A stretch of 34,824 bases of DNA. Source: Azovibrio restrictus. GTDB lineage: Bacteria > Bacteroidota > Bacteroidia > Chitinophagales > Chitinophagaceae. Position 1 is the first letter of the stretch. Each line of letters begins with the position of its first letter. Both the position numbers and the translations under genes were made by a program. Below, piece by piece: positions 1-34,824 of the stretch. The notes beneath the pieces were generated by a model. It was not told the origin of the DNA and did not search any database. It saw only the letters and a list, made by a program, of their open reading frames with translations. The stretch covers positions 1 through 34,824 of the forward strand of contig JANLJF010000084.1 of assembly GCA_029255605.1 (NCBI GenBank), read 5' to 3'.

Positions 1-12
1 TGACATCCGTCA
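1..12. promoter_or_regulatory. Isolated Crp/Fnr-like box at the window edge
   Basis: TGAC-ATCC-GTCA, a full match to TGAY-N4-RTCA, just past the stop of queD. If active it would serve a gene to the left of the window, which is not visible. Confidence 0.35.
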
Positions 13-31
13 GCATTTTTGAAGCTGATAT

Positions 32-388
32 CTATACACCGGTATATATAACACCGGACGAAGGGGTCTCATGCAGCTCTATTTTATCCAGTATAGGGAT
101 GTCCATTTTTATTTTGCCCCACAACCAGATGGCTACATTTTCACAGGTTGGGTTTTCCAAGCCCTTTACGTCGTTGAGCAGCTTGTGGTCTATTTCAGAC
201 AAGATGTGGTTCACTTTCAGTTTTATGTCAGAGAAGTCCATTACCCAGCCGAGTGTTTCATCTACGCCACCAGAGAAAAACAGTATTAATTGGTAGGTGT
301 GGCCATGTATGTTTCTGCATTTGTGTGTTTCTGAAACATTGGGTAAAAAATGTGCAGAATCAAAAGTGAATTTTCTAAAGATAATCAT
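32..388 (-). CDS. queD: 6-carboxy-5,6,7,8-tetrahydropterin synthase (QueD/PTPS family)
   Basis: Enzyme of the PTPS fold. The QueD branch converts 7,8-dihydroneopterin triphosphate to 6-carboxytetrahydropterin in queuosine/7-deazaguanine synthesis. At 118 residues it has the usual compact size. Visible Zn ligands are His13 (in SAHFL), His28 and His30 (in HGHTY), with the catalytic Cys24 four residues before the HGH. A second conserved histidine sits in IDHKLLND (His68), and a pterin-binding Glu is likely in ELHETPSSG near the C-terminus. The ATG at 388 starts directly with the family-typical beta strand, so no other start is needed. It is divergent from proline dehydrogenase, and the shared 121-bp spacer holds a Crp/Fnr-like box that fits promoters in both directions. 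No other que genes are in view, so a 6-pyruvoyl-tetrahydropterin synthase role cannot be excluded. Confidence 0.9.
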   Translation of the reverse strand: MIIFRKFTFDSAHFLPNVSETHKCRNIHGHTYQLILFFSGGVDETLGWVMDFSDIKLKVNHILSEIDHKLLNDVKGLENPTCENVAIWLWGKIKMDIPILDKIELHETPSSGVIYTGV

Positions 389-404
389 GTTTACAAATTA
401 TGTG

Positions 405-478
405 CAAAAGTCAATGTAGTAAACAACTCTAAACATGATGCAAGTCATTTTTGACAGCTCTTATTGTCGGTACATTTA
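405..478. promoter_or_regulatory. Bidirectional Crp/Fnr-box promoter for queD and proline dehydrogenase
   Basis: The box TGAT-GCAA-GTCA lies at 436-447 (centre 441.5). On the + strand TACATTTA (471-478) begins 29.5 bp from the centre. On the - strand GACTTTTG (412 down to 405) begins at the same distance. Each differs from the Bacteroidota -7 element TAnnTTTG at one position. A perfect TAGGTTTG at 484-491 could be an alternative, box-independent start for proline dehydrogenase. Box and spacing are seen directly; activity is inferred from the same geometry at other promoters in the window. Confidence 0.6.
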
Positions 479-509
479 TACGATAGGTTTGATACTTTAA
501 CTAAGGCAC

Positions 510-1688
510 ATGAATGATCAGTTCAATAACATAGAGGTTGCTTTTCGATATCGTAGCAATAAGGAACTTAAAATGTCTAAAATGCTATTCAGCATTATAG
601 ATTCATCTGTGATCACTAAAATGGGCATCGCATTTACACGTACATCAATAGCTTTAGGCTTGCCGTTAAATGCTATTTTCAAGAAAACCTTGTTCAGGCA
701 ATTTTGCGGAGGCACTACTTTAGGCGAAGCAGGCACAACTGCGGGTAAACTACGTCAATATAAAGTTCATTCGATATTGGACTATGGTGTAGAGGGAAAG
801 GAAACCGAGGCTGAGTTTGAAAAAACAACGAATAACCTAATGGATGCAGCGGCCTATGCTGCATCCAATAAAATTCCTTTTATCAGCATGAAGGTTACCG
901 GCATTGCCAGGTTTTCCTTGCTGGAAAAAGTGCACCAGAAAATACCATTAAGCACAACCGAAGAACAGGAATGGGGGCTGGTAAAAACAAGAATGGATGC
1001 CATTTGTTCTAAAGCCGCCACTTGGGGTGTAATGGTCTTAATAGATGCAGAAGAAACATGGATACAGGATGCAGTGAATATTATCACTGATGACATGATG
1101 TTGAAATACAACCAGTCAAAGCCGGTAGTATTTAATACCTTCCAGCTTTATTGCAGTGGCACACTTGCTTTTCTGCAGCAGTCGCACGAAGAAGCAAAAG
1201 CAAAGGGATATATATTAGGGGCAAAGCTGGTAAGGGGTGCATATATGGAAAAAGAACAGGCAAGGGCTTATAAAAATAATTATCCTAACCCGATTCAGAA
1301 AGACAAACTAAGTACGGATAAGGACTTTGATGCAGCTGTACAGTATTGCCTTGAAAATATTTCCGAAATTGGCCTGTTTATCGGTACACATAATGAAACA
1401 AGCTGCAGCCTTGCTGTTGCTTCTATGCAAGCATTAAATATACCCGCCGATCATCCGCACATATTTTTCTCTCAGCTATACGGTATGAGCGACCACATTT
1501 CTTTTAATCTTGCCAATAGTGGCTATAATGTAGCAAAGTACCTGCCATATGGCCCTGTACAGGATGTAATACCATACTTATTAAGACGCGCCGAAGAGAA
1601 TTCTTCTATTGCCGGACAATCTAATAGAGAACTCGCGCTGATAAAACGCGAGTTAACCAGGCGAAGCCTTGTTCATTCAAATGCATAA
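510..1688 (+). CDS. Proline dehydrogenase (monofunctional)
   Basis: FAD-dependent oxidation of L-proline to 1-pyrroline-5-carboxylate, the first step of proline catabolism, passing electrons to the quinone pool. The 392 residues form a ProDH (beta/alpha)8 barrel. Family motifs seen are KLVRGAYME (about 239-247), IGTHNE (291-296), QLYGM (322-326), YLPYGP (344-349) and RRAEEN (359-364). The last holds the paired Arg residues that hold the substrate carboxylate. The N-terminal FRYRSNKEL segment is typical of Bacteroidota members and supports the ATG at 510 over an internal ATG at 573. No P5C dehydrogenase domain or gene is nearby, so the second enzyme must be elsewhere. A Crp/Fnr-like box lies 62 bp upstream. 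Convergent with the next gene across 17 bp. Confidence 0.93.
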   Translation: MNDQFNNIEVAFRYRSNKELKMSKMLFSIIDSSVITKMGIAFTRTSIALGLPLNAIFKKTLFRQFCGGTTLGEAGTTAGKLRQYKVHSILDYGVEGKETEAEFEKTTNNLMDAAAYAASNKIPFISMKVTGIARFSLLEKVHQKIPLSTTEEQEWGLVKTRMDAICSKAATWGVMVLIDAEETWIQDAVNIITDDMMLKYNQSKPVVFNTFQLYCSGTLAFLQQSHEEAKAKGYILGAKLVRGAYMEKEQARAYKNNYPNPIQKDKLSTDKDFDAAVQYCLENISEIGLFIGTHNETSCSLAVASMQALNIPADHPHIFFSQLYGMSDHISFNLANSGYNVAKYLPYGPVQDVIPYLLRRAEENSSIAGQSNRELALIKRELTRRSLVHSNA

Positions 1689-1705
1689 AGCATTCAACCG
1701 CTCCT

Positions 1706-3316
1706 TTAGCCTTTAATATACCTGCCTGGAGCTAATACATTGTTGGGATCTACTGCGCGTTTGAGGCCCTTGAGAAAGTCGTCGAGTGTATTGTCCTGAT
1801 CAACTATTTGGCTGGCCATTGCATGTGTGGTTTCCCTATAAAAATAGTATCCGTGCTCATGTAAGGCAATATGGAGTTCATCGTAGCACTGCTCAGCTTT
1901 TTCATCCTCGCCGGCTACCTGCCTGTCCCATGCTATAGATGCAATCAGGTGCACGCTTCTCTCGCTTGTGCATTGCATAGATATAGCCGGCTCAAAGCCA
2001 TACTTTATGATGATCGCCTCAATCATGTCAATAGCTTTTTTCACATTGGCCCCATCAAAAGGTACAGTTGGACACATCCATATCATGCCGCACTTATCCT
2101 TATCCGGATCCATATTCGCAGGCACCTGAAAATCTTTTCTCCAATAACTCTGGCTGACAGGCACATTATCGGGGATACCGAGGTACTTACCGATCAGATA
2201 ATTTTTCAGCGAATCCTGCAGCGAATCTGAATCAACGCTACCACTGCCATTAAGCCTTTGAAGCATTTCCTCCTTGCCTACTTCGTATACCGAAAGACTG
2301 TCGGTATAGGCGGCTATTTTATCTTTTACAGCATTCGATTGTACTTCTGCGTGTTCCCTATTAACACCCCTAATGCATATTTCGCCGGTCCACAGTTTTA
2401 CATTCATCCCTTCATTGGCATACTGCAATATTTTTTGTGTGCGCTCATTTGAAGACAGGTGCGCCCACTCTGCACTATGCGTTGCCGGAAATTGCCTTAC
2501 CGTAGACAGTACCCTGAAATTATTATACATCGTCAGGGTAGGACGTACGAGGCCGGAAACAGCCATTTCATGAAGGCGATCGATCAATGAATAATACTTA
2601 TCCGCACTATCTACCTCATAGTGAACGAAATGAAAATACTCAGGCACGGTAGTAAGCCACATGGTAAGAGAGGTAACGATACCCAGATTTGATTGGGTAA
2701 ATATGCCATCGAGATAGGGGCCTACCCCCCATTTGAAAGTTTTAGCCGTAAGGTTGTCATCACCATATCGTTCAAACCCCGTTTTTATAACCTTACCATC
2801 AGGCAGCACTACCTCAAATCCGCAAACATAGCCCAGGCGCTCTGCATATAAACCCGTACCTATGCCTCGTTCCATCGTGTTTCCAATAAGGCTTGAATCT
2901 ACACTACCGCCAGTGGTACTTAACACCAGGTTGGATTTTTTAGATCTTAAGAACTGGTATAGCCCGCCTAATGTTACACCCGGTTCAATAGTCACATAAC
3001 CAAAGGATTCATTATAGTGGATTATTTTGTCCATCCTGCTCAAATCAATAATGACACAGGCACTTTTCACCGGTGCTTTAGAGCCGTAACCCCAATTGCA
3101 CCCCCTGCTAACGGGATACACCGGAATGTGAAACTCATTGGCTATTGTCATGCATCTTTGCACTTCGGCTGTACTAGCTGGTTTCACAATGGCGAGCACT
3201 TTCCCTTCATGTTTATAGGTTCCTGCTTCGTATTGCTCCAAAATATCAATATCAGTTTCAACATACGAATCTGAAACTGCTTGTCGAAATGCAGCAAGTG
3301 CAGCGGGTAAGTTCAT
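1706..3316 (-). CDS. FAD-binding oxidoreductase, vanillyl-alcohol oxidase / 4-cresol dehydrogenase type
   Basis: Two-domain flavoprotein of the VAO/PCMH superfamily, which oxidises para-substituted phenols or other alcohols. The PCMH FAD-binding domain shows PVSRGCNWGYGSKAP (about 68-82) and VTIEPGVTLGGLYQFL. These are followed by GNTMERGIGTGLYAERLGY, typical of the 4-cresol dehydrogenase branch, and the C-terminal NNVLAPGRY. I choose the ATG at 3316 (536 aa); the reading frame also extends to a TTG at 3340. There is no signal peptide, and no cytochrome subunit gene as in true 4-cresol dehydrogenase, so substrate and electron acceptor are unknown. The covalent FAD ligand could not be assigned with confidence. 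Two Crp/Fnr-like boxes lie upstream. Confidence 0.82.
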   Translation of the reverse strand: MNLPAALAAFRQAVSDSYVETDIDILEQYEAGTYKHEGKVLAIVKPASTAEVQRCMTIANEFHIPVYPVSRGCNWGYGSKAPVKSACVIIDLSRMDKIIHYNESFGYVTIEPGVTLGGLYQFLRSKKSNLVLSTTGGSVDSSLIGNTMERGIGTGLYAERLGYVCGFEVVLPDGKVIKTGFERYGDDNLTAKTFKWGVGPYLDGIFTQSNLGIVTSLTMWLTTVPEYFHFVHYEVDSADKYYSLIDRLHEMAVSGLVRPTLTMYNNFRVLSTVRQFPATHSAEWAHLSSNERTQKILQYANEGMNVKLWTGEICIRGVNREHAEVQSNAVKDKIAAYTDSLSVYEVGKEEMLQRLNGSGSVDSDSLQDSLKNYLIGKYLGIPDNVPVSQSYWRKDFQVPANMDPDKDKCGMIWMCPTVPFDGANVKKAIDMIEAIIIKYGFEPAISMQCTSERSVHLIASIAWDRQVAGEDEKAEQCYDELHIALHEHGYYFYRETTHAMASQIVDQDNTLDDFLKGLKRAVDPNNVLAPGRYIKG

Positions 3317-3336
3317 CTTATCTAAGTTTATGCTGC

Positions 3337-3423
3337 ACAAGGTAGAACGATACGGTGCTGCTAAAAATGACTTTTATCATGCTGGCCTAGCCTATTCAGC
3401 AGCCCTGACTATGATGCGCGTCA
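3337..3423 (-). promoter_or_regulatory. Crp/Fnr-box promoter of the VAO-type flavoprotein gene
   Basis: Proximal box TGAC-TTTT-ATCA at 3368-3379 (centre 3373.5) and distal box TGAT-GCGC-GTCA at 3412-3423. Their centres are 44 bp apart, twice the 22-bp step seen elsewhere. On the - strand TACCTTGT (3344 down to 3337) starts 29.5 bp from the proximal centre. It is a weak -7 match with two mismatches. Predicted transcription start is near 3332, about 16 nt before the ATG at 3316. Confidence 0.55.
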
Positions 3424-3486
3424 TGTTGCTTAGAATGCTGTAGCCAGCATGTAACTGTAAAGCGAAAGACTACATCAAACAACAAC

Positions 3487-3858
3487 TCATTTGAATTTTA
3501 GCAGCACATAGATGTATATCGTTTTGGATAAGCGCATCAACCAGGGTTGCAATAATATGACAACCGCCGTTGAAAAGAGGAAGGCATAGATAAAGCTATT
3601 ATCCTGGTAGGTGATGTCCCATACACAGGCATAAAAAATCACTGCAATGGCATATACTATTACGCTGACAGCATAGTTGATGCCGGGGGCATTTTCTTCA
3701 CCGCTCTTTATTTTATGCCCGCAAACGGGACAATCGTCCACAGTTGTAAGCATCTTACTGAGCGGGAAAACACTTTTGTGAATGTAAATATTACCCTTCC
3801 CACACTTGGGGCATTTCCCCCTCAGGATATTCAGTACTTTAGTTTTTATGTCGAACAT
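3487..3858 (-). CDS. DUF983 family zinc-ribbon membrane protein
   Basis: 123 residues. The N-terminal cytoplasmic zinc ribbon has two CxxC knuckles, CPKC at 16-19 and CPVC at 43-46. Two hydrophobic segments follow (about residues 57-80 and 86-107), matching DUF983. Function is unknown; some alphaproteobacterial members are annotated near cytochrome oxidase genes, which gives no firm role here. It lies 57 bp downstream of a Crp/Fnr regulator on the same strand but has its own box and -7 element in that gap. The predicted transcription start is only a few bases before the ATG. Confidence 0.85.
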   Translation of the reverse strand: MFDIKTKVLNILRGKCPKCGKGNIYIHKSVFPLSKMLTTVDDCPVCGHKIKSGEENAPGINYAVSVIVYAIAVIFYACVWDITYQDNSFIYAFLFSTAVVILLQPWLMRLSKTIYIYVLLKFK

Positions 3859-3866
3859 TGTCTGGA

Positions 3867-3909
3867 TAAATGTAAACGAACATCCTGTTAGTAAATTTGA
3901 TTTTTATCA
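3867..3909 (-). promoter_or_regulatory. Crp/Fnr-box promoter of the DUF983 gene
   Basis: Box TGAT-TTTT-ATCA at 3898-3909 (centre 3903.5). TACATTTA on the - strand (3874 down to 3867) starts exactly 29.5 bp away and is identical to the -7 candidate of proline dehydrogenase. The predicted start near 3862 leaves almost no leader before the ATG at 3858. Confidence 0.6.
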
Positions 3910-3914
3910 CATCT

Positions 3915-4625
3915 CTAATCGGGGAAATTGGATATATCGGCCAACCTGCGAATGTCTGTAACTTCTATTTTACGGCCGTGTGTGGAAAGAATGCCCTCCT
4001 GCCTGAATTCTGTAAGTGTCCTGGCTACGTTTTCCCTTGTTGTGCCGGCCATGTTGGCAATATCATCACGAGAAACCCTTATCAATACAGGTTGTCCATC
4101 CGCCACGCTTCTTTTAAATTTCTCCCGTAAAATAATCAGGGCGATGGCAATACGTTCCTTTACTGGCCTTTGGGCAAATGCAGATACATTATTCGTAAAA
4201 ACGGTAAACTCATGACTGAGCACTTTCAGCAGCATTTTGGAAAGGTTGGGGGAAGTGGTAATAACTTCGAGAAAATCGGCGGCGGGTATATAACTTAATA
4301 CACTCTCCTCCAAGGCTGCGGCAGCATCGGGGTAGCACTCGTCTGCCAATACCGCGTGGTAGCCAATAAATTCTCCGGCACCTGCTACATAAAAGATATG
4401 TTCCTGCCCTTCATTACCGATCTTATATTTTTTTACCATACCCGATTGGATAAAATATATCCCGGTAGCCATAGCACCTTCTCTGAAAATCACATCCCCT
4501 TTCTGATAATGCTCTTCCCTGGCATGCATCATTAATCGGGCCTGGTCGGCATCACTAAGTTCCATCAGTATAGACCTGGATTGGAAATCCCATTGGTCGA
4601 TAGGGAAAATGCCATTCAAACTCAT
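3915..4625 (-). CDS. Crp/Fnr family transcriptional regulator 1
   Basis: 236 residues with a cyclic-nucleotide-binding-like beta barrel (about 20-130), a dimerisation helix (about 130-172) and a C-terminal winged helix-turn-helix (about 184-222). The recognition helix contains RENVAR (197-202), which keeps the Arg-Glu-x3-Arg pattern that lets CRP read the TGA core. There is only one Cys (about 97), so it cannot carry an Fnr-type four-Cys Fe-S cluster. The effector pocket is not CRP-like enough to claim cAMP. Its gene sits among many TGAY-N4-RTCA boxes, and it is my preferred candidate for reading them. It is divergent from a second Crp/Fnr gene across 34 bp, so promoter sequences must overlap coding DNA. 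Confidence 0.9.
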   Translation of the reverse strand: MSLNGIFPIDQWDFQSRSILMELSDADQARLMMHAREEHYQKGDVIFREGAMATGIYFIQSGMVKKYKIGNEGQEHIFYVAGAGEFIGYHAVLADECYPDAAAALEESVLSYIPAADFLEVITTSPNLSKMLLKVLSHEFTVFTNNVSAFAQRPVKERIAIALIILREKFKRSVADGQPVLIRVSRDDIANMAGTTRENVARTLTEFRQEGILSTHGRKIEVTDIRRLADISNFPD

Positions 4626-4659
4626 CCTTCAAAAATAACAAAAACATTAGTTTAGCAGA

Positions 4660-5283
4660 ATGAATATCCTTGATGACATATCAGAATTCAAATCTTCTCC
4701 CGAACTGGTTGCAAAACTATATCAATACAGTTTACAAAAAAGCTATCCTGCCGGCACCGTAATACTCAACGAGAATGCGCATATACGCTCCATACCCATT
4801 GTGATGAGTGGAACGCTGAAAGTTATACGGACAGATGAAGATGGCCGCGAGTTATTACTATATTATATAAAGGCCGGCGAAAGCTGCATCATGTCTTTTC
4901 TGGGGGGGTTGCACCATGAAACGAGCAAAGTAAAAGCCGAAGTGGAAGAAGAAGCAGAGATACTTTTTCTTCCTATGGATAAGGTGAGCCTCTTTATCAA
5001 AGAATACCCTCAATGGCTCGATTACATATTTCGCCTATACCATAAGCGATTCGAGGAATTGCTGGAAATAGTAAATGCTATCGCTTTCAAAAAAGTAGAT
5101 GAACGGTTAGTGAGTTTGCTGTACAAAAAATCAGAGCTGGCTAAATCTAATGTTATTACCATTACGCATGAACAATTAGCGGGTGAATTGGGAACAGCAC
5201 GCGTGGTGGTTTCCCGCCTGCTGAAACAACTGGAAGAAAACGGTGTTGTACGGTTAGGCAGAAACAAAATAACGCTTGTATAA
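4660..5283 (+). CDS. Crp/Fnr family transcriptional regulator 2
   Basis: 207 residues with an N-terminal effector barrel (about 15-110), a long dimer helix (about 112-145) and a winged HTH (about 168-205). The recognition helix reads ARVVVSR (180-186). It keeps the Ser-Arg pair of Fnr-like proteins but has Val where the DNA-reading Glu usually stands (compare E-x-x-S-R in Fnr), so its operator may differ from the classic one. It has a single Cys (C76) and no Fe-S motif. The next genes downstream are the rhodanese/thioredoxin operon on the same strand, after 322 bp. Control of that operon is plausible by context but unproven. Confidence 0.9.
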   Translation: MNILDDISEFKSSPELVAKLYQYSLQKSYPAGTVILNENAHIRSIPIVMSGTLKVIRTDEDGRELLLYYIKAGESCIMSFLGGLHHETSKVKAEVEEEAEILFLPMDKVSLFIKEYPQWLDYIFRLYHKRFEELLEIVNAIAFKKVDERLVSLLYKKSELAKSNVITITHEQLAGELGTARVVVSRLLKQLEENGVVRLGRNKITLV

Positions 5284-5605
5284 GCAAGTAACCGGACAGT
5301 TTTTGAATGCATATAGTGCGCGGCACACACGGGCGTACCTTGCTGCAACCTACATACAATTTCGCCCTTAGCAGAAGTATATTTATTACTATTGCATTAA
5401 CATGTGCTGATTAGCACTGAAGCTGCCAGCCAATATCCCGCCCCGGTTCGCAGTTTATAATGGACATCTATATAGCCATAAAAGAAATGCTGTTATTAAG
5501 ACAGCGTTATGTAACAAAAGTAGCTGTACATAAAAATCAACAGTAGCAAATTTGCATGATAAAACACAAGACACATCATGTGTTTAAACACTTAAAAACA
5601 AAAAC
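5284..5605 (+). promoter_or_regulatory. 322-bp spacer before the rhodanese operon with nested palindromes
   Basis: No convincing ORF. Structure is concentrated in the last 60 bp: palindrome GCAAATTTGC (5546-5555), an inverted repeat CATGAT (5555-5560) / ATCATG (5575-5580), and a perfect 12-bp palindrome GTGTTTAAACAC (5580-5591). CAAATTTG (5547-5554) could act as a -7 element with one mismatch to TAnnTTTG. No TGAY-N4-RTCA box was found, so this operon is probably not in the regulon seen elsewhere in the window. Confidence 0.4.
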
Positions 5606-5917
5606 ATGGGATTTTTTTCATCATTATTAGGAAACAAAAGTGATAGCAAGCTATCAGAAGTTATACAAGCCGGTGCATACTTAGTAGATGTGCGCACCCC
5701 GGCAGAGTTTGCTATGGGTAGCGTGAAGGGTGCTGAAAACATTCCGTTAGATAGTATTCCCGCACACCTATCGAAGTTCAGGGGCAAAGAGAATATTGTT
5801 GTCTTTTGCAGGAGTGGTGCGCGTAGTACCCAGGCAAAAAGCCTGCTGGAACATAATGGCATTCAAAATGTTATTAACGGAGGTGCCTGGACTAATGTAC
5901 AAAGCGCAGTAAAATAA
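5606..5917 (+). CDS. Rhodanese-like sulfurtransferase, single domain
   Basis: 103 residues. One rhodanese domain with VDVRTPAEF (28-36), GAENIPL (42-48) and the active-site loop CRSGARS starting at Cys68, which would carry a persulfide. The loop has the six-residue length of PspE/GlpE-type sulfurtransferases. It is first in an operon of four genes with two small Cys-bearing membrane proteins and a thioredoxin, which suggests sulfane-sulfur or thiol transfer at the inner face of the membrane. The N-terminal FFSSLLG stretch is short and is not a signal peptide. Confidence 0.9.
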   Translation: MGFFSSLLGNKSDSKLSEVIQAGAYLVDVRTPAEFAMGSVKGAENIPLDSIPAHLSKFRGKENIVVFCRSGARSTQAKSLLEHNGIQNVINGGAWTNVQSAVK

Positions 5918-5989
5918 TAACGCACATCGCTTGCTGGCTTTTGCCGACTATATGCATTATTGTGCATTGACACTTATAAAACAAAAGAA

Positions 5990-6226
5990 ATGAGAAACAG
6001 GATTTTAGACGGTTGGAATTTCATGCGTGTACTGCGCCTGGTTGTAGGACTCATAGTCGTAGTACAGGCAGTGATTACGAAAGATATTCTGTTTGGGGCA
6101 CTGGGCGGACTATTTACATTAATGCCTTTACTCAATATCGGTTGCTGTGGTAGTGCCGGATGTAATGTGCCTACGCGTCGCAACGATAAGGAAGTAAAAG
6201 ACATTTCGTATGAAGAAGTTCATTAA
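5990..6226 (+). CDS. Small Cys-rich membrane protein of the rhodanese operon
   Basis: 78 residues from the ATG at 5990; the open frame extends to a TTG at 5960, but the ATG follows an A-rich stretch and gives the conserved-looking start MRNRILDGWNFMRVLR. Two hydrophobic segments (about 15-30 and 34-50) are followed by NIGCCGSAGC, a C-C-x3-C cluster next to the membrane. No named domain was recognised. It overlaps the next gene by 17 bp. The clustered cysteines beside rhodanese and thioredoxin suggest a thiol- or metal-binding role (inference). Confidence 0.75.
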   Translation: MRNRILDGWNFMRVLRLVVGLIVVVQAVITKDILFGALGGLFTLMPLLNIGCCGSAGCNVPTRRNDKEVKDISYEEVH

Positions 6227-6416
6227 AACATATTTGCTATCAATAGTGGGTGTAATAGTTGGTGCAGTTGCCGGTTATGCCTACTGGAAATTGGTAGGTT
6301 GCAGTTCCGGTAGTTGCGCTATTACCTCAAAACCGCTGAACAGCACATTATATGGTGCGGTTATGGGAGGGTTGTTATTCTCCATATTTCAAAACAACAA
6401 TAAAAAAACAGCATGA
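6210..6416 (+). CDS. DUF6132-type small membrane protein
   Basis: 68 residues. An N-terminal membrane segment (about 7-29) contains GVIVGAVAGYAYW, then VGCSSGSC (Cys pair separated by four residues), then a second segment YGAVMGGLLFSIF. The pattern matches my recollection of DUF6132, a small family found beside rhodanese and thioredoxin genes in Bacteroidota. It overlaps both neighbours, by 17 bp upstream and 4 bp downstream, so translation is probably coupled. Function unknown. Confidence 0.75.
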   Translation: MKKFIKTYLLSIVGVIVGAVAGYAYWKLVGCSSGSCAITSKPLNSTLYGAVMGGLLFSIFQNNNKKTA

Positions 6417-6706
6417 CCTTTCAAGAAATTATAAACCAGAATAAACCAGTGCTAGTGGATTTCTTTGCCACCTGGTGCGGCCCTTGCAAAATGATGTCCC
6501 CGATACTGACCGACCTAAAGAATCGCGTTGGTGATAAGGCAGATATCATTAAAATCGACGTAGATAAAAACCCGCAGGCTGCAGTTGCTTACCAGGTGCA
6601 GGGTGTACCCACGTTAGTATTATTTAAAAGCGGCAAAGTCATTTGGCGCCAATCAGGTGTTGTGCCTGCCAATGCATTAGAACAATTGATCAATCAGAAT
6701 AACTAA
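6413..6706 (+). CDS. Thioredoxin
   Basis: 97 residues, a classical cytosolic thioredoxin: FFATWCGPCKMM with the redox pair Cys22/Cys25 and the cis-proline motif GVPTL. No signal peptide or membrane anchor. Its start overlaps the DUF6132 stop by 4 bp, so it is the last gene of the rhodanese operon. It would reduce persulfide or disulfide forms of the operon partners (inference from context). It is slightly shorter than typical thioredoxins (about 105) because the N-terminus is trimmed. Confidence 0.95.
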   Translation: MTFQEIINQNKPVLVDFFATWCGPCKMMSPILTDLKNRVGDKADIIKIDVDKNPQAAVAYQVQGVPTLVLFKSGKVIWRQSGVVPANALEQLINQNN

Positions 6707-6750
6707 TACTTTTTCTTTGCCCTCCTACCCGGGAGGCATATTTGCTATAC

Positions 6751-6816
6751 TGAGCGAAATCAGGTTTCCCTCTAATCATGATCATAACAATTGGGGGAAC
6801 CACCCATTTATCTTTG
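6751..6816 (+). promoter_or_regulatory. Crp/Fnr-box promoter of the YtxH gene (variant spacing)
   Basis: Perfect -7 element TATCTTTG at 6809-6816. Box TGAG-CGAA-ATCA at 6751-6762 (one base off the TGAY core), and 22 bp downstream a half-box TAAT-CATG-ATCA at 6773-6784. The proximal centre is 30.5 bp from the -7 T, one more than at the other promoters. Predicted start is near 6821. Confidence 0.5.
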
Positions 6817-6838
6817 TAGTTCATTAATAACTACTAAC

Positions 6839-7102
6839 ATGAAAAATACAGGCAAAATATTACTGGGACTCGCCGGGCTCTTTGCTGTTGGTGCAATTGT
6901 AGGTGCTTTATATGCGCCTGATAAAGGAGAACGAACAAGAAGACGTATAGCACGTAATGGCAGATGGATTTTCCATACAGCTACAGATGCTATAGAAGAA
7001 GGAAAGGATAATCTGCAGGCGCTGAGAGACCGTATAAAAGATGACCTGGAAAAGGTAGATGAAGAAATAGACAGGCTGTCGCGTTGCCGGACGAATGCCT
7101 AA
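6839..7102 (+). CDS. YtxH domain-containing protein
   Basis: 87 residues from the ATG at 6839; the open frame upstream to 6791 contains the predicted promoter and is not translated. One membrane or signal-like segment (about 6-25) contains GAIVGALYAPDKGERTRRR, the glycine-rich helix followed by the APxxG/basic motif typical of YtxH. The C-terminal 45 residues are charged and likely alpha-helical. YtxH proteins are general-stress proteins in Bacillus; the molecular role is unknown. A strong bidirectional terminator follows. Confidence 0.85.
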   Translation: MKNTGKILLGLAGLFAVGAIVGALYAPDKGERTRRRIARNGRWIFHTATDAIEEGKDNLQALRDRIKDDLEKVDEEIDRLSRCRTNA

Positions 7103-7116
7103 CCCGACTTTATTAC

Positions 7117-7149
7117 AATAAGCCTGCCATTATGTATGGCAGGCTTATT
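7117..7149. terminator. Bidirectional terminator between YtxH and AI-2E genes
   Basis: Perfect 14-bp inverted repeat: left arm 7117-7130 (AATAAGCCTGCCAT), 5-nt loop, right arm 7136-7149. The AT-rich outer bases give T-rich 3' sides in both directions. It sits between convergent genes and overlaps the stop codon of the transporter gene on the - strand. Confidence 0.85.
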
Positions 7150-8203
7150 AATGTCCGCCTCTGTTTAACAAAATATGAAGCGCCTCAAGTTCCTTTATGT
7201 GTGAAGCTATGATCTTAAGAATTGCTACAAAGGGAATAAAAAGGATCATGCCCGATACCCCCCATATGATGCCTCCGGCTAATATCGCAACCATCATGGC
7301 CCAGGTACTAACATTGAGCTGAATGCCTACAACCTTTGGGAAAATAACATTTGCCTCCAGACATTGAACAAATGAAAAAACAAGAATAACACCAATGGGG
7401 TACCAAATGGAGTTGGTAGTAATAAAAGCAACACTAATGGGCAGTGCAGCACTTATTACAATACCTGCATAGGGAATTACCGTCATAATTGCCGTGAGCA
7501 TACCAAAGAGTATTGCATGCTTAATGCCCAGTGCCATCAGGCCTATACTATTAAGAACGCCAACTATGATATAGACCAGAATCATACCTTTTATGTAATT
7601 GAAATAAGTGTGTATGACTTCTTTTAAAATGGCATTAACCCTGTCGCGCATTCTTTCACCAAGGTAATGGTACAGGAACTTTACAAATACAGCGCGATGG
7701 TATAAAAATAGTGCAGCGAATATGGGTATAAGAAATAATGAAAAGAACGTGCCCGCCGTTGCTGCAACAGTTGACCGCAGCAGGCTACCTACAGATGCTG
7801 AACTATTTATAACCAGATTGTGTGTCCATTCCGTTTGCATTAACGGTGAAATTGAAAAAGAAGTAGTAAGCCATTCCTGGAAACGGGTGAGCATTGGCTT
7901 TACCTTCTGCGTCAAAGCAGGTAAATCCTGCCGAAACAGACCTATTTGCCAATAGAGCAAGATAAGCAATGCACTAAAGAGCACTATTACCATAGAAAGT
8001 GCTATGGCAATAGCAAGCCCTTTAGACAGTTTATATGTTTCAAGTTTTCGGCATACGGGATACAAAACTATAGCTATGAACAGGCCATAGAACATCGGAA
8101 TAAACAGCGTTCTTCCCAAAAAGAGAATTAAAGCTACCAGAAAGAAAAGCAGCAACGCCCGCACTGTCACAGCAATATTATCCGTAGTATCCTGAGCTTG
8201 CAT
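7148..8203 (-). CDS. AI-2E family transporter (PerM/UPF0118)
   Basis: 351 residues, strongly hydrophobic. Helices cluster at about 12-75 and 150-340, with a soluble stretch between about 80 and 150. The C-terminal half has the family pattern, with PYAGIVISAALPISVAF, FPKVVGIQLNVSTWAMMVAILAGG and GMILFIPFVAILK. The family includes TqsA (autoinducer-2 export), PerM-like proteins and Na+/H+ antiporters, so the substrate cannot be set from sequence. Single gene, convergent with YtxH. No Crp/Fnr box was seen in its 94-bp upstream region. Confidence 0.88.
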   Translation of the reverse strand: MQAQDTTDNIAVTVRALLLFFLVALILFLGRTLFIPMFYGLFIAIVLYPVCRKLETYKLSKGLAIAIALSMVIVLFSALLILLYWQIGLFRQDLPALTQKVKPMLTRFQEWLTTSFSISPLMQTEWTHNLVINSSASVGSLLRSTVAATAGTFFSLFLIPIFAALFLYHRAVFVKFLYHYLGERMRDRVNAILKEVIHTYFNYIKGMILVYIIVGVLNSIGLMALGIKHAILFGMLTAIMTVIPYAGIVISAALPISVAFITTNSIWYPIGVILVFSFVQCLEANVIFPKVVGIQLNVSTWAMMVAILAGGIIWGVSGMILFIPFVAILKIIASHIKELEALHILLNRGGH

Positions 8204-8297
8204 TAAAACAGATTACTTTATTAGTAAAACAAGCAACTGCAGGGCATATCTATCTTTCAATACGATATAAAATGACACGCAAACTTGCATAAAATCA

Positions 8298-8681
8298 CTA
8301 CATCCAGTGTGTAGCAAACCGGTTAAACTCATGCCTTAAATCATTCACAATAGTTGCCTCCTGCTGATACCTTTCATCAAGCAACTCATGTTGTTTCAGC
8401 AAATCGGCCTCTACGTACCCGGCCTTAGAATCAGAAGCTTCGCGGGCAAGAGTAGCTACGTAAGCTTCTATATCATGATTAAGGCGGTCCAACTGGTCGG
8501 CTTGTACTTTGAACTGGTTCTCATAATGCTCAACCTGCGGCAGCATGTCTGCATTAGTATTCTTGCCGGCTATTTCGGTTAACCTCTTTTTCAATATTTC
8601 TATCTCTTGCTGATAAAAAGATGTGGCCCGAAGCCAGTCGTTGTGGCGGTTATTGATATGCGTAATACTAATTTTTTTCAT
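8298..8681 (-). CDS. Hypothetical cytosolic coiled-coil protein
   Basis: 127 residues from the ATG at 8681; the frame runs on to 8765, but that extension crosses the promoter. The protein is almost wholly helical and charged, with heptad-like stretches at about 16-38 and 45-100, and no membrane segment. I recognise no family. It lies 102 bp downstream of the universal stress protein on the same strand and has its own tandem Crp/Fnr-box promoter. A small structural or adaptor role under stress is possible, but nothing in the sequence proves it. Confidence 0.75.
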   Translation of the reverse strand: MKKISITHINNRHNDWLRATSFYQQEIEILKKRLTEIAGKNTNADMLPQVEHYENQFKVQADQLDRLNHDIEAYVATLAREASDSKAGYVEADLLKQHELLDERYQQEATIVNDLRHEFNRFATHWM

Positions 8682-8699
8682 AATCTTTATTTTGTAGAA

Positions 8700-8764
8700 C
8701 AAACTTAAACTGTAAAAGAAAAGTGACTGCTGACTTGTGTCAACATAGATAGTGAGACAAATCA
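8700..8764 (-). promoter_or_regulatory. Tandem Crp/Fnr-box promoter of the coiled-coil gene
   Basis: Clearest example of the layout. Perfect -7 element TAAGTTTG on the - strand (8707 down to 8700). Proximal box TGAC-TTGT-GTCA at 8731-8742, centre 29.5 bp from the -7 T. Distal box TGAG-ACAA-ATCA at 8753-8764, exactly 22 bp further. Predicted start is near 8694, leaving a leader of about 13 nt. Confidence 0.7.
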
Positions 8765-8783
8765 ATTGCTAGCTACTATCTTA

Positions 8784-9581
8784 TCAACTGGTGTGGCACA
8801 CAAAGAGCGGCACACGGTATTTTGAAATCAAATCATCAGCAAAGCTTGGATGAAACCACTGAGATAAAGCAGTTCTCCCGAAGGCCCCGGCAATGACTAA
8901 CATAGGTAGGGGTTTTACTCCCGACCCGAAATACTCATCTGCATCGGAACGTATGTTAACAAAAGAGTGATTGGGAAAATACCCGGTTATCCATTGTGCC
9001 ATGTTTTCTTTATACGGAATATCTTCACCATCCTTCCCCATGTGCAGGAAGATACTATCCAAAGTTCTGAATTCAGGAAAGAGATATGTGAATTGCTTGA
9101 TTGCCGACATTGATGATTGGCTACCATCATAAGCAAACAGCAGATGCTCCGGGAAACTTACGTTTTCCGGAATAACCATGACAGGACACTCTGAACGGTG
9201 CAACACGTCTTTGGTTGCTTCTAATATAGTGCTCCCCTCTTCCTTATAAAAACTATCATCCGCAACAAGGATTAAATCAGCAAACCTGCTTTCTTTAATT
9301 ATCTGTGATACGCCTTGTTCCATTGACCCATGATGTATAACACAATTTATTTGATGCTCTTTACTCCACTCCATCAGCCTATGTGTATTTATCTCTACAG
9401 CAGGATCTACTAACGTACCTGCACTGGCTGCAGAATAGGCTGCCCAGTTTTCGATGTGCACCATCTCTGGAAATACGAGTGCGGTTAACGATACTGGTGA
9501 TTGCTCGTTGAGTTTGCTAGCAAATTCGAAAGCACTATCAGGAAATTTCTTACCCTGAACTACTATCAAAATATTTTTCAT
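8784..9581 (-). CDS. Universal stress protein, tandem UspA domains
   Basis: 265 residues from the ATG at 9581; the frame extends to 9662, but MKNILIVVQGKKFPDS is the natural Usp start. There are two Usp folds (about 1-140 and 145-265). The first ends in VLHRSECPVMVIPE and the second in SKYRVPLFVCHTS. The second domain has MLVIAGAFGRTALSQWF in place of a clean G-x2-G-x9-G-S/T ATP signature, so nucleotide binding may be lost. Double-Usp proteins of this kind are common in Bacteroidota stress loci. Its promoter carries a perfect Crp/Fnr box plus a half-box 22 bp downstream. Confidence 0.88.
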   Translation of the reverse strand: MKNILIVVQGKKFPDSAFEFASKLNEQSPVSLTALVFPEMVHIENWAAYSAASAGTLVDPAVEINTHRLMEWSKEHQINCVIHHGSMEQGVSQIIKESRFADLILVADDSFYKEEGSTILEATKDVLHRSECPVMVIPENVSFPEHLLFAYDGSQSSMSAIKQFTYLFPEFRTLDSIFLHMGKDGEDIPYKENMAQWITGYFPNHSFVNIRSDADEYFGSGVKPLPMLVIAGAFGRTALSQWFHPSFADDLISKYRVPLFVCHTS

Positions 9582-9597
9582 GATACTTATTTTGAAG

Positions 9598-9661
9598 CAA
9601 ATTAGCTTCAACTGACTCGTAGACCAATGATCAAACAAGCGCAATAAACTGATTAAAATCA
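9598..9661 (-). promoter_or_regulatory. Crp/Fnr-box promoter of the universal stress protein gene
   Basis: Perfect box TGAT-TAAA-ATCA at 9650-9661. Twenty-two bp nearer the gene, at 9628-9639, only one half is kept (TGAT-CAAA-CAAG). Its centre is 29.5 bp from the T of TAATTTGC (9604 down to 9597), a degenerate -7 element. The full box would therefore sit near -63.5 and the half-box near -41.5. Confidence 0.5.
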
Positions 9662-9707
9662 ACTATCCGCATTCTACAGACTTTTTCAAGATCATTTTGT
9701 TTTTAGA

Positions 9708-9772
9708 CTATGCAAATCAGTCTGAACTATGACCTCAATCATCTATTCAGTATAGTACTACTGCTTTCTTTG
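9708..9772 (+). promoter_or_regulatory. Crp/Fnr-box promoter of the BON gene
   Basis: Box TGAC-CTCA-ATCA at 9730-9741, with TTTCTTTG (9765-9772, one mismatch to TAnnTTTG) starting 29.5 bp from its centre. A half-box CTAT-GCAA-ATCA lies 22 bp upstream at 9708-9719. Predicted start is near 9777, giving a leader of about 75 nt. Confidence 0.6.
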
Positions 9773-9853
9773 TATAGCGGGGTATGCATAACAAGACACA
9801 ATTAAAGACGGTACACTACCGCTTAGGTAATTGCAAATTTTAATTCAACAGTT

Positions 9854-10267
9854 ATGAAGAAAGCATTGGGATTTGAAGAAGAAATAAAGAATATCCTGAA
9901 ACAATATATGCCATTTCGCGACTTCAGAATAACAACGAATGAAGGATTTACAGTTTTAGCTTTAGCACGACCCAAACGCAACTTATTTGATGCACTTGCA
10001 ACTATTAAACATCCCAAGCCGTTGATAATTGAAACAATACAACCAGGCAATTCACTTGATGAAACCCTACTTAAAAGTATCATCAGAGCATTACAGCGCA
10101 ATACGAAGCTGGCGACAGACAACTTAATAATATACGTAGAAGAGACGCAAGTCATCTTAGAAGGACTTACTACGTGGCGTTTTGAGAACGAAGCAATTGG
10201 CAGGATAATATGGGGAGTAAAAGGCGTTCAATCAGTATGTAATCTAATGAAAGCAAAATATGATTAA
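9854..10267 (+). CDS. BON domain-containing protein
   Basis: 137 residues. The C-terminal half (about 72-133) fits a BON domain: IIRALQRNTKLATDNLIIYV, then VILEGLTTWRFENEAIGRI, then WGVKGVQSVCNLM. The order helix, strand, V-x-L-x-G, helix, GV-x-x-V-x-N is typical. The first 70 residues have a weaker alpha/beta pattern and may be a diverged partner domain. There is no signal peptide, unlike the periplasmic OsmY, so it appears cytosolic. BON proteins are linked with osmotic or envelope stress and membrane binding. A polysaccharide deacetylase follows after 27 bp and may be cotranscribed. Confidence 0.78.
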   Translation: MKKALGFEEEIKNILKQYMPFRDFRITTNEGFTVLALARPKRNLFDALATIKHPKPLIIETIQPGNSLDETLLKSIIRALQRNTKLATDNLIIYVEETQVILEGLTTWRFENEAIGRIIWGVKGVQSVCNLMKAKYD

Positions 10268-10294
10268 CAAAACTAAAAAGCGTTAGTAGCCCAA

Positions 10295-11083
10295 ATGGAA
10301 AAATTAGTTTTCACCTGCCTGTTATACATCAGCATGTTGGGCTGGCACTCTTCCAGACAAATTGATAACCATCTACCTGTTAACGTTAGTTCCAAAAGTA
10401 CTTTTATCAAACAAGTACCTGTTCTCTGCTATCACCAGATTCGTGACTGGAAGGCTACAGACTCAAAATCAGCCAAAACCTATATTACCCCTATAAAGCG
10501 CTTTAGCGAACATATCAAAATGCTGCGCGACAGTGGCTATCATACTATCAGCCCTGACCAGTTGACTGCATATTTATTGCATCATCAACCACTTCCTGAA
10601 AAACCAATATTGTTGACATTTGACGATGGCACAGCTTCACAATATACCAATGCATTGCCGGAGCTGGATAAATACGGCTTTAATGCAACATTTTTCATCA
10701 TGACTGTTACTATCAACCAACCCGATTATTTAAATCGCAAACAACTGGCAGAAATAAGTGCGCTTGGCCATTCTATTGGTTGCCATACATGGGATCATCA
10801 TGATGTAAGAAATTATAAGGATCAAGATTGGGCAACACAACTAACCAAACCAACCAAACTGCTGCAAGAAATTACAGGCAAGCCGGTCCTTTATTTTTCA
10901 TATCCGTATGGGGCATGGAATGCTCAAGCTATTGGGCACCTTAAAAACCATGGCTACTCGTCTGCATTCCAATTAAGCGGTAAGCAAGATACTGCTGAAC
11001 CAATGTATACAATAAGAAGAATTATAGTAGATGGGCATTGGACGGCCAATCAGTTGAATCATACAATAAAAGAACAGTTTTAG
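10295..11083 (+). CDS. Polysaccharide deacetylase (NodB/CE4 family)
   Basis: 262 residues with an N-terminal hydrophobic signal-like segment (about 3-18), so probably exported or membrane-tethered. The CE4 catalytic core is intact: TFDDG (108-112, catalytic base and metal Asp), metal histidines His164 and His168 in CHTWDHHD, and SYPYGAWN. The early VPVLCYHQI motif is typical of the PgaB/IcaB-like branch, which removes acetyl groups from poly-N-acetylglucosamine or peptidoglycan. Substrate is not determinable. It lies 27 bp after the BON gene with no promoter between, so an operon is likely. Confidence 0.88.
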   Translation: MEKLVFTCLLYISMLGWHSSRQIDNHLPVNVSSKSTFIKQVPVLCYHQIRDWKATDSKSAKTYITPIKRFSEHIKMLRDSGYHTISPDQLTAYLLHHQPLPEKPILLTFDDGTASQYTNALPELDKYGFNATFFIMTVTINQPDYLNRKQLAEISALGHSIGCHTWDHHDVRNYKDQDWATQLTKPTKLLQEITGKPVLYFSYPYGAWNAQAIGHLKNHGYSSAFQLSGKQDTAEPMYTIRRIIVDGHWTANQLNHTIKEQF

Positions 11084-11094
11084 ATATCGTAAAC

Positions 11095-11159
11095 TGACAG
11101 TTGTCATGTATTGTTTTGACGGGAAATAGCAGTTTTTAGCTTCCATTAAAGCAGCTTTG
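11095..11159 (+). promoter_or_regulatory. Crp/Fnr-box promoter of the lipoprotein gene
   Basis: Perfect box TGAC-AGTT-GTCA at 11095-11106, and 22 bp downstream a half-box TGAC-GGGA-AATA at 11117-11128. The half-box centre is 29.5 bp from CAGCTTTG (11152-11159), a -7 candidate with one mismatch. This is the same full-box-then-half-box arrangement as at the universal stress and ELWxxDGT genes. Confidence 0.55.
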
Positions 11160-11189
11160 CAATAGCACTTTTCAGATAAGAAACCTGTT

Positions 11190-12230
11190 ATGACTAAATA
11201 CACTCTAAGACCTACACTAGCTGTTGCACTTCTCCTTGGCATTGCATTCAGTGCTTGTAACAAAACGGATGCTAATAGAGTGCCTGACAAAACAAGCTTG
11301 AAAAAGAAACAGGTTACCATTGCTTTTGACAGTAGTCAAATCGAGCACGTTCATATCGATACAGCTTTATATGATACTTTGCAACTACATTTAGTACACG
11401 GCAAGCCGAATGCAAAATGGCCCGTAAAATCATACGCTTTACCGGGTGCTATACTACCATTCAATCGTGTGGTTGCTTACTACGGCAATTTTTATTCAAA
11501 AGGCATGGGTATTCTTGGAGAACTGCCTACCGAAGAAATGCTCAATAAACTGCAAGCGGAAGCACGCAGCTGGGAAACCGCCGACCCAACCATCCCGGTT
11601 GTGCCTGCACTACATTATATTGCCGTAACTGCACATCGTAGCCCCGGTGCAGGAGCAAAATATCGCCTGCGCATGCCCGATCATCAAATTGAAAAGGCGC
11701 TGGAACTGGCTAAAAGTATAAATGCCATTGTGTTTTTGGATGTACAAATTGGCCATAGCAGCTTGCAAGAAGAGCTACCTGCGCTGGAGCATTTTTTAAA
11801 ACTGCCCCAGGTGCACCTTGGCATTGACCCGGAATACTCTATGAAAGGCGGAGAAATTCCTTGCGCGAAAATTGGCACCTATGATGCGGCTGATATCAAT
11901 TATGCATCAGCATACCTTGCCGGGCTCGTCAAGAAATTCGAATTACCCCCCAAAATACTTGTCGTACACCGATTTACAAGAGATATGGTGACTAACTACA
12001 AGCAAATAGTACTACGGCCTGAAGTGCAAATTGTAATGAATATGGATGGGTTTGGTTTCCCGGCTAAAAAGATCAGTAGTTATGAAATTGCAATTTCCAC
12101 GGAACCGATTCAATTTGCCGGTTTTAAATTGTTTTATAAGAATGATAAACTCACTGCACCCTATCGCCTTATGACGCCAAAAGAAGTGCTCAACCTTTTT
12201 CCAAGCCCGGTTTATATACAATATCAATAA
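11190..12230 (+). CDS. Uncharacterised lipoprotein with a TIM-barrel-like domain
   Basis: 346 residues. The N-terminal signal ends in IAFSAC, a lipobox-like site with Cys22, so it is likely lipid-anchored. The rest resembles a barrel domain seen in uncharacterised exported proteins of several phyla: VAYYGNFYSKGMGILGEL (about 92-109), VFLDVQIGHSS, and LGIDPEYSM with a conserved-looking acidic pair, followed by ILVVHRFT. The acidic residues at strand ends recall glycoside hydrolases, but no catalytic assignment can be made. It has its own Crp/Fnr-box promoter and converges with the Na/Pi gene across 11 bp. A further TGAC-AGTA-GTCA (11337-11348) lies inside the coding region. Confidence 0.7.
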   Translation: MTKYTLRPTLAVALLLGIAFSACNKTDANRVPDKTSLKKKQVTIAFDSSQIEHVHIDTALYDTLQLHLVHGKPNAKWPVKSYALPGAILPFNRVVAYYGNFYSKGMGILGELPTEEMLNKLQAEARSWETADPTIPVVPALHYIAVTAHRSPGAGAKYRLRMPDHQIEKALELAKSINAIVFLDVQIGHSSLQEELPALEHFLKLPQVHLGIDPEYSMKGGEIPCAKIGTYDAADINYASAYLAGLVKKFELPPKILVVHRFTRDMVTNYKQIVLRPEVQIVMNMDGFGFPAKKISSYEIAISTEPIQFAGFKLFYKNDKLTAPYRLMTPKEVLNLFPSPVYIQYQ

Positions 12231-12241
12231 GAAGCCGATAT

Positions 12242-13906
12242 TTATCGAATAAAACCGGGCATCTCGTCAAAATACTTAGCTTCATCGCCTGTAAGCTGTA
12301 GCTCTTTCAATGCAAAAACAAGCGATTTGAAGGCGCTGTATATCTCTCGATTAAAGTTGATAATAGTAGAAACTTCAATATCTGAAAGTTGAGACATTGA
12401 AGTGTTATTGTAAAGTTTCTGAAGCCTTCCGTTATACCCATCGCTGATTGTCCGATAAATTTCAACAAGCCCTGCAAACTGCAACTCTTTACCGGCACCT
12501 TTTTCTAATTGTTTCGAAAACTGCTCCAGTAACAATGAAGCAGTTTCTTTCGACTCTATATAAAACTGGTATTTAACGTCGTTGCCGGAATTGCGGAGCT
12601 GAGTAATATCAGACTCTGCATCTTTTATACTTTTGGCTGCATACATACCATTGCGAGCTGCAGTAACCAGTCGGCTTAACAATATTACCTGTTCCTGGCT
12701 AATAGTAGCATTCTGCAGTGTGACAGCGTAAGTATACATATCTCCATGCAGTTGTTTAATAAACTGATATCTATCCGAATTTCTAAGTTCAGAAAATGCT
12801 TCAGACATTGTGCTGTTAAGCTGTTTCAGATTCTCTTTATCAAAAACACCCAGGCAGTACTGGATAATAATCTTCAAGAAATAGGTAGTTTCCTGCTCTA
12901 ACGCAGTTATAGCTAATTCTTCATCTTCCGCAGGTACCTTGTGGATATATAATGTTTGCTGGCTATGTTCTTTAAACCGTCCGTTGAGGAAACGAGCCAT
13001 TCGTCCTAACAATGGAAAGAATAACAGGATGGATACTACGTTAGTTAAAGTTTGAAAAGTGGCCAGTGCCAGCAGCGGTTCTGTAATGCCTATAACTGAA
13101 GTAATAAAATGGTTTACCGGCGTCAGAAAAACGAAAATGACGATGAGGGTTACTATATTAAAAATTATATTCCCTAAAGCAACTCTTTTCACTGTAGCTT
13201 CCTTTCCTGCCGAAGCTATAACTAGCTTGATTGTAGTACCAACCTCAGCTCCCAGAACGATTGCAGTGGCAACATGCAGGTCAATCGCCTTTGCATTAAG
13301 CGCGCTCAACACAAGTGCCACAGTGGCAGCGCTTGATTGTGTCAGTGTCGTAATTATAAGACCGATGATAGGATAAAGGAATATGGGCAAATTACTAAAG
13401 TATTCAGGTTCCAGTCCTTGTATGGAATGTTCCATCCCCATACTCATTACGTCTAGTCCGTAAAAAAGAAAACCAAGGCCTAATAAACAATCAAGCCAGT
13501 GATAGGCGCGGCTTTTTTCGGGGAACATAACACGCATAATACCGGCTACGGCAATAAAGGGCAAAGCAAAAGCTTCAATCTCGAGGCTGAAGCCAACTGA
13601 TGCAATAATCCAGGTATTAAGTGTAGAGCCGATATTGGTACCAAGTGTCACTGCCAAAGCATTGGCCATAGGAATTGTTCCTGCCCCTACAAGACCCAGT
13701 ACGATCAGGTTGACTATGGAACTACTTTGTACTAAACCTGTAACAAGAGCACCACCCATTATGGCTGTAACCGGCCGCACTGTCTGCTTTCTCAAAAACA
13801 ATTTGGCTTCCCTTCCCGTCAAAGCACGAAGCGCCTGGGCAAGAAACTGCATGCCAAGAATAAATATAGCCACACCAGCCAGCAACTTCCATTTATCATA
13901 AAACAT
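12242..13906 (-). CDS. Na/Pi cotransporter family protein with PhoU-like C-terminus
   Basis: 554 residues. The N-terminal two thirds has two inverted NptA/PNaS repeats marked by QSSS (60-63) in GLVQSSSIVNL and QSSA (190-193) in TLTQSSAATV, each followed by GTNIGST or GAEVGTT. These are the Na+ and phosphate binding signatures. Residues from about 320 to the end are helical and cytosolic and resemble the PhoU-like domain of the YjbB type. It may move phosphate or another anion across the inner membrane; YjbB exports phosphate in E. coli. Single gene; no clear Crp/Fnr box in the 204 bp upstream. Confidence 0.9.
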   Translation of the reverse strand: MFYDKWKLLAGVAIFILGMQFLAQALRALTGREAKLFLRKQTVRPVTAIMGGALVTGLVQSSSIVNLIVLGLVGAGTIPMANALAVTLGTNIGSTLNTWIIASVGFSLEIEAFALPFIAVAGIMRVMFPEKSRAYHWLDCLLGLGFLFYGLDVMSMGMEHSIQGLEPEYFSNLPIFLYPIIGLIITTLTQSSAATVALVLSALNAKAIDLHVATAIVLGAEVGTTIKLVIASAGKEATVKRVALGNIIFNIVTLIVIFVFLTPVNHFITSVIGITEPLLALATFQTLTNVVSILLFFPLLGRMARFLNGRFKEHSQQTLYIHKVPAEDEELAITALEQETTYFLKIIIQYCLGVFDKENLKQLNSTMSEAFSELRNSDRYQFIKQLHGDMYTYAVTLQNATISQEQVILLSRLVTAARNGMYAAKSIKDAESDITQLRNSGNDVKYQFYIESKETASLLLEQFSKQLEKGAGKELQFAGLVEIYRTISDGYNGRLQKLYNNTSMSQLSDIEVSTIINFNREIYSAFKSLVFALKELQLTGDEAKYFDEMPGFIR

Positions 13907-14110
13907 TCGCCGCCGAATAAAGATGTAAATGAAAACTTTGGGAAAGAGGAACAGCCATGACTATACCTGTTTCCTATCAAAATTTAAATGTAAGCCAATA
14001 ATTAATACCTTAAAATGGATGCCGGCACGGATATAAAGGGAAGTAATGACTCTGATGTAACTGCCTGTAACAATGCTATTTTTAAGTGGCATTGCTAATG
14101 CACGGCAGGC
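13907..14110. other. Intergenic region between Na/Pi and MlaD genes
   Basis: 204 bp upstream of the Na/Pi gene and downstream of mlaD. TACATTTA on the - strand (13992 down to 13985) resembles a -7 element, but no acceptable box lies at the expected distance. A short imperfect stem, CAATGC at 14071-14076 and GCATTG at 14089-14094, may end mlaD transcription. Nothing else stands out. Confidence 0.3.
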
Positions 14111-15088
14111 CTACTTACCCTTTTTGCGTTCCTGTTTTCGGAAGTAGCCCCTCAGCAAGAAATTGTGCTTTAACGCTTCCATATCTTCATTAAAGGCCTT
14201 GGTACCTTGTTCTATATTTTCTAAGCTATTCTGCAGGCGCTTAGTGGCTAACGAATCTTTGAGCAGTAGGCGCACGGCCCCTTGCCCACTATCCAAATCG
14301 GCACTCACAGCTGAAACTATAATTTCCAGCTCTGCTATGAGCGCATCTGAGCGGGCGGCAGCACTGTTGATATGATTAATTGCCTGTGCAACCTCCGTTG
14401 CTGCCTGGCGGTCTTTCAGCAAAACCCCTAAAGTACCTTCCCCTTTTTGTGTTTCGTCAATCATCTGCTTTATGCCGGTAGCAGCCACCTTTATGTCTAT
14501 AGAAGCATCGTGGAAGTTGTGAAGAATACGACGCAAATCATCAGCAATGATTGTATCAGCAAGCAGTTCACGTACCAACGAACTATTATTAAGCCTTTCT
14601 GAGGTTTCTCTAAGATTTACAGAGATAGCTGCTGCGTTATCCCCGGTAGTACCCAAACTGCTAAGCATAGCGTCAATACCCATTCCTGCACTGGTGCGCA
14701 ATATACCGCCGTCCGGCATAGCTGGGGCATTTGTAGCACCAGCCGATATATTAATCACCTTGTTACCCATCAACCCTTCTGTACCAATCGAAGCCATGGC
14801 ATCGCTATGGATATAAGGGTTCGTTTTTTGATCGATCAGCAAGGTTACTTCAATAGTAGTGTCGTTGACAATCTCAATATCTTTTACTGTGCCGCACTGA
14901 ATACCGGAAAAACGTACATTATTACCGGGCATCAATCCTTCTACGTTACGAAACCTGGCTTTCAGTACAAAATTTGAACCGAAAAAGTGCTGGTTCTTGC
15001 CAATCAGGTAGAGAGAAACTACCAATATGAATAGTCCTGCTATAATAAAGATTCCAAGCTTGATATTATTTATCGAGTTCTTTTTCAT
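14111..15088 (-). CDS. mlaD: MlaD/MCE family lipid-binding protein
   Basis: 325 residues: one N-terminal membrane anchor (about 9-28), a single MCE domain (about 38-115) with VEGLMPGNNVRFSGIQCGTV and SIGTEGLMGNKVINI, then a long helical tail to the C-terminus. It is the periplasmic substrate-binding part of an Mla-type phospholipid transporter anchored in the inner membrane. The extended tail is longer than in E. coli MlaD and may form a helical needle or tunnel, as in other MCE proteins. Starts 3 bp after the ATPase gene ends, so it is third in the mlaE-mlaF-mlaD operon. Confidence 0.9.
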   Translation of the reverse strand: MKKNSINNIKLGIFIIAGLFILVVSLYLIGKNQHFFGSNFVLKARFRNVEGLMPGNNVRFSGIQCGTVKDIEIVNDTTIEVTLLIDQKTNPYIHSDAMASIGTEGLMGNKVINISAGATNAPAMPDGGILRTSAGMGIDAMLSSLGTTGDNAAAISVNLRETSERLNNSSLVRELLADTIIADDLRRILHNFHDASIDIKVAATGIKQMIDETQKGEGTLGVLLKDRQAATEVAQAINHINSAAARSDALIAELEIIVSAVSADLDSGQGAVRLLLKDSLATKRLQNSLENIEQGTKAFNEDMEALKHNFLLRGYFRKQERKKGK

Positions 15089-15091
15089 GAT

Positions 15092-15844
15092 TCACTCAAA
15101 AAATTGTTGAACATATGGATCATCTGAGCCTATAAAAGACGCATAATTACCCTCTTTATAATTCTTTCCGTTTTGCAACAGAATAATTTTATCAGCGGTA
15201 GCCTTTACACATTTCATATCGTGAGAAATAATGATGGCGGCTGTATTATACTTCTGCCTGATATCCATGATAAGCGTGATAATTTCTTTCCCCGTCACCG
15301 GGTCTAGCCCTGCCGTTGGCTCATCATAAAGTATAATATCGGGTTTCAATATCATTGTACGGGCAAGAGCTATTCTTTTCATCATACCACCAGATAGTTC
15401 CGAAGGCATCATGTCTATTGTATGCGATAGCCCCACATTGTCCAGTACTTCTTCAATCCTTTGCCTGGCATCTTCTTCATTCAGGTCTATTGAATGACGA
15501 CGCATTGGAAACTCCAGGTTTTCACGCACGGTCATCGAATCATAAAGCGCATTACTCTGAAACAGGAAACCAATGCGAATGCGCATTTCATCCAACGCTT
15601 GATGATCGAGCGACAGAATATCCTTGCCAAATACCTCTATCTGACCGCTATCGGGAGCCAGCAACCCAATGATACACTTAATCAACACAGACTTGCCTGA
15701 GCCTGAACGACCTAATACAACAAGGTTTTCTTTTTTTCCTAAATCAAGGTCAAAACCATCCAACACTTTGTTTTCGCCAAAATATTTTTTCAGCCCACGT
15801 ATGGATATCACATTTTCATTTGGATATGTAAGTTGCTGTGCCAT
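15092..15844 (-). CDS. mlaF: ABC transporter ATP-binding protein, MlaF type
   Basis: 250 residues, a complete ABC ATPase: Walker A GRSGSGKS (45-52), Q-loop FLFQSNAL (93-100), signature LSGGM (150-154), Walker B ILYDE (171-175), D-loop GLDP and switch His208. YDSMTVRENLEFPMR and KRIALARTMILKPD are typical of MlaF/Ttg2A. It powers lipid transfer together with the adjacent permease and MCE protein. Its ATG overlaps the stop of mlaE in TAATG, which indicates translational coupling. Confidence 0.93.
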   Translation of the reverse strand: MAQQLTYPNENVISIRGLKKYFGENKVLDGFDLDLGKKENLVVLGRSGSGKSVLIKCIIGLLAPDSGQIEVFGKDILSLDHQALDEMRIRIGFLFQSNALYDSMTVRENLEFPMRRHSIDLNEEDARQRIEEVLDNVGLSHTIDMMPSELSGGMMKRIALARTMILKPDIILYDEPTAGLDPVTGKEIITLIMDIRQKYNTAAIIISHDMKCVKATADKIILLQNGKNYKEGNYASFIGSDDPYVQQFFE

Positions 15845-16614
15845 TAGTTGAATCCAAAAATGTCTGTTACCTGCACCACGATCAGGTCAATAATGAATAT
15901 GATAACAGATGAGAGTACTACTGCTGAATTAGCAGACCTACCCACCCCTTCAGTTCCTTTTTTAGAATGATACCCTTTGTAACAGCCTACCATGCCTACA
16001 GCAAAGCCAAATAAAAAAGTTTTAATGATTGCCGGCAATACATCGCTAAACTGCAACGTATTATATACTTGCGTTATGTAAAGATCCCAGCTTGTAACAG
16101 CCTTTATATTAACCCCCAGGTACCCGCCATATAAAGAGATGGCATCTGAAAGCACAACCAGAACCGGCAACATCAAAGTAGTAGCTGCTACGCGGGTTAC
16201 AACCAGATATTTATAAGGATTGGTACCCGAAACTTCCATGGCATCAATCTGTTCTGTTACTTTCATGGAGCCTAGTTCGGCGCCAATACCCGAACCTACT
16301 TTACCGGCAAAAATAAGTGCCGTAATCACCGGCCCTATTTCGCGCACTACAGACAGGCTTACAATATCAGGAAGCTTAGCCTCCACCCCGTACTCAAGCA
16401 TGGAGGGCCGTAGCTGCATTGTAAGTACCAACCCCATAATGAACCCAGTAAGAGCTATCAATGGCAAAGACTTATAGCCGATCTCATAACATTGCCGGCC
16501 AAACTCTTTCCACTCATAGCGCGGCCTGAATGCTTCATGAAAAAACCATGCAGTAAACCTGGAGATGGCACCTGCTTCGGAAAAAAACTGTTTGCTCGAT
16601 TTTGGCAGTTGCAT
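15844..16614 (-). CDS. mlaE: ABC transporter permease, MlaE family
   Basis: 256 residues with about five membrane segments and the MlaE signature region VREIGPVITALIFAGKVGSGIGAEL, followed by EQIDAMEVSG. It forms the inner-membrane channel of the Mla lipid transporter with MlaF and MlaD. It is the first gene of the three-gene operon. MlaB and MlaC homologues are not encoded here. The ATG at 16614 starts MQLPKSSKQFF, a short cytosolic lead-in. No box or strong -7 element was seen in the 75 bp upstream. Confidence 0.93.
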   Translation of the reverse strand: MQLPKSSKQFFSEAGAISRFTAWFFHEAFRPRYEWKEFGRQCYEIGYKSLPLIALTGFIMGLVLTMQLRPSMLEYGVEAKLPDIVSLSVVREIGPVITALIFAGKVGSGIGAELGSMKVTEQIDAMEVSGTNPYKYLVVTRVAATTLMLPVLVVLSDAISLYGGYLGVNIKAVTSWDLYITQVYNTLQFSDVLPAIIKTFLFGFAVGMVGCYKGYHSKKGTEGVGRSANSAVVLSSVIIFIIDLIVVQVTDIFGFN

Positions 16615-16689
16615 TATAAAAGTGGCATGTGTAGTTAATATTATTTATATCCGAATCACTGTAAGTTTTGATTGGTTGATGAAAGCCAT

Positions 16690-17238
16690 TCAATTTTGTG
16701 AATTTCCACCCATGTTGGCTTTTATATCCCGCATAAGTTCAAGTTGCAGGGTTTGCAATTCGAACAGGGTTTTCATTTGTTCGGTAATTAGCAAATCTAA
16801 TTTCTGATGCACATTTCTGATTTCAATTTCTGATTTAAGATTTATCATATAATCATTAACAGCACGCTGGCGATCTCTTTCCTCGCGCCTGTTCTGGCTC
16901 ATCATAATGATAGGTGCCTGCAGTGCCGCGAGCATTGATAATAAAAGGTTCAAAAGGATAAATGGATAAGGATCAAAAGGACGGGACAAGAGAAATACAT
17001 TGGCGCCTATCCACAAAACCATTATTGTAGCAAAACTTGCAATAAAACGCCAGCTACCTCCGAAGGAAGCAATACGGTCTGCAACCCGGCTACCAAGATC
17101 GGGATGCATATCTTCAAATTGAAGCAGTTTTTCAGAGATGAGCTTTTCTTCTTCAACCGCATCAATAACAATCTGGTTGAGTTTTTGAATATGTTCTGTT
17201 TCAGTAAGTAATAGTTCTTGAAACCGCGATTCAGTCAT
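16690..17238 (-). CDS. DUF1003 domain-containing membrane protein
   Basis: 182 residues. The charged N-terminal helix is followed by GSRVADRIASFGGSWRFI (about 49-66), two membrane helices (about 66-84 and 90-112), and QAPIIMMSQNRREERDRQRA, the DUF1003 hallmark. A C-terminal coiled region follows (about 120-175). Function unknown. It lies 75 bp upstream of mlaE on the same strand and could read into that operon. Its promoter has a perfect -7 element and a Crp/Fnr box at the standard spacing. Confidence 0.88.
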   Translation of the reverse strand: MTESRFQELLLTETEHIQKLNQIVIDAVEEEKLISEKLLQFEDMHPDLGSRVADRIASFGGSWRFIASFATIMVLWIGANVFLLSRPFDPYPFILLNLLLSMLAALQAPIIMMSQNRREERDRQRAVNDYMINLKSEIEIRNVHQKLDLLITEQMKTLFELQTLQLELMRDIKANMGGNSQN

Positions 17239-17260
17239 ATCTTAATTAAATAATAGTTAA

Positions 17261-17325
17261 CAAAACTATATTGGACGATACCACCCTGCAATGACCCGAA
17301 TCAGTAAGTATGGGAATACCTGTCA
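17261..17325 (-). promoter_or_regulatory. Crp/Fnr-box promoter of the DUF1003 gene
   Basis: Perfect -7 element TAGTTTTG on the - strand (17268 down to 17261). Box TGAC-CCGA-ATCA at 17292-17303, centre 29.5 bp away. A half-box GAAT-ACCT-GTCA lies 22 bp further at 17314-17325. Predicted start is near 17256, with a leader of about 18 nt. Confidence 0.68.
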
Positions 17326-17359
17326 ATTACCCGGCATTTTTTAGACGGCAGGGGTACGT

Positions 17360-17424
17360 TGACTGGTGTCAGATACCTATCTGATATACATCATCCGGAA
17401 AACACAAACACATCGTTATTTTTA
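17360..17424 (+). promoter_or_regulatory. Tandem Crp/Fnr-box promoter of the duplicated unknown gene
   Basis: Two perfect boxes, TGAC-TGGT-GTCA at 17360-17371 and TGAT-ATAC-ATCA at 17382-17393, with centres exactly 22 bp apart. TATTTTTA (17417-17424, one mismatch to TAnnTTTG) starts 29.5 bp from the proximal centre. Predicted start is near 17429, about 50 nt before the ATG. Confidence 0.68.
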
Positions 17425-17481
17425 TTAAAATAAACTATACTAAAACATAGCTATCCGAACATACAACAAAAAATCAACAGT

Positions 17482-17874
17482 ATGATTATTGAAATAAATA
17501 ACTCGAGGACCATAGGAGATATCCAAAAAGAGTTTTCTGATAAATTCCCCTTTTTGAAGATTGAATTCTTCAATTTCCCTCACAATCGGGAAGAACCATC
17601 AAATGACACACCATGCCGGCCAGAACAATTGCTAGGAGAAATTCGCCAGCAGCAAGCCAATGGTATTATCACCATTGACCCGGCAAGCGAAACGGGTGCT
17701 ATAGAAAAAGAATTTGAACGACGCTTTGCCTTAAACGTACAAATATACCGGCGGCAAATGGACCAATGGATACAAACGGCGGGAACAGATATACTAACAC
17801 TAAGCGAGCAGAACCAGATAGCCCGCGATTCAGCTACTTTTTATAACCCTAACCATCAGTTTCACAACAAGTAA
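17482..17874 (+). CDS. Conserved hypothetical protein with internal duplication
   Basis: 130 residues, no signal peptide or membrane segment. Two related units are visible. Residues 8-30 read SRTIGDIQKEFSDKFPFLKIEFF and residues 73-95 read ASETGAIEKEFERRFALNVQIYR. Both have the pattern small-T-x2-hydrophobic-x-KEF-x4-F-x-L-x-hydrophobic-x-hydrophobic. The second is followed by WIQTAGTDILTLSEQNQIA. I have a recollection of similar proteins of unknown function in Bacteroidota stress-gene neighbourhoods. An SDR oxidoreductase follows after 40 bp on the same strand and may be cotranscribed. Confidence 0.7.
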   Translation: MIIEINNSRTIGDIQKEFSDKFPFLKIEFFNFPHNREEPSNDTPCRPEQLLGEIRQQQANGIITIDPASETGAIEKEFERRFALNVQIYRRQMDQWIQTAGTDILTLSEQNQIARDSATFYNPNHQFHNK

Positions 17875-17914
17875 TAACATTCACTTGTTATACCTGCTGT
17901 TTTGATTAAACAAT

Positions 17915-18697
17915 ATGAGCAACCTGAACATTAAATTGGCCGTAATAACCGGGGCATGCGGTGGCATAGGTGCAGCCTATGCACGACAACTGGCAGATAG
18001 CGGATATAACCTTTTACTGATAGACAGGAATTCAACTCAGCTTGCCGAACTTGCCCATTCTCTCAACATTACCTATGGCATTTCACCCAAAACAATAGTA
18101 GCTAACTTTTGTGATGCAGATGCTGTAGATGCATTAGCTATTTCCCTGGCCAAGCTTGAACATATTACTATGTTCATAAACACGGCAGGCTTTAGTGAGA
18201 ATACATTATTCGAAGATGAAAAAATGGATTTCATCATGACTATGATAGATGTTCACATCATAGCTATGATAAAATTGACGCACGCTGTTTTGCCCGGTAT
18301 GTTAAAACAAAAAAGCGGAGCAATAATTACGGTGTCATCATTAGGTGCATTTCTTCCGGCACCCAAAAGCAGCGTCTATTCCGCAACAAAAGCATTCATC
18401 AACAATTTTATGACATCACTCCACACCGAGGTATCGGGTAAAGGTATTCAGGTGCAAGCCTTGTGCCCGGGGTTAACACATACAAACTTCCATAAGACTA
18501 AAAACAATCGACGCTTTTCAAAGCACTTCTTCATTAATCCCTGGATGCAACCGGAAGATGTAGTTAAAATATCACTGAAAAAACTTAGTAGCAAGAGGGT
18601 TATTTGCATACCGGGATTTGTAAACAAGCTTATACGAAAGGCTGCCACCATCGTACCTCGGAAGTTGTATTATCAAATTGCCACGAAACTGGCGTAA
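17915..18697 (+). CDS. SDR family NAD(P)-dependent oxidoreductase
   Basis: 260 residues, classical short-chain dehydrogenase: TGACGGIG nucleotide loop (12-19), NTAGF in place of NNAG (89-93), catalytic Ser in VSSLG (about 141-142), and Tyr155/Lys159 in YSATK. The C-terminal basic segment, with KLIRKAATIVPRK, resembles DltE-like and other membrane-associated SDRs. Substrate unknown. Follows the duplicated unknown gene by 40 bp and probably shares its Crp/Fnr-box promoter. Confidence 0.88.
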   Translation: MSNLNIKLAVITGACGGIGAAYARQLADSGYNLLLIDRNSTQLAELAHSLNITYGISPKTIVANFCDADAVDALAISLAKLEHITMFINTAGFSENTLFEDEKMDFIMTMIDVHIIAMIKLTHAVLPGMLKQKSGAIITVSSLGAFLPAPKSSVYSATKAFINNFMTSLHTEVSGKGIQVQALCPGLTHTNFHKTKNNRRFSKHFFINPWMQPEDVVKISLKKLSSKRVICIPGFVNKLIRKAATIVPRKLYYQIATKLA

Positions 18698-18759
18698 ACT
18701 CAATTGTTGCCATTAACCAGGTCATCATCAATCCTAACAAAAGCTAAAACGAAACAATT

Positions 18760-19071
18760 ATGAATACAATGGACCTTTTTCAGAAAGAAGCACCCGAAAT
18801 AGCAAAGGCATTTAATGGGTTAATAGAATCGATTGTGGAAAGCAAAGGGATAGATGCCAAAACAAAGCAACTTATTTATATTGCTTTGAAAGCGGCCCAG
18901 GGAGATGACACGACTATTAAATTTCATGTTCCTATGGCTAAACAGTTGGGGGCAACAAAGGAAGAAGTGAAAGATGCTATTCTGATGACCTTAACAGTAA
19001 GCGGGATTAAAGGCGTAGCTACATGCCTGCCCGGTGCTATGAGTATATTTGACACTGCCGTGCAAGAATAG
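18760..19071 (+). CDS. Carboxymuconolactone decarboxylase (CMD/AhpD-fold) family protein lacking the CxxC pair
   Basis: 103 residues with the CMD helical pattern: KQLIYIALKAAQGDDTTIKF, then HVPMAKQLGATKEEVKDAI and TLTVSGIKGVATCL. In AhpD-type members the segment before the conserved His carries C-x-x-C; here it reads GDDTTIKFH, so peroxidase or disulfide chemistry by that pair is absent. The only Cys is near the C-terminus (ATCLPG). Likely a small oligomeric helical protein of unknown reaction. Sixty-two bp after the SDR gene; possibly the end of the same transcript. Confidence 0.82.
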   Translation: MNTMDLFQKEAPEIAKAFNGLIESIVESKGIDAKTKQLIYIALKAAQGDDTTIKFHVPMAKQLGATKEEVKDAILMTLTVSGIKGVATCLPGAMSIFDTAVQE

Positions 19072-19134
19072 TTATAAAGTACAGCAACAGGAACAAGATC
19101 AGGTCATTTCTGGCTTAGATCAGAGCCGATATTA

Positions 19135-19485
19135 CTAACCATTCCTGACATACTGAAATATCATAAGAATAAGCCCAACAACAAAGAGCAATGTGAAAAT
19201 GAGTTTGTTATACCTTGCTAACCAGTTGGGCAGAAAGATGTCAAAATTGTCTTTCCGGGAATCTGAATACTGCCGGGCAATCCCAGTGAGAGGGCATTTA
19301 TTGTGGAATGCCATTAGCACAATCCCTTCTATTACAATAGCAAACGCCGCTATCCAGGAATACGGGGTGAGCCTGCCACTGAATCCACTCCAAACCACAT
19401 AAAAAACTGCAGAACTTAAAATTACCCATATTACTGTGTGTATCAATTTGATCAAAAAAAGTACTCTTGTTTCTTTGCCTCTCAT
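19135..19485 (-). CDS. Small membrane protein, possibly DUF2784-like
   Basis: 116 residues with three hydrophobic helices (about 8-33, 40-60 and 93-112). Between helices 2 and 3 lies NKCPLTGIARQYSD, whose CPLT motif recalls DUF2784, but the match is weak and I leave it open. It starts 11 bp after the end of the next small membrane protein gene, so the two form an operon. No function is inferred. Confidence 0.65.
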   Translation of the reverse strand: MRGKETRVLFLIKLIHTVIWVILSSAVFYVVWSGFSGRLTPYSWIAAFAIVIEGIVLMAFHNKCPLTGIARQYSDSRKDNFDIFLPNWLARYNKLIFTLLFVVGLILMIFQYVRNG

Positions 19486-19496
19486 CTATCCCGCCA

Positions 19497-19688
19497 CTAC
19501 ATTTTAAGATATTCGAGCACCTTGTAAACAAGGAAGGCGGGCCATACAAACGCTTTTAAGACGCCAAGCAAACCATCTCCGAAGCTTGAGGCATGCTGAA
19601 GAAAATATATAAGGGCACCAATAAAGCCCAACCCGTACATGGCAGATGACTGTACCATAGTTTTTGTTTTATATTGTTTCTTTTCCAT
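19497..19688 (-). CDS. Small membrane protein
   Basis: 63 residues from the ATG at 19688 (MEKKQYKT); another ATG at 19700 is in frame and cannot be excluded. After a basic N-terminus it has two hydrophobic stretches, YGLGFIGALIYFLQHA and GLLGVLKAFVWPAFLVYKVL. The sequence has the look of a short conserved Bacteroidota protein family, without a known role. First gene of a two-gene unit with the 116-residue membrane protein. The upstream terminator isolates it from the L,D-transpeptidase. Confidence 0.65.
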   Translation of the reverse strand: MEKKQYKTKTMVQSSAMYGLGFIGALIYFLQHASSFGDGLLGVLKAFVWPAFLVYKVLEYLKM

Positions 19689-19735
19689 CTTTCGATACAT
19701 TATTTAAAGATACCATACCAAAAACAAACAAAACC

Positions 19736-19769
19736 TAACCTGCATCATTTTACTACATGATGCAGGTTA
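19736..19769 (-). terminator. Rho-independent terminator after the L,D-transpeptidase gene
   Basis: Perfect 13-bp stem, arms 19736-19748 and 19757-19769, with an 8-nt loop. On the - strand it is followed by a T-rich run (GGTTTTGTTTGTTTTTGG). It begins 26 bp past the stop codon at 19796. Confidence 0.85.
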
Positions 19770-19795
19770 ATCATAACGGTAATAATCGATGAGCG

Positions 19796-21061
19796 TTAGT
19801 TTACAAGGCTGTAAATATCCTTGCAATACACTATCCCCCCTACTTCATCTGCCCAGGCAGTCATATACAATACAAAAACAGGCATCTGCTCTTCAAGCTT
19901 ATACACAACAGGTTCCTGGTTGCGAACGCAGGCTTGCAGAAAAGCACTGTCTATTTTATTGGGAACCAAATAATTTGCGAGTTGAACCGGTTTTTCAATC
20001 CGAATACAACCATGGCTTAGGTACCTGTTTTGCGAGGTAAAGGCCCCTTTCAGGTTAGTATCGTGCATATAAACGCTGTATGGAGAAGTTAGATTGAATT
20101 TTATAACACCTAAAGCATTGTCACAACCTGTAGATTGCCGAAATTGATAAGGGAAATTATACTTGTTGTATTGTTTCCAATTTATAGAGGAAGGCGCTAC
20201 AATTCTGCCGCGAGAATCTAACACTTGCAAATTCATATAAGCAAGAGCAGCCGGCCTGCGTTTGAACACCGGTAACAACTCGTTTACTGCAATGCTTCTT
20301 GGCACATGCCAATATGGGTACAGAATTGCCTCATTGCAATAAGCTGCAAACCGTGGTGTTTTCGTTGATGGTTTGCCCGCCACAATCTTCATATTGAGTA
20401 CTACATCGTTCTTTTCATAGTAGTTCAATGTTGCAGAAGGAATATTTACTACCACACATTTTTGAAACTGAAAATGCGATATCCATCTAAGACAATTCAT
20501 ACTGTTCTTCAGCCGGCTAATATTTAGTGCATTATTACTTGATATTGCTGCCCTGAGTTCATTTTTCAACAAGTTAAATGGCTGTATTGCAGGTTGCAAA
20601 GAACCTACCAATCTTTCAAGGTCATTTCTGGTTTTAATCTCTGCTATTTTTCGGAGCAGATGATCATAGCTTAACTCAGGCATGCCATTATAACTGATAA
20701 TGTTGCCAATACCCGTTCCCTCGTAAATGTCTTTGCAGTAATATATAATTGCGCTTGTGTATAGCTCTTGCCATGTCGAGTCGGGGTAGCCTTTCAATTG
20801 AAGAGGGAAAAGTCTATCGTAATGGTAATCTTCTTTATTCAACCCTTCATAAGCACACGAATCCAGCAATTGCTTAAATAACTGATATATCGCTGTATCT
20901 CCCCTTCCATCTCGCAACCCAAGGGGCATACCACCCAATTTATAATACTGTTTTACCAATTCAGATTTGGATGCCTGCAAATCATCAGAAGCGGCAAGCA
21001 CATTTAGTCTTGTTGCGAACAAGACAGCTATAATCATTAAACATCTAATAATAATGCTCAT
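19796..21061 (-). CDS. L,D-transpeptidase (YcbB/YkuD family)
   Basis: 421 residues from the ATG at 21061; the open frame upstream reaches a TTG at 21109. The N-terminal signal peptide (about 1-24, ending LNVLA) points to the periplasm. The catalytic YkuD domain near the C-terminus has FRQSTGCDNALGVIKF, YMHDTN and SHGCIRI with the nucleophile Cys at about 352. It makes 3-3 peptidoglycan cross-links or attaches proteins to peptidoglycan. The long N-terminal region and overall length match the YcbB type, with a scaffold ahead of the catalytic domain. Single gene with its own terminator. Confidence 0.9.
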   Translation of the reverse strand: MSIIIRCLMIIAVLFATRLNVLAASDDLQASKSELVKQYYKLGGMPLGLRDGRGDTAIYQLFKQLLDSCAYEGLNKEDYHYDRLFPLQLKGYPDSTWQELYTSAIIYYCKDIYEGTGIGNIISYNGMPELSYDHLLRKIAEIKTRNDLERLVGSLQPAIQPFNLLKNELRAAISSNNALNISRLKNSMNCLRWISHFQFQKCVVVNIPSATLNYYEKNDVVLNMKIVAGKPSTKTPRFAAYCNEAILYPYWHVPRSIAVNELLPVFKRRPAALAYMNLQVLDSRGRIVAPSSINWKQYNKYNFPYQFRQSTGCDNALGVIKFNLTSPYSVYMHDTNLKGAFTSQNRYLSHGCIRIEKPVQLANYLVPNKIDSAFLQACVRNQEPVVYKLEEQMPVFVLYMTAWADEVGGIVYCKDIYSLVN

Positions 21062-21147
21062 CGATTTAAAAAGAAAAATGATTTTTAACACCGTAATAAA
21101 AACTGTCAAACTGAGATTTTACGTTTGACGGCTGATATAGACGGTGC

Positions 21148-21561
21148 CTAATGTTGTAATTTGATTCCGACCAGTTTTATTATGTCTTCAAGCGTTGTAT
21201 TGTCCCGTACCTCCACTCTTATGCCGGCGCCTTCAGCGTACACTTTTGCATTCAATATCATTTGCTTAATGGGTTGCGAAATGTGGCTACTAAGCGCATC
21301 CACCATGGCTTTTTTACCAAGTACCATAGAGGCTTTAAAGTATCCGTTGCAAGGCATAAAATAGACGACTACCCTTTTACTGTCTTTTACCCTATAGTTC
21401 CAGCCAAATTTAGAATAGTTCCATTCTTCATATGCTTGAGGGCAATGATCGAATATATACTTTACTAATTCAGACCAAAGCACTTGGGTAGTCCCAAGTG
21501 CTGTCTCCAGGTCTTTGGTGCACGGAGCTTGCGCTTTGTCTGTAAATATGCTCTGATCCAT
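21148..21561 (-). CDS. DUF3788 family protein
   Basis: 137 residues, soluble. Matches DUF3788 by pattern: LWSELVKYIFDHCPQAYEEW, then YSKFGWNYRVKDSKRVVVYF, then KASMVLGKKAMVDAL. The fold resembles the YdhG/DUF1801 alpha/beta group; no activity is known. It starts 22 bp after the ELWxxDGT gene ends, on the same strand, so it may be carried on that transcript. Confidence 0.85.
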   Translation of the reverse strand: MDQSIFTDKAQAPCTKDLETALGTTQVLWSELVKYIFDHCPQAYEEWNYSKFGWNYRVKDSKRVVVYFMPCNGYFKASMVLGKKAMVDALSSHISQPIKQMILNAKVYAEGAGIRVEVRDNTTLEDIIKLVGIKLQH

Positions 21562-21583
21562 AATAATACTAAGCTATTGATGC

Positions 21584-23215
21584 CTATTCTATTGCTAATC
21601 GTCTTGTCATTTCAATATCCCCGGTTGAAATTTTAACTATGTACACACCTTTGGGCACATTATCAACTCGTATGACAGTTTCGTTTTGGCCGTTAAGTAT
21701 TTCTGATTTGATCACTTGTCCGATTAAATTGTAAATATTCAGAACAGTACCTTCGGGGAAATAAGCCTTTTCATTTCTTATTGTAAAACTATTGTTGCAG
21801 GGATTGGGGTAAATCGAGCAATCGGCCCACAACTGTGTTTGAGAAATATGGTTATACAATATGGTATCTTTAAGTGACCACAACTCATTACCAATATTGT
21901 TATAGTTGGCCTGATAATATAAGCTGTTATTATATTCCACCAAAGGTGAAAAACTCGCTAATGGGTCTGTTTTGGTAGCAGAAAGCGGCATAATACTATT
22001 TGTTACGATGGCTGTACCATTTGACACATATACTTGTCTATCGGCAGTAGCTTTATTTGCAGTAAATACAAGGCGATTACCATAAACTCTCAGATTTCTC
22101 GGGTCAGATGAACCACCAATAAACATGTCTGACACCAGATGTGTGCCTACAGCAGTGCCATCTGTTGCCCACAGTTCATAACCTTCTGTTGAGGTTAATG
22201 CATTGAAATATAGTTTATCATTGTATACACAGAAGTATTTAGGATAACTATCGCCTGAATTGTTAATATCGCTGACCATATATGTGCCAGCCGCAGTACC
22301 GTCACTTACAAACAGTTCAATACCATACACCGGATCATTACCCGCCAGGTACACTTTATTGTGATAAGCAACCAGACCGGCACCTGTAAAACCCGGCGCT
22401 GAGAGCGGGTTAATATCTTTTACCATCTGCGTGCCGGCTGTTGTACCATCTGTAATCCATAGCTCCTGGCCATTCAACATAGGGTCAGAATCAGCCGTAA
22501 AAAACAGTTTCCCGTTACACTCTGTGAATGCACCCGGATTTGAACTATTGGCACCCGGATTAATATCTTTTAGCATTTGCGTACCTGATACCGTACCATC
22601 CGTTACCCACAATTCAGTACCGTTAGCCCCGTCTTCTGCTGCAAAATATATTCTACCACCATATAGATGGAAAGCTGCGGGATTGGAACTATTGTTGCCG
22701 GGGTTAATATCCTTAACCATTCTTGTGCCGATATCAGTACCATTTGTTATCCATAATTCATAGCCATTTGCGGGCGTATATGCTCTGAATATTACATTTT
22801 CATAATACGCCGTAAGCAATTGAGGATTGCCGCTTGCGCTGCCAGGTACTATATCTTTTATCATCTTGGTTCCCACTGCTGTACCATCTGTCCACCAAAT
22901 TTCAACGCCGTCACTGCCATTATCTGCTGAGAAAAAAAGTTTTTTGTTGTTGCCCACAAGATATTGGGGATACGAACTGCCAGACGGATTGATGTCCTTT
23001 ACCATGGCTGTGCCGCCAAGCCAACCATTACTTATCCAAAGTTCCTCCCCGGCTGTTGCATCTTCGGCAGAAAAGTACAAGTTACCATTCGACACTGTAA
23101 TAGATGCGGGATTTGATGAACCTGAAAAGTTCAGGTCGAAGCCGGTAAAAGAATATTGCGCATTTACGGCTAATGCATCAATAAGCAAACACATAAAAAA
23201 TAAGGTTTGTTTCAT
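21584..23215 (-). CDS. ELWxxDGT repeat protein with T9SS type A sorting domain
   Basis: 543 residues. Signal peptide (1-19, ending VNAQ). About seven clear and one or two degenerate ELWxxDGT repeats of roughly 50 residues each, such as GYELWITNGTDIGTRMVKDI and GTELWVTDGTVSGTQMLKDI, spread over about 55-440 and probably forming a beta-propeller. The C-terminal 75 residues are a Por-type sorting domain (YPNPCNNSFTI, VLNIYNLIGQVI, KGVYIVKI), so it is exported through the outer membrane by the type IX system and is either released or surface-bound. Ligand unknown. Its promoter carries a Crp/Fnr box, making it the one clearly exported T9SS protein of the suspected regulon. Confidence 0.92.
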   Translation of the reverse strand: MKQTLFFMCLLIDALAVNAQYSFTGFDLNFSGSSNPASITVSNGNLYFSAEDATAGEELWISNGWLGGTAMVKDINPSGSSYPQYLVGNNKKLFFSADNGSDGVEIWWTDGTAVGTKMIKDIVPGSASGNPQLLTAYYENVIFRAYTPANGYELWITNGTDIGTRMVKDINPGNNSSNPAAFHLYGGRIYFAAEDGANGTELWVTDGTVSGTQMLKDINPGANSSNPGAFTECNGKLFFTADSDPMLNGQELWITDGTTAGTQMVKDINPLSAPGFTGAGLVAYHNKVYLAGNDPVYGIELFVSDGTAAGTYMVSDINNSGDSYPKYFCVYNDKLYFNALTSTEGYELWATDGTAVGTHLVSDMFIGGSSDPRNLRVYGNRLVFTANKATADRQVYVSNGTAIVTNSIMPLSATKTDPLASFSPLVEYNNSLYYQANYNNIGNELWSLKDTILYNHISQTQLWADCSIYPNPCNNSFTIRNEKAYFPEGTVLNIYNLIGQVIKSEILNGQNETVIRVDNVPKGVYIVKISTGDIEMTRRLAIE

Positions 23216-23234
23216 AGTCTATCTATTTAGGCAA

Positions 23235-23299
23235 CTAAATTAAATGCCTGCGCTACATAGAAATATATTCAATATCATTAATCTATATGACTGGTATCA
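23235..23299 (-). promoter_or_regulatory. Crp/Fnr-box promoter of the ELWxxDGT gene
   Basis: Perfect box TGAC-TGGT-ATCA at 23288-23299. Twenty-two bp nearer the gene, a half-box at 23266-23277 reads TGAT-ATTG-AATA on the - strand. The half-box centre is 29.5 bp from the T of TAATTTAG (23242 down to 23235), a -7 candidate with one mismatch. Confidence 0.55.
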
Positions 23300-23403
23300 T
23301 ATCATAGCTAAGATATATTGAAGGCCGGGGCGAAGGAAGTGTTTACCGCTGTTATGTTAACCTTTGCCTCCTGACTATTAACATTTCAAAAACATTTTTA
23401 TTT

Positions 23404-23411
23404 TATCTTTG
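23404..23411 (+). promoter_or_regulatory. -7 promoter element before the efflux gene cluster
   Basis: Perfect TAnnTTTG match, TATCTTTG, 27 bp before the ATG at 23438. No Crp/Fnr box lies at the expected position, so this promoter appears to be outside the shared regulon. Confidence 0.55.
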
Positions 23412-23437
23412 CTGCGCAAAAAGATGACATAGAGATA

Positions 23438-23830
23438 ATGCGACCGTTTTTACATACAAGGATGCTATCAGCAAGGCTTATCGGCTTCCTTGTGTTAATT
23501 GCTGCATTTATTTCCATATCATTTGGAAATGTTTACTCACAATTCCCCGGTCAGGCATCTGGCCAAAATACCTTAAGGTACCTGGAACATGTTTCTGACA
23601 ATGCGTATGCCATTGCAGATGCTCCGTCGGACCATTCGGATGTTCATGCCCGAAGGCATTCAAAGGTTAAGGTTAAATATCTCGCAAAAAAGATCAATGC
23701 AGTTCAAGTGACGGAGTACAACTCCTATCAATGGGCTTCATTAAATGACAGAATTACCCTATTGAACGCTTTGGCGGATGTAACTAAACCCGCCTACTAT
23801 TTATTCCTCTTCAGGTATACCTTATTTTGA
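23438..23830 (+). CDS. Hypothetical secreted protein upstream of the RND pump
   Basis: 130 residues. An N-terminal hydrophobic stretch (about 12-34) ends in a signal-peptidase-like site near VYSQ. The remaining 95 residues contain a basic run (HARRHSKVKVKYLAKK) and no recognised domain. It has its own -7 element and lies 77 bp upstream of the adaptor gene on the same strand, so it is probably the first gene of the efflux transcript. Role unknown. Confidence 0.55.
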   Translation: MRPFLHTRMLSARLIGFLVLIAAFISISFGNVYSQFPGQASGQNTLRYLEHVSDNAYAIADAPSDHSDVHARRHSKVKVKYLAKKINAVQVTEYNSYQWASLNDRITLLNALADVTKPAYYLFLFRYTLF

Positions 23831-23907
23831 TTAGCAGGCTTCCCCTCTGATGTCTTTGTTCCAAATGTGAACAATTTGCTAACAAATAAAATTAAAACGC
23901 AACGATC

Positions 23908-25038
23908 ATGCGTAAAGGTGCTTTTTGGAGCATTCCACTGGTTGGAGTGCTGGCTATTTCATGCAATACAAAAACGAATTCCAACTCCTCAGAAGAAGGA
24001 AAAAGGATACCGGTAACTACGATTATTGAAAAAGATATATCTCTGGACAGAGTCTATGTAGCAGATATACAAGCTATTCAAAATGTAGAATTAAGAAGCA
24101 GGCTATCCGGATTTCTGGAGAAGATTCATGTAGATGAAGGTATGTTTGTGAAGAAAGGACAGCTCTTGTTCACTATAAGTGACGAAGAGTACAAAGCCGA
24201 GGTGAGCAAAGCCAAAGCAAGCCTAAACAGCATTATTGCAGATGCTAAAACAGTGGAACTGGAACTTGAACGTGTAAAAATGCTCGTAAACAAGAAAATA
24301 CTTTCCCCAACCGAATTGGACGTAGCAAAAGCCAAATTCAGTGCAGGGAACGCAAGAATAGAGGAAGCCAGGGCAGCACTAGACCATGCCAAAGCGAAAC
24401 TCTCATATACCCACATATATGCACCTTATGACGGCATTATAGACAGGATACCGTTAAAGGCAGGTAGTTTATTAGAAGAAGGCACACTGATAACCAGTGT
24501 TTCCGATATTAATTCTGTGTTTGCATACTTCAACATTTCTGAAAATGAATATTTGGAATATCTGCGCACACAGCAAAAAACAAAAGATACTGCAGATGAA
24601 ATTGTACATCTTATTCTCTCTGATGGGAAAGAGTACCAATTTTCAGGAAAGATCGAAACTGTGGTCAGCGAATTTCAGGAAAATACCGGTTCTATAGCTT
24701 TTCGGGCCCGTTTCCCCAATCCCGGGCATCTATTAAAACATGGAGCAACCGGAAAGATAAAACTTACCCGTGATGTGGAAGATGCATTGGTGCTTCCGCA
24801 AAAAGCTGCCTTCGAGATACAGGATAAGAACTATGTATTCGTTGTTGATAAAGCGAACAAGATCAGCATGCGCAATTTCAAACCCAAGGCCAGGCTGAAC
24901 GAGTTCTATATAGTTGAATCGGGCTTGAAGGAAGGGGAAACGATTGTTTATGAAGGTATACAAAACATCAAGGATGGCATGGTGGTATCTCCCGCCTTGG
25001 TGAGCCTTGACAGTTTAATTAAAAAGAACATACTCTAA
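23908..25038 (+). CDS. RND efflux periplasmic adaptor (membrane fusion protein)
   Basis: 376 residues. Lipoprotein-type signal ending LAISC (Cys19). HlyD/AcrA-like architecture: the biotinyl-lipoyl half motif RLSGFLEKIHVDEGMFVKKGQLLF (about 65-88), a coiled-coil hairpin (about 93-160), the second lipoyl half IYAPYDGIIDRIPLKAGSL, then beta-barrel and membrane-proximal domains ending LKEGETIVYEGIQNIKDGM. It bridges the inner-membrane pump and the outer-membrane channel, both encoded just downstream. It starts 26 bp before the pump gene. Confidence 0.93.
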   Translation: MRKGAFWSIPLVGVLAISCNTKTNSNSSEEGKRIPVTTIIEKDISLDRVYVADIQAIQNVELRSRLSGFLEKIHVDEGMFVKKGQLLFTISDEEYKAEVSKAKASLNSIIADAKTVELELERVKMLVNKKILSPTELDVAKAKFSAGNARIEEARAALDHAKAKLSYTHIYAPYDGIIDRIPLKAGSLLEEGTLITSVSDINSVFAYFNISENEYLEYLRTQQKTKDTADEIVHLILSDGKEYQFSGKIETVVSEFQENTGSIAFRARFPNPGHLLKHGATGKIKLTRDVEDALVLPQKAAFEIQDKNYVFVVDKANKISMRNFKPKARLNEFYIVESGLKEGETIVYEGIQNIKDGMVVSPALVSLDSLIKKNIL

Positions 25039-25063
25039 CCGAGCATATACAATCTTCCTTAAC

Positions 25064-28000
25064 ATGTTTGCAACCTTTATTAAAAGGCCGGTACTTTCAC
25101 TGGTCATTTCGTTAGTTATTGTCCTATTGGGTGTCCTGGCTTTATTCAAACTTCCGGTTACCCAGTTTCCAGATATTGTACCGCCGTCAGTTATCGTAAC
25201 GGCAAACTACACCGGTGCGAATGCTGAAGTATGTACAAAGGCTGTGGCCACACCTTTGGAGCGTGCCATTAACGGGGTACCGGGCATGACCTACATGTCA
25301 ACTGTTACCAGTAATAATGGGATGACGATCATTCAGGTTTATTTCAAAGTAGGAACTGATCCGGACATCGCAGCGGTAAACGTTCAGAACCGTGTAACTA
25401 CAGTTTTGGACGAGCTGCCCGAAGAGGTCATTAAAGCAGGTGTTACAACAGAGAAAGAGGTGAACAGTATGCTCATGTATCTCAATGTATTGAGTACTGA
25501 CACTACTGCCGATGAAATGTTCATTTACAATTTTGCGGACATTAATGTTCTGAAAGAACTAAAAAGGATTGACGGAGTAGGTTTTGTAGAGATCATGGGC
25601 GCACGCGATTATTCTATGCGCGTATGGCTGAAGCCAGACAGAATGCATGCCTATAATATTTCTACAGAAGAAGTAATAAACGGTATCCGGGCGCAGAATG
25701 TAGAAGCAGCGCCTGGAAAAACGGGCGAAAGCTCCGGGAAAATGAATCAGCCGCTTCAGTATGTATTGCGGTACACAGGGAAATACACCAAGCCTGAACA
25801 ATATTCAGATATTGTGTTGCGTGCAGAAAACGATGGTTCTGTGTTGCGATTGAAAGACATTGCCGACGTAGAATTTGCGTCGCTGGATTATGACATGACC
25901 TCGATGACGGATGGCCGCCCTTCTGCATCTATCATGATAAAGCAACGCCCGGGGTCCAACGCGAAAGCGGTAATAGAAGACATAAAAACACGCATGGCTG
26001 AGCTGAAAGAATCATCTTTTCCGCCAGGCATGACATACAATATTAGTTACGACGTTTCGCGTTTTCTTGATGCGTCTATCAGTGAAGTACTGGTAACCCT
26101 CGTAGAGGCTTTTATATTGGTATTCATTGTCGTCTTCTTGTTCCTTCAGGATTTCCGGTCTACACTTATTCCTGCACTGGCAGTGCCCGTAGCGCTAATA
26201 GGTACACTTTTTTTTATGCAGATGCTGGGGTTCTCCATTAACCTGCTCACTCTTTTTGCGCTGGTATTAGCCATAGGCATTGTTGTAGACAACGCGATTG
26301 TAGTGGTAGAGGCCGTGCATACGAAAATGACAGAAGAACATATGCCACCGTTGGAGGCTACCCTCGCAGCCATGAAAGACATCAGTGGCGCTATTATAGC
26401 CATTACACTCGTAATGTCTGCTGTGTTCGTGCCGGTGGCCTTTATGGAAGGCCCGGTGGGTGTATTTTACAGGCAATTTTCACTAACCCTTGCCATAGCG
26501 ATTGTTATCTCCGGCATTAATGCCGTGACGCTAACCCCGGCATTGTGTGCACTCATGTTGCGCCATCATACTCCCGCTAAAGCATCCAAAGGCTGGTTAA
26601 ATAAGTTCTTCGCAAAGTTCAATAACGGATACGACAAACTATCTAATGGCTATACAGGCTTCCTAAAGAAAATAGCCGGACGCAGGGCAATAACGTTTGG
26701 GATGCTCATCCTGTTCTTCTTTGCTACATGGGGTTTCAGTGCCATACTTCCTTCCGGCTTTATACCCACGGAAGACCAGGGGATGATCTATGTGAATGTA
26801 ACTACGCCACCGGGCGCCACACTGGAGCGCACCGAAGAGGTATTGAATGAAATACAAAAAGCTACAAAAGGAATGGATGCGGTGGAGTCTGTTTCTACAC
26901 TCGCGGGGTTCAGTTTGATGAGCGATGTAGCAGGCGCATCTTACGGAATGGGGATGATAAACCTGAAACCGTGGGATGAACGCAAGGAATCGCTAGAGGA
27001 AATTATCCGGGAGCTCAATAAACGGGCCGAAAAAGTAACAGATGCCAGTATCCAGTTCTTTCCGCCACCAACTGTTCCCGGCTTTGGTAATGCCAGTGGA
27101 TTTGAATTGAGGCTTCTTGACAAATCCGGCGCGGATGATTTGCAGAAAACCGCTGATGTTACGAAGAATTTTGTTACTGCACTCAATGCATCACAAGCGG
27201 TTACCAATGTATTTACCGGTTTTGATCCAAACTTTCCTCAATACCTGATACATGTAGACCAGGAAATGGCTGCTAAAAAAGGAATAACCATAGACAATGC
27301 CCTTGCCACACTTCAAACCTTATTAGGGAGTTACTACACTACCAATTTTATCCGGTTCGGACAGATGTATAAGGTGATGCTGCAGGCCGGGCCACAGTAC
27401 AGAAGCAAGCCTGAAGATGTGCTAAACCTTTATGTAAAGAACGACAAAGGCGAGATGGTACCCTATTCCACGTTTATACGTATGGAGCGTGTATATGGTC
27501 CCGAACAACTGACGCGATACAATATGTATACTTCAGCCATGATAAACGGAGAAGCTGCGAACGGATATAGTAGTGGTGACGCCATAGCTGAAGTTGAGCG
27601 TATAGCGAAGGCAGAATTGCCAAGAGGTTACGATATAGAATGGTCAGGTATGACCCGCGAGCAAATACTTTCAGGTAATCAGGCAATATTCATTTTTATT
27701 ATTTGTTTGATGTTTGTTTACCTGTTGTTGGCTGCGCAATACGAGAGTTTTTTATTACCCCTGCCAGTAATCCTTTCCCTGCCCACGGGCATATTTGGTT
27801 CCTTCTTATTTCTAAAGCTGGCAGGCCTGGAAAATAATATTTATGCACAAGTAGCATTGGTAATGCTTATCGGATTGCTAGGAAAAAATGCCATACTGAT
27901 AGTAGAGTTTGCAATACAGAGAAGAAAGGAAGGTGCCGGTATTCTTAAGTCTGCCATCGATGGTGCTGTGTCCAGGCTTCGGCCCATCTTAATGACCTCT

Positions 28001-28258
28001 TTTGCCTTTATAGCCGGTTTGATACCGTTGTGTATTGCAACAGGTGCGGGTGCTATGGGAAACAGGTCGATAGGCACTGCAGCAGCCGGTGGAATGCTGA
28101 CAGGAACGATATTCGGCGTCATAATAGTTCCCGGGTTATACGTTCTGTTTGCAAGCATAGGACGCGGTAAACGCAAAAGACAACTTGTACTGAAAAGAAT
28201 GCAGATAGACATGAAAATACCTCACAAGGCTATATCTGAAACCAATAATCTCAACTAA
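25064..28258 (+). CDS. RND efflux pump permease (AcrB/HAE1 family)
   Basis: 1064 residues, the usual AcrB length, with 12 membrane helices and two large periplasmic loops. Visible marks are FIKRPVLSLVISLVIVLLG at the start, GFIPTEDQGMIYVNV (about 565-579), GKNAILIVEFA with the proton-relay Lys, and RLRPILMTSFAF with the conserved Arg. In helix 4 the pair of relay aspartates (Asp407/Asp408 in AcrB) reads Asp409-Asn410 in VVDNAIVVVEA, so the second acid is an amide. It exports hydrophobic compounds by proton antiport. In an operon with adaptor, zf-TFIIB protein and outer-membrane factor. Confidence 0.95.
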   Translation: MFATFIKRPVLSLVISLVIVLLGVLALFKLPVTQFPDIVPPSVIVTANYTGANAEVCTKAVATPLERAINGVPGMTYMSTVTSNNGMTIIQVYFKVGTDPDIAAVNVQNRVTTVLDELPEEVIKAGVTTEKEVNSMLMYLNVLSTDTTADEMFIYNFADINVLKELKRIDGVGFVEIMGARDYSMRVWLKPDRMHAYNISTEEVINGIRAQNVEAAPGKTGESSGKMNQPLQYVLRYTGKYTKPEQYSDIVLRAENDGSVLRLKDIADVEFASLDYDMTSMTDGRPSASIMIKQRPGSNAKAVIEDIKTRMAELKESSFPPGMTYNISYDVSRFLDASISEVLVTLVEAFILVFIVVFLFLQDFRSTLIPALAVPVALIGTLFFMQMLGFSINLLTLFALVLAIGIVVDNAIVVVEAVHTKMTEEHMPPLEATLAAMKDISGAIIAITLVMSAVFVPVAFMEGPVGVFYRQFSLTLAIAIVISGINAVTLTPALCALMLRHHTPAKASKGWLNKFFAKFNNGYDKLSNGYTGFLKKIAGRRAITFGMLILFFFATWGFSAILPSGFIPTEDQGMIYVNVTTPPGATLERTEEVLNEIQKATKGMDAVESVSTLAGFSLMSDVAGASYGMGMINLKPWDERKESLEEIIRELNKRAEKVTDASIQFFPPPTVPGFGNASGFELRLLDKSGADDLQKTADVTKNFVTALNASQAVTNVFTGFDPNFPQYLIHVDQEMAAKKGITIDNALATLQTLLGSYYTTNFIRFGQMYKVMLQAGPQYRSKPEDVLNLYVKNDKGEMVPYSTFIRMERVYGPEQLTRYNMYTSAMINGEAANGYSSGDAIAEVERIAKAELPRGYDIEWSGMTREQILSGNQAIFIFIICLMFVYLLLAAQYESFLLPLPVILSLPTGIFGSFLFLKLAGLENNIYAQVALVMLIGLLGKNAILIVEFAIQRRKEGAGILKSAIDGAVSRLRPILMTSFAFIAGLIPLCIATGAGAMGNRSIGTAAAGGMLTGTIFGVIIVPGLYVLFASIGRGKRKRQLVLKRMQIDMKIPHKAISETNNLN

Positions 28259-28267
28259 AGTAAACAT

Positions 28268-28513
28268 ATGAAATGTCCGCACTGTAATGAGACGTTACTC
28301 ATGTCTGAAAGGCATAATATACAAATAGACTATTGCCCCGCATGCCGTGGCATATGGCTTGATAAAGGCGAGCTTGATAAAATGCTTGAATACGCTGCGG
28401 CGAAAACAGAACCAACCAGGAATTATCAGAGCGGGATGCATGATGCCACCGGAAAACACAACAAACCATACAAAAAGAAATCCTTCCTGGGAGATCTATT
28501 CGATTTTGACTAA
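28268..28513 (+). CDS. zf-TFIIB domain-containing protein
   Basis: 81 residues. The N-terminal zinc ribbon has CPHC (3-6) and CPAC (23-26) followed by RGIWLDKGELDKML, the zf-TFIIB family signature. The C-terminal half is basic and probably disordered, ending in KKSFLGDLFDFD. Function unknown. It lies 9 bp after the pump and 16 bp before the outer-membrane factor, so it is an integral part of the efflux operon, an unusual place for this family. Confidence 0.88.
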   Translation: MKCPHCNETLLMSERHNIQIDYCPACRGIWLDKGELDKMLEYAAAKTEPTRNYQSGMHDATGKHNKPYKKKSFLGDLFDFD

Positions 28514-28529
28514 GCAAAAAATATTCGAA

Positions 28530-29972
28530 ATGCCATTTAACAAGCAAACACGGTTTCTGGTAATACTTCCAATTGTATTATGGGTAGCGAGTTGTAAAAC
28601 GCCCCACACTATATCCGCTCCTTCCACAGCAGCATTACCTTCTGCTTTTATTAGCAAGACGGCAGCAGAGCCCGACAATATGGTGAGCCGTTCCAAAATA
28701 TTTGTGGACCCTTTCCTGGTACAACTGATAGATGTAGCTGTAAAACAGAACCCTGATGTATCTATCGCTATGCAACGTATAGAAACGGCGCGGTCATTTT
28801 TCAGGATTCGCAAAGGAGCCATGCTGCCTTCGGTAGAAGCCACGGCGAATGCTTCTATGCAGAAGTATGGAGACTACACCATGGAAGGTGTTGGAAACTT
28901 CGACACCAACTTATCCGGCAATGTCAGTGAAGACCAAAAAGTATCTCTCCCCATGGTGCCGTATTACTTTCTTGGCTTGAGGAGCAGCTGGGAAATAGAC
29001 CTATGGGGAAAGCTCAAGAATCAAAAAAAGGCAGCGTATATGCGATTGTTGGGAACAGAGCAGGCGCGTAACCTGGTAATAACAACACTGGTAGCAGAGG
29101 TTTCATTCAGATACTTTGAATTACTGGCATTGGATGAAGAAGTGGCTATATTGAAAAGGAACATTGCACTGCAGGACAGCGTGGTAAATATAGCAGAAGT
29201 GCAGAAGGAAGCCGGAAGAACAACTGCTTTGGCTATACAACAATTTCAGGCACAATTGCTAAGAACAAAAAGCCTTCTGGCAGCAACGGAACAGAGTATT
29301 AAAAAAACTGAAAATGAACTGAACTATCTGTCAGGCAGATTTCCGCAAGCCGTACCCAGGAATTCAAATTTTCTACAACAAAAGCTACCGGAACAGATAG
29401 CAGTAGGACTTCCGCAGGATGTTTTAAACAGGCGACCCGATGTATTGCAGGCAGAGGCCGAGCTTAAAGCAACGAAAGCTGATGTGGGCGCAGCAAAAGC
29501 CGCATTACTGCCAGCGTTGACACTATCGCCTTTTTTAGGCTACAGCTCATTTAACAGTAGATTACTCCTTAACCCCGCATCTATAGCTTATGGAATAATT
29601 GGCGGTGCGACTGCACCATTAGTTAATAGAAGTGCTTTAAAAGGTAGCCTTAATAGGGCGCAAGCTGAGCAGCTTGAAGCCCATCACAATTATAACAAGG
29701 TTGTATTAAACGCATTTCAGGAAATACAGACGACACTCAGCAATATGGATAACCTGCGCCATATTTACGATTTGAACCAACAAGAGGTGCAAGTACTTTC
29801 AGATGCCATTTCAACTTCTAATGATCTGTTCAAAGTTGGTTATGCAAATTATTTGGAGGTGATAACAGCACAACGCAATGTACTGGAAGCGGAAATCAAC
29901 CAAGTGGAAACAAAGAAAAAACTCTTTATGTCTTTAATAACAGTTTACCGTTCTACAGGAGGTGGCTGGTAG
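28530..29972 (+). CDS. Outer membrane efflux lipoprotein (TolC/OprM/NodT family)
   Basis: 480 residues from the ATG at 28530; the frame is open back to 28347, but that stretch overlaps the zf-TFIIB gene. Signal ends WVASC, a good lipobox with Cys at about 22. There are two OEP repeats: the first half around LLGTEQARNLVITTLVAEVSFRYFEL, the second with VGLPQDVLNRRPDVLQAEAEL followed by VGAAKAALLPALTLS. The LPQDVLNRRPDV motif is the NodT/OprM hallmark. It forms the trimeric outer-membrane channel of the RND system and is the last gene of the operon. Confidence 0.94.
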   Translation: MPFNKQTRFLVILPIVLWVASCKTPHTISAPSTAALPSAFISKTAAEPDNMVSRSKIFVDPFLVQLIDVAVKQNPDVSIAMQRIETARSFFRIRKGAMLPSVEATANASMQKYGDYTMEGVGNFDTNLSGNVSEDQKVSLPMVPYYFLGLRSSWEIDLWGKLKNQKKAAYMRLLGTEQARNLVITTLVAEVSFRYFELLALDEEVAILKRNIALQDSVVNIAEVQKEAGRTTALAIQQFQAQLLRTKSLLAATEQSIKKTENELNYLSGRFPQAVPRNSNFLQQKLPEQIAVGLPQDVLNRRPDVLQAEAELKATKADVGAAKAALLPALTLSPFLGYSSFNSRLLLNPASIAYGIIGGATAPLVNRSALKGSLNRAQAEQLEAHHNYNKVVLNAFQEIQTTLSNMDNLRHIYDLNQQEVQVLSDAISTSNDLFKVGYANYLEVITAQRNVLEAEINQVETKKKLFMSLITVYRSTGGGW

Positions 29973-30021
29973 AAGAAAGGAAACTGATCTGTATCAGAAT
30001 TTGATCATCTCAGATTACAAA

Positions 30022-30053
30022 GATGCCGATAGCAACGTTGAGACATCGGCATC
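30022..30053 (+). terminator. Possible terminator after the efflux operon
   Basis: Stem GATGCCGAT (30022-30030) and ATCGGCATC (30045-30053) with a 14-nt loop, then AATTATATTTTC. The T-run is weak, so this is a tentative terminator 50 bp past the outer-membrane factor stop. Confidence 0.45.
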
Positions 30054-30122
30054 AATTATATTTTCATTACTATAACCTGATTGATTAAAACCTACTTTAA
30101 CAAATAGAATACAAATAATTCT

Positions 30123-30130
30123 TAACTTTG
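30123..30130 (+). promoter_or_regulatory. -7 promoter element upstream of the FMN/glutamate-synthase-domain gene
   Basis: Perfect TAnnTTTG match, TAACTTTG, 7 bp before a small ORF and 227 bp before the ATG at 30358. If used, the transcript has a long leader holding the small ORF and the GC-rich hairpin. No Crp/Fnr box lies at the standard distance. Confidence 0.45.
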
Positions 30131-30137
30131 TTATATC

Positions 30138-30308
30138 ATGTTTTCAACACTTCATATATTACATTTTGCTGCCAAAAACTATGGCAAGGATTGTGATATT
30201 GTGATGCATGAAATACATCCTCATCACTTCCATTGTTTTTGTTACAAGCTATATTATCTATCCAGCTTTAAGGACTTTAATACTATAGCCCCGGACTTGC
30301 ACGCATAG
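30138..30308 (+). CDS. Possible 56-residue leader peptide or small protein, His-rich
   Basis: ATG at 30138, TAG at 30306. The peptide has eight His and three Cys, including HEIHPHHFHCFCY in its middle, and no signal peptide. It sits directly behind a perfect -7 element. Its last codons form the 5' arm of a stable hairpin whose 3' arm follows the stop codon. That arrangement would suit a leader peptide whose translation affects the hairpin, but chance cannot be excluded. There is no homology I recognise. Confidence 0.3.
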   Translation: MFSTLHILHFAAKNYGKDCDIVMHEIHPHHFHCFCYKLYYLSSFKDFNTIAPDLHA

Positions 30309-30316
30309 TTCCGGGG
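30289..30316 (+). promoter_or_regulatory. GC-rich leader hairpin before the FMN/glutamate-synthase-domain gene
   Basis: Perfect 7-bp stem CCCCGGA (30289-30295) / TCCGGGG (30310-30316) with a 14-nt loop, followed by a pyrimidine-rich stretch with TTTCCTTTTTC. It spans the stop codon of the small ORF and ends 41 bp before the ATG at 30358. It could be an attenuator or a simple terminator. Confidence 0.45.
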
Positions 30317-30357
30317 ACTACTTCGGTATTTCCTTTTTCATTTACAATATTTCAATC

Positions 30358-31932
30358 ATGTCACGAAATCTCACAAAGGTTTCGGCTAAAGGCATAATAC
30401 TTTGGACAATCTTTGTCCTAAACGTATTAGTCTTAGCCGCAGCTTTATTTACAGATAAATATTGGCTTCTTGCAGCATTGTCAATCACGATATCTACATT
30501 CTGGTTGGCCATCCATAATTCCAGGCAGCATAAGCATACCATTCTTCGTAATTTTCCGCTTGTTGGATACTTCCGGTATTTCTTTGAATCGATACGCCCT
30601 GAGATGCGACAGTATTTCGGAGAGTCGGACCTTGATGGCAGGCCGTTTAATCGAAGGCAGCGAGCCATAGTTTACCAACGGGCGAAGAACGTAAGGCAAA
30701 CTGTGCCTTTCGGTATGCAGAGCGACCCCCACATGCCGGGGCATGAATGGGTGGCACATTCAACATTCCCCGTTCAGATTCCGGATAAAAACTTGCGTGT
30801 GAAGATTGGCAACAAACAATGTAGCCAACCCTACAGAGCCAGCATTCTTAATATAGGCGCAATGAGCTATGGGGCATTAAGCAAAACTGCCATCAGCGCA
30901 TTGAATGAAGGGGCCGCGCTGGAAGGGTTTGCGCACAATACCGGCGAAGGTGGCATCAGTGACTATCACATACGTGGTGGAGATCTGATATGGCAAATTG
31001 GTACGGGATATTTTGGCTGCAGAGATGCAGAAGGAAAATTCCTTCCGGAATTATTCCATATTAACGCAACACGCCCAAGTGTGAAAATGATAGAATTAAA
31101 ACTATCGCAGGGCGCGAAGCCTGGCCATGGGGGTATATTACCGGCGGCAAAGAATACGCCGGAGATAGCGTCTATCAGAAATGTTGAGCCTAATACCACT
31201 GTATACTCCCCTCCTGCGCACTCGGCATTCTCTACTCCCACTGAGTTAATGCAGTTTCTTGGCTCTCTCAGGGAATTATCGGGAGGTAAGCCGGTGGGCT
31301 TTAAAATGTGTATTGGCGATAAACAGGAATTCATTGATATCTGCAACGCTATTGTAGTTACAGGTATTATTCCGGATTTCATTTCTGTAGATGGCTCTGA
31401 AGGCGGCACCGGAGCAGCACCCTTAGAATTTACGGACAATATGGGTATGCCCTTATATGACGCGCTATCGTTTGTAACGCAAACATTGGATGCATTTAAC
31501 CTTCGAAAAGATATTACAGTAATAGCATCGGGGCGCATCATTACTGCATTTGATATTTTAAAAGTATTAGCGTTAGGAGCAGGAGCATGTTATAGCGCCA
31601 GGGGGATGATGATGTCTTTAGGCTGCATCCAGGCGCTGAAGTGTGATAGTGGCGAATGTCCCGTTGGCATTGCAACCCAACAGCCTTCATTATATAAAGG
31701 CCTTAGTGTTACCGATAAGCGTGTTCGTGTAGCAAACTTCCACAGGAACACGCTTCACGCTGTAGTAGAAATGATGGAAGCCTGTGGATTTAAAACCTTA
31801 GACGATGTTGCACCATCAAAGTTTTTCAGAAAGATTGATACCCTGAGTACGAAAAGTTTCCAGGAAATATACTTCAGTTACAAGAACGACAAGATAAAAG
31901 ACAATTCGTTAAGAGCATCCAGTTTAAACTAA
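30358..31932 (+). CDS. FMN-binding glutamate synthase family protein, membrane-anchored
   Basis: 524 residues. Two N-terminal hydrophobic helices (about 11-28 and 32-49) precede a GltB central/FMN domain. Family marks are NIGAMSYGALS, NTGEGGIS, LSQGAKPGHGG, SVDGSEGGTGAAP and ASGRI. The [3Fe-4S] cysteines are kept: Cys423, Cys429 and Cys434 in the C-x5-C-x4-C arrangement, followed by PVGIATQ as in GltB. The glutaminase domain and the GXGXG C-terminal domain of full GltB are absent. Such proteins resemble archaeal-type glutamate synthase but are often encoded alone, and the reaction is unproven. A Rnk/GreA-type gene follows after 12 bp. Confidence 0.88.
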   Translation: MSRNLTKVSAKGIILWTIFVLNVLVLAAALFTDKYWLLAALSITISTFWLAIHNSRQHKHTILRNFPLVGYFRYFFESIRPEMRQYFGESDLDGRPFNRRQRAIVYQRAKNVRQTVPFGMQSDPHMPGHEWVAHSTFPVQIPDKNLRVKIGNKQCSQPYRASILNIGAMSYGALSKTAISALNEGAALEGFAHNTGEGGISDYHIRGGDLIWQIGTGYFGCRDAEGKFLPELFHINATRPSVKMIELKLSQGAKPGHGGILPAAKNTPEIASIRNVEPNTTVYSPPAHSAFSTPTELMQFLGSLRELSGGKPVGFKMCIGDKQEFIDICNAIVVTGIIPDFISVDGSEGGTGAAPLEFTDNMGMPLYDALSFVTQTLDAFNLRKDITVIASGRIITAFDILKVLALGAGACYSARGMMMSLGCIQALKCDSGECPVGIATQQPSLYKGLSVTDKRVRVANFHRNTLHAVVEMMEACGFKTLDDVAPSKFFRKIDTLSTKSFQEIYFSYKNDKIKDNSLRASSLN

Positions 31933-31944
31933 AAAAGATAAAAT

Positions 31945-32337
31945 ATGAATACCAAAGAACTAAATCCGGTGATTCTTACAGAAGAGGATTACAAACTTCT
32001 GAAACCCTATGTAGATAAACTACCGGATAGAAACGAAGAAATGTCATTGGCGCATGAACTGAAACGGGCAGTGATCGTAACAAAAGATGCTTTCCCTAAG
32101 CACTGCATTAAGCTAAATTCCCGGGTATCGATATTGGACCTTGATACCCAGAAAGTACTGGAGTTTACAATTGTAATGCCCGAGCATGCTGACATAAAAC
32201 AAAATAAGATTTCTGTAATTACCCCAATGGGGGCAGCCCTCATTGGGTTTAGAAAATCAGAAGAAGTACGATGGAAGGTACCGGCGGGGTTAAAGCGTTT
32301 CCGTATACTTGATGTGGTGAACAATCCTGATTCTTAG
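31945..32337 (+). CDS. GreA/GreB-family protein, Rnk-like
   Basis: 130 residues. The C-terminal half carries the GreA/GreB C-terminal (FKBP-like) domain: INSRVSILDL-like strand LNSRVSILDLDTQKV, FTIVMPEHADIKQNKISVITPMGAALIG and the closing RFRILDVV. The N-terminal part is short and lacks the long coiled coil of GreA, as in Rnk, which binds RNA polymerase without cleavage activity. Twelve bp behind the FMN-binding gene, so cotranscribed. Rnk-like proteins are frequent in stress clusters. Confidence 0.85.
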   Translation: MNTKELNPVILTEEDYKLLKPYVDKLPDRNEEMSLAHELKRAVIVTKDAFPKHCIKLNSRVSILDLDTQKVLEFTIVMPEHADIKQNKISVITPMGAALIGFRKSEEVRWKVPAGLKRFRILDVVNNPDS

Positions 32338-32945
32338 GTTTGATGTCATTTACATATATGTTGGAAACGGCCGTTGATAAATGATGATAGCAGTAGCCTT
32401 AATTATAGCTTTTACTACATGCACTGTTCAGGCACAGCGCATCGTTTTCAGCACGCTCGCACACATGGCTACTGCTACTATAGGCTACAAGCTTTTACAA
32501 AAGTGCGGCGATGCAGCCACCGCGGCTTCTTTTCCTTAGAAATATCGCAAAGCCTATCGGAAAGCTTATCGAATGTTTGTTGCTTCATTTTTCTTCTCTC
32601 ACGTAAGCTCCAAAACATAATCAAGGGTTGCTTTTCCCGGTTGCTGAACAAGTGGCTTTTTATTTTCACCTGCGGTTCAGGTAGCATGATGGGAATCCTT
32701 GACTTAAAATTCACCGCAGCCCTTTTCGAAATAGATAACCGCATTGATGATGCTAACCATTAATGTTTCTTACGGCTGAAATGGAGCTTCTAATCTACCA
32801 GGTACGGATTTATTTTTAATTACGAGTTCTATGAGTTAAAGTTCACATGTAGTAGCTTTATAATTAGTTGTGTCAATCATTTGTAATAACCAACGAATTG
32901 CAACGCCTTCAAGATTGAGAGTATCGTTTTAAAATAATCAGGAAC
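32338..32945. other. 608-bp stretch without a convincing gene
   Basis: Lies between the Rnk-like gene and the P-type ATPase. Several short frames on both strands are open, and none shows a known family. The best are a 52-codon + ORF (32381-32539) with a signal-peptide-like start, and a - frame across 32478-32744 ending in a basic peptide. TAGCTTTA at 32853-32860 could serve as a -7 element for the ATPase gene. No Crp/Fnr box. Confidence 0.5.
32381..32539 (+). CDS. Possible small exported peptide
   Basis: 52 residues: MMIAVALIIAFTTCTVQAQ looks like a signal peptide with cleavage after VQA, followed by a 34-residue body with one Cys (CGDAATAA). There is no recognisable ribosome-binding context and no homology known to me. 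It starts 43 bp after the Rnk-like gene. It may equally be a decayed gene end or chance. Confidence 0.25.
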   Translation: MMIAVALIIAFTTCTVQAQRIVFSTLAHMATATIGYKLLQKCGDAATAASFP

Positions 32946-34824
32946 ATGCGCAATGGAATCACATCGGAGGAGGCTGTAAAAAAACTAAAACAGTTTGGAT
33001 ATAATGAATTGCCTTCGGCGAAGCCTAAGAACTTTTGGCGAATAGCTAAAGAGGTAATAAGGGAACCGATGTTTCTGCTCTTAATAGGATGTGGAGCCTT
33101 ATACATGATTATCGGCGACTATAGAGAAGGCGCTGTTTTGATGTCTACAATCCTCTTAATTATTGGCATCACGTTTTATCAATATAGAAAAACGGAAAAA
33201 GCACTGGAGGCATTAAAGCAGCTTTCTTCGCCGCGCGCATTAGTTATTCGGGATGGCAACGAAATACGCCTGCCTGCACGAGACCTGGTACCGGATGACA
33301 TTTTGATACTAAACGAAGGCGATCGGATTCCGGCAGATGCCCAGGTAATTGAAACTACAAATTTTCAAGTTGATGAGTCTCTCCTGACAGGTGAATCTAT
33401 GTCTGTTTCAAAGTATCCGGAAGCAGGACATGATATGATATATGGAGGAACATTGGCTGTTCAGGGCAGGTGTATTGCAAAAGCGACAAAAACCGGGCTT
33501 CAGTCACAACTTGGAAAAATTGCATCCAGCCTTAACGCTGTTACCGATACAGAGACCCGCCTGCAGGGAGAAATGAAAGTATTGATAAGAAGGTTTGCCA
33601 TCATAGGCATATTAATGAGCCTGGGCGTAATTACTGCCTACTACCTTACCCGGGGAGATCTTATCAAATCAATATTGTTGGGGCTTGCATCTTCAATGGC
33701 AATATTACCGGAAGAATTCCCAGTTATTCTAACGGTATTTCTCGCACTTGGTGCGTGGCGTTTGTCCAAAAAAAATGTACTCACCAGGAAGCCTTCCGCC
33801 ATAGAAACATTAGGATCGGCTACTGTTTTATGTAGTGATAAGACCGGAACAATAACACAAAACAAGATGGAGATTGCCGCCTTTTCTACAAGGGAAGGCT
33901 ATTTCACTACGTTTTCCGTTTCAAATCTTCCGGGTTGCCAGCTTGTAAACGCTGCGTGGCTAGCCTCACAAAGAGAAACCGTAGACCCGATGGACGCAGC
34001 TATCAATCAACTAACCACAACCGCGTCTATCGTCGAGACGGGACAAGTGCCCATCAAAGAATATCCTTTAAGCCGCGAATTATTAGCGGTGACCAGAATA
34101 TATAAAAACAGCAGTGGAAACTTTATCGCAGCGGCAAAAGGTGCACCGGAGGCTATATTTGATCTTTGCGGGTTGAATAATGAGGAAATATCCCGGCAAG
34201 AAGAGAACCTGGCAAGGATGGCGCAAGCCGGATTTAGAGTATTGGGAGTTGCAGAGTGCCGGCATAGCCTTAAAGAGCTACCGGAAAACCCATCTGAAAT
34301 TGCATTCACCTTTTTAGACCTGCTTGCGTTCGAAGATCCTATCAGACCAGAAGTGCCACAAGCCATCAGCAGTTGCCACAATGCCGGGTTAAAAGTTATA
34401 ATGATAACAGGCGACCACCCGATAACAGCAAAGACAATAGCATATAAAGCAGGCCTGGTAGCAGACTTGGTAATTACCGGAGATGAGTTGTCTCTTATGA
34501 CCGATGAGGAATTAAGTGGCCACCTCAGGCAAAACTGCATTTTTGCCAGGATAGCTCCGGAACACAAGCTGAGAATAGTAAAGGCGCTTAAGAATAATGG
34601 CGAGGTAGTAGCCATGACAGGAGATGGGGTAAATGATGCTCCGGCACTAAAAGCAGCTGATATTGGAATAGCAATGGGCTACAAGGGAACAGATGTAGCA
34701 CGTGAAGCGTCCTCCCTCGTATTACTCGACGATAATTTTGCATCCATCGTTATGGCCATTCGCCTGGGAAGGCGGATATTCGATAATATGCAGAAGGCAA
34801 TGTCTTACGTGATAGCCATACATG
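32946..34824 (+). CDS. P-type cation-transporting ATPase (P2-like), 3' end outside the window
   Basis: 626 codons visible, open at the window end. Order of motifs: short N-terminal cation-ATPase domain, two membrane helices (about 44-77), actuator TGES (148-151), helix 4 with PEEFP (255-259), phosphorylation site DKTGT with Asp298, MITGDHPITAKT, and hinge TGDGVNDAP (from 558), then the start of helix 5. The overall pattern is that of Ca2+/Mg2+-type P2 pumps, but PEEFP replaces the PEGLP of SERCA-type Ca2+ pumps, so the ion is uncertain. About 200-250 residues (last membrane helices) are likely missing to the right. Confidence 0.9.
   Translation, partial: MRNGITSEEAVKKLKQFGYNELPSAKPKNFWRIAKEVIREPMFLLLIGCGALYMIIGDYREGAVLMSTILLIIGITFYQYRKTEKALEALKQLSSPRALVIRDGNEIRLPARDLVPDDILILNEGDRIPADAQVIETTNFQVDESLLTGESMSVSKYPEAGHDMIYGGTLAVQGRCIAKATKTGLQSQLGKIASSLNAVTDTETRLQGEMKVLIRRFAIIGILMSLGVITAYYLTRGDLIKSILLGLASSMAILPEEFPVILTVFLALGAWRLSKKNVLTRKPSAIETLGSATVLCSDKTGTITQNKMEIAAFSTREGYFTTFSVSNLPGCQLVNAAWLASQRETVDPMDAAINQLTTTASIVETGQVPIKEYPLSRELLAVTRIYKNSSGNFIAAAKGAPEAIFDLCGLNNEEISRQEENLARMAQAGFRVLGVAECRHSLKELPENPSEIAFTFLDLLAFEDPIRPEVPQAISSCHNAGLKVIMITGDHPITAKTIAYKAGLVADLVITGDELSLMTDEELSGHLRQNCIFARIAPEHKLRIVKALKNNGEVVAMTGDGVNDAPALKAADIGIAMGYKGTDVAREASSLVLLDDNFASIVMAIRLGRRIFDNMQKAMSYVIAIH

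Follow-up and report, generated by a model that had tools for sequence, protein, structure and literature searches.

A regulator of the Crp/Fnr type appears to bind as two dimers, at a fixed step of 22 bp, before stress-type genes in this uncultured member of the Bacteroidota and in many of its relatives. The box followed here, by pattern searches and by reading of 20-kb stretches, is the palindrome TGAY-N4-RTCA, whose TGA and TCA halves, related by two-fold symmetry and 6 bp apart, form the core of a Crp/Fnr-type operator. In the window, that is, the whole 34.8-kb stretch of DNA analysed, the box occurs 15 times against 2.45 expected, and none of 100 shuffles reached 15. Across the whole 3.27-Mb genome there is no enrichment of single boxes (200 vs. 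179 in the reversed control). Since the genome-wide count is near the control, the boxes are concentrated in the window contig and a few others (C59, C123, and C147), and bare box counts are no evidence.

Eight pairs of full or partial boxes at a 22-bp step had been listed in the sequence-only reading, and all 16 start positions were found again in the sequence (Table 1). Both copies are full in two of the eight (8731/8753 and 17360/17382), the stronger copy is distal in four (Usp, lipoprotein, ELWxxDGT, and YtxH), and proximal in two (BON 9730 and DUF1003 17292). The description of the proximal copy as only a half-site in the four distal-strong promoters is right for three; the proximal copy of YtxH is near-full (5/6). 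A 44-bp pair, proposed for the VAO gene, is weak, with a promoter element of only 4/6 and a degenerate middle position; it was left out of the pair count and found no support as a two-step version of the 22-bp spacing. The proximal copies lie mostly 23 bp from a TAnnTTTG-like element (24 bp for YtxH; the Usp element is poor, 4/6), which places them near -41.5 relative to the start predicted from that element.

Table 1. Boxes, promoter elements and regulator genes, with positions in the window unless a locus is named.
Feature	Position	Strand	Basis
Distal box TGATTTGTCTCA, centre ~-63.5, pair before P0003	8753..8764	-	reading of sequence, orthologue comparison
Proximal box TGACACAAGTCA, centre ~-41.5, P0003 promoter	8731..8742	-	reading of sequence, orthologue comparison
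TAAGTTTG, -7-type element, 23 bp from P0003 proximal box	8700..8707	-	promoter-element search
P0003, target gene, 127-aa protein	8298..8681	-	relatives: homologues beside or in operon with RR-Crp gene
YtxH promoter, distal box, full	6751..6762	+	
YtxH promoter, proximal box, 5/6; TATCTTTG 24 bp downstream	6773..6784	+	
Usp promoter, distal box, full	9650..9661	-	
Usp promoter, proximal half-site CTTGTTTGATCA	9628..9639	-	
BON-domain gene promoter, distal half-site	9708..9719	+	
BON-domain gene promoter, proximal box, full	9730..9741	+	
Lipoprotein-like gene promoter, distal box, full	11095..11106	+	
Lipoprotein-like gene promoter, proximal partial box TGACGGGAAATA; CAGCTTTG 23 bp downstream	11117..11128	+	
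DUF1003 gene promoter, distal half-site	17314..17325	-	
DUF1003 gene promoter, proximal box, full; TAGTTTTG at 23 bp	17292..17303	-	
Gene 17482 promoter, distal box, full	17360..17371	+	
Gene 17482 promoter, proximal box, full	17382..17393	+	
Gene 23215-21584 promoter, distal box, full	23288..23299	-	
Gene 23215-21584 promoter, proximal partial box TGATATTGAATA	23266..23277	-	
Further 22-bp pair, distal box; proximal partner TGACATACGTTA just left of the window, on contig C147 before Crp/Fnr gene	1..12	-	
P0001, Crp/Fnr-family regulator, candidate binder	3915..4625	-	
P0002, second Crp/Fnr-family regulator	4660..5283	+	
Receiver-cNMP-HTH_Crp fusion genes	L046:6207-7265, L048:10461-11519, G000:C116:17095-18150		

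The 22-bp step is the sole strongly enriched step and lies far above chance. Over 121 genomes, 798 pairs were counted at step 22 against 38 in the reversed control, and the source genome alone holds 18 against five. Twenty island stretches, some of them picked for holding pairs, contain 39 perfect pairs at step 22 and at most two at other steps; the island stretches of the source genome, partly picked for such pairs, contain nine at step 22 and 0–3 elsewhere. Because of this selection, the count of 39 is given no weight in the argument. When named genomes were scanned, only five loci were returned, all of them in uncultured Bacteroidetes assemblies. At G000:C19:88524-88558, a box pair with step 23 instead of 22 precedes a partial promoter element.

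The position of the boxes relative to the core promoter was determined with any second box ignored. In 15 genomes, boxes TGACNNNNRTCA were scanned for gaps of 18–48 bp to TAnnTTTG; among the 122 matches listed, 37 gaps measure 23 bp and 21 measure 45 bp, with a mean of 1.5 elsewhere. A class II promoter carries a Crp/Fnr-fold dimer at -41.5 (PMC7192510), and the 37 matches at 23 bp correspond to a site centred at about -41.5, with the start inferred from the element only. TTTG at the -33 distance is seen in just 5 of 53 proximal-anchored promoters, which fits activator dependence.

The two positions were also examined from each side. Thirty promoters from six relatives, picked by their proximal box alone, carry a perfect TGA-N6-TCA exactly 22 bp upstream in 13 cases (z 6.4) and a perfect second box at none of the other offsets from -90 to +60. 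A signal at offset +41 in this set was discarded as an artefact, in which the promoter TTTG supplies the TG of the box. The second site thus lies upstream at a fixed helical phase, as in tandem (class III-like) Crp promoters. Conversely, selection on a box followed after 45 bp by TAnnTTTG, leaving the proximal position unselected, gave 47 promoters vs. none in the reversed control. In 37 such distal-anchored promoters, the proximal position keeps TCA in 29, TGA in 16 and both halves in 14, and the TCA half is nearly absent at control offsets; the class of promoters with a full distal and a weaker proximal box is therefore real.

The upstream DNA of 30 homologues of P0003, a protein of 127 aa that has no Pfam match, was read for conservation of the pair. 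The arrangement of a distal box, a 10-bp spacer, a proximal box, a 23-bp spacer and TAnnTTTG is exactly repeated in the window genome, in a relative at 99%, and in homologues at 55–58%, 44–50%, and down to 33–36% identity, including those of another family (L119 and L122). The sequence-only reading had named absence of the 22-bp partner from orthologous promoters as evidence against itself; the geometry is instead kept down to 33–36% identity. Where a promoter is recognisable, the proximal box is full in nearly all orthologues and the distal box partial in many, the partial distal copies usually retaining ATCA on the promoter side. The more distant homologues L113, L116, L118, L120, L121, and L123–L125 lack the pair or lack boxes.

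Same-face tandem binding is the best explanation of the 22-bp step. The earlier proposal that both dimers lie on one face of the DNA has good support, 22 bp being the only strongly enriched step and one conserved in orthologous promoters. One dimer would sit at about -41.5, replacing a recognisable -33 element, and another would abut it, centred near -63.5 and on almost the same face, since 22 bp corresponds to some 2.1 helical turns and to roughly the length of one Crp footprint. Both dimers may recruit RNA polymerase, the proximal one in a class II-like manner and the distal one via alpha-CTD or via its neighbour, and dimer–dimer contact could make one full site plus one half-site enough. 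The binder would mainly be a REC-cNMP-HTH_Crp response regulator (hereafter RR-Crp), fed by a neighbouring histidine kinase. We consider it reasonably probable that these promoters depend on an activator and hold adjacent twin operators of the Crp/Fnr type, with RR-Crp as the main binder and touching dimers that jointly recruit RNA polymerase. A fuller version falls a little short of an even chance and is offered tentatively. In it, a response regulator under the control of phosphorylation, its output arm being of the Crp type, would bind as two dimers side by side, always 22 bp apart; a full site plus a half-site would form the cooperative unit, its preferred half facing the promoter; and several families within one order of Bacteroidota would share this arrangement as a regulon-wide promoter rule.

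Weak copies are found at either position, and a full site combined with a half-site is recurrent in either order, which makes dimer–dimer contact likely. Cooperativity of the two dimers would fit this pattern; the rescue of a weak proximal site by a strong distal one may also fit, but covers only one of the two arrangements seen, the opposite one being common as well. At box position 8, A is favoured in distal boxes (26/41 vs. 11/46 in proximal boxes, p 2e-4), which also carry ATCA in 36/41 (proximal, 29/46), and the linker after the distal box is T-rich. The linker and these slight base differences would also be compatible with two distinct proteins, or with alpha-CTD bound in the gap between the dimers.

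RR-Crp, an unusual fusion protein, is the strongest candidate for the binder and the probable switch of the paired promoters. The protein comprises 352 aa with receiver, cNMP-binding, and HTH_Crp domains (PF00072 + PF00027 + PF13545), and the source genome has three copies (C59, C116, and C123). With a receiver, an output domain and a HisKA/HATPase kinase immediately upstream, it has the make-up of a two-component response regulator. The C59 copy, like those examined in two relatives (G005 and G010), has the kinase gene directly upstream, and the kinases of relatives contain a PAS domain. The kinase beside the C59 copy (L046:7262-8416) has an N-terminal receiver domain where relatives carry PAS. 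Fusions of receiver, cNMP-binding, and HTH_Crp domains are widespread in the order.

Genomes with a full-length RR-Crp hold a median of seven pairs vs. one in those without (p 9e-13), and the association persists when the comparison is confined to the same family (p 2e-7), both values being uncorrected for phylogeny or genome size. Around 30 RR-Crp genes fetched regardless of boxes, 121 kb contain 17 step-22 pairs where ~0.2 are expected, an ~80-fold excess. A minor step-48 peak occurs around RR-Crp genes (L236–L265; six pairs vs. 0–1 at most other steps). In G010, the genes for a P0003 homologue, the kinase and RR-Crp lie in this order behind one tandem promoter, which leads one to expect positive autoregulation. 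A P0003 homologue adjoins the RR-Crp gene in at least ten other relatives, and tandem pairs precede both the C123 copy of RR-Crp and the C147 Crp gene. Even so, 4–8 pairs occur in some genomes that lack RR-Crp. The source genome has at least five Crp/Fnr-type genes, two of them inside the window (P0001 and P0002), so the binder is not fixed.

The number of such genes allows another reading, in which the two sites serve different Crp/Fnr paralogues, e.g., RR-Crp at one and an ordinary Crp (P0001 or the protein encoded on C147, for instance) at the other, and integrate two signals. The distal preference for A at position 8 and for ATCA speaks for it, but the two boxes have the TGA-N6-TCA core in common, their modest differences may be an effect of position, and genome G060, with a single full-length RR-Crp, still has 52 pairs; we regard this division of labour as unlikely, at about one chance in five. 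Somewhat less probable again is that the boxes act singly, at -41.5 (class II) or at -63.5 (class I-like), with the other copy a redundancy or remnant. Each position alone does yield a distance peak, and 9 of the 30 proximal-anchored promoters match at no more than three of six letters at -22 and so are without a second copy. Against this stand the proximal TCA that accompanies most full distal boxes and is nearly absent at control offsets, and the conservation of the pair in distant orthologues.

Divergent promoters that share one spacer, with one box per direction, account for three loci (G010:C7:283048-283143, its G014 copy, and G005:C93:19147-19242), at which each box is proximal for one direction. 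The G010 locus has an ftsH gene on one side. As a general explanation this is very improbable: most pairs in the window and in the proximal-anchored set show a promoter element on just one side and precede a single gene. That a short palindrome has clustered by chance or through low complexity might be suggested by the shortness of the core and by the genome-wide single-box count near the control, but step 22 alone is strongly enriched with controls near zero, and spacing and conservation together refute it, leaving a negligible probability.

Promoters with tandem Crp/Fnr sites are known from other bacteria, and the type as such is therefore not novel. In E. coli tandem CRP designs, the second site lies upstream on the same face. 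The whiB1 promoter of M. tuberculosis, a single promoter, has two CRP sites ~21 bp apart, of which the second is repressing, and in the FNR promoter of E. coli yfiD a second FNR site ~53 bp away lowers expression. The present promoters resemble the CRP promoters of E. coli, both the class II and the tandem-site ones (Joung 1993; Tebbutt 2002; as cited in PMC4417206), in having a Crp/Fnr-fold dimer at -41.5 and an upstream same-face site, but differ from them in their one fixed 22-bp step, directly abutting sites, many promoters per genome and Bacteroidota TAnnTTTG core. With whiB1 they share a neighbouring pair of Crp sites separated by about two turns, here as a regulon-wide rule and there at one promoter; with FNR promoters such as yfiD they share the TGA-N6-TCA core geometry, whereas the spacing there is ~53 bp. 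The halves of RR-Crp match known families, namely receiver response regulators (PF00072) and Crp/Fnr proteins, each half having solved relatives such as PleD, the Crp/Fnr-family 2gau and NtcA (8h3v). Among the 60 solved chains with the best scores, not one covers the receiver and Crp parts together. In the literature, with subscription papers mostly beyond reach, we saw neither a Crp/Fnr rule of a fixed 22-bp step across a regulon nor an RR-Crp protein from Bacteroidota described, which is weak evidence of absence. We rate a fixed, regulon-wide 22-bp rule tied to RR-Crp as new relative to known tandem Crp/Fnr promoters.

Worked-out promoter codes are rare among Bacteroidota regulons. Here, DNA alone supplies a testable one, comprising a core box, the -7 distance, the tandem step, a target list and a candidate kinase/RR-Crp pair. 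Such a code would allow a stress-type regulon to be annotated in many genomes, and the promoters form a large natural set for asking how two Crp-type dimers divide their work.

The window itself starts within the promoter of a third Crp/Fnr gene, which lies on C147 (L049:13543-14289) and encodes 248 aa, and the pair at window positions 1–12 and G000:C147:14342-14375 (L049) spans the contig junction. C147 and the window contig C84 are adjacent: their ends match at 106 of 111 bases, and the order is the same in G011. MbnP-like and MauG/cytochrome c peroxidase genes (L049:11696-13458) lie downstream of the C147 Crp gene, and at these genes C147:13503-13545 holds a box with a good TATACTTTTG promoter.
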